DNA from: a virus
Reading direction: 5' to 3' (one strand)
DNA length: 32,705 nucleotides
Virus record (IMG/VR): IMGVR_UViG_3300033143_004733
Coordinates: 1-32,705 of that record
The position numbers and the translations under genes are program-made. The notes beneath the pieces are model-generated. The model saw only the letters and a program-made list of their open reading frames with translations. It did no database searches and was not told the DNA's origin. Below are positions 1-32,705 of this stretch, in pieces (the first letter of the stretch is position 1; each line of letters begins with the position of its first letter).

Positions 1-140
1 GCATTAAATTTATAATCAATCTCACTATCTCCAATAGCATAGTATTTAAAATCCAACTCACCTCTTGATAGTAAATCTCTACCTTTTGAAGTTAGTTTGA
101 TATTTAATACAATCGGATTTTTTCTCTCAATAAATGCCAT
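1..140 (-). CDS. Partial phage protein, N-terminal 46 residues (runs off left edge)
   Basis: An open frame starts with ATG at 140 and stays open to base 1. The protein begins MAFIERKNPIVLNIKLTSKG and continues with RDLLSRGELDFKYYAIGDSE. It is too short to be found by a length cut-off. The start is supported by a GTATTTATA promoter-like motif (156-164) 15 nt upstream and by its position directly after the large wedge gene. It is probably another tail or appendage protein because it follows the baseplate genes in the same direction. I do not recognise the family and see no motif in the visible part. Confidence 0.7.
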   Translation of the reverse strand, partial: MAFIERKNPIVLNIKLTSKGRDLLSRGELDFKYYAIGDSEIDYKFN

Positions 141-155
141 TTAAATTCGCTTTTC

Positions 156-164
156 TATAAATAC
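156..164 (-). promoter_or_regulatory. GTATTTATA promoter-like motif upstream of the gene starting at 140
   Basis: The coding strand reads GTATTTATAG, ending 15 nt before the ATG at 140. It matches the element found before nine other genes in this window. Promoter function is inferred from position and recurrence. Confidence 0.5.
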
Positions 165-172
165 AATTAATT

Positions 173-3100
173 TTAAAACTCACCTGTTCCAGAAATCTCA
201 TAAAATACATCATGAGTGTCTGGGTCACCATATGTGATATTTGATGTTTGACTTGTAGTATACCATGTAGGAATACTTGCCCATCTCCAACGTTCATCTT
301 TAACATGTTGATTACCATCAACCCACGCATAAATAGCATTAAATCTAAGCACATATGTTCCTGTTGTTGGGATACTCCAATCAACTTCTGCATGTTTTGT
401 ATATGGTGAAAATACCTGTGATTCAACTAATGTAGTTCCATTATATAATTTAAGTGCACCACCAAATCCTGTATCAAATTCATCAACACCAGTCCAATCC
501 AGTGAAACAGTGAAACCAAATTCTGGTGGTGGTGGTGCGCTACCAGTTACAACGGTTTCAACATCACCATAACCAGTTTTAATGTTCGTGTCAAGTGGAT
601 AAAGACCGTTTTCAATAAATGCTCTGTAATAAGTTAATGTATTTGGTAATAATCCACTTGCGTTCGCAGTAAAGGGACTACCTGTATTTCCAATGTGATA
701 GTCTTTTTTAACTGTCGAATTTGTATTTGTTATCGTAAGACTTCCTGCTTGTGACGCATTTTGTGTGTAAACCATACCATATCTTAATATGTTCGAAGGA
801 GTGCCAGCAACATAAGTATTATGTGGAGTATCAAAACCAGTTCCACTAAGTAACATAAGTGGATTAGTGTCTGTTGTTACACTATATGCGACAGCAGGTT
901 CTGTACCTATCATTGCTGTCCTTGGACTACCATAATATGCAGTTCCACCAACAACCATATATGCACGATATTCATAAGTTGAATTGTAATCAAGTCCAGT
1001 AAGATTTGAAACATTGAAGTAATTAACCGAAAGCGGTCCTGCTGCTGGTGAAGATGGTTGATATGACCAAGGAAGTGATGGGATTTTTCTATATTGTATC
1101 GCATAATTTGATATATCTTCATATCTTACAATATCAATACCACCAATATGTAATAATTGATTACCAACCACAGTACCTATCTTTGTCTCAATACTTGGGT
1201 CTGGTAATGGTGCTTGGGGTGTTGTGAATGAACGTATATTACCAGTAGCACCAGTTGAAAGTGATTCGATAAACGCACGATAATCATACCAAGTATCATA
1301 AGCCAGTCCATCTAACGTCATACTGAAATTATTGACCGTAAGTGCAGGATTAGGTGGGATTGTCTTTGATATTCTTGTCCAATTATCTTCCATTGTTTCT
1401 ATTTCAAAATCAATTCCTTCTAATAAGTTTTCTAATCCAATTGGAAGTGCGTTACCATATGGATAGTAAGGATATTTTAGTTTATAATCAATACCATATT
1501 CAATAACCTCATTCCATCCTATAATGTTTTCACCACCAGTTGTAAAACTACCCAACACACCCTGTGTTGTTTCAACATACAGTTGTGTGGGTGGAGGTGG
1601 AGGTGCGGGTGTTTCTTGAGCAATACTAAATGTAGCACCATCAGTACCAAAATATTGCATTAACGGATTACCCCTTTTATCTATTGTTATTGACCCATTA
1701 GCATATAAATTTACACCTCTTTTATACCAATGCTTCTGTTTCGTAAAAATACTGTTTCTAATTAATAACCCACCTCTTCTCAATATAATTGTTGCCGACA
1801 ATAATTGGTCAACAAATCTCTGGAAGAAAGCATTATATTTACTCAGGAACGGATATAGGTTCTGGAACGTATATCCATTAGATTGTAATGGGTCGTCATC
1901 TGGAAGAAGTGCTCTTTCCAAATATGTTTCATATAATTTCAATATTGTTGGATACCAACCACCTTTAAAATCGGTAACAACTTTTCTATTTCTAACGTTT
2001 ACCATTTTCCTCTGAACCAATTCGAGGAATTCCAAAAACGATAATTCACTAATATCACCAAGTCCAAACACATCATTTATAACTGGATTAAATGCTCCTG
2101 CTCCACCAACAATATAATATGCACTAATTACAGTACCAAATCTAAGTCCTCTTGGTAAGAAAATCTCGTATGGATTCTGCACATTAACGTTATAATCAGT
2201 AATTGGTTCTAAAGCGATTCCATCAACTAAAAATTTAACATCACTTGCTTGATTTACTCTGTAATTAAGTTTATATACGTATTTGTTTGCGCTATTATTG
2301 AAATAAATCTTACTACTATTAAAACTATCGATTCTAATTACTTCACTTCTTAAATTAATTTCATTCGTGTTCTCCACATGAAGATAAGAAATTTGCACAT
2401 CGGGGTTCTGATTAAGATATGCAATAACATCTGGATTCTGAATAATAATTTGATTTGTTCCACCAGTCGAATTTGCTGGGTCAAGAATATAATCAGCAAC
2501 GAATTGAGGCGTACCTTTAGTAAGTGCAATACCGTTAATTGTTAATTGGACATCACCATGTGGAAAACTTGGTAACGGAATATATGTTCCTCCCAAAATT
2601 GCTTTAACACGTGTCACAATATAATCAACTGTCATTGTTAAACCAGTTAATGTTGTTGCACCTGAATTAGTAAATGTTACCTGAATCACGTCAGAAGGAC
2701 GTGTTCCACCACTAAGTTCATATATTGTAAAATATTTCCCATTTACTTCATAATCTGCTTGATATGTAATTCCTGATGTAGTTCCAGTAGTATTACCAGT
2801 TGAAGGAGCATTTAATAAAATTCCATTATATCTTACTTCAAAATTACCCTGATGATTATAATCAAAAGGTAGTGAGAATGTATTACCTGTTTGTGGTAAT
2901 GATGAAATGTTAACATATGAATATGGTAATGTGTATCCACTTGAGTTGGCAGCAAAATCTTTTTGAATATATTCATAAACATCATATTCAATACCACGTG
3001 CAGTATCAAGTGAAATATCGACTTCTTTGGTATTAATCACCAATTTACTGTCTTCTTGATAATATTGTGGTGTTGTACTGTGAATTCTTGTAGTTGCTCC

Positions 3101-4798
3101 ACTTTGTTCCCATGATTTCTTATTATCGGGTGTTTGTTTAAGATTGAACCCAGCCATACGAAATACATCGAGATATGCCTGACCACTATCACTATTACCA
3201 CTGAGTTGAAAATAGAAATCATTGGTTTCCAATGGTGCAACAGGATATCCTTCGGTATCATACGGTAATGAATTTGAAGGAAAATCAGCTTGTGCGAGAG
3301 ATACGGTATTTGGATTAATCTTACCATCTACGGTATATACGTATTCTGTGATGTTAATGAAAGGTTCTGGAATACCAATTAACAAGAACATTGATTTTAT
3401 TGCTTGACGAGTACCTTTTGATTTCCAAAAATAACTTGTGTTATTAATAATTCTTCTCCAGAGTTCAATATCAATTTCTGCTGGTAAGATATTCTCATTT
3501 AAATTTCTTTCCGTATCATCTACAGTTAAAAATCCTTCAACTAATTCACTTTCATTCACCAACGAAAAATAATCCCAACCAAAGGTATTTGCCATATTCT
3601 TTATTAATTGGTCAGGTATGTTATTTAATTTATTATATGTAACCTTATTAATGTTAACCAATGAATCAATAAACTGTCTGAGTTGGTCAAATTCTCTTCC
3701 ATATAATCTCAGTAGTTTAGGTATTTTACCATCATCAGTATAGTCATACATTTTAAGTGAATCAGGTGTTAAGAATCTTGCAATTAAATCAGTTTTTATT
3801 TTATCATATTTCTCAGCAATAGTCAATACAATTTTCAAAAATCTTTGATATGTTGGTGTATTGACATCAATATTATATTTATCACTGGTTGTCCAGAGAA
3901 TTTGCGAATCACTATAAATAATTTTACCGTCTTCAAGCTGTGTTGGGTTTTTTAAGGTGAACACAAATCCATCAGTATTATCTCTTTCTGAAACCATATT
4001 TTGTTCATAACTATTAAGGAATGCTCGGAATTCTTCAAAAGTAACATTATTTGGTCTGATATGATAATCAATATTAGCAGTAGTTCCAGTTCCCATTAAT
4101 GCAAAAGGATTGCCTTCGACCTGTAATTTCAAATGGTTATTCATTGAAATTGTTGTTCCAGTATAGTCAAGAGAACTATTTACAGTATTTCCAGTATAAC
4201 CAACAATTATAAATAATGTATCTGGTTCAAGACTCGACCAAATGACATACTTTTCATATGAATCATTTAAGTTTTTTAACTCATTATCATCAGGTATACT
4301 CGTATTACCATCATTAATAACTAAACCAAAGGTATTAATAGTTGACTCCGTTGGAACATAAAATGTCGAGACATTCGAAACAATATCATAGTTAAGTCCT
4401 TTATACGTTGGATTTCCACCTATTTCTTTTTGTGAATTAGCGAACAACGACCCCGGGTATGCCAAAATCACATTCTGAATACTTGTTCTAAGAAATTCAT
4501 ATGCCGACCCATATCTAACAAAAGTATTTAAATCTGATTTATCGAGATTCAATACGGCATTTGTTGTATAGTCATGAATTATTTCAGACTGTATTTCTGA
4601 AACATTAAGTGTTTCTAATGTAACTGGACGAACAAATGAACTCAAAGAATTGGTGTAATCAATAGTTACCTTATTATCAAAGTTCGTTGTAACGAAAAAC
4701 TTTCCAAAAGAAAATATTGTATTGGATGGGGTATCATTAAAATACTCCCCATTTAAATTCCCATTAAGTTGTGTTTTTATTACTTTTACCTTTGCCAC
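173..4798 (-). CDS. Giant baseplate wedge/tail appendage protein (P2 gpI-like region plus Fn3-like modules)
   Basis: A 1541-residue structural protein, probably a T4 gp7-like wedge component joined to a surface appendage. The start is GTG at 4798 (GTG GCA AAG); no better upstream ATG exists, and a GTATTTATA motif lies 14 nt upstream. Residues 455-476 contain FWKSKGTRQAIKSMFLLIG, the pattern seen in P2 gpI-type tail proteins. Residues 1-1050 look like wedge and beta-rich structural sequence. A proline run (APPPPPP, about 1065-1070) then leads into three Fn3-like modules, roughly 1072-1195, 1202-1295 and 1302-1418. Each ends with a Y-x-YRA(F/Y)-type strand (YDYRAFIES, YEYRAYMV, YYRAFIEN). A second proline hinge (APPPPE, about 1421-1426) leads to a unique C-terminal domain. 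The order after gp25- and gp6-like genes fits a baseplate operon. The Fn3-like part may bind glycans or the host surface. Structural role is firm; exact T4 equivalence is inference. Confidence 0.8.
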   Translation of the reverse strand: MAKVKVIKTQLNGNLNGEYFNDTPSNTIFSFGKFFVTTNFDNKVTIDYTNSLSSFVRPVTLETLNVSEIQSEIIHDYTTNAVLNLDKSDLNTFVRYGSAYEFLRTSIQNVILAYPGSLFANSQKEIGGNPTYKGLNYDIVSNVSTFYVPTESTINTFGLVINDGNTSIPDDNELKNLNDSYEKYVIWSSLEPDTLFIIVGYTGNTVNSSLDYTGTTISMNNHLKLQVEGNPFALMGTGTTANIDYHIRPNNVTFEEFRAFLNSYEQNMVSERDNTDGFVFTLKNPTQLEDGKIIYSDSQILWTTSDKYNIDVNTPTYQRFLKIVLTIAEKYDKIKTDLIARFLTPDSLKMYDYTDDGKIPKLLRLYGREFDQLRQFIDSLVNINKVTYNKLNNIPDQLIKNMANTFGWDYFSLVNESELVEGFLTVDDTERNLNENILPAEIDIELWRRIINNTSYFWKSKGTRQAIKSMFLLIGIPEPFINITEYVYTVDGKINPNTVSLAQADFPSNSLPYDTEGYPVAPLETNDFYFQLSGNSDSGQAYLDVFRMAGFNLKQTPDNKKSWEQSGATTRIHSTTPQYYQEDSKLVINTKEVDISLDTARGIEYDVYEYIQKDFAANSSGYTLPYSYVNISSLPQTGNTFSLPFDYNHQGNFEVRYNGILLNAPSTGNTTGTTSGITYQADYEVNGKYFTIYELSGGTRPSDVIQVTFTNSGATTLTGLTMTVDYIVTRVKAILGGTYIPLPSFPHGDVQLTINGIALTKGTPQFVADYILDPANSTGGTNQIIIQNPDVIAYLNQNPDVQISYLHVENTNEINLRSEVIRIDSFNSSKIYFNNSANKYVYKLNYRVNQASDVKFLVDGIALEPITDYNVNVQNPYEIFLPRGLRFGTVISAYYIVGGAGAFNPVINDVFGLGDISELSFLEFLELVQRKMVNVRNRKVVTDFKGGWYPTILKLYETYLERALLPDDDPLQSNGYTFQNLYPFLSKYNAFFQRFVDQLLSATIILRRGGLLIRNSIFTKQKHWYKRGVNLYANGSITIDKRGNPLMQYFGTDGATFSIAQETPAPPPPPTQLYVETTQGVLGSFTTGGENIIGWNEVIEYGIDYKLKYPYYPYGNALPIGLENLLEGIDFEIETMEDNWTRISKTIPPNPALTVNNFSMTLDGLAYDTWYDYRAFIESLSTGATGNIRSFTTPQAPLPDPSIETKIGTVVGNQLLHIGGIDIVRYEDISNYAIQYRKIPSLPWSYQPSSPAAGPLSVNYFNVSNLTGLDYNSTYEYRAYMVVGGTAYYGSPRTAMIGTEPAVAYSVTTDTNPLMLLSGTGFDTPHNTYVAGTPSNILRYGMVYTQNASQAGSLTITNTNSTVKKDYHIGNTGSPFTANASGLLPNTLTYYRAFIENGLYPLDTNIKTGYGDVETVVTGSAPPPPEFGFTVSLDWTGVDEFDTGFGGALKLYNGTTLVESQVFSPYTKHAEVDWSIPTTGTYVLRFNAIYAWVDGNQHVKDERWRWASIPTWYTTSQTSNITYGDPDTHDVFYEISGTGEF

Positions 4799-4812
4799 AG
4801 TTTACGATTTAC

Positions 4813-4821
4813 TATAAATAC
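4813..4821 (-). promoter_or_regulatory. GTATTTATA promoter-like motif upstream of the 1541-aa wedge gene
   Basis: The coding strand reads CGTATTTATAGTAAA, 14 nt upstream of the GTG at 4798 and 11 nt downstream of a strong hairpin terminator (4833-4859). This end-then-restart arrangement supports a real transcription start here. Confidence 0.6.
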
Positions 4822-4832
4822 GATAAAAAGAA

Positions 4833-4859
4833 AAATCCCAATCCTTTAGATTGGGATTT
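4833..4859 (-). terminator. Rho-independent terminator after the 301-aa structural gene
   Basis: A perfect 11-bp inverted repeat (AAATCCCAATC / GATTGGGATTT) with a 5-nt loop is followed on the coding strand by a T-rich tract (TTCTTTTTATC). It lies about 20 nt after the stop at 4880 and just before the promoter-like motif of the next gene. Confidence 0.85.
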
Positions 4860-4879
4860 CTTTATTTTAATTAAAATAA

Positions 4880-5785
4880 TTATTCGACCTCGCTCGTGAT
4901 GTCATCGAAGTCTTGAGTTTCATCGATATTTGTTCGTTTTTCTTTAACTTCATACAATGGAACATTCCCAACACTTTCTTTAATTTCATAAATATTAAAT
5001 TGTTTAGTTATCACTCTATTTTCATCATAATAAGTAAGAACACCGTTATCAACATCCTTAATTTGTTCACCAGCCACATAGTTAGTCAACGTATCGATTG
5101 TATTCTGAACCATATCGACTTCAATTACGACTGGAGAAAAGAATGTGTTTGAAATAATTATCATTTGGTCAGGGTTACCAATAAAAGGACTGGCATTTGG
5201 TTTTACATCGCTTGAACTGCTTGGAGTTAATTGTACGAAAAGCAATGTGCCAGTATCGTCAAATCGATATCTAATTGCTTTTTGACTTGTATTACCAACG
5301 TTCTCACTAACTGGAACTACCTTATTTGATGTTACCACGTACCTTACAACATTTCTTATTTTGGTATTGGTTGTCGCATCGATGTATTCGATACGATAAC
5401 CTTGCAATGCGTTATTTGCTCTTAATTCTTCAGGTATTTGATTGATGTCAAGTATAATCCCCTTAACACTTGGAAGTGATGATAAAACACTACAATCAAC
5501 AATTGTCGTATTAACCTTTTTCGGCTTTAGATAAATAGTATATATACCCAATTGCCCAAAAACTGTTGCTGGTAGTCTTAAATTATATAGACCCTCTAAA
5601 AGATTTTCATCACCAAGAATTTGTTCGTCATCAGGTAAATAATTATATGATAGAATCTCAGATGAATTTAACTTATAAATGTTACTATTTGTTGTTTCCC
5701 TGTTAGGTGTATAGTTATAATAAACATCGATATCATCAACGCTTACATCTGCGGGTCTTGTCGTGCCATAAATTCCTACTGCCAT
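4880..5785 (-). CDS. Putative tail/baseplate structural protein, 301 aa
   Basis: A 301-residue protein with ATG at 5785, beginning MAVGIYGTTRPADVSVDDID. It is rich in Thr, Asn, Ile and Val, has no signal peptide or membrane segment, and looks beta-rich. The C-terminus is acidic (DETQDFDDITSEVE). No catalytic motif is visible. It lies between the 144-aa structural gene (1 nt gap) and the giant wedge gene, and a strong terminator follows it. The location and composition indicate a baseplate or tail-associated virion protein. I do not recognise a named family. Confidence 0.6.
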   Translation of the reverse strand: MAVGIYGTTRPADVSVDDIDVYYNYTPNRETTNSNIYKLNSSEILSYNYLPDDEQILGDENLLEGLYNLRLPATVFGQLGIYTIYLKPKKVNTTIVDCSVLSSLPSVKGIILDINQIPEELRANNALQGYRIEYIDATTNTKIRNVVRYVVTSNKVVPVSENVGNTSQKAIRYRFDDTGTLLFVQLTPSSSSDVKPNASPFIGNPDQMIIISNTFFSPVVIEVDMVQNTIDTLTNYVAGEQIKDVDNGVLTYYDENRVITKQFNIYEIKESVGNVPLYEVKEKRTNIDETQDFDDITSEVE

Positions 5786-5786
5786 C

Positions 5787-6221
5787 TTATGTGTTATTTA
5801 TAATATTAAAATATTTTCCACCAGCATATGTTGTCAAATCAACTAAATTTCTAATATACTCCAACCTATAATTTTTGTCAAATGCCGATAATTCGCCTCT
5901 GGTTATAAATACATCATCAATAATTTTCGGATTACTTATTATTTTACTCTTATCAGGATTTTTTATATATTGTTCATCAATAAAATTTCCAGTGTTATCT
6001 GGTGAGTATTCGAAAGTCGTTATTGTTCCTTCAAGAGTAACATCATTATATTTGATACCACCAAGATAATAAACAACATCTTGAATAACTGGTGAGTTTG
6101 GATAATCAACACCGTCAGTGGTCCAATTTCCACCACTAACATATTGGTCTGTGAAACCCGTTGCTACGGTATATTTACGCAACTCTGGTAACCTACTATT
6201 ATTTGTTGTACCCGTTATCAT
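5787..6221 (-). CDS. Small tail/baseplate-associated protein, 144 aa
   Basis: A 144-residue protein whose ATG at 6221 overlaps the stop of the glycosyltransferase gene by one base (TAATG), indicating translational coupling. It contains VATGFTDQYVSGGNW and VIQDVVYYLGGIKYNDVTLE, alternating patterns of beta-structure, and lacks transmembrane or catalytic signatures. Only one base separates it from the 301-aa gene downstream, so the two are probably co-made. It may be a baseplate connector or adaptor (the position would suit a gp53-like part), but the sequence does not prove that. Confidence 0.5.
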   Translation of the reverse strand: MITGTTNNSRLPELRKYTVATGFTDQYVSGGNWTTDGVDYPNSPVIQDVVYYLGGIKYNDVTLEGTITTFEYSPDNTGNFIDEQYIKNPDKSKIISNPKIIDDVFITRGELSAFDKNYRLEYIRNLVDLTTYAGGKYFNIINNT

Positions 6222-7069
6222 TATACTACAATTTTATTTAAAACTTCTCCTTCATATTGTCGAACCAGTTTTTCTTGCTCTGGGAAATCTTTAATTATTT
6301 TTGCTTTCATTGCTTCAATATATCTTGGAACATATTTTGATTTGGAAACCATATGAGTGTAGTTCCTCATATTCCCAACTTTTTCCTGTCCATATTGTTG
6401 TACCAAGTCATATGGTAATATTTCATAAACATTGAGTTTATTTTTTAGGGCAGTTAAATGAATACTAACTTCTTCCAAAATCATTGGATTATCGATTTCA
6501 ATTTCCCCCTTTTTTATTCCAGCCTCTAATTTAGCAACGGTTTCTAAATACATTTTCTTTGCCTTGAATTTATGTCCACTCACACCACCAAATGCATATC
6601 TATTATCATATTCGTCCATTGTAATGATATTGTTGTCAGCCAAGAACTTAGCATTCTTTTTGATGTATTCAACAACAAGGTCTTTAACCCAACCAGTTGG
6701 TGGACTATAATTTTGAATTATTACATCATATTCTTTCTTTTTAATGAATTCACCAAAAATATCAGCAAAAATAAAGACATCAGGGTCAACATGAATGCAC
6801 CCGCCTCTAACGGCTTTCATAGCATCAACTTTATATGCACCCCACAACTCAAAATCATAACTACTTTCAACTATCTTAGTTTCTTCATATGGAATATATT
6901 TAATAAATGTATCATGTGCCTTCTGATTACATATCATTGTGACATGCCCATAATATCTATTCAATGTTAAATAACTCAGTAAAAACGAATAGAAATTCAA
7001 ATAAACATTGGTGTCACTCACATACGGACTACCCTCATCAAATTGCGCAAAACTTTGTATTATCTTCAT
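6221..7069 (-). CDS. Putative GT-A-type glycosyltransferase, 282 aa
   Basis: A 282-residue protein with a likely sugar-transfer role. Residues 91-100 read CIHVDPDVFI, a hydrophobic strand ending in a DxD (D95, D97), the metal and nucleotide-sugar site of GT-A enzymes. An upstream strand, GHVTMICNQKAHD (41-53), and WGAYKVDAMKAV (76-87) fit the same fold, in which the enzyme checks a displayed acceptor or donor. There is no signal peptide, so it acts in the cytoplasm. The start ATG at 7069 overlaps the previous stop as ATGA. It forms a three-gene cassette with the two genes upstream, inside the baseplate operon. Likely targets are virion proteins, phage DNA or host surface precursors; none is shown. 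Function class moderately sure. Confidence 0.6.
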   Translation of the reverse strand: MKIIQSFAQFDEGSPYVSDTNVYLNFYSFLLSYLTLNRYYGHVTMICNQKAHDTFIKYIPYEETKIVESSYDFELWGAYKVDAMKAVRGGCIHVDPDVFIFADIFGEFIKKKEYDVIIQNYSPPTGWVKDLVVEYIKKNAKFLADNNIITMDEYDNRYAFGGVSGHKFKAKKMYLETVAKLEAGIKKGEIEIDNPMILEEVSIHLTALKNKLNVYEILPYDLVQQYGQEKVGNMRNYTHMVSKSKYVPRYIEAMKAKIIKDFPEQEKLVRQYEGEVLNKIVV

Positions 7070-7557
7070 TTCAATTTATGATTATTATAAATATTAATTT
7101 TATCATTAATTTTATCTGTAAATTTATTGTAACTATCACCATAAATTTCTTTTAATGTTTTTTCAATATATTTATCGGTAACATCATAATCAATAGAATT
7201 TTCATTCAAAACATTTCCATCATAAATATATTCTTCTTTAAAACCAACAAATGATTTTAGAATCTCAAAATTATTTAATAACAAAAATGGTTCTTTTTGG
7301 GAAAAAATAACTTTATTTTTAAACGCCCTAAAACTACTATATTTTACTAATTCACAATTAAATGGAAATAATGTTGATACTATTCTATACGCACTAATAT
7401 CAACATATATTTTTATGTTATTGGTGATGTTAGTGTTTACCATTAATATACTATATATTAATCTATTCATCTTTTTTTTCATATCGTTTATATCACGACA
7501 ATATTTAACATAATAATGATTAAAAGGAAATATATATATGATTTTAATGTTGTTCAT
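7066..7557 (-). CDS. Unknown protein, 163 aa, very AT-rich, in the transferase cassette
   Basis: A 163-residue protein dominated by Asn, Ile, Lys, Tyr and Phe, encoded by DNA visibly more AT-rich than the flanking structural genes. It starts at ATG 7557, overlapping the upstream stop by ATGA, and its own stop overlaps the next start in the same way. The segment VNTNITNNIKIYVDISAYRI (about 40-59) resembles the beta-alpha-beta start of nucleotide-sugar enzymes, but no DxD or other catalytic motif is present. It could be a degenerate glycosyltransferase-like protein. No function assigned. Confidence 0.5.
   Translation of the reverse strand: MNNIKIIYIFPFNHYYVKYCRDINDMKKKMNRLIYSILMVNTNITNNIKIYVDISAYRIVSTLFPFNCELVKYSSFRAFKNKVIFSQKEPFLLLNNFEILKSFVGFKEEYIYDGNVLNENSIDYDVTDKYIEKTLKEIYGDSYNKFTDKINDKINIYNNHKLK
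7086..7094 (-). promoter_or_regulatory. Variant promoter-like motif (ATATTTATA) before the DxD glycosyltransferase
   Basis: The coding strand reads ATATTTATAATAATC, 16 nt upstream of the ATG at 7069. It lies inside the last codons of the preceding gene. The first base differs from the consensus GTATTTATA, so this is a weaker case. Confidence 0.3.
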
Positions 7558-8030
7558 AAATCCAAAATACTTTTATATATCATTATTTTTTTTAGATGTT
7601 TGAATATTCTATGATAATGTTGACCATCACTAATATTTTGTTTTTCAAATTTTGCGACCACATCCATCAACATATTATATCTACCAATTGGCGATGCGTG
7701 GAATATCTTATGATTATTATAAGTTCCCTCACAATAATCATAAGATATTTCACTGAAGATATCAAGAATTAAATTATCATTTAAAATCATTTGGTTCTGC
7801 TTATATTCTGATAACTGAAATAAAGATGATTGAACATTAAAATGAGATTCAATCTTTTTTAATGTACTAATATCCATAATATTAATATCAATATCATGGA
7901 TATCGTAATTAAAATTAATGCCAGCAAAATTAAAATAATCTGAAATTGAACCACCATAGTAAAATTCACCATACTCAGTGATTTCTGATAAAATGTTCAT
8001 GTGTCTATTTATCTGTTCATTAATTTTCAT
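7554..8030 (-). CDS. Nucleotidyltransferase-fold protein (GGS...DxD), 158 aa
   Basis: A 158-residue protein with the layout of a minimal nucleotidyltransferase. Residues 24-28 give YYGGS, followed by a helix, then HDIDINIMD with paired acids D46 and D48, then a later carboxylate on a strand, LILDIF (D90). This G-G/S ... D-x-D ... D order is the metal-binding pattern of the Pol-beta/MNT superfamily, including AbiEii-type and sugar or tRNA nucleotidyltransferases. The C-terminal helical part (YNMLMDVVAKFEKQ) resembles the region after the catalytic core. It is coupled by ATGA to the next gene and lies beside a glycosyltransferase. It may make or transfer a nucleotide-linked group. The substrate is unknown and the fold is inferred by motif only. 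Confidence 0.5.
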   Translation of the reverse strand: MKINEQINRHMNILSEITEYGEFYYGGSISDYFNFAGINFNYDIHDIDINIMDISTLKKIESHFNVQSSLFQLSEYKQNQMILNDNLILDIFSEISYDYCEGTYNNHKIFHASPIGRYNMLMDVVAKFEKQNISDGQHYHRIFKHLKKIMIYKSILDL

Positions 8031-8031
8031 A

Positions 8032-8535
8032 TTAATCGTATGATATTGTTACAAAACCCCTGCTAATACCAGTATTATTAAAATCGGCACTATCAAAAAA
8101 ACCACCATTCTCTACCTGAATGGTTAACATAGTCCACGTAGGAAATATCCAACTGCCTTTACCAATAGAATACCAAGGAGCACTACTTGCACTCCCACCT
8201 CGCTGCGTACCCATATCATACCATAGAGTTCCTGCATCATTTCTCACAATAACACTAACGCTTCTTACTTGTTCAGGTTCAATAATTGTCCCAAATATAT
8301 CTGGAGGTATTGGTTCTTCAAATAATGCAATGCTTTTAAATTGTACGTAACTCATATCCCATCCACTCGTCATTTCATATACACGAGTTTTAAGATTACC
8401 ACCGCCACTTAATAATTCGGCTTTAAAATTAGCAACCGTAATGTTTTTGTAACTACTTCCAGATTTACCATATGCAATTAAATCGGTATCTGAAGGCGTT
8501 CCTTCTTGTAATTCAAATAATTTCTTGTCTGCCAT
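8032..8535 (-). CDS. Tail fibre/appendage-like structural protein, 167 aa
   Basis: A 167-residue protein. The N-terminus, MADKKLFELQEGTPSDTDLI followed by AYGKSGSSYKNITVANFKAEL, matches the general style of phage fibre and collar attachment domains, which often read as a D-L-I ... G ... (T/N)-V-(A/S)-N phrase. The rest is Gly/Ser/Thr-rich and beta-like (GTLWYDMGTQRGGSASSAPW), ending SRGFVTISYD. It lies directly between the 87-aa small gene (5 nt gap) and the transferase cassette. A virion appendage role is likely; the exact part is not identifiable. Confidence 0.55.
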   Translation of the reverse strand: MADKKLFELQEGTPSDTDLIAYGKSGSSYKNITVANFKAELLSGGGNLKTRVYEMTSGWDMSYVQFKSIALFEEPIPPDIFGTIIEPEQVRSVSVIVRNDAGTLWYDMGTQRGGSASSAPWYSIGKGSWIFPTWTMLTIQVENGGFFDSADFNNTGISRGFVTISYD

Positions 8536-8540
8536 ATCAT

Positions 8541-8804
8541 TTAATATAAAAATTTATCACCATTATTATCAACAAATACATTACCTTCACTATCCACCAA
8601 ATAAAATGTTTCTGATGGTGGAACAGGTGGTACTGGTGGAATTGGTTCACTGTATGCATCCATAAATCCTAAGTCATGACCAACCTGTTTCAACCCGATT
8701 TTAACGTAATAAATAACACTTAAATCGGGTATTATAATAGTACCACCAGTAATTGTTGTTCCAGTGGTTACTGCTTGTAATATTGTCTTTTTCAGTACTT
8801 CCAT
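8541..8804 (-). CDS. Small baseplate-operon protein with Pro-rich hinge, 87 aa
   Basis: An 87-residue protein starting at ATG 8804, which overlaps the stop of the gp6-like gene by one base (TAATG). Three parts are visible: a Thr/Gly/Ile-rich N-terminal stretch (1-50), a proline hinge (EPIPPVPPVPPSE, about 53-65), and a short C-terminal strand pair, FYLVDSEGNVFVDNNGDKFL. The last part looks like a self-repeated V-D-x-x-G-(N/D)-x-(F/Y) phrase found in phage structural proteins. Probably a small virion or appendage component. Confidence 0.5.
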   Translation of the reverse strand: MEVLKKTILQAVTTGTTITGGTIIIPDLSVIYYVKIGLKQVGHDLGFMDAYSEPIPPVPPVPPSETFYLVDSEGNVFVDNNGDKFLY

Positions 8805-10651
8805 TAAGTAACATTCTTTCTCAATAATACTTTAATATCTTTTTCAGGATATTTGATTTCGAACATCGAATCCTGAGTTGAATAAATCGTATTATTCTCA
8901 ATCTTTATTTCACCAGTGCTGGTATTTGTAATTCCTTGTGCAATACTGTTAGTTGAATATTGGTCACCGACTTTATTAAATACCTTAATTCCAATAATAT
9001 TTATCACACCATTGGCTTCCAGAATTTGCTTTTCTAATCTCCCAAGAAAAATGTCTTGATTCATTTCATGTGTGTCGATATCAAGATACTCAGTAACGAG
9101 TGAAATAACACTGTTTGCAATTTGATTATCTGCTGTATTCTCAACATATACATCGATTTCGAACGCCAAATTATATATCTTACCGTCTTTAATTTCAACA
9201 TAATCATTAACCATCCTATATTGTGTCAGGTATTCAGCAATATTTGTTTTTAATAATGAGTTACTGGTATTTGATAACTTACCGTCTTCACCAATACCCA
9301 ATATTGAAATCAAAACTTTATTGTTTATTTTAAAAGCGTTCGCACGATATGGAGAACCATACTCCCCGGGCATTTTATAAACCTGTAACAAATAATCGGT
9401 AAGTGTCACATCTCTATTTTGACTGGCAAAATTATATTTAATTAATTGTCTGATTTGTTCCGTACTTAAACCATCGTTTCCACCAATTGCTGGAATCGGG
9501 TTCGTTGTTTGTAAACTTCTTTGAACTTGTTGATTAATATCTTGACGAGAACCATTTACTTTTAAAGTATATGAACCAAGTTGTGTTAGAACATCTGAAC
9601 CAATGTTAGAAGCAATCCCACCACCAGTTCTATATTTAACAAATAACGTATAATTTGCTTGGAGTTTTTCACCCAATGCTGTGTTATTTAAAAAATTTTC
9701 AAGGAAATAACGATTACTAACACCTTCTTTCAAGAAACCATCTCGAAAAGCATTAACATCACTATCACCAGAACCAAATGTTAATTTACAAAAACCTTTA
9801 GGAGTATATTCCTTTATAAATTTTTTCGTAATATCAACCCATCTCGCTGCTTTGATATTATTTGTTGTGGTATTTGCACTTGAACTCAAACCATCTTCAA
9901 TGAAGACACGTTGCTGCGCCAGATAATCAACTTCAAAATATCTACTATTAAAATCATTAAAATCTCCAGTGTCTGGATTTGTTGTATAATTAGTACCTTC
10001 TAAAAGTATAATACTTTCAATTTCCAACACATCTGGGTCTGGTAATGTTATTGCAAAAAATGGTATCACATCGGTTGTGCTAATAATCTTCTTATAGATG
10101 CTTGTGCCTCCATTTATAACCACTTCTCTTTTTGTTATAGTATATGACTCAGGAATTCCGTTAGTGTTCAGATTTGGAATAATACTACGATTAGGGTCAC
10201 CAAGACTACTAACAAGGGATTTCCAGTCAATATTTTGTTGTATTTCAAATATCTTACCACCACCAAGAACTTGTGCACCTGCTTCTAAAACAGGATAATA
10301 TGTGGCATCTGGGGTATTCCCAAGTACTGGAACAATAACACTAAAATCAACAACAGTAACACTTGGTCTACGAGCAGGAATATTGAATCCCATGTTTTTT
10401 GCAATGTTTAAAATACTCGCCCTTTGTTGTGCATATTGTAATTGAGTCTCTTGAAATGCTCTATCGGTGTTAACACTAAGATTATTACTTACACCAGCAT
10501 TTAGGTCGATAAGCATTGCACCAACACTTGAATCAGTGAAATCACTAAGGACTTCGGGATACATTTGTCTGATTAATGCAATTAGGTCTGTTCTAATTTC
10601 TCCGAAAGTTCTGCTTCCGTATTGAACTACATTTGTCGTTTCTGTTGCCAT
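8804..10651 (-). CDS. Baseplate wedge protein, gp6/BaseplateJ-like, 615 aa
   Basis: A 615-residue baseplate wedge protein of the T4 gp6/BaseplateJ type, which dimerises around the tail hub to build the baseplate ring. The N-terminus, FGEIRTDLIALIRQMYPEV followed by DFTDSSVGAMLIDLNAG, is the classic opening of the family. Mid-region YRTGGGIASNIGSDVL and TNPIPAIGGNDGLSTEQIRQ followed by LIKYNFASQNRDVTLTDYLL match the conserved core. Length is close to T4 gp6 (about 660). It lies 10 nt downstream of the gp25-like gene, the usual pairing in contractile-tail systems. The start ATG at 10651 is preceded by an A/T-rich leader without a Shine-Dalgarno sequence. High confidence. Confidence 0.9.
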   Translation of the reverse strand: MATETTNVVQYGSRTFGEIRTDLIALIRQMYPEVLSDFTDSSVGAMLIDLNAGVSNNLSVNTDRAFQETQLQYAQQRASILNIAKNMGFNIPARRPSVTVVDFSVIVPVLGNTPDATYYPVLEAGAQVLGGGKIFEIQQNIDWKSLVSSLGDPNRSIIPNLNTNGIPESYTITKREVVINGGTSIYKKIISTTDVIPFFAITLPDPDVLEIESIILLEGTNYTTNPDTGDFNDFNSRYFEVDYLAQQRVFIEDGLSSSANTTTNNIKAARWVDITKKFIKEYTPKGFCKLTFGSGDSDVNAFRDGFLKEGVSNRYFLENFLNNTALGEKLQANYTLFVKYRTGGGIASNIGSDVLTQLGSYTLKVNGSRQDINQQVQRSLQTTNPIPAIGGNDGLSTEQIRQLIKYNFASQNRDVTLTDYLLQVYKMPGEYGSPYRANAFKINNKVLISILGIGEDGKLSNTSNSLLKTNIAEYLTQYRMVNDYVEIKDGKIYNLAFEIDVYVENTADNQIANSVISLVTEYLDIDTHEMNQDIFLGRLEKQILEANGVINIIGIKVFNKVGDQYSTNSIAQGITNTSTGEIKIENNTIYSTQDSMFEIKYPEKDIKVLLRKNVT

Positions 10652-10661
10652 GTTTTATATT

Positions 10662-11060
10662 TTAAAAATTTAAATCAATATTACCTTGTTCCGTTAATGA
10701 ACCCTCAGTATATACAAATTGAACACTCACATTTAATTGAGTTTCAGGTATTGGTTGACCATCCTCAGTTTCATTCCAATTAAAACGTACTGAAGTAATT
10801 TTAACTTCTGGAATATATAATGCCACTGTGTTTCTAATCTCTTCTTCAACATCAGTTGCAGTTAATTGGTCGTTAGGTTCAAATATATATTTCAATAAAT
10901 TTGTACCGTAATCTGACTCATAATATCTCTGACCTTTTTGGGTTAATAGAAGTAACAATAAGTTAGAACTGTATGAATCTTTACTTACCTGATTCATTTG
11001 AATAAAACTTCTTGTTTCGTTATCGTCTTTAAACGGAAATGTGATATTATACGAATTCAT
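10662..11060 (-). CDS. Baseplate wedge protein, gp25-like (GPW/gp25 family), 132 aa
   Basis: A 132-residue gp25-like wedge protein, one of the most conserved contractile-tail parts, which joins gp6 near the sheath-initiation site. The family core is visible: LLLLLLTQKGQRYYESDYGT (35-54), LLKYIFEPND, then a helix and the strand pair VKITSVRFNW. I chose ATG 11060 (MNSYNITFPF). The open frame extends upstream to a TTG at 11093, but that extension covers the promoter-like motif at 11075-11083 and abuts the terminator. It directly precedes the gp6-like gene. High confidence in family. Confidence 0.9.
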   Translation of the reverse strand: MNSYNITFPFKDDNETRSFIQMNQVSKDSYSSNLLLLLLTQKGQRYYESDYGTNLLKYIFEPNDQLTATDVEEEIRNTVALYIPEVKITSVRFNWNETEDGQPIPETQLNVSVQFVYTEGSLTEQGNIDLNF

Positions 11061-11074
11061 TATTATTGATTTCC

Positions 11075-11083
11075 TATAAATAC
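11075..11083 (-). promoter_or_regulatory. GTATTTATA promoter-like motif upstream of the gp25-like gene
   Basis: The coding strand reads AGTATTTATAGGAAATC, 14 nt upstream of the ATG at 11060 and 9 nt after the hairpin terminator at 11093-11126. This is the second case of terminator followed at once by the motif, and it opens the baseplate gene group. Confidence 0.65.
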
Positions 11084-11092
11084 TTATAAACA

Positions 11093-11126
11093 AAAAAATC
11101 CCGACAAATTACTGTCGGGATTTTTT
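11093..11126 (-). terminator. Rho-independent terminator between the 153-aa gene and the baseplate operon
   Basis: A perfect 14-bp stem (AAAAAATCCCGACA / TGTCGGGATTTTTT) with a 6-nt loop. The coding-strand 3' side is a T-run. It lies about 20 nt after the stop at 11146. Confidence 0.9.
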
Positions 11127-11145
11127 AATTAACACTTATAATCTA

Positions 11146-11607
11146 TCAGACCTTCGCTTTTCTACCACGCTTACCTTTTGTAATAGCTCTCTCTTCATCT
11201 TCTCGCTGTTTCTTTTCATCAAAAAGACTCTTAATTGACTCATGTAATTTAATTATTGATTCATGCCCATATTTCTGAAGTACACCAGTGTACGTATTGA
11301 AATTAGGTTTGTCTAATGAAACAGCATCGCTTTCACTTACACTAACCCCAGCAAGACATTCAATAATTGCCGTTTCCTGCATATCAACAGGAAGTGCTTC
11401 AAGAACCTCTTCATTGAAGACAATTGCAAAATTCACGCCTTCAGTAAGAACTTCCACCACATCATTTGATTTGGTTATTTTATAAAGTTCCTTCTGTTTT
11501 TCATTACAGAGAACTTCAAACTGAATCCAATGTGGAATACTTGTTTTGTTTCTTATCTCTTCAAAGAGATTTACTACGTCCTCAGACGCTCTTTCAATTT
11601 TTGCCAT
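11146..11607 (-). CDS. Unknown phage protein, 153 aa, with basic C-terminal tail
   Basis: A 153-residue mixed alpha/beta protein. The layout (FEVLCNEKQKELYKITKSND, then NFAIVFNEEVLEALP, then a helix QETAIIECLAGV, then LDKPNF) is reminiscent of phage zincin-like proteins in which the HExxH helix has lost its ligands, so any enzymatic activity is doubtful. The C-terminus is charged and basic (KKQREDEERAITKGKRGRKAKV), with an RGRK that could contact nucleic acid. It is the last gene before a strong terminator and sits 12 nt from the coiled-coil gene upstream. No function assigned. Confidence 0.45.
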   Translation of the reverse strand: MAKIERASEDVVNLFEEIRNKTSIPHWIQFEVLCNEKQKELYKITKSNDVVEVLTEGVNFAIVFNEEVLEALPVDMQETAIIECLAGVSVSESDAVSLDKPNFNTYTGVLQKYGHESIIKLHESIKSLFDEKKQREDEERAITKGKRGRKAKV

Positions 11608-11619
11608 AAATAATTGTTT

Positions 11620-12072
11620 TTAATTAATAATAGATTTATATTTCGATTTAATTTCTTCGATTTTCAGATTCAGGTCACCGAATATCGGGTCTTCTGTTTC
11701 AAATTCTTTCTTGAATTTGGCATCGAGTTCATCAGTGAAACTGAACATGTCTTCAATACTTAATTTAACCATGTCCTCGATTTCAACAAGAGTTGCAATT
11801 TGTGCATTAACTGCATCCAATTTTTTAAATTGTGTCATTTTCTTCTCATATTCGGTATTGGCTTCAACTACTTTTTCTTCACTAACTGGTTCAACCAATT
11901 CTTCACCTTGACGCTTCTCAAGGGTTTCTTGTAGCTTCTCAATATCAGCAGGAGTGGCTTCACCAATTTTAGTATCAGCCAATTCATTTATTTCAAGTAT
12001 TTTTTTCGCAGCTTCGGAATTAAATTCTCCCTCATCGGCTGCTTTCTTCAGATTATCTAAAAAATTTGTCAT
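11620..12072 (-). CDS. Acidic helical/coiled-coil protein, 150 aa
   Basis: A 150-residue, strongly acidic protein, almost wholly helical. Glu/Lys/Leu-rich stretches (ADIEKLQETLEKRQGEELVE; EANTEYEKKMTQFKKLDAVN) suggest coiled coil. It has no membrane segment and no catalytic motif. It lies 11 nt after the 303-aa gene and 12 nt before the 153-aa gene in a tight group upstream of the baseplate genes. It could be a tail assembly chaperone or a scaffold-like accessory; neither can be shown. Confidence 0.45.
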   Translation of the reverse strand: MTNFLDNLKKAADEGEFNSEAAKKILEINELADTKIGEATPADIEKLQETLEKRQGEELVEPVSEEKVVEANTEYEKKMTQFKKLDAVNAQIATLVEIEDMVKLSIEDMFSFTDELDAKFKKEFETEDPIFGDLNLKIEEIKSKYKSIIN

Positions 12073-12083
12073 TTCATATAGTT

Positions 12084-12995
12084 TTAACGTGGCGCACCTA
12101 CGGTCTGCATTTCAATTCCTTCGAACTTCAGAACTTCATGGGTGTCATTATAATTTATTCTTTTAACATATTTATTGATTCCAAATCCAATTAATTCACC
12201 ATATTCATCATTAATGAATACAGAATTAATATCGATAATTTCTTTAAAAATATCAGATTCTTCATCAAACTCTGTTGTTTTGAACTTCAAAGGTACAAAA
12301 AATTCTAATTGTCTGTACTCAAAACCAATTTTTTTTATGTGAAGAAATTCACTTAATTCCTCAATCTTATTTATTGCGTCCTTGTTTTCACGAAGAACAT
12401 TAATTGGAAACTTGAATTGTTTTGATTTCTTTTCCATATCAACAACCTCATATTCATCAAGAGTTCCTTCTTTTTTCTCAACAACATCCATCACTTTAGC
12501 CAAACCAACTTCAATTGGGTTATTATTGAAAATATACATTATCTCCAAATCATCGTCCTTTGTTCGTCTTTCTTCGAATTCCAAAGCCAATACCTCACCA
12601 ATGGTTTTACCAGCATGTTTGTGTTTGTCGTCAAAGAAACCATAGTGTTCATATCGTCTACCATGTGGGTCTTTCATACCATAACTCGTACCATATTTAT
12701 CGGCAGCAACAGCCATTTGACGTGGCGTTGCTGTCCTGATAAATTTATCTGCTTTCTTTAGAACTTCATAATATTCCTGAACATATTTCTCATCAGTTTG
12801 TCCAGCATAGAATTTCTCAAGTAACTGATTACGGCTACGCATTCTCTGCGTATGATTATTTCTTTCATTACCATCATTTGGGTCACATTTTAGAATTTCA
12901 GTCTCGGTATTAAATAATGCAATACCAATAGCAAGTCCTAACATATGTAGTTTAAGATAAATCCAAAGGACTATATTTAGAAAGAATTTTTTCAT
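12084..12995 (-). CDS. Unknown 303-aa protein with N-terminal membrane segment
   Basis: A 303-residue protein whose first 30 residues (KKFFLNIVLWIYLKLHMLGL then AIGIALF) form one hydrophobic helix with a Lys-rich start, so it may be a membrane anchor or an uncleaved signal. The rest is soluble and charged. Notable phrases are SRNQLLEKFYAGQTDEKYVQ, DPHGRRYEHYGFFDDKHKHAGK (His/Lys-rich, possible metal or phosphate contact) and GELIGFGINKYVKRINY. The start ATG at 12995 overlaps the previous stop (TAATG). It belongs to the group leading into the baseplate genes. I do not recognise the family. Confidence 0.5.
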   Translation of the reverse strand: MKKFFLNIVLWIYLKLHMLGLAIGIALFNTETEILKCDPNDGNERNNHTQRMRSRNQLLEKFYAGQTDEKYVQEYYEVLKKADKFIRTATPRQMAVAADKYGTSYGMKDPHGRRYEHYGFFDDKHKHAGKTIGEVLALEFEERRTKDDDLEIMYIFNNNPIEVGLAKVMDVVEKKEGTLDEYEVVDMEKKSKQFKFPINVLRENKDAINKIEELSEFLHIKKIGFEYRQLEFFVPLKFKTTEFDEESDIFKEIIDINSVFINDEYGELIGFGINKYVKRINYNDTHEVLKFEGIEMQTVGAPR

Positions 12996-13357
12996 TAATT
13001 ATTACGAACCTTTTCTTGAACCTCTTGCAATAAATCTGATTTTTTCTTAACCGTTTCTTGGAGACTGTTAACTAATTTATCTTTCTTAGCATATGCTTTA
13101 TCTTTCTCATCATAATGCTTTTCAATTACTTTCTGAAGTGATTTAAGAAGTTCATCATCAAATTGTTCTTGTTTCAACATCTCGGCTTTAGCAACGGTTT
13201 TAGCAACCATCTTTGCAGATTTATATATTGCAATTTCTATTTCTTTTGCTCGTGAATTAGTGTGTTGATTGCCGATATGACTACCAACAATTAATTTAAT
13301 CATTTTTCGTCTTTTATGGTTAATTAACCATATTTTAATTTGTTTAAATAAATTCAT
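12995..13357 (-). CDS. Basic helical/coiled-coil protein, 120 aa
   Basis: A 120-residue, Lys-rich helical protein. The N-terminus (FKQIKIWLINHKRRKMIKLI) is amphipathic and basic. The C-terminal two thirds (DDELLKSLQKVIEKHYDEKD through VNSLQETVKKKSDLLQEVQE) has heptad-like spacing typical of a coiled coil. It starts 31 nt after an ATAAATAC-type motif and is coupled by TAATG to the 303-aa membrane-anchored protein, so the two may form one complex. No function assigned. Confidence 0.45.
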   Translation of the reverse strand: MNLFKQIKIWLINHKRRKMIKLIVGSHIGNQHTNSRAKEIEIAIYKSAKMVAKTVAKAEMLKQEQFDDELLKSLQKVIEKHYDEKDKAYAKKDKLVNSLQETVKKKSDLLQEVQEKVRNN

Positions 13358-13388
13358 AATTTCTCGGTTTTTGTGTATAGTTATTTCA

Positions 13389-13397
13389 AATAAATAC
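13389..13397 (-). promoter_or_regulatory. Variant promoter-like motif (GTATTTATT) upstream of the gene at 13357
   Basis: The coding strand reads GAGTATTTATTTGAAA, 31 nt before the ATG at 13357 and 12 nt after the stop of the glycosyltransferase gene. The last base differs from the consensus, but the downstream GAAA seen in other copies is kept. Confidence 0.4.
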
Positions 13398-13409
13398 TCA
13401 CGATTTCAA

Positions 13410-14792
13410 TTATTGAATTTGTAACCCCTTCATGACCACAGATTTATAGAATTCTGCACGCTTTGCAGTCACGTTTTCAAGGTTATAATCTTCCTTAAAA
13501 TCTTCATATAATTGTTCACCTAAACGCTTACGTAAATCGGCATCTAATATCAACTGTTTCAAGTACTTCTTCCAGTATTTATGTGAATTTTTCTTATTCG
13601 GAATCAACACACAATTCTCCATGTGTCTGCCGTCTATATTATATGGTGGAATGTCACTACAAACAATAGGAAGTTTTCTTGTCCAGCATTCAACTTGTTT
13701 CAAGTTTGACTTCATTCTATTAAACTCATTATCTGCAAGTGGAGCAAGCACAATATCTGTTTCATTCAAAACACCAGCATATGTGTTGGCTTTCTGTGTC
13801 CAACGTCTACCAAAATTACCTTCTCCATCGTATTTCACGTCTCTCTCAAAGTTTAACAACCATTGCAAGTAATCAGGATTTTCAATAAGCCTATGATTAT
13901 CAGTTAAAATCTTTTCATAAACAAGATATACACTTTCTTCAGATTTAATGTCACGTTGTTTACTATCAAATACCTTATCTCTATACTTGTCTTTCAATTC
14001 CTGTGAAATTCTTGGGATTTGGTCAACATCACCCCTCGATTTATTAATTGCTTTCACCACTTCATGTGTCCACAATCCCTTCTTTTCGAGTTCAGTTCTG
14101 AAATCCTGATTGAAAGTAATATCTGTTGTACTACCTTCGGTGTCCCAACCAGCGATTGTAATTTTGAATTTTCCTCTGGTCTCTGGATTACCATTCAATA
14201 CATTTATCACGCCTTCAAGTTGTTGAACATCGACCATGTGAGAACTACCCGCCATATAAGTAATTCTAACAAGACCATCTGGGTCTGGTTTCCAGTTGTT
14301 TTGAAATTGTTTCATCCACTTAGGGTCAACACTATTATATAATACCTCAATATTGTCTTTACCAGTTACTTTACGAATCTCAGATGCAAATAAATCAGTT
14401 GTAGTTGTAACGTAATCAGCAATTTTCATGTTCTCAATAATTGGAACATCCAATTTCTTTTCCAAACTCATGTTGTAAAATGGATGAAGTCTGTGGAGTT
14501 TCCAATAGTCATCAATATCCATAATAAGAATAGTTCCAGATTTTCTTAATTCTTCTGCCAATTTCAACATTTGTGCTGTTTCACCTAAAAACTGACGGTG
14601 ATAATGGATTATGTGAAATGATTTTAAATATTCAACAATATTAGGGTCATTGAAATCCAATTGTGGATTTATTTCAACATAAAATTCGTCTGAGTGATTT
14701 CTTTCCAGTTCTTGTGCTGGGGTTTGAGTCCTGAAGTAGTTTACTCCTGCTCCATCAAGGTTGTAGAATAAAATTCTAATTTTACCGTCCAT
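13410..14792 (-). CDS. GT-B-fold glycosyltransferase (GT4/GT1-like), 460 aa
   Basis: A 460-residue cytoplasmic GT-B glycosyltransferase that would move a sugar from a nucleotide-sugar to an unknown acceptor. The first Rossmann half opens with RILFYNLDGAGVNYFR (5-20), where the glycine-rich loop binds the acceptor. The second half includes KFKITIAGWD (208-217) and the diagnostic segment DIVLAPLADNEFNRMKSNLK (346-365) followed by QVECWTRKLPIVCSDIPPYN. There the K/E-rich helix and the P-(I/V)-V-x-S-D strand hold the nucleotide-sugar. An insertion at about 225-330 is longer than usual. It starts at ATG 14792 in a unit that begins after a terminator. Targets may be virion proteins or modified DNA bases. 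Fold sure, substrate unknown. Confidence 0.8.
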   Translation of the reverse strand: MDGKIRILFYNLDGAGVNYFRTQTPAQELERNHSDEFYVEINPQLDFNDPNIVEYLKSFHIIHYHRQFLGETAQMLKLAEELRKSGTILIMDIDDYWKLHRLHPFYNMSLEKKLDVPIIENMKIADYVTTTTDLFASEIRKVTGKDNIEVLYNSVDPKWMKQFQNNWKPDPDGLVRITYMAGSSHMVDVQQLEGVINVLNGNPETRGKFKITIAGWDTEGSTTDITFNQDFRTELEKKGLWTHEVVKAINKSRGDVDQIPRISQELKDKYRDKVFDSKQRDIKSEESVYLVYEKILTDNHRLIENPDYLQWLLNFERDVKYDGEGNFGRRWTQKANTYAGVLNETDIVLAPLADNEFNRMKSNLKQVECWTRKLPIVCSDIPPYNIDGRHMENCVLIPNKKNSHKYWKKYLKQLILDADLRKRLGEQLYEDFKEDYNLENVTAKRAEFYKSVVMKGLQIQ

Positions 14793-14874
14793 ATATTTTT
14801 ATAATTAATTATAATTATTATCGTCTATATATGGTTATACGGTATTCGTTAAGAAATCTTGAATAATAAACAAA

Positions 14875-14900
14875 AAAAGCCAACATTTCTGCTGGCTTTT
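14875..14900 (-). terminator. Rho-independent terminator after the basic 126-aa gene
   Basis: An 8-bp stem (AAAAGCCA / TGGCTTTT) with a 10-nt loop, followed on the coding strand by more T residues. It lies about 20 nt after the stop at 14921. The following 82 nt (14793-14874) lead to the glycosyltransferase start and contain no clear GTATTTATA. The nearest is a degenerate CATATATAG-like stretch around 14825-14833. Confidence 0.75.
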
Positions 14901-14920
14901 AAATAACATGAGTGTTACTA

Positions 14921-15301
14921 TTATTCTTTAACTGTCTTTTTTCTTGTTGTCGTTTTCTTTTCTGGAATTACTGTTTCTTTCTTTTCAGCAACCACAGGCT
15001 CTTTTTTAGTTACAGATTTCTTTGCTGCTTTAGGTTTGCGTGGTGCTTTAGGTTTTGCTTTTTCCATTGATTTCTTCAATTCAGCAGGACTGACTTCAAC
15101 AATATCAATCAATTTTTTTATTCTCAATCTATGTACCGATAATGGTAATGATTGAACTGTTAAGAATACGCTCTCACTTGGTTTCAATGCAATTATCTTT
15201 CTCGTTCTGTTATCAACATATTCAATATTAGCGATTGAATTAAATTTTGGGTCACGTTTCCCAACAAGATTTGTTATGTTTGTTATTTTATATGTGTTCA
15301 T
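14921..15301 (-). CDS. Small protein with Lys/Ala/Pro-rich basic tail, 126 aa
   Basis: A 126-residue, two-part protein. Residues 1-75 form a compact beta-like domain (TYKITNITNLVGKRDPKFNS, FLTVQSLPLSVHRLRIKKLI). Residues 78-126 are a low-complexity tail of KPKAPRKPKAAKK and KKTTTRKKTVKE type, similar in composition to histone H1 or other unstructured nucleic-acid-binding tails. It lies 6 nt after the ParB-like gene and a terminator follows it. Likely roles are a DNA- or RNA-coating or head-packaged protein. The tail composition is seen; the function is inferred. Confidence 0.5.
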   Translation of the reverse strand: MNTYKITNITNLVGKRDPKFNSIANIEYVDNRTRKIIALKPSESVFLTVQSLPLSVHRLRIKKLIDIVEVSPAELKKSMEKAKPKAPRKPKAAKKSVTKKEPVVAEKKETVIPEKKTTTRKKTVKE

Positions 15302-15307
15302 ATCTAA

Positions 15308-16123
15308 TTATTTTAGTCCTTGAATTATTGAGTTACCGTATTTAATACCGTCATAACCCATTTTCATTGCTTTTTCGGCAACAGCTTTAGTTTTAATATT
15401 AATTGCATCAGTACTATGTTCTGAAGATAATTTTTCAAAATTTATGTTTGGAAACCAAGATTTAGCCAATATATCCACAGGGTCTTGTCCGTCTTTATAT
15501 GTAACACCTAAAGAATTGGTATCCATAAGATTTTCAAAATCAATTTCATATTTATCATAGCCTTCAACTGGTTTCAATGTGAAGAAATTCCCAACAACAG
15601 AATTTTCCTTAATTGGATTCTTTCTATATCCAACTATGGTCTTCTGATTTTTTGATGGACTCTCAGTTTGAAGTGCTGTGTTATCTTCTTCCAATGAATT
15701 TAGAAACTGGTTTTCATCATCTCCGTAAAAGTTTATAGTATCCTGTACCTGAACCTCTTCCAATCCCTGTGATTGTTCATACTCATAGATGTCCTGAATT
15801 TTATTTAAAACTCTACAAGCATCTTTATGGTTCATATTCATCATGATACATTTAATTGGAATCTCGTCAAGTAATGCACGAACCATTCTATGATGACCAT
15901 CCAATACTTGCATGTCAGAGCTAATCCAAATCGGATTCATGTCATCAACATCGACACCACCGACATCATCACTAAAAACAATTCCTTGTAATGGTGATAA
16001 ATCATTTGGGTCAACTTCGACATTGGTATAATTCACACCCTCATCATCAAGTTTTTGAAGCACGACATCATAAGGTGCATGCACTTGTGGTAAAAATTGT
16101 GGTTTATATCTCATGTCAATCAT
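15308..16123 (-). CDS. ParB/sulfiredoxin-like domain protein with a GYDGI C-terminal domain, 271 aa
   Basis: A 271-residue protein of two domains. The N-terminal part has PIWISSDMQVLDGHHRMVRA (64-83), the G-H-H-R core of ParB/Srx-like domains. In that superfamily this loop binds a nucleotide phosphate; some members are CTPases, nucleases or kinases. An acidic linker follows (about 110-150). The C-terminus reads A-x-K-A-M-K-MGYDGIKYGNSIIQGL, a phrase seen at the end of ADP-ribosyltransferase-like and related polyvalent phage domains (weak). Start ATG 16123 has a GTATTTATA motif 12 nt upstream. It lies in the enzyme-rich island with the HAD, nuclease and giant RNA-repair proteins. ParB-like fold fairly sure, C-terminal assignment tentative. 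Confidence 0.6.
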   Translation of the reverse strand: MIDMRYKPQFLPQVHAPYDVVLQKLDDEGVNYTNVEVDPNDLSPLQGIVFSDDVGGVDVDDMNPIWISSDMQVLDGHHRMVRALLDEIPIKCIMMNMNHKDACRVLNKIQDIYEYEQSQGLEEVQVQDTINFYGDDENQFLNSLEEDNTALQTESPSKNQKTIVGYRKNPIKENSVVGNFFTLKPVEGYDKYEIDFENLMDTNSLGVTYKDGQDPVDILAKSWFPNINFEKLSSEHSTDAINIKTKAVAEKAMKMGYDGIKYGNSIIQGLK

Positions 16124-16135
16124 ATTGAAATTTAT

Positions 16136-16144
16136 TATAAATAC
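16136..16144 (-). promoter_or_regulatory. GTATTTATA promoter-like motif upstream of the ParB-like gene
   Basis: The coding strand reads CAGTATTTATAATAAATT, 12 nt upstream of the ATG at 16123. Its upstream end lies inside or touching the end of the HAD gene, so it would start a sub-operon in a dense region. Confidence 0.5.
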
Positions 16145-16146
16145 TG

Positions 16147-16740
16147 TTATTTAAATTTTATGATTTCCTCTTGAATGATATTCAATAATTTATTTGTTGA
16201 ATTGAAATTAACCACACCTTCACCGATAAGTGGACGAATACTACCCTTATCAACAAAATTCAATGTGTAGGTCACATCATCAGATAACTTGTTTTTGATT
16301 TTGGTGTACTCAGCAATCTTTTCAGCATTCCTATCCATGAAATCATCATACACAACAATCTCTTTCAAATCTTGATTATAATTCTCGATTCTCAATATAA
16401 TATCACCTTTATCTTCACGACCTCTTTTCGTAATAAGGTCATCGACAGTAATTCCATTCAGTTTTAAAATATTTTCAAGTTCAGGACGCAGTTTCTCCAT
16501 ACGAGAAGTCAGAATAATCGTACTGGTATCAGGGTCAGCCATGTCTGTTTGAAGTTTTGCAAGAATGTTTGGGAATGGTTTGATTTCAAATACATCGGTG
16601 TCAAGACTTTCTCTGCGCCCCCACCATCCAACGTGTGGATATGGTTGACCCATTTTCTCTTCCCATTGTACTTTTCCTGTTTCTGGTTCTGGGGAATCAA
16701 TTAGTGTTCCATCAAAATCATATACTGCCAATCTTTTCAT
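16147..16740 (-). CDS. HAD-superfamily phosphatase, Swiss-army-knife RNA-repair type, 197 aa
   Basis: A 197-residue HAD hydrolase predicted to remove phosphate groups in the cytoplasm. All four HAD motifs are visible: motif I DFDGTL (8-13, nucleophile D8 and acid D10), motif II ILTSR (76-80, T78), motif III lysine in EDKGDI (K111), and motif IV VVYDD (129-133, D132/D133). The insert QPYPHVGWWGRRESLDTD after motif I, with its G-W-W and S-L, resembles HAD domains of the Swiss Army Knife RNA repair family. In those proteins a phosphatase is linked to RNA ends. Its start is 1 nt from the nuclease gene and it shares the operon with the 2H/CCA giant protein, which supports an RNA 3'-phosphate role. 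HAD fold sure; RNA substrate is inference. Confidence 0.75.
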   Translation of the reverse strand: MKRLAVYDFDGTLIDSPEPETGKVQWEEKMGQPYPHVGWWGRRESLDTDVFEIKPFPNILAKLQTDMADPDTSTIILTSRMEKLRPELENILKLNGITVDDLITKRGREDKGDIILRIENYNQDLKEIVVYDDFMDRNAEKIAEYTKIKNKLSDDVTYTLNFVDKGSIRPLIGEGVVNFNSTNKLLNIIQEEIIKFK

Positions 16741-16741
16741 G

Positions 16742-17248
16742 CTATTTGTATATTGTTGTCATTATAAATTGTTCGATATCAGAGAATGGTACAATAACCA
16801 CCATATCTCTTCGACCCATTCTTTTATATCTATGATATGCTATTTCAGAAAGGTCATCTGGTTTAAGGAACACATAACCAGTTGGATTTACTATTTTGCT
16901 TTCAACAAACTCCTTTATTTTCACTCTATGAATTAAATCAAATCGGTCTTCTCTTTCAAAGGCAATCGCATGCGCTTTTCCTTTTATCCAACCATCTTTA
17001 CCATTAACTGCTTGAAATTCAATCCAAGTAAGTCCATCCTTATGACTTTCCTTATATCCTTTTACATCAACACGTGCAAACTTACCATGACCTTTACTCA
17101 TCTTAACATCCCAATGTTCATGCCTGTCTTGATAATTTGTTGGTCTTATACATCGGTATCCATCACGTGTCGCTAATTCTATGAAATAATCTTCGACCTT
17201 TAAACCATCAGCATACATTTGTTCTTGTAATTCATGAATAGTTGCCAT
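16742..17248 (-). CDS. PD-(D/E)XK-like nuclease domain protein, 168 aa
   Basis: A 168-residue protein with the layout of a small PD-(D/E)XK nuclease. An early helix carries E20 (GLKVEDYFIELA). A strand pair follows with D47 (EHWDVKM) and the D-x-K signature (ARVDVKGYK, D61 and K63), then a third strand with an acid (GLTWIEFQAV, E77). These would bind metal and cut DNA or RNA. The length suits resolvase-like and repair-type members. It lies 3 nt after the giant multidomain gene and 1 nt before the HAD gene, so it is almost certainly co-translated with them. Possible roles are trimming nucleic-acid ends or attacking host DNA. Fold assignment by motif only. Confidence 0.6.
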   Translation of the reverse strand: MATIHELQEQMYADGLKVEDYFIELATRDGYRCIRPTNYQDRHEHWDVKMSKGHGKFARVDVKGYKESHKDGLTWIEFQAVNGKDGWIKGKAHAIAFEREDRFDLIHRVKIKEFVESKIVNPTGYVFLKPDDLSEIAYHRYKRMGRRDMVVIVPFSDIEQFIMTTIYK

Positions 17249-17251
17249 AAC

Positions 17252-20200
17252 TTATTCTTCACTTACTTTTCCAGTTAAATTCAATGGAAACCCAAGAGGC
17301 TTCCAGTCTTTCAGTTTATTTGACATAAATGGTTTACCACCATCGGCACGATTAACAGCAATTGTTATGTGTGGTTTTGGATTATTAGAATGATAACCTT
17401 CAACACCAACTGCCATAACCAGTTCGTCCATCGCATAATCAATCACTCTCAACGAAATCTCAATGTTCTTCTCCATATCTTCCTGCGCATCACTACCGTT
17501 TTCAAGTGCACCCATCATTATTGTCATGTGATGTGCAACAACTTCCCAACCTTCAGGTATCATCGGACTTAAAACCTTAAGTAAACTGGCTCTTGATTTA
17601 TCATCAAGAACAACTGCGCTATAACTCACTCTTTTCACTTCTTCTTCTCCTAATAAATTTCTATCTGTTAATGCCCAATATAATTCTTTCCTTAATTTTT
17701 CATCAACACTGAAGTCTTCATAATTATTCTGAAGAAATTCCAGTACTGATTCATGTGATGCATCATGATATCCACTATCTTTCCCACCTTGATTATTCCA
17801 TTTATCGTATTCCTTAACAAAAAAATCAATAGTTACTTGCTTTCCATTGACATTCCATGTCTTTGGTTGTATACCATCGTAATTAGGGTATCCTTCTTGA
17901 ATTTCCTTATCTTTCTCTCTCACCAAAGATAGTAATTCTTCTCGGTCATTCCTAACATTATCACTATAAACTTTAATTAATAATGATTTCAACATATCAC
18001 CAATTTCCCTACCTTGTAATCCCATACTCATTAAAACGTTTCCATCAATAGCGAGTTCACCAAAATCTTTTGGATATTTTCCAGTCAACAATTCCTGTGC
18101 TGCTCTTTTTATTGGTTCAGGTAAAATCTCACTGTTTAATGTATTTGGTAAAATCTTGAAGATGTTATGTGCAAGAGTTCTTGCTGTAACATTATCTATA
18201 TTATCATCGGCTTGAAATGCTTGTTGAAATGCTTTTAATTCTTTATATGTATCAATATCACATTTCAGTTTCGATTTACAATATTCCGCAATGTCTTGAA
18301 CAAGATGATGTGCTGTAAGCCAAAGAAATTCTCCCATTGTTTTAACAACATTCCATTCTTTACCCATATATAAACCACCATCACCGTTAAATATTTGTGG
18401 GGTAAGTCCTAAATCTTTAAGTAAATACGCTCCTTCAAACGCATTACCTTTCTTAACAATTTTATCAAACTCAATTAATATCCTTTCAGGTGGAATTTCT
18501 TTAATTCGACCTGCATTCTTTTTAATCATTTCTCTGGTCTCGTCATCAATCTTGAAACCAAAACGTGCAGCGAATTGAACAGCACGTAACATTCTCAAAG
18601 GGTCATCACTAAATGCTTCTGGATTAACGATACGAATAATTTTATTTTTAAGGTCTTCTTGACCACCAAAAGGGTCAATTATATTACCATCAATATCTTT
18701 AGCAATCGCATTAATCGTAAAATCCCTGCGTTCCAAATCTTTTTCAAGTGGAAGTTCGTGGTCTGATGACACATCAAATCCTTTATGACCACCTTCACCA
18801 GTCGCTTTTTCAGTTCTTGGAATCGCCACATCAATTTCTTCTGATGCACCTTGTGGCTTAAATTTTAACACACCAAATTGTTTACCCACTGCGTCAACTT
18901 TTCCATATTTTGACATGAGTGTACCTAACTTATCCATTGGAATGCCTGTCACAAGAATATCAAGGTCTTTACTTTCTTTACCTAAAAACTCATCACGTAC
19001 AGCACCACCAACGCTAAATATCTTACCGCCAAGTTGTTCGACCTCTTCTTTAAAAGGTAAGTCTTGTAATGACATTATATTCTCATTCATATCGGGTACA
19101 AGACTACTAAAATATTCTGAGACTTCCAAATCATCTTCATTCACAGAACCAAATTCCAAATTATTAATGTCGCCTTGATTACAAGCAACACTGGTATTAC
19201 CCAAACCTGCAAGCTGACATTTCCTCTTTACTTTAACGGTTTTTGAACCAGTACCAAAAGATTTGTCTCTTTCGATTAATGCGTTATCACCATTAATCTT
19301 ATTATCATAATATGTATATAATCTTCTCGTTAATTTTTTCTTATTATCAGCATTCAAATTTCGAATAAATTCTCCATTAAATGGTTTATTATGCTCTATT
19401 GAATCTTGAAACAATTTTGAAATGAAAACATTAAAGTCTGAATATTTTTCATATCTTTTTTTATTAGCATGTATATTTTTTAATCCTTCGAGATAATATG
19501 CATTATATTCTTCATCTCTATTATAATATGAATCGTTTGATGATTTGTAGGTATCACTATATTTAGTATCATCCAGATAATGGACAAATTCGTGGACAAA
19601 TGTATCTTCGTTCACCCAAGATGCAAATCTAATTCGGGCAAAATGTATATCCGATTCGACATTTTGTTTTGGTGGTTCGTCACTAAATGATTGTCGCTTC
19701 TCTAATATAAAAAAACAAAGTGTTTTTGTTTTAGGGTCAAAAAATGCCCTATTATTTTTCATTAAAGGAAAAAATGCTATTTGTAAATCAATTATACTTA
19801 TTTGGTTTATATTAAATCCGACACCACTAAACATTCTTTCACCATTCGTAGTATTGAATTCAAGTTCAATACTTTCAAATTTAATGTTATTAATATTCTC
19901 TTTAATTTTCTTATATAAATTCTTCCCTAAATTAGTGGTCTTTATATCAGAACCAAAATCTTCTCCTAACATATATTCGTCATCGGTTGCATCTCCTTTA
20001 ACATGATTATATTCAAGGTCTTCATACATCGCAACATTAGCATCGAGGTCATTATTAATGCTTGGTGAAGTATCGTTGGTATTGTAAGGGGGAAAACCGT
20101 CTTGTCCAACATCACTATCTGTACTGAATTTAGCACTACCGTCTTCATCTACTTCGACACCCATTTTTTCAGCACCATGAGGTTGCATAAAAAAATCTGT

Positions 20201-22543
20201 AAATCCAACATCAAAGAATCCAATTACTCCACTTGGTTTATATCCAAGATTTTCTGGATTATAAAAATCATAACTATCAATCCCATGTTCTCTGAGTTCT
20301 TCAACGATTCTTAAAATACTAAAAAAGAATTCTCCGTCTTGACTGTTCTTTTTAAAATAGTTATCAACTTTACTTTTATCAATTGCGTCATCATTATATT
20401 GATGACCATCCAAATATGAATCCAATGCTTCTTTATAATCGGTATCAAATATATTCTTGAAAACGTAATCAAGTCTCTCATACATTCGTTTAAAATTGGC
20501 TTCATCGGGAACGAGTTTTTCTAAAATAATCGCATATGTTTTCCATTCTCCCTCTGGTATGTTTTCTGGGGTTACCTCAAACACACGATAAACATCTGCA
20601 ATATATTTAAGTTTTTTACCAACCAGTTTCAGATTCTCATAAGCCTCACTATTATCTTTTGTGATTTTCAATACTTTATTATCCCCAATATCGTATGCAA
20701 CACCAATTGTACCATGTCCAAGATATTTAGGTTCTTGAATACCTAACTTAGTTGTAATTCTATTAGCAATTCTATCCGCTTTATCTCTTGGGTAATCTTC
20801 TTCGAGTTGTTCTTCAGTAATGTTTTCAGGTAATTGAATAACATCATCATCACCAATATTTGGTTCATCAACACCATAATAACCACCAGTGTCAAAGAAT
20901 TTTAAAACACCGTCTTTATATCCAAGATTTCTTTTTTCAACATAGTCTTTTGATTTAATTCCATATCCCAATAATTCTTTGCGAATATTTAAAATACCAA
21001 CAAGAAACTCATATGCTGCTTGCCTATCGGTTTGACTAACATTTGCTGCTGGATTATCAGTCAATACATGTTTTGCTATTTCAAGCATCTGATTATAATC
21101 AAATCTCTTAGGAATTCTTATTGAAGATAAAATATCAGTATATCCCATTCCTGCTGGTTGAATTTTCTCTATATCATCATCAAATTTTCTGAATTTCTCA
21201 AGTGGTTTCTCATTAACATTTTCTTGCATAATAACAAAAATAGATTTATTTGTAGCTGTATCAAGAACCTTATATAAATTAAAAATTGTTGCAATGTTTT
21301 GTGGTCTTACTCTCAATAATTTTGATGCAGCATCAGCTTCACTAACATCCGTAGTTAATTTCATTACGAGATTATCATTTATTTGATAAGCAAAACCATT
21401 CGCACCACCACCAATATATTTTGGTTGTGTCAGACTTAATTTATTGGCAATCTCTCTCGCCAATTCATCAGCATAATTTCTATCAGTTAATGTATCGGGG
21501 TCAACAGCAGGTATATCTTCATTAATAACATAGCTTTCACTTAATAATGGGTCTCTATTATAGAATCCTCGTCTAATAAGATATTCTTGTAACTTCAATA
21601 AGTTCCCGTAAAACTGTTCTTTATTATCTACGTGATTCAGTGTTTCTCTTATGTTATTTACACATTCATGGAAACTATCAGCCAGTACAGAAATACCTTC
21701 CACTGATTTGTTAGGATATTTATCACGTTTCGAAACCAGATTAACGAAACCTTCATTAATAACTGCATTACTATTATCACCACCATCACTAACACTGTAA
21801 GGCATTTGTGCCCACATACCTGTTCTAATGTCTTGTCCACCACCAGCATCGCTTAATATGTCATCATTACCATCAGCATAATTGTAGAGTTCATACATCT
21901 GATATCTATTCCTCTTCTTTCTATCAGGACTATAATGGGTATCATAAACTTCATCATTAAGACCGTAATCAGTTAAAACAATTGCTGGTTGTCCATCACG
22001 AAGAACCTCACCATAACTACTTGGTCTTCCCATATCACCAGCATTTTGACCGTAATTGGCTATAAAATTACTTAAATCTTGTGCAAACTCGTTCTCGTAA
22101 AGAAACTCTTCTTCTTCACGAGTTATGTAGTTCTCTTCAAATCTTTTATTTTGTCCTTTACTTTGTACTTCATAATTTATTAAAAAATATCCCAATATAT
22201 CGAGATTCGGAATTTCTGTTAATTCTTCAATTCGTTTCTTTGTAACTTTTTTTGCCTTTTCCGCAATCAACCAAGTGTCATCATCTGCACTATCAAATAC
22301 TTCAGTTACGATATGTTGAGTATCACGATAATAACCAGCACCTGCTTCAGCACCATTCTGTGCAACGCCTTTGGCGTTCATTGCAAGTTTTAGTACCTTC
22401 TCACCATCAATATCATACACTCTTCTGCCAGTACCACTACCAATTCTTGGTAATCTTTCATCGGCATATCTCATCCTACCAGCATAGGAATTTATATTCA
22501 GAAATTCTGGTAAGAAATTTTGTTTAAATTCATCATAAGTCAT
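17252..22543 (-). CDS. Giant multidomain protein: kinase-like x3, HEFVH zincin, CCA-adding enzyme, 2H phosphoesterase (1763 aa)
   Basis: A 1763-residue polyprotein-like enzyme. Three protein-kinase-like units come first. Unit 1 has a glycine loop at about 34-40, K52 and TDYGL at 191-195. Unit 2 has KYIGGGANGFAYQI at 375-388, K395 and FFDTG at 549-553. Unit 3 has KYLGHGTIGVAYDI at 606-619, K626 and FFDVG at 776-780. A zinc metallopeptidase region follows, HEFVH at 984-988 with DEEYNAY at 1010-1016 as likely third ligand. Residues 1160-1550 are a full class II CCA-adding enzyme/poly(A) polymerase: VGGAVRDEFLG, DLDIL (D1193, D1195), D1238, RRDFTINAIA, DPFGGQEDL, DPLRMLRAVQFAARFGF, and the C-terminal IDGNVLMSMGLQGREIGDML. 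The end (1638-1763) is a 2H phosphoesterase with H1672-M-T and H1725-I-T. Together these point to RNA or tRNA end repair. Domain calls are strong; the joint function is inferred. Confidence 0.85.
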   Translation of the reverse strand: MTYDEFKQNFLPEFLNINSYAGRMRYADERLPRIGSGTGRRVYDIDGEKVLKLAMNAKGVAQNGAEAGAGYYRDTQHIVTEVFDSADDDTWLIAEKAKKVTKKRIEELTEIPNLDILGYFLINYEVQSKGQNKRFEENYITREEEEFLYENEFAQDLSNFIANYGQNAGDMGRPSSYGEVLRDGQPAIVLTDYGLNDEVYDTHYSPDRKKRNRYQMYELYNYADGNDDILSDAGGGQDIRTGMWAQMPYSVSDGGDNSNAVINEGFVNLVSKRDKYPNKSVEGISVLADSFHECVNNIRETLNHVDNKEQFYGNLLKLQEYLIRRGFYNRDPLLSESYVINEDIPAVDPDTLTDRNYADELAREIANKLSLTQPKYIGGGANGFAYQINDNLVMKLTTDVSEADAASKLLRVRPQNIATIFNLYKVLDTATNKSIFVIMQENVNEKPLEKFRKFDDDIEKIQPAGMGYTDILSSIRIPKRFDYNQMLEIAKHVLTDNPAANVSQTDRQAAYEFLVGILNIRKELLGYGIKSKDYVEKRNLGYKDGVLKFFDTGGYYGVDEPNIGDDDVIQLPENITEEQLEEDYPRDKADRIANRITTKLGIQEPKYLGHGTIGVAYDIGDNKVLKITKDNSEAYENLKLVGKKLKYIADVYRVFEVTPENIPEGEWKTYAIILEKLVPDEANFKRMYERLDYVFKNIFDTDYKEALDSYLDGHQYNDDAIDKSKVDNYFKKNSQDGEFFFSILRIVEELREHGIDSYDFYNPENLGYKPSGVIGFFDVGFTDFFMQPHGAEKMGVEVDEDGSAKFSTDSDVGQDGFPPYNTNDTSPSINNDLDANVAMYEDLEYNHVKGDATDDEYMLGEDFGSDIKTTNLGKNLYKKIKENINNIKFESIELEFNTTNGERMFSGVGFNINQISIIDLQIAFFPLMKNNRAFFDPKTKTLCFFILEKRQSFSDEPPKQNVESDIHFARIRFASWVNEDTFVHEFVHYLDDTKYSDTYKSSNDSYYNRDEEYNAYYLEGLKNIHANKKRYEKYSDFNVFISKLFQDSIEHNKPFNGEFIRNLNADNKKKLTRRLYTYYDNKINGDNALIERDKSFGTGSKTVKVKRKCQLAGLGNTSVACNQGDINNLEFGSVNEDDLEVSEYFSSLVPDMNENIMSLQDLPFKEEVEQLGGKIFSVGGAVRDEFLGKESKDLDILVTGIPMDKLGTLMSKYGKVDAVGKQFGVLKFKPQGASEEIDVAIPRTEKATGEGGHKGFDVSSDHELPLEKDLERRDFTINAIAKDIDGNIIDPFGGQEDLKNKIIRIVNPEAFSDDPLRMLRAVQFAARFGFKIDDETREMIKKNAGRIKEIPPERILIEFDKIVKKGNAFEGAYLLKDLGLTPQIFNGDGGLYMGKEWNVVKTMGEFLWLTAHHLVQDIAEYCKSKLKCDIDTYKELKAFQQAFQADDNIDNVTARTLAHNIFKILPNTLNSEILPEPIKRAAQELLTGKYPKDFGELAIDGNVLMSMGLQGREIGDMLKSLLIKVYSDNVRNDREELLSLVREKDKEIQEGYPNYDGIQPKTWNVNGKQVTIDFFVKEYDKWNNQGGKDSGYHDASHESVLEFLQNNYEDFSVDEKLRKELYWALTDRNLLGEEEVKRVSYSAVVLDDKSRASLLKVLSPMIPEGWEVVAHHMTIMMGALENGSDAQEDMEKNIEISLRVIDYAMDELVMAVGVEGYHSNNPKPHITIAVNRADGGKPFMSNKLKDWKPLGFPLNLTGKVSEE

Positions 22544-22562
22544 ATTACGAATATATTATATT

Positions 22563-22571
22563 CATAAATAC
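22563..22571 (-). promoter_or_regulatory. Promoter-like motif (GTATTTATG) upstream of the giant multidomain gene
   Basis: The coding strand reads CTGTATTTATGAATA, 19 nt upstream of the ATG at 22543 and 15 nt after a hairpin terminator. The last base differs from consensus. It would drive the RNA-repair island. Confidence 0.45.
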
Positions 22572-22586
22572 AGAATTAATAGGAAA

Positions 22587-22612
22587 AAAAGCGGAATGAT
22601 TATTACGCTTTT
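22587..22612 (-). terminator. Probable terminator overlapping the end of the 237-aa gene
   Basis: A 7-bp stem (AAAAGCG / CGCTTTT) with a 12-nt loop, followed on the coding strand by a run of T. Its upstream arm overlaps the final codons and stop (22603-22605) of the preceding gene. Weaker than the other two hairpins. Confidence 0.55.
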
Positions 22613-23316
22613 ACTTTGCTTTTATCTCGGATTTCTTTAATTGTTTCAATAACCACAGATTTGATTAAATCTTTGTTCTCATTTAAAACTTCTTGAATTC
22701 TTTCAATGGCATACATTTCAATTATCGTACCCTTGATAGCTTCTTCAAAGACAGTACCAAGATTTTCATCAAGATAACCATGAACAACATTTTTCACATT
22801 TTCAACCAATGCTACTTCATTTATTTGCATTGTTGCACCAGCAGGTGCTGCAACAGTAGGTGAGCCAGCAGGTGCTGAAGTCAAATATTGTGTTCCGTTA
22901 TAATTTACAGCAGGTGGGGTTTCTCCAGCAGGAGCATTACCTTGAAAATTACTAATACTTTCAGCAAGAGTTTGTTTTCTTTTCTTTTCAAGGTCAGCAA
23001 ATAACTGTTCATCTCTTTCAGGTGATGGTGCTGCAACTGTGGGGGTTGCAACTGCCGTAGGTGCAGTTTCGTTAACAGTATGCACTTTGACACCACCATG
23101 TTTCTCAGCAACTTTATTTTCAACGACTTTAATTAGTGTGCTTGCAGGATTCTCTTGTCCTGATTTAAGTGAGGCTTGTAAACCATGAAGGAAAACATCT
23201 CGTGGTGCTACACCTGTGCCAACAGATTCACCTAATTGTGAAGGGATGATATTTCGATTTTGTTTCTCCTTATGGATTTCATCCTTCAATTTATTTAAGT
23301 CAAGTTTCTTTGCCAT
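22603..23316 (-). CDS. Putative virion/scaffold-like protein with Ala/Pro linkers, 237 aa
   Basis: A 237-residue protein of two charged helical ends joined by low-complexity linkers (TAVATPTVAAPSPE; APAGSPTVAAPAG). The C-terminal helix set (ENVKNVVHGYLDENLGTVFE through IQEVLNENKDLIKSVVIETI) is amphipathic and probably oligomeric. It carries no enzymatic motif and no signal peptide. The make-up resembles phage internal scaffold or head-associated proteins, but no capsid gene is nearby to support that. The start ATG 23316 has a GTATTTATA motif 23 nt upstream and a hairpin ends the gene. Confidence 0.45.
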   Translation of the reverse strand: MAKKLDLNKLKDEIHKEKQNRNIIPSQLGESVGTGVAPRDVFLHGLQASLKSGQENPASTLIKVVENKVAEKHGGVKVHTVNETAPTAVATPTVAAPSPERDEQLFADLEKKRKQTLAESISNFQGNAPAGETPPAVNYNGTQYLTSAPAGSPTVAAPAGATMQINEVALVENVKNVVHGYLDENLGTVFEEAIKGTIIEMYAIERIQEVLNENKDLIKSVVIETIKEIRDKSKVKA

Positions 23317-23339
23317 TATTATAATTTTTTATATTTTTT

Positions 23340-23348
23340 TATAAATAC
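23340..23348 (-). promoter_or_regulatory. GTATTTATA promoter-like motif upstream of the 237-aa gene
   Basis: The coding strand reads CAGAGTATTTATAAAAAAA, 23 nt upstream of the ATG at 23316. It fits the shared consensus exactly. The CAGAG context resembles the CAG before the motif at 16136. Confidence 0.5.
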
Positions 23349-23352
23349 TCTG

Positions 23353-24309
23353 TTATTTGAAAAAAGTCATCTTTTTATGTGGAATTGATGGAGCATTTGT
23401 TTCTTTTATTTCTGGTTCTGGTTGATTTGCAGCGTCTTGTGCCTTCATTCTTAAATCTCTCTGTGTTTTATTTTTCGCATCATTGAAGAATTTATCATCA
23501 GCAGGTGCATTTTTTTTAACCAGACTATCGTATAAATACGGTAATGACCCAACAATTGCATTATCGGGTATATTTTGTTTATCCTTATCTTTTGCCAACA
23601 TTAATTGAAAGTTATTCTTGTCATCAATAACAACCAGATAATTTCCATGAGCAGTTTTTTGTACTCGACTTGCAACATCTCGTAATTTAACGACATCATC
23701 AGCAGTAATTTGTTTACTATTCTTATTACCTCTTCTAATACTATCCCATTTTTCTTTGTCTCGGTCTGCTCTTGAAACCTTGTCAATTTCTTGGTCTTTA
23801 TCGTATTTCATGTCGAAATCAGGTTCTGTTTTCGTTGAAACATATGCCTTAACACTTGTCATATCGTCATCATCACCTTCATGATAACCGGGCGGTATCA
23901 TCGGAAGACCGTTTTTATCATTAAATTTTTTACCAGTTGGATATATTTTTGAAATCTTGTCTACGTTGAACATTCTCCAACCCGGTTTTGCACCCTCACG
24001 GTCACTCCAATAGTCATGACCCATACTATCTGGACGGGTTGCTCTATTACTGAAATGCCAACTATTTTTTGCATTGTCTTGCCATGCTCTGAGAACTATA
24101 TGTCCAGCAGCATTTGTGCCAAGCACATATGGTCTCACCGTGCGATAACCAGTTGCATTTTTACCTTCTTCATTATCACCATCGTAATAAAGATAAATCC
24201 ACTCATGATTGTTAATCGCATCAACAATACCACTTTCGCCAACGCCTTCAGTAAGAAGATGACGAAAATTTTTTATGTTTTCGAATAATATTTTTAGTTC
24301 GCTTTTCAT
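23353..24309 (-). CDS. WYL-like domain protein, 318 aa
   Basis: A 318-residue protein with a WYL-like beta-barrel in its first third (about 27-130). The sequence runs AINNHEWIYLYYDGD, GYRTVRPYVLGTNAAGHIVL followed by RAWQD, then PGWRMFNVDKISKI. These are the strand, R-x-V-x-P-Y and W-R-x-F-x-(L/V)-x-x-I elements of WYL domains, which sense nucleic acids or nucleotides and regulate phage-defence operons and helicases in bacteria. There is no N-terminal winged helix, so it is not a standard WYL transcription factor. The remainder is Lys/Asp-rich and disordered in look, ending PHKKMTFFK. Its start overlaps the stop of the 51-aa-repeat gene by one base. Domain moderately sure. Confidence 0.6.
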   Translation of the reverse strand: MKSELKILFENIKNFRHLLTEGVGESGIVDAINNHEWIYLYYDGDNEEGKNATGYRTVRPYVLGTNAAGHIVLRAWQDNAKNSWHFSNRATRPDSMGHDYWSDREGAKPGWRMFNVDKISKIYPTGKKFNDKNGLPMIPPGYHEGDDDDMTSVKAYVSTKTEPDFDMKYDKDQEIDKVSRADRDKEKWDSIRRGNKNSKQITADDVVKLRDVASRVQKTAHGNYLVVIDDKNNFQLMLAKDKDKQNIPDNAIVGSLPYLYDSLVKKNAPADDKFFNDAKNKTQRDLRMKAQDAANQPEPEIKETNAPSIPHKKMTFFK

Positions 24310-24890
24310 TATACTCTATCACTTCCAGCACAATATTCATTCCCGGGGGTGTAAAGATTAGCATTCTTTGCAATTGAACAACCTCTGCTTGCAAAATCAA
24401 TACATGTACCAGCTTGTTCACCCTGTTCTGGTTCTCTACCTTTATCATCTCCGTCTGCAATTGTATCACCATGCCCGGGGAGATATTGATTATTTGGAGT
24501 GTAACCATCAGCATTTTTTGACATTAATTTATTTCTCATTTCAATGTCTTTATTAGTTCCAATTGAACCACCTTGTGCTTCAGGGTCTCTACCTTTACAA
24601 TCACCATCAGAGATAGTGTCTTCGTGACTCGGACCGTACTCATCTCCATAAGTATAACCATCGGCATTCCTTGCCATTAATTTATTTCTTGTTTCGATAT
24701 CGATATTAGTTCCAATTGTACCACCATCTCTTTCAGGGTCTCTACCTCTATTGTCACCATCAGAAATTGTATCTGGGGTTGTAGGAAGATATTCCTTACC
24801 GGGTATGTATCCATCAGCGTTTTTTGCTATTGAACACTTTCTGAAATCGGCACTACTTGCTAATAATCTGCTGCTTTCTTCGTCTGCCAT
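24309..24890 (-). CDS. Repeat protein with 51-aa NADGY...DTISDGD modules, 193 aa
   Basis: A 193-residue protein built from three copies of a 51-residue module plus a partial fourth. Each reads roughly NADGY-x-P-G-x-EY, then DT(I)(S/A)DGD, GR(D/E)PE, and (S/T)IGTN-x-DI-E-x-RNKLM. The NADGY phrase recurs at residues 24, 75 and 126, with a decayed NANLY at 176. The first and last units carry CSIAKNA flanks, the inner ones RNKLM-x-(R/K)NA. The high Asp and Gly content suggests Ca-binding or beta-solenoid structure. It is tightly coupled to the WYL-like gene (1-nt overlap). Probably a virion or binding protein; no family recognised. Confidence 0.55.
   Translation of the reverse strand: MADEESSRLLASSADFRKCSIAKNADGYIPGKEYLPTTPDTISDGDNRGRDPERDGGTIGTNIDIETRNKLMARNADGYTYGDEYGPSHEDTISDGDCKGRDPEAQGGSIGTNKDIEMRNKLMSKNADGYTPNNQYLPGHGDTIADGDDKGREPEQGEQAGTCIDFASRGCSIAKNANLYTPGNEYCAGSDRV
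24312..24821 (-). repeat. Tandem ~153-bp coding repeats (3.3 units) within the 193-aa gene
   Basis: Units fall at 24821-24669, 24668-24516, 24515-24366 and a partial 24365-24312 on the coding strand, with spacings of 153, 153 and 150 bp. Similarity is visible at the DNA level around the RNKLM-NADGY junctions, which suggests fairly recent duplication. Confidence 0.7.
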
Positions 24891-24922
24891 TTTGTTTGTT
24901 ATTAATTTTTTCTGTTATTTCT

Positions 24923-24931
24923 TATAAATAC
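24923..24931 (-). promoter_or_regulatory. GTATTTATA promoter-like motif upstream of the repeat/WYL pair
   Basis: The coding strand reads TTTGTATTTATAAGAAA, 32 nt before the ATG at 24890 and a few bases after the Nudix stop (24935). It matches the consensus and its downstream GAAA. Confidence 0.5.
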
Positions 24932-24934
24932 AAA

Positions 24935-25732
24935 TTATTCATATTTTTTAAATACGAGTGTTATGTATTCAATTAAATGAGGAACGATATTAAGATATTC
25001 CATCTCACTTACATCATACCAACCATAATTAGTATTTTCATCATCAAGAGTAATGTCCGTTGGGTCATCCTCGTATCTGCAAGCAAATATGTGTTCAATA
25101 CTATCAGCATGTCTTTCAATACTAAATGATTTGGTAAATTTCTTAAGTTCTAAACCAGTTTCTTCCTCAATTTCTCTTTCAACTGCTTGTTGTGGTGTTT
25201 CGCCTTTATCAATACCACCACCAACAAGACCCCATTTACTTGGCATCCAAGGTGCTTTCTCACCTCTTTTCAATAAAAGGATTTTATTATCTTTATTTAC
25301 AATAACCGCAACACTATTTTTTTGTTTTTCTTTTTTCTCCTTTTTTTCGGCTTCATTCATCACATCATTATGTTGTCTATTCACATTAAATGCTTTCAAA
25401 TCCGAAGTCATATCATTGGTTATATCACGTCTAACTTCTCTACTGGTTTTCACAGCATTTCTGTCTTGATTTAACGTGGTTTCAATAAACGCTTTCATTG
25501 GTTGACCACCAGCAAGTGTGAATTGTGTGTTATCACCAGTTTGTGGATTAAAGTAGTCAAAATAATTCTTCAATCTCTTCATTGCTTGATAGGTGATAAC
25601 ACCGTTCTTAAGCATGAATTTAGCTCGTTTTACGCCCTCTCCTTGCGGATTGGATACCAAGGCTGTCTGGATACCTTTTAACACGTCTGAGGGTATCCTA
25701 TACGATTTATCATATAGTTCTTGGTTAGCCAT
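24935..25732 (-). CDS. Nudix hydrolase fused to a phage-type N-terminal domain, 265 aa
   Basis: A 265-residue fusion. Residues 138-265 are a Nudix hydrolase, an enzyme that splits nucleoside diphosphates linked to another group (mutagenic NTPs, ADP-ribose, NAD or RNA caps). The Nudix box is complete: G172-x5-E178-x7-R186-E187-I-x-E190-E191-x-G193-L, preceded by WGLVGGG and followed by a standard C-terminal helix. Residues 1-125 form a separate helical domain (SYRIPSDVLKGIQTALVSNP, KNGVITYQAMKRLKNYFDYF) typical of no known Nudix partner, linked by a Lys/Glu run. It overlaps the stop of the previous gene by 8 nt. Nudix sure; substrate and N-terminal role unknown. Confidence 0.85.
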   Translation of the reverse strand: MANQELYDKSYRIPSDVLKGIQTALVSNPQGEGVKRAKFMLKNGVITYQAMKRLKNYFDYFNPQTGDNTQFTLAGGQPMKAFIETTLNQDRNAVKTSREVRRDITNDMTSDLKAFNVNRQHNDVMNEAEKKEKKEKQKNSVAVIVNKDNKILLLKRGEKAPWMPSKWGLVGGGIDKGETPQQAVEREIEEETGLELKKFTKSFSIERHADSIEHIFACRYEDDPTDITLDDENTNYGWYDVSEMEYLNIVPHLIEYITLVFKKYE

Positions 25733-26369
25733 TCTTTGTCTCCAATAAATTAATTAACTTATCAATATCCTTCTTCTCCAACTTATTAATTAAGCCAGCA
25801 ATTTTTTCAAGTTTCTTTTCCCTCACTTCACCATCATCAGACTTAATTGCCATTTCATCTTCTTTCCTATCGACCATCTTGTCTTCAACAACTTTACTTT
25901 CAGCAATATTCTCTTTGAATTGTTCATCAAGATTTTTAAATTGTTCCTCGAAATGTTTTTCAATGACTTTAAGAATTTTTTCTGCCCACTCAACATTATA
26001 TTTCATGGTTTCGTCACTGATTTCATTATCAGTTACATGTTTTCTATAATCAGACTTGATTCTTTTAGGATTTCTAAAATAATGACTGATGATGTCAATA
26101 TATCTTTGATTCATAAGGTCAACCAAATCATTTTCCAATTCGGCTTGACCCTGATTCTTTTCTTCGCCTTCCATAAACGGCATAAGTGTGAATCCAAAAC
26201 GACCCAACATATCGTATCTAAATGGTTGAGTTCCTACTTTAGCGTTGTAGTCACTGGTATGTTTTGCTTGAGTATCTGCATTGGCATCCACAGCAGGTAT
26301 ACTATCACTCCCAATTAACTCTCCATTTCCATCAATTATTTCGAGTAAATCTTTCTTTTTTAATTCCAT
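25725..26369 (-). CDS. Unknown charged helical protein, 214 aa
   Basis: A 214-residue, mostly helical protein with no recognisable catalytic motif. The N-terminal third includes QPFRYDMLGRFGFTLMPFME, and the middle RYIDIISHYFRNPKRIKSDY. The C-terminal half is a Glu/Lys coiled-coil-like region (KVIEKHFEEQFKNLDEQFKE), ending KKDIDKLINLLETKNG. It opens the downstream group with a GTATTTATA motif 15 nt upstream of ATG 26369, and its end overlaps the Nudix gene start by 8 nt. The overlap suggests joint expression and possibly a complex. No function assigned. Confidence 0.45.
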   Translation of the reverse strand: MELKKKDLLEIIDGNGELIGSDSIPAVDANADTQAKHTSDYNAKVGTQPFRYDMLGRFGFTLMPFMEGEEKNQGQAELENDLVDLMNQRYIDIISHYFRNPKRIKSDYRKHVTDNEISDETMKYNVEWAEKILKVIEKHFEEQFKNLDEQFKENIAESKVVEDKMVDRKEDEMAIKSDDGEVREKKLEKIAGLINKLEKKDIDKLINLLETKNG

Positions 26370-26384
26370 TATAGCATGTTTTCA

Positions 26385-26393
26385 TATAAATAC
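26385..26393 (-). promoter_or_regulatory. GTATTTATA promoter-like motif upstream of the 214-aa/Nudix pair
   Basis: The coding strand reads CAAGTATTTATATGAAAAC, 15 nt upstream of the ATG at 26369 and 9 nt after the polymerase stop (26403). It exactly matches the consensus. Confidence 0.55.
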
Positions 26394-26402
26394 TTGATAA
26401 TA

Positions 26403-27638
26403 TTAATATGAACCATCACCAACATCTAAATATTCGCTTGCTTGTTCATCAACTTCACTATCCCGTGTTGCCACATATGAATCAAATGCTCCTTTCGCTT
26501 CAGGAACATCAGTAAACAACTTATCCATAGTATATACTAAATCGAGTTTGAATTGTTGTTTGAATTCAATGAAATACTTGGCGTGTTTCTTCTGTTGTGC
26601 CTCAAGAAAAACTTCTCTATCGGTCTTAGTACCTAACTCACTACCTTCCAATTTCTCGATTTTCTTCTGGTTTTCTTCCCTCATCTTATCGAGTTCTAAT
26701 TCAAGGTCGCTCTTTGGTATCTTAACATTCTCCCTAATAATTTGCATAAACACACCATTATACGACCCAACATGATATTCGCTACCATCTTTAATCAGTA
26801 CCAAATCACCATCAACATACTCATCATTAATTGATTTAATCAGTGCTTTGCCAGTTTCAATCATTTTCTGATTTAAGAAATCCAATGCTCCCTCATATAT
26901 TTCATAATGAACCTTATAATCATCATACATTTTAAAACCATTCCAAACTTTTCTTGGGTCATATCCTGTTTTATTCCAAAAATCGACTTCTCTCTTCTCC
27001 AAATGCATGCTTTCATCGAAATCATCAAGGTCAAAACTCTTGAGTTCAAGTTCATCTTTTAATGGACTAAATTCAGCTTTCTGTAATTCACCCTTATGTT
27101 CACCTTTCTTTATGATTTTAACAACCATTCTTTCAGCGACTTCAGGTTCAAATGCCGAAAGTAGTGAGCCAATTTTCCTACTTGTATAACAAACCCTCTT
27201 ATTAAAAGCATCAAGATATTTTTCGTAATTGTACGTGCCAGTCATTTCAGGATTTTCTTGCAGGTCTTCAGCACTAATTAAAGTAGAAGCCATTCTCATT
27301 TCGCCAGTTTCCTTATCTTTGATTTCCTTTGAATCACCGTGAGACTTAACATATCCAGTGTTGATATAATAAACAGTACTATCCAATTCGGGTTCTGGTG
27401 GCATATAGTTTATAATCAACTTCATTTTATCATCAGGACTCAATTTCTCTTCATCACCCTGATAACCAATATCAAGTTTATGTTTCTCAAAAAGTTTAAC
27501 AGCCTGTTCCTTACGTTTCTTAATTAAAAGTTCCATATGTGCTTGCATTCCCTTCTCTCTACCATTCTTATCTTTACCCCTGTTCTTATATGATTTAAGG
27601 GTTTGTTTTACCTTACTTTTACTGGCAATCTTTTTCAA
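26403..27638 (-). CDS. C-terminal part of split family B DNA polymerase (thumb and extension), 411 aa
   Basis: A 411-residue frame that continues the polymerase gene. Its first 17 residues after the start, KKIASKSKVKQTLKSY, repeat the last residues of the upstream half, because a 52-bp tandem duplication shifted the frame. The body (AHMELLIKKRKEQAVKLFEK, then TVYYINTGYVKSHGD and VCYTSRKIGSLLSAFEPEV) is what should follow motif C and the thumb in T4-type polymerases, plus an unusually long charged extension. The only in-frame start is a TTG at 27638 lying inside the duplication, and it has no leader typical of this phage, so independent translation is doubtful. Without one repeat copy the gene would give one 1204-residue enzyme. 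Confidence 0.7.
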   Translation of the reverse strand: MKKIASKSKVKQTLKSYKNRGKDKNGREKGMQAHMELLIKKRKEQAVKLFEKHKLDIGYQGDEEKLSPDDKMKLIINYMPPEPELDSTVYYINTGYVKSHGDSKEIKDKETGEMRMASTLISAEDLQENPEMTGTYNYEKYLDAFNKRVCYTSRKIGSLLSAFEPEVAERMVVKIIKKGEHKGELQKAEFSPLKDELELKSFDLDDFDESMHLEKREVDFWNKTGYDPRKVWNGFKMYDDYKVHYEIYEGALDFLNQKMIETGKALIKSINDEYVDGDLVLIKDGSEYHVGSYNGVFMQIIRENVKIPKSDLELELDKMREENQKKIEKLEGSELGTKTDREVFLEAQQKKHAKYFIEFKQQFKLDLVYTMDKLFTDVPEAKGAFDSYVATRDSEVDEQASEYLDVGDGSY

Positions 27639-27690
27639 TATATGATTTAAGGGTTTGTTTTACCTTACTTTTACTGGCAATCTTTTTCAA
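27587..27690. repeat. Perfect 52-bp tandem duplication inside the DNA polymerase gene
   Basis: Bases 27587-27638 and 27639-27690 are identical over all 52 bases. The duplicated unit codes for the LKKIASKSKVKQTLKSY region. Since 52 is not a multiple of three, the second pass shifts the frame and creates a stop (TAA at 27619-27621). Confidence 0.95.
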
Positions 27691-30069
27691 CGGAATTTGC
27701 ATATACCTAATGTCTTCAGCATAACTATAATAGTAGTCAACAAATTCCTTACCTTTACCATGAAGAATAAGTTTAAATCCGTTATCCATAAATTCTTCAA
27801 TGTACTCGGACATTACCTTGGATTTAATTGTGTTACCAGTTAACTTGATTTTCTCTTTTATTTCATTAGTTTTCTTATCCTTGACTTCAGAAAGCGTGGC
27901 ATAATTAATTCTTGCAAGATTCAAACAACTCACACTAACACCATCATTATCAACACTCATATATGGTGGCTTCATTTCGGTCTCATTGAATAATTCGATA
28001 AGTGCTTCAATACCAATCTTGCCCTTATACTGCCACATGTCCTCATTTAATCCCTCGGTTGTTCCCTCACTTATTCCCTCATCACTCACTCTGATTGTTG
28101 TAGTATCAGGACGGAGTTCAATACGAGCTACACTTGTAATCCTTGCAGCACAAACATTATCAGACCAGTTAAAACTAATATGAGAACCCAACGCACCATA
28201 AAGCGAGTTATTCAAAATCTTAATAGGTAATTGCTTAACCTTGAACATCGCAATATCTTCCGAAGTCAACACATTATTAATATATTTAACGTGTGCTTCA
28301 TGGTCAATTTCTCTCAATAATCCAACTTCTTCTTCATCAAGTTTAGCACCACTACCCATTTTCTTATAAATGTTACGAGTAGTTGTCATATATAATAACA
28401 TTTTCTTCATAACACCTGTGATATCAAACATTGGGAAGACATCATCAGTTAATTGAATGAACGGATATAGTGACGCATAATCAATTTTAATAAGTCTTGT
28501 ACTATAACCTTTCTTAAAAGTTCTTGCCAGACCACCACCGAATTGTTCATATGTATCGGGAATCGGAATAGCTAAATCATTTTCGAAACTCCATGCAGTT
28601 AAAAGTAAGTTCCAGATACTTGCAGTACCCATTGTACAAATTCTTTGATAGGTCGTTGGAACTGTCTTGGCAAGCATAAATGATGATTGATTATATAGTT
28701 CATCAACTTGTTCGGTTTCCCAGAGGTCATCAAGAAGATATTGTTTTACAAGTTTTCTACCACCAATATATGATGTAAAATTTTTCTCGACAGCATTATC
28801 AAGATACCATCCAACAAAGTTCTTGTTTTCATCGAGAAACTTCTTCCTAAACACCTTATATTGTTCAACATTAAGGTTCTCTTTATTAGCTTGAAGTTTA
28901 TAGAGGTTCATTGCAATATCTTGAAAACCATCAGGTATTTCAAGATATTCATTCTTCTCGTTAATTAAAAACACTTTGTTTTCATTGTAATACCTACCAA
29001 TATCATTATCCTCGCCCTTGATATATGTTCGATTTTCTCTTGCAAATTTTTCGAACTTCGCAATATATTTCAGATTGACTTTCTTTAAATCACTATTTAC
29101 GGCAGCAGTTCGTTTTGCAGCATGTATGGTGTCGATAATCGAATAACCCCACATTTCAGTAGCAGTATATCTATCTGTCGTATTACCATACTTAACACTG
29201 GTATTCCCTCTTCTTTTGAGATTCACACCTTTTTTAAGACCATTTGGAACTTCTCTGGTATCCATTTTAAGAATTCCTGCTCGACCCAGAATAAAATCGA
29301 AGTCAAACATCTCAGAGTTATGTCCCAGAATAATGGCAGGTCTAATATGGTCAATAGTATTAAAGAAGTCCTGAATTAAACGGATTTCTGATTCGTCATC
29401 ATCACGTTTATCGACTTCCAAAATAATTTCAAATCCCCTATTATCTCTAACACCAATAGCAAACATTCTGGATATCTGATACCTAAGACCAGTGGTCTCG
29501 ATGTCAAACGTTAAACGATGAACATCTTTATATTGCTCATAACCTTTATAAAGCCTTGATTGAGTGGATATAAAGAATTGTTCTGTGGTTCGTGGATTAT
29601 AGAATAAGTCACGGTTTTTATAAACCATCTTACCTTTTTCATCTCTTACGAAATTATCGTTTTCGTCTTTAAGTTTTTCATAAGGGTCGATTCCACCATC
29701 CCTAACATAGTTAACAATATCATTATAAGACCTGCGACCACTTAATTTATAACAATAACCATCAACTAATCTTTTCTGATTACCAGTTTTTAATTTAGTG
29801 ATAGTAATACCGTATTTAATTCTTTTACTTTCAATATACGATTCATCTCTATCTGGATATAATGTTCTACCAAGTCTTTCTAAATCTTTCATATACATGA
29901 AAGGCGTATACCTGATATTTTCAATCCTTGGTTTTTGATTAGGCTCATGTATTATACATTCAGCAATATCCGTTCTATTATCGGTTTCAACATTAACCAA
30001 ATACTTAATATCGTTGTTATAACCCTCAAGAAATCCTTTGATTTCACCTAAAACCTTATGTTTATCCAT
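27619..30069 (-). CDS. Family B DNA polymerase, exonuclease and palm/fingers part, 816 aa (frameshifted)
   Basis: The phage replicative DNA polymerase, T4 gp43 class. The 3'-5' exonuclease shows motif I FDIE (D189, E191), motif II HNSEMFD (250-256) and motif III YSIID (Y309, D313). The polymerase shows motif A DYASLYP (D530), motif B KILNNSLYG (617-625) and motif C VDNDG (D707, D709), then INYATLSEVKDKK, the K-x-Y-like region. All catalytic residues are present. The frame ends IEKDCQ at 27619 because of the 52-bp tandem duplication; the true thumb continues in the next frame. It lies 1 nt after the 120-aa gene and two genes after the helicase. Identity is sure; whether the split is natural or an assembly error is open. 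Confidence 0.92.
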   Translation of the reverse strand: MDKHKVLGEIKGFLEGYNNDIKYLVNVETDNRTDIAECIIHEPNQKPRIENIRYTPFMYMKDLERLGRTLYPDRDESYIESKRIKYGITITKLKTGNQKRLVDGYCYKLSGRRSYNDIVNYVRDGGIDPYEKLKDENDNFVRDEKGKMVYKNRDLFYNPRTTEQFFISTQSRLYKGYEQYKDVHRLTFDIETTGLRYQISRMFAIGVRDNRGFEIILEVDKRDDDESEIRLIQDFFNTIDHIRPAIILGHNSEMFDFDFILGRAGILKMDTREVPNGLKKGVNLKRRGNTSVKYGNTTDRYTATEMWGYSIIDTIHAAKRTAAVNSDLKKVNLKYIAKFEKFARENRTYIKGEDNDIGRYYNENKVFLINEKNEYLEIPDGFQDIAMNLYKLQANKENLNVEQYKVFRKKFLDENKNFVGWYLDNAVEKNFTSYIGGRKLVKQYLLDDLWETEQVDELYNQSSFMLAKTVPTTYQRICTMGTASIWNLLLTAWSFENDLAIPIPDTYEQFGGGLARTFKKGYSTRLIKIDYASLYPFIQLTDDVFPMFDITGVMKKMLLYMTTTRNIYKKMGSGAKLDEEEVGLLREIDHEAHVKYINNVLTSEDIAMFKVKQLPIKILNNSLYGALGSHISFNWSDNVCAARITSVARIELRPDTTTIRVSDEGISEGTTEGLNEDMWQYKGKIGIEALIELFNETEMKPPYMSVDNDGVSVSCLNLARINYATLSEVKDKKTNEIKEKIKLTGNTIKSKVMSEYIEEFMDNGFKLILHGKGKEFVDYYYSYAEDIRYMQIPLKKIASKSKVKQTLKSYIEKDCQ

Positions 30070-30070
30070 A

Positions 30071-30433
30071 TTATTTTTTTATTAAACGGTATGTTAACTT
30101 CTTTGACTTTATACTATATTTATATTTAATATTATCAAAAACCAATTCATTGGTCTTTACCACATTTTTTATGTCTCTGGGAAAGATACCTGATAACCAA
30201 AGTGCACTTATTGCATTTTTTGCAACAACACGAAAGTAATCATTTTTTTTCTTAATTTCAAAATCTAAATATTTAATATCATTACTATCTTTTGTAAAAT
30301 ATTCTAAAATTGTAGCAATTCCAACATAAATATCGGCTTCAAATTCTTTTTTACTTATATCTGTACCATATAATATTGACCTAAATAAAAAATCTTGAAC
30401 TGGATTAATCCTCCATTGGTAAGTTTTTGCCAT
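30071..30433 (-). CDS. Unknown protein between helicase and polymerase, 120 aa
   Basis: A 120-residue basic alpha/beta protein. It has YQWRINPVQDFLFRSILYGT near the N-terminus, a middle helix with DIYVGIATILEYFTKDS, and a Lys-rich C-terminus (IKYKYSIKSKKLTYRLIKK). No known motif stands out. The start ATG at 30433 lies inside the end of the SNF2 helicase gene (29-nt overlap), and its stop is one base before the polymerase. The tight fit suggests a replication accessory, for example a polymerase- or helicase-binding factor; this is inference from context only. Confidence 0.5.
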   Translation of the reverse strand: MAKTYQWRINPVQDFLFRSILYGTDISKKEFEADIYVGIATILEYFTKDSNDIKYLDFEIKKKNDYFRVVAKNAISALWLSGIFPRDIKNVVKTNELVFDNIKYKYSIKSKKLTYRLIKK

Positions 30434-32222
30434 GCTTATCTTTAATTTTTTTAATCACCTCACTTAAAACCGATTCATTCACATTTGATGTATAATCTTC
30501 ATTATCAATAACTTTTACAATTTCCTTACGTTTACCTTCAATAGCACTGAACACGTAATCATCTATAGTATCTGGGAATACCAGTACATAGATATTAACG
30601 GCTGCTTTCTGACCAATCCTATGTAACCTGTCACTAACTTGGTCGTATTCTCCAACAGAATAAGGAAGTGTCATAATAAACAATTTACTTGCAGCAGTAA
30701 GAGTGAGTCCGTAATTACAAGTCTGAATACTACCCAGAAATCCTTTTAATGGATTATTTGGGTCTTGAAACCTTTTCACAATGTCAGCACGCACTTCTAA
30801 ATCTTTTTCATCACCAGTATGAAGTGCTGTAATATCTCCAAGTATTTTATGTATTTCATAAAGACTGTCCTTAAAAAAGTCCACAACAACAACTTTCTCA
30901 CCAGTTTGAAATACGTTTTCAATTAATTCAATAACATGTTGTACCTTAACAATCGCCAAATACTGTCTCAGGCGTATCATTATTGTCAATGGGTTACCAT
31001 TTGGATGTTCAACAAACTCATTAGCAACACCTGCTTCAATTTCATCATAAGTTTTTTGTTCCTGTTCAGTCATTTCAAGAATGATACGCTGATAAGTTTT
31101 ATCTGGAAGGTCTGTTAGAACTTCAAATTTACGTTTTCTATGTGTAAATGGTGCAATTTTGAAATAGAGTTCTTCAAGTTTTTGTGTCATTGTATCAATT
31201 ACATATCCCCACCCACCTTCGTCACGAGTCATTCCACAATAATATTCGTTGAAATATTTCTTAGTTGGAAAATCTGTGATGGAAATTTGATTAAGAACAG
31301 TGTATAATTCATGTGCACGATTTGGTGCTGGTGTTCCAGATAAAAAGATTTTACTAACCTTCTCATTTCTAAAAAGTTTCTTACTAAATGTACTTTTGAA
31401 ATTCTTATAGGTGTTCGACTTAGTGTTCTTGATTTTCTGAGATTCATCACAAATAACAACATCAATCACATCAACACCTAATTTTTTCCATTTAGTGAGA
31501 AATTTCTTATCTTTAGTATTCTTTGGATTGAAAAAATCGTAATTAACAATAATATATTTAGCTTCTTCAATACCACAATTATTATTCTTCCAATTTACGA
31601 TATGTGCTGTACTATTCGTAAACTTCAGAACCTCATAATAGAAATTAAATTTCAACGAGTTTGGTGTTATAACAAAAATCTTTTCGAAACCATTCATTTC
31701 TACATAAAGAATGGCACTCAGAGTTTTACCAAGTCCCATTTCATGAGAAATCAACGTACTACGTGTAGCATTCATGAACATAGCACTAACAATCTGATGT
31801 GGATATAGTTTAACACCTTCTTTCAGCAATGCATGCATCTTCTCACTATACTCTACATAACTGTCTTCCAGTTCCTTCTTATATTTAACCCAATGTTCTT
31901 TCTTCACATCGAGTTCAGCAATGAACTTACGCTTTTCGGCTTCAGTAACTTCAACTTTTTTGATTTGTTCAATAAAAATCTTACGACTATCATCATTACC
32001 GAAATCAAAATGAATCTTCTTGGAATTTCGATATCTTTTAATTAATGCAAATAAGGATGCCGTACTGACTTCCCAACATATCATACCAGCATTCCATTTA
32101 CGGCTTTCCTCTGGAAGATTTTTAACTCTTTGAATGAGTTGGTCATTAATGGGGAATCTGAGATAATACCATTGTCTCTTTCTGATTCTCTCACAATGAA
32201 CAACAAAAATGATTTCTTGCAT
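30405..32222 (-). CDS. SNF2-family helicase with N-terminal HARP-like region (annealing-helicase type), 605 aa
   Basis: A 605-residue SNF2-family ATPase. ATPase motifs are visible: Q/Ia region LYPHQIVSAMF (139-149), Walker A MGLGKT (162-167), Walker B DESQ (259-262), motif III SGTPAP (295-300), motif V NYGLTLTAA (503-511) and motif VI QVSDRLHRIGQ (528-538). The first 70 residues, with YYLRFPINDQLIQRVKNLPE and WNAGMICWEV, resemble the HARP module of SMARCAL1-type annealing helicases, which rewind stalled forks. It acts on phage DNA at replication forks or recombination intermediates, comparable in role to T4 UvsW. It lies two genes before the DNA polymerase. SNF2 identity is sure; the HARP likeness is moderate. 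Confidence 0.88.
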   Translation of the reverse strand: MQEIIFVVHCERIRKRQWYYLRFPINDQLIQRVKNLPEESRKWNAGMICWEVSTASLFALIKRYRNSKKIHFDFGNDDSRKIFIEQIKKVEVTEAEKRKFIAELDVKKEHWVKYKKELEDSYVEYSEKMHALLKEGVKLYPHQIVSAMFMNATRSTLISHEMGLGKTLSAILYVEMNGFEKIFVITPNSLKFNFYYEVLKFTNSTAHIVNWKNNNCGIEEAKYIIVNYDFFNPKNTKDKKFLTKWKKLGVDVIDVVICDESQKIKNTKSNTYKNFKSTFSKKLFRNEKVSKIFLSGTPAPNRAHELYTVLNQISITDFPTKKYFNEYYCGMTRDEGGWGYVIDTMTQKLEELYFKIAPFTHRKRKFEVLTDLPDKTYQRIILEMTEQEQKTYDEIEAGVANEFVEHPNGNPLTIMIRLRQYLAIVKVQHVIELIENVFQTGEKVVVVDFFKDSLYEIHKILGDITALHTGDEKDLEVRADIVKRFQDPNNPLKGFLGSIQTCNYGLTLTAASKLFIMTLPYSVGEYDQVSDRLHRIGQKAAVNIYVLVFPDTIDDYVFSAIEGKRKEIVKVIDNEDYTSNVNESVLSEVIKKIKDKHGKNLPMED

Positions 32223-32275
32223 AATAACTCAATATCCAGCAAAGATAATGAATATAATTAAATAATCAAGTTAAT

Positions 32276-32656
32276 TTAAATTGTTGGTACGACATAAATA
32301 GTGTTATCATCACTAATGTCTTGTGAATTATCACTTGGAGCAGGGAAATAAGTTGTATTAGTTGTTAAAACATAAACAGCTAATTCATCTGTTATATCCT
32401 GTCCATTATCACTTGTTATTGGAAAATAAGTCACAGCACTTGGAGCAATAAACCAAGTAGTTGCATCAGTTATATCTTGTGGGTTATCACCAAATATTGG
32501 AAGATATACTGTAGTACCTGTTGGAGCGACATATATTGCATATTCACTTGTTATGTCCTGCGAATTATTACCTGATATTGGAAAATATGTACTTGCTGTA
32601 GGAGAGACATACAGGATAAAGTCATTGGTTATATCTTGAGGGTTTCCGTTACTCAT
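32276..32656 (-). CDS. Small protein of five 26-aa QDI(T/S) repeats, 126 aa
   Basis: A 126-residue protein made wholly of five tandem units of about 26 residues. Each reads N-x-QDI(T/S)-x-(D/E)...(Y/F)(V/I)-x-PT...TYFPI-x-(G/S)(D/N). QDI begins at residues 7, 33, 60, 86 and 112. The alternating aromatic and polar pattern suggests a beta-solenoid or fibre-like structure. The ATG at 32656 has an AT-rich leader. It lies before the SNF2 helicase, a place where a structural protein is unexpected. It may belong to the end of a structural unit upstream of the window. No family recognised. Confidence 0.6.
   Translation of the reverse strand: MSNGNPQDITNDFILYVSPTASTYFPISGNNSQDITSEYAIYVAPTGTTVYLPIFGDNPQDITDATTWFIAPSAVTYFPITSDNGQDITDELAVYVLTTNTTYFPAPSDNSQDISDDNTIYVVPTI
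32329..32644 (-). repeat. Five ~78-bp coding repeats in the QDIT protein gene
   Basis: Repeat units start (coding strand) at 32644, 32566, 32485, 32407 and 32329, spaced 78, 81, 78 and 78 bp. Conservation is clear in protein and partial in DNA, e.g. recurring GTTATATCCTG-type words on the plus strand. Confidence 0.7.
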
Positions 32657-32666
32657 CTCATTATTT

Positions 32667-32705
32667 TTAAACTACAGTAGTTTTCGTATTACTATCAGAA
32701 ATTTG
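32667..32705 (-). CDS. C-terminal fragment of an upstream gene (12 residues visible)
   Basis: The coding strand is open from the right edge to a TAA at 32667-32669 and reads QISDSNTKTTVV before the stop, 10 nt ahead of the next ATG. The close spacing matches that of real gene junctions here, so it is probably the end of the preceding gene. It is too short for identification. Confidence 0.3.
   Translation of the reverse strand, partial: QISDSNTKTTVV

What the first reader, a model, noticed from the sequence alone, without database searches (positions are those of the whole stretch)
17252..22543. 1763-aa phage protein joining kinase-like, zincin, CCA-adding and 2H phosphoesterase domains
The sequence directly shows a complete class II CCA/poly(A) polymerase module (G-G-A-V-R-D, DLD, RRDFTINAIA, DPLRMLRAVQFAARFGF) in the same chain as a 2H phosphoesterase with both HxT motifs, an HEFVH metallopeptidase motif and three kinase-like units. 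Established knowledge: 2H enzymes open 2',3'-cyclic phosphates left by ribonucleases, and CCA enzymes rebuild tRNA 3' ends. Inference: the protein repairs tRNA or other RNA 3' ends damaged by host anti-phage ribonucleases, or reshapes the tRNA pool. I know of no described system with this exact architecture.
Basis: partly seen in the sequence, partly recalled or inferred. Interest (0 to 1): 0.88.

Follow-up and report, generated by a model that had tools for sequence, protein, structure and literature searches.

The report
Phage tRNA-repair protein with swappable cargo
A very long protein from an uncultivated giant phage appears to join kinase-like domains, the phage's tRNA-end-building enzyme and an RNA-end-healing enzyme in one chain, and related phages carry different host-modifying enzymes at set places in the same gene order, which points to a modular tRNA-upkeep and counter-defence locus.

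Summary
The 1763-aa ORF is real (minus strand). Residues 1154-1545 fold as a class II CCA-adding enzyme (Z 29.6; core catalytic residues kept in every aligned relative that covers them). Residues 1635-1763 form a 2H phosphoesterase resembling CNPase and fungal tRNA-ligase domains (Z 13.0). Two N-terminal units match kinases by fold, a third by motifs. The zincin call rests on one HEFVH motif in an insert seen only here.

It is one state of a widespread cassette. In 51 of 51 regions holding tag and CCA enzyme the order is kinase-like units, linker, a ~50-aa Cys tag, variable cargo, CCA enzyme, 2H; a HAD phosphatase follows in 36 of 40 testable regions. Modules are fused or split variably. Cargo includes GNAT, ADP-ribosyltransferase, NleE-like and LigT/Acb1-type 2H domains. 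All 14 large cassette contigs have tRNA matches and a single CCA-type gene, in the cassette; in eight tRNA-rich ones 255 of 269 tRNA genes lack an encoded CCA.

Best reading: a polyvalent-type protein that adds CCA to phage tRNAs and helps heal broken RNA ends, with exchangeable effectors. No activity was tested. Known kinds of domain, new architecture.

The parts
17252..22543 (-). 1763-aa multidomain ORF (P0001)
   Evidence: 100% and 99.9% identical copies in L002, L003; relatives
21545..22543 (-). kinase-like unit K1 (res 1-333): GSGTGRR 35-41, KVLKLA 49-54, GDMGRPSSYGEV 169-180, DYG 192-194; stand-alone ~225-aa relatives exist
   Evidence: PHROG 4301; label rests on motifs, fold barely tested
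20813..21511 (-). kinase-fold unit K2 (res 345-577): catalytic-loop-like SKDYVEKRN 531-539, DTG 551-553
   Evidence: PKR 6d3k_C Z 11.4, rmsd 3.7, 150 aligned
20159..20797 (-). kinase-fold unit K3 (res 583-795): DFYNPEN 759-765, DVG 778-780
   Evidence: CDK2 8fow Z 9.0, rmsd 3.1, 127 aligned; K2 and K3 profiles find each other
19937..20170 (-). conserved linker LNK (res 792-869)
   Evidence: model pLDDT under 50 for 799-873
19289..19927 (-). window-specific insert between linker and tag (res 873-1085), HEFVH 984-988 and EYNAYYLE 1012-1019: possible zincin-like peptidase
   Evidence: no Pfam or PHROG match for the 216-aa stretch 867-1082; low-confidence model
19136..19288 (-). conserved ~50-aa tag (res 1086-1136), KKKC-x11-CNQGDINNL type
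   Evidence: 66 viral loci; single match in 14 of 14 large contigs; 57 distinct sequences
17906..19084 (-). class II CCA-adding enzyme / tRNA nucleotidyltransferase (res 1154-1546)
17624..17860 (-). MID segment between CCA enzyme and 2H (res 1562-1640), function unknown
   Evidence: no Pfam match
17255..17635 (-). C-terminal 2H phosphoesterase, CNPase / tRNA-ligase CPD like (res 1637-1763), HMT 1672-1674 and HIT 1725-1727
16742..17248 (-). 168-aa ORF between 2H and HAD, function unknown, recognised in few regions
16147..16740 (-). HAD phosphatase related to HAD_SAK_1 (named for RNA-repair proteins; window match under its cut-off) and to PHROG 415 polynucleotide kinase

Best explanation
A polyvalent-type phage protein whose constant trailer keeps the tRNA pool usable and whose header and slots carry host-directed enzymes. 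(1) The CCA domain adds CCA to the 3' ends of phage tRNAs, whose genes nearly all lack it, and can rebuild trimmed host and phage tRNAs. (2) The C-terminal 2H domain opens 2',3'-cyclic phosphates left by metal-independent ribonucleases; by analogy with CNPase the product would be a 2'-phosphate, 3'-OH end. The HAD gene just downstream would remove the phosphate, and an RNA ligase encoded elsewhere in many of these phages would seal the break. (3) The kinase-like units, conserved tag and exchangeable cargo (GNAT, ADP-ribosyltransferase, NleE-like, LigT/Acb1-type 2H) act on host targets or signals; in this phage a HEFVH insert takes the slot before the tag. Modules may act as one chain or as adjacent genes. 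Shown by sequence, fold or context: domain identities, conserved order, neighbours, changing fusion states, differing cargo. Inferred: all activities, cooperation of CCA and 2H, and any delivery with the virion.
For: CCA: Z 29.6 to CCA-adding enzyme 6qy6, rmsd 3.8, 364 aligned of 373; GG-RD, DxD, RRD in 53 of 53 ungapped sequences (of 54) and D1314, R1317, R1320 in 54 of 54. One PF01743 match in each of 14 of 14 contigs, within 4 kb of the tag (10 of 14 control genomes also match, as cellular CCA or poly(A) enzymes should). tRNA matches in 14 of 14 contigs; CCA encoded in 14 of 269 tRNA genes from 8 tRNA-rich contigs. 2H: CNPase Z 13.0, rmsd 3.3, 125 aligned; PF08302 in 7 of 9 members; HxT 1 in 75 of 75, HxT 2 with H in 74 and T in 73 of 75. 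Among 18 longer (200 aa or more) 2H relatives outside the cassette, 15 have a GIPG-GKST P-loop and 17 DNTN, i.e. kinase-phosphodiesterase proteins; the one searched matches T4 polynucleotide kinase at E 0.0047; a K1 gene lies in 9 of the 18 fetched loci, directly upstream in 5. HAD_SAK_1 at E up to 0.01 in 39 of 40 HAD orthologues; HAD within 3 kb after 2H in 36 of 40. RNA-ligase families over cut-off in 12 of 14 contigs (together); Rnl1 type in 7 of 14 (0 of 14 control genomes). Purifying selection: dN/dS under 1 in 41 of 41 module comparisons that gave a value (43 made, nine chosen pairs). Cargo; ART-PolyVal in 9 of 89 segments.
Against: No activity, expression or virion data. CCA score is under the curated equivalog cut-off (163.9 against 290 bits), so CCA, partial or poly(A) addition is not settled. 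PF08302 falls short of its cut-off in the window, HAD_SAK_1 too (21.4 against 25.6). The VIA list shows 50 entries, all CCA/poly(A)-type or CNPase, so other 2H branches are not excluded; the Foldseek match to fungal RNA kinase 6u05 (E 4.5e-4) superposes badly (rmsd 18.4) and its range is not shown; an Acb1 model in BFVD scores similarly (E 7.8e-4). Six of 14 contigs have only 1-6 tRNA matches yet keep the CCA module, though contigs may be incomplete; tRNA-rich G002 has neither ligase family. PF09414 also matches 6 of 14 control genomes and PHROG 415 7 of 14, so these two are not specific. The window has no tRNA and no ligase turned up among its ORFs scanned. CCA and 2H are separate ORFs in 30 of 52 rows, so joint action in cis is not required. 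Iyer et al. 2017 (PMC5512222, section 20) proposed RNase or signal-degrading roles for other polyvalent 2H domains.
Confidence: 0.6

Rival explanations
1. Plain tRNA maturation: the CCA domain only finishes phage-encoded tRNAs; the 2H and the rest are unrelated passengers joined by gene fusion, and no repair of nuclease damage takes place.
For: 255 of 269 phage tRNA genes lack CCA; one CCA-type gene per contig; fusion states change at least 6 and 14 times on the CCA tree, as expected of loosely linked neighbours.
Against: Order is kept in 51 of 51 regions, with 2H in 46 and HAD following in 36 of 40; the 2H family is kin to kinase-phosphodiesterase proteins; six contigs with 1-6 tRNA matches keep CCA.
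Confidence: 0.2
2. Anti-signalling: the terminal 2H degrades cyclic nucleotides or cyclic oligonucleotides of host defences (Acb1-like) rather than RNA ends.
For: LigT/Acb1-type 2H domains occur in 14 of 25 segments after the CCA enzyme; an Acb1 model matches the C-terminal model at E 7.8e-4 in BFVD and phage phosphodiesterase 9q2y at E 0.021 in PDB, ranges not shown; PMC5512222 section 20 argues this for other 2H domains.
Against: The VIA matches of this domain are CNPase, its Pfam match is tRNA_lig_CPD and not Acb1 or LigT, and longer relatives carry a polynucleotide-kinase-like domain.
Confidence: 0.15
3. Chimaera or assembly artefact: the long ORF joins unrelated genes by error.
For: In several relatives the modules are separate ORFs.
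Against: Same 1763-aa ORF in two other contigs (100% and 99.9%; perhaps of one site); different fused chains up to 2688 aa in other contigs; purifying selection.
Confidence: 0.02

Closest known systems
Polyvalent proteins of phages and conjugative elements (Iyer et al. 2017, PMC5512222; found passages and sections 6 and 20 read)
   Same: Several enzymatic domains of unrelated activity in one chain; kinase-like domains, 2H, ADP-ribosyltransferase (Pfam ART-PolyVal in relatives), GNAT and possibly a zincin; variable architecture; free-standing versions of the same domains.
   Different: The passages read describe no CCA-adding enzyme in such a chain; here a fixed header (kinase, tag) and trailer (CCA, 2H, HAD) bracket the variable slots. 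Packaging in the virion is untested here.
Jumbo-phage RNA-repair set: CCA enzyme, 2H, HAD, RNA ligases (PMC7824862, found passages read)
   Same: Same enzyme types in large phages, with tRNAs and ligases.
   Different: The passages read name them as separate enzymes; here they form one collinear, often fused, cassette with effector slots.
Fungal tRNA ligase (kinase-CPD part) and vertebrate CNPase
   Same: 2H fold match to CNPase and sub-threshold Pfam match to tRNA_lig_CPD; other phages fuse a P-loop kinase to this 2H family, an arrangement I recall from Trl1.
   Different: In the window the neighbour domain is a CCA enzyme and not a P-loop kinase or ligase.
Bacterial class II CCA-adding enzymes (B. 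stearothermophilus 1miv, psychrophilic 6qy6)
   Same: Head, body and catalytic motifs.
   Different: Embedded in a 1763-aa phage chain; under the curated cut-off.

Membership tests
Class II tRNA nucleotidyltransferase (CCA-adding) | GGxVRD, DxD, RRD and (E/D)DxxR motifs (motif names recalled) | tested here: met
   GG, RD, DxD, RRD in 53 of 53 ungapped of 54; D1314 and R1317 in 54 of 54; D1313 is D in 49 and E in 5
Class II tRNA nucleotidyltransferase (CCA-adding) | Fold of a CCA-adding enzyme over its length | tested here: met
   6qy6 Z 29.6, rmsd 3.8, 364 of 373 aligned
Class II tRNA nucleotidyltransferase (CCA-adding) | Passes a curated CCA equivalog cut-off | tested here: not met
   NF009814 163.9 bits against 290: filed as class II nucleotidyltransferase, CCA specificity inferred
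Class II tRNA nucleotidyltransferase (CCA-adding) | Adds C, C, A to tRNA | not testable with these tools
   needs assay
2H phosphoesterase superfamily | Two HxT/S motifs | tested here: met
   H and T in 75 of 75 (first); H 74 and T 73 of 75 (second)
2H phosphoesterase superfamily | 2H fold | tested here: met
   CNPase 9etl_B Z 13.0, rmsd 3.3, 125 aligned
CNPase / tRNA_lig_CPD branch of 2H | Closer to this branch than to LigT or Acb1 | tested here: inconclusive
   VIA list holds only CNPase for this part but is capped at 50 entries; Acb1 model E 7.8e-4 in BFVD
CNPase / tRNA_lig_CPD branch of 2H | Pfam PF08302 over gathering score | tested here: not met
   21.2 bits against 23 in the window; 7 of 9 members match at E up to 0.01: works like it, membership not claimed
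Polyvalent protein | 2-15 domains of unrelated activity in one phage chain | tested here: met
Polyvalent protein | Shares domains typical of the class (ART-PolyVal, GNAT, kinase, zincin) | tested here: met
   ART-PolyVal 9 and GNAT (PF13508) 13 of 89 segments, none of them the window's insert; in the window itself only kinase-like units, 2H and an unproved HEFVH
Polyvalent protein | Packaged and delivered with the DNA | not testable with these tools
   needs virion proteomics
Polyvalent-protein kinase group | Loss of the C-terminal subdomain with catalytic residues kept | tested here: inconclusive
   K2 aligns to PKR 257-445 only and a stand-alone K1 ends shortly after its DFG; the other diagnostic residues were not checked
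Zincin-like metallopeptidase | HEXXH helix, third ligand, zincin fold | tested here: inconclusive
   HEFVH present; no relatives beyond two near-identical contigs, low-confidence model

The most novel reading that the evidence does not exclude
A so far undescribed polymorphic counter-defence locus of giant phages, possibly of Bacteroidota: a fixed kinase-tag header and a fixed RNA-end-healing trailer (CCA enzyme, CNPase-like 2H, HAD) bracket slots where effector domains are swapped by recombination anchored in the tag and CCA coding sequence, so that each phage delivers or makes a different set of host-modifying enzymes together with a constant tRNA-repair kit. The kinase-like units, which also sit beside kinase-2H end-healing genes in another phage group, may act on RNA or on tRNA-related targets.
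Probability: 0.4. Interest if true: 0.78.

Novelty: new variant of a known kind. Interest (0 to 1): 0.62.

Why it matters
If right, giant phages keep tRNA 3'-end upkeep and RNA-end healing in one modular locus next to exchangeable host-modifying enzymes. That gives a direct handle on how tRNA-rich phages survive tRNA-cutting defences, and the slots are a place to look for new effectors and anti-defence enzymes. The conserved tag at the cargo boundary is an unexplained, testable element.

Tried and rejected
Zincin: the insert was compared with the cargo segments and all ORFs of the fetched regions and with viral contigs; only the two near-identical contigs came back, so it is not filed as a zincin. 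Profile searches against solved structures gave nothing useful for the 2H alignment (chance Myb matches), the HAD alignment (none at E 0.01) and A7 (none). Comparison of the 2H profile with the mixed cargo alignment A8 was uninformative. TAG as a general sorting tag on many phage proteins: rejected, one match per contig in 14 of 14.

Annotated phage records: the whole chain matched 458 records, none over 80% of it; the 40 listed all match in the CCA region (418 not seen). No match for the 2H at 1e-5; for residues 1-800 one match at E 1e-5 (28%, Xanthomonas phage XacN1). Distant relatives of single modules do exist in known phages (PHROGs 4301 and 36523), and among viral models A0A345MND4 aligns over 628 columns (rmsd 18.8) and a 103-residue model A0A2Z5HI38 at 45% identity, so a related two-domain viral protein is not excluded. 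Record LR756504 has a stand-alone 388-aa CCA gene without the other modules in the 17 kb read. Bacterial genomes: the tag in one contig, binned as Bacteroidota, that holds the cassette: a weak host hint.

Rows dropped: the 2H scan kept 80 of 176 relatives; one search printed each architecture signature once; one search left out duplicate regions and segments under 60 aa; A5 holds 88 of the 120 segments plus the window insert; all 44 segments of A9 and 24 of 25 of A8 are in A5; these alignments only served to scan members. The CCA tree left out CCA matches of 330 aa or less and identical rows (53 kept), is a quick tree with 20 of 50 inner branches weakly supported, and no shuffled control was run; two of its rows (L155, L160) are other phages without the tag. 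One search left out W, L003 and L007 as duplicates; some of the 51 regions are near-identical. The tRNA-end check used the tRNA-rich stretches of 8 of 14 contigs.

Literature: searches listed no system of this make-up (asked only about phage BCSR5). Searches showed 12-15 of 209 to 2,260 papers; only the open PMC library was searched; apart from passages and sections of PMC5512222 and passages of PMC7824862 I saw listings with the starts of abstracts.

Full report
What is there. The ORF at 17252-22543 is real, 1763 aa, ATG start, minus strand. The window is a whole uncultivated virus record of 32,705 bases without tRNA genes. Other genes include a family B DNA polymerase and an SNF2-type helicase, a Nudix protein and a baseplate wedge protein, as in large tailed phages.

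CCA module. Pfam finds the poly(A)-polymerase head (2.2e-23) and RNA-binding domain (3.9e-14); PHROGs a tRNA nucleotidyltransferase (3.8e-70). A profile of 45 relatives finds the B. stearothermophilus CCA enzyme at 1e-50. The model of residues 1140-1763 (pLDDT 87.5) matches CCA-adding enzymes at Z 29.6, rmsd 3.8, 364 of 373 residues. GG-RD, DxD and RRD are unchanged in 53 of 53 ungapped sequences (of 54), and D1314, R1317 and R1320 in 54 of 54. NCBIfam's best model is a CCA tRNA nucleotidyltransferase over nearly its whole length, but under the curated cut-off (163.9 against 290 bits), so CCA rather than poly(A) or partial addition is inferred.

2H module. The first HxT is kept in 75 of 75 sequences, the second with H in 74 and T in 73. 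In Foldseek the first match after the CCA and poly(A) enzymes is a fungal RNA kinase entry (6u05, E 4.5e-4, poor superposition), which I recall as part of fungal tRNA ligase. Pfam's tRNA_lig_CPD matches at 2.2e-4, under its cut-off. In other phages the same 2H family is the C-terminal part of proteins with an N-terminal P-loop kinase: of 18 such longer proteins 15 have the P-loop and 17 DNTN; the one searched matches T4 polynucleotide kinase at E 0.0047. That make-up is that of an RNA end-healing enzyme. In 9 of those 18 loci a K1-type gene is present, directly upstream in 5. Against this, an Acb1 model matches the C-terminal model at E 7.8e-4 in BFVD.

Kinase-like units. The model of residues 1-1135 is weaker (pLDDT 65.7). 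K2 and K3 match kinases (PKR Z 11.4, CDK2 Z 9.0, where 7-8 is typical without a clear match); aminoglycoside phosphotransferases lead in Foldseek at 4e-4. K2 aligns only to the N-lobe and catalytic-loop part of PKR, like the kinase group without C-terminal subdomain of Iyer et al. (PMC5512222, passages). K1 is called from motifs.

Insert and tag. HEFVH (984-988) lies in a stretch found only in the window and two near-identical contigs. The ~50-aa tag after it was collected in 57 distinct sequences, gives one match in each of 14 of 14 large contigs, and no known family was found for it here.

The cassette. Profile searches brought 159 loci (L002-L160) that merge into 96 regions. In 51 of 51 regions with both tag and CCA the order kinase units, linker, tag, CCA, 2H is kept (45 with a kinase unit, 46 with 2H), and in 36 of 40 with room the HAD gene follows within 3 kb. 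Many flanking genes recur. HAD_SAK_1 matches 39 of 40 HAD orthologues at E up to 0.01, the window's own under the cut-off. Tag and CCA share an ORF in 29 of 44 rows and CCA and 2H in 22 of 52; on a quick tree these states change at least 6 and 14 times (20 of 50 inner branches weak, no shuffled control). So the single chain is one state of a labile operon. Fused chains reach 2688 aa and contigs 365 kb.

Cargo. Of 44 segments after the tag, 9 match GNAT (PF13508), 6 ART-PolyVal, 5 NleE-like and 3 LigT-type 2H models; of 25 segments after CCA, 14 match LigT/Acb1-type 2H (overlapping models) and 1 ART-PolyVal, all at E up to 0.01. Among 98 region pairs alignable at DNA level over both tag and CCA, the slot between them is under 50% alignable in 85. 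These pairs are not independent, faster divergence of shared cargo could add to this, and in the six pairs with CCA identity of 86% or more slot coverage is 1.00, 0.65, 0.65, 0.60, 0.60 and 0.32, so turnover is slower among close relatives. In one of them, L006 against L042, the ~90% match stops 13-16 nt after the tag and resumes 39 nt before CCA, two cargo blocks lie in swapped order, and synonymous divergence is 0.03-0.04 in K3, linker and tag against 0.28-0.49 in K1, K2, CCA and 2H: signs, in this pair, of recombination at the header. In the window the slot before the tag is filled and the tag-CCA slot is empty.

Genomic setting. The 14 cassette contigs of 168-365 kb all hold tRNA matches, 1 to 53 each. 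In the tRNA-rich stretches of eight of them 14 of 269 tRNA genes encode CCA (about 4 expected by chance). PF01743 gives one match per contig, within 4 kb of the tag, in 14 of 14. RNA-ligase families over cut-off occur in 12 of 14 (PF09414 10, PF09511 7); PF09414 also matches 6 of 14 control genomes, PF09511 none. The seven contigs with the Rnl1 type have 19 or more tRNA matches; G002 with 34 has neither ligase. PHROG 415 matches of about 300 aa lie outside the cassette in G001, G003, G004, G007, G008 and G009 (7 of 14 control genomes also match). Completeness of the contigs is not known.

Mechanism. I conclude that the trailer finishes and mends tRNA 3' ends (CCA) and heals cyclic-phosphate ends (2H, then HAD and ligase), while header and slots carry host-directed enzymes. 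CCA addition to phage tRNAs is the firmest part. Repair after nuclease attack, cooperation of the two domains and delivery are inferred. CNPase makes 2'-phosphates (abstract starts of PMC4643303 and PMC3290555 in the listing); if this 2H does so too, another enzyme must remove the phosphate, and the HAD is the candidate.

Known or new. The domain types are known in jumbo phages or polyvalent proteins (PMC5512222, PMC7824862, passages read). I found no description of a CCA enzyme in a polyvalent chain or of this bracketed cassette in the searches made (listings only, partly capped), and no annotated phage record matching most of the chain.

Noticed in passing
L131, L138, L146, L148, L151, L154, L156, L158, L160 (viral contigs): Stand-alone K1-type kinase genes (about 225 aa; partial in L158) in the same fetched loci as polynucleotide-kinase-2H proteins of another phage group, directly upstream in five: a second link of this kinase-like family with RNA end healing.
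   Followed up: partly
window 19136-19288 and 66 viral loci: Conserved tag with two conserved Cys and usually ACNQGDI, one match per large contig, at the header-cargo boundary; function unknown.
   Followed up: partly
L006 9489-10493, and regions L047, L055, L061: Opposite-strand ORFs of 334-358 aa sit inside or beside the cassette in some phages; not identified.
   Followed up: no
TAG-to-CCA slots of relatives (alignment A9): Five of 44 cargo segments match the cysteine methyltransferase effector family NleE at E up to 0.01, best 1.6e-6.
   Followed up: no
window 173-4798: 1541-aa minus-strand ORF with no PHROG match at E 0.1.
   Followed up: no
window 24935-25732: Nudix protein that recurs upstream of the cassette in many regions.
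   Followed up: no
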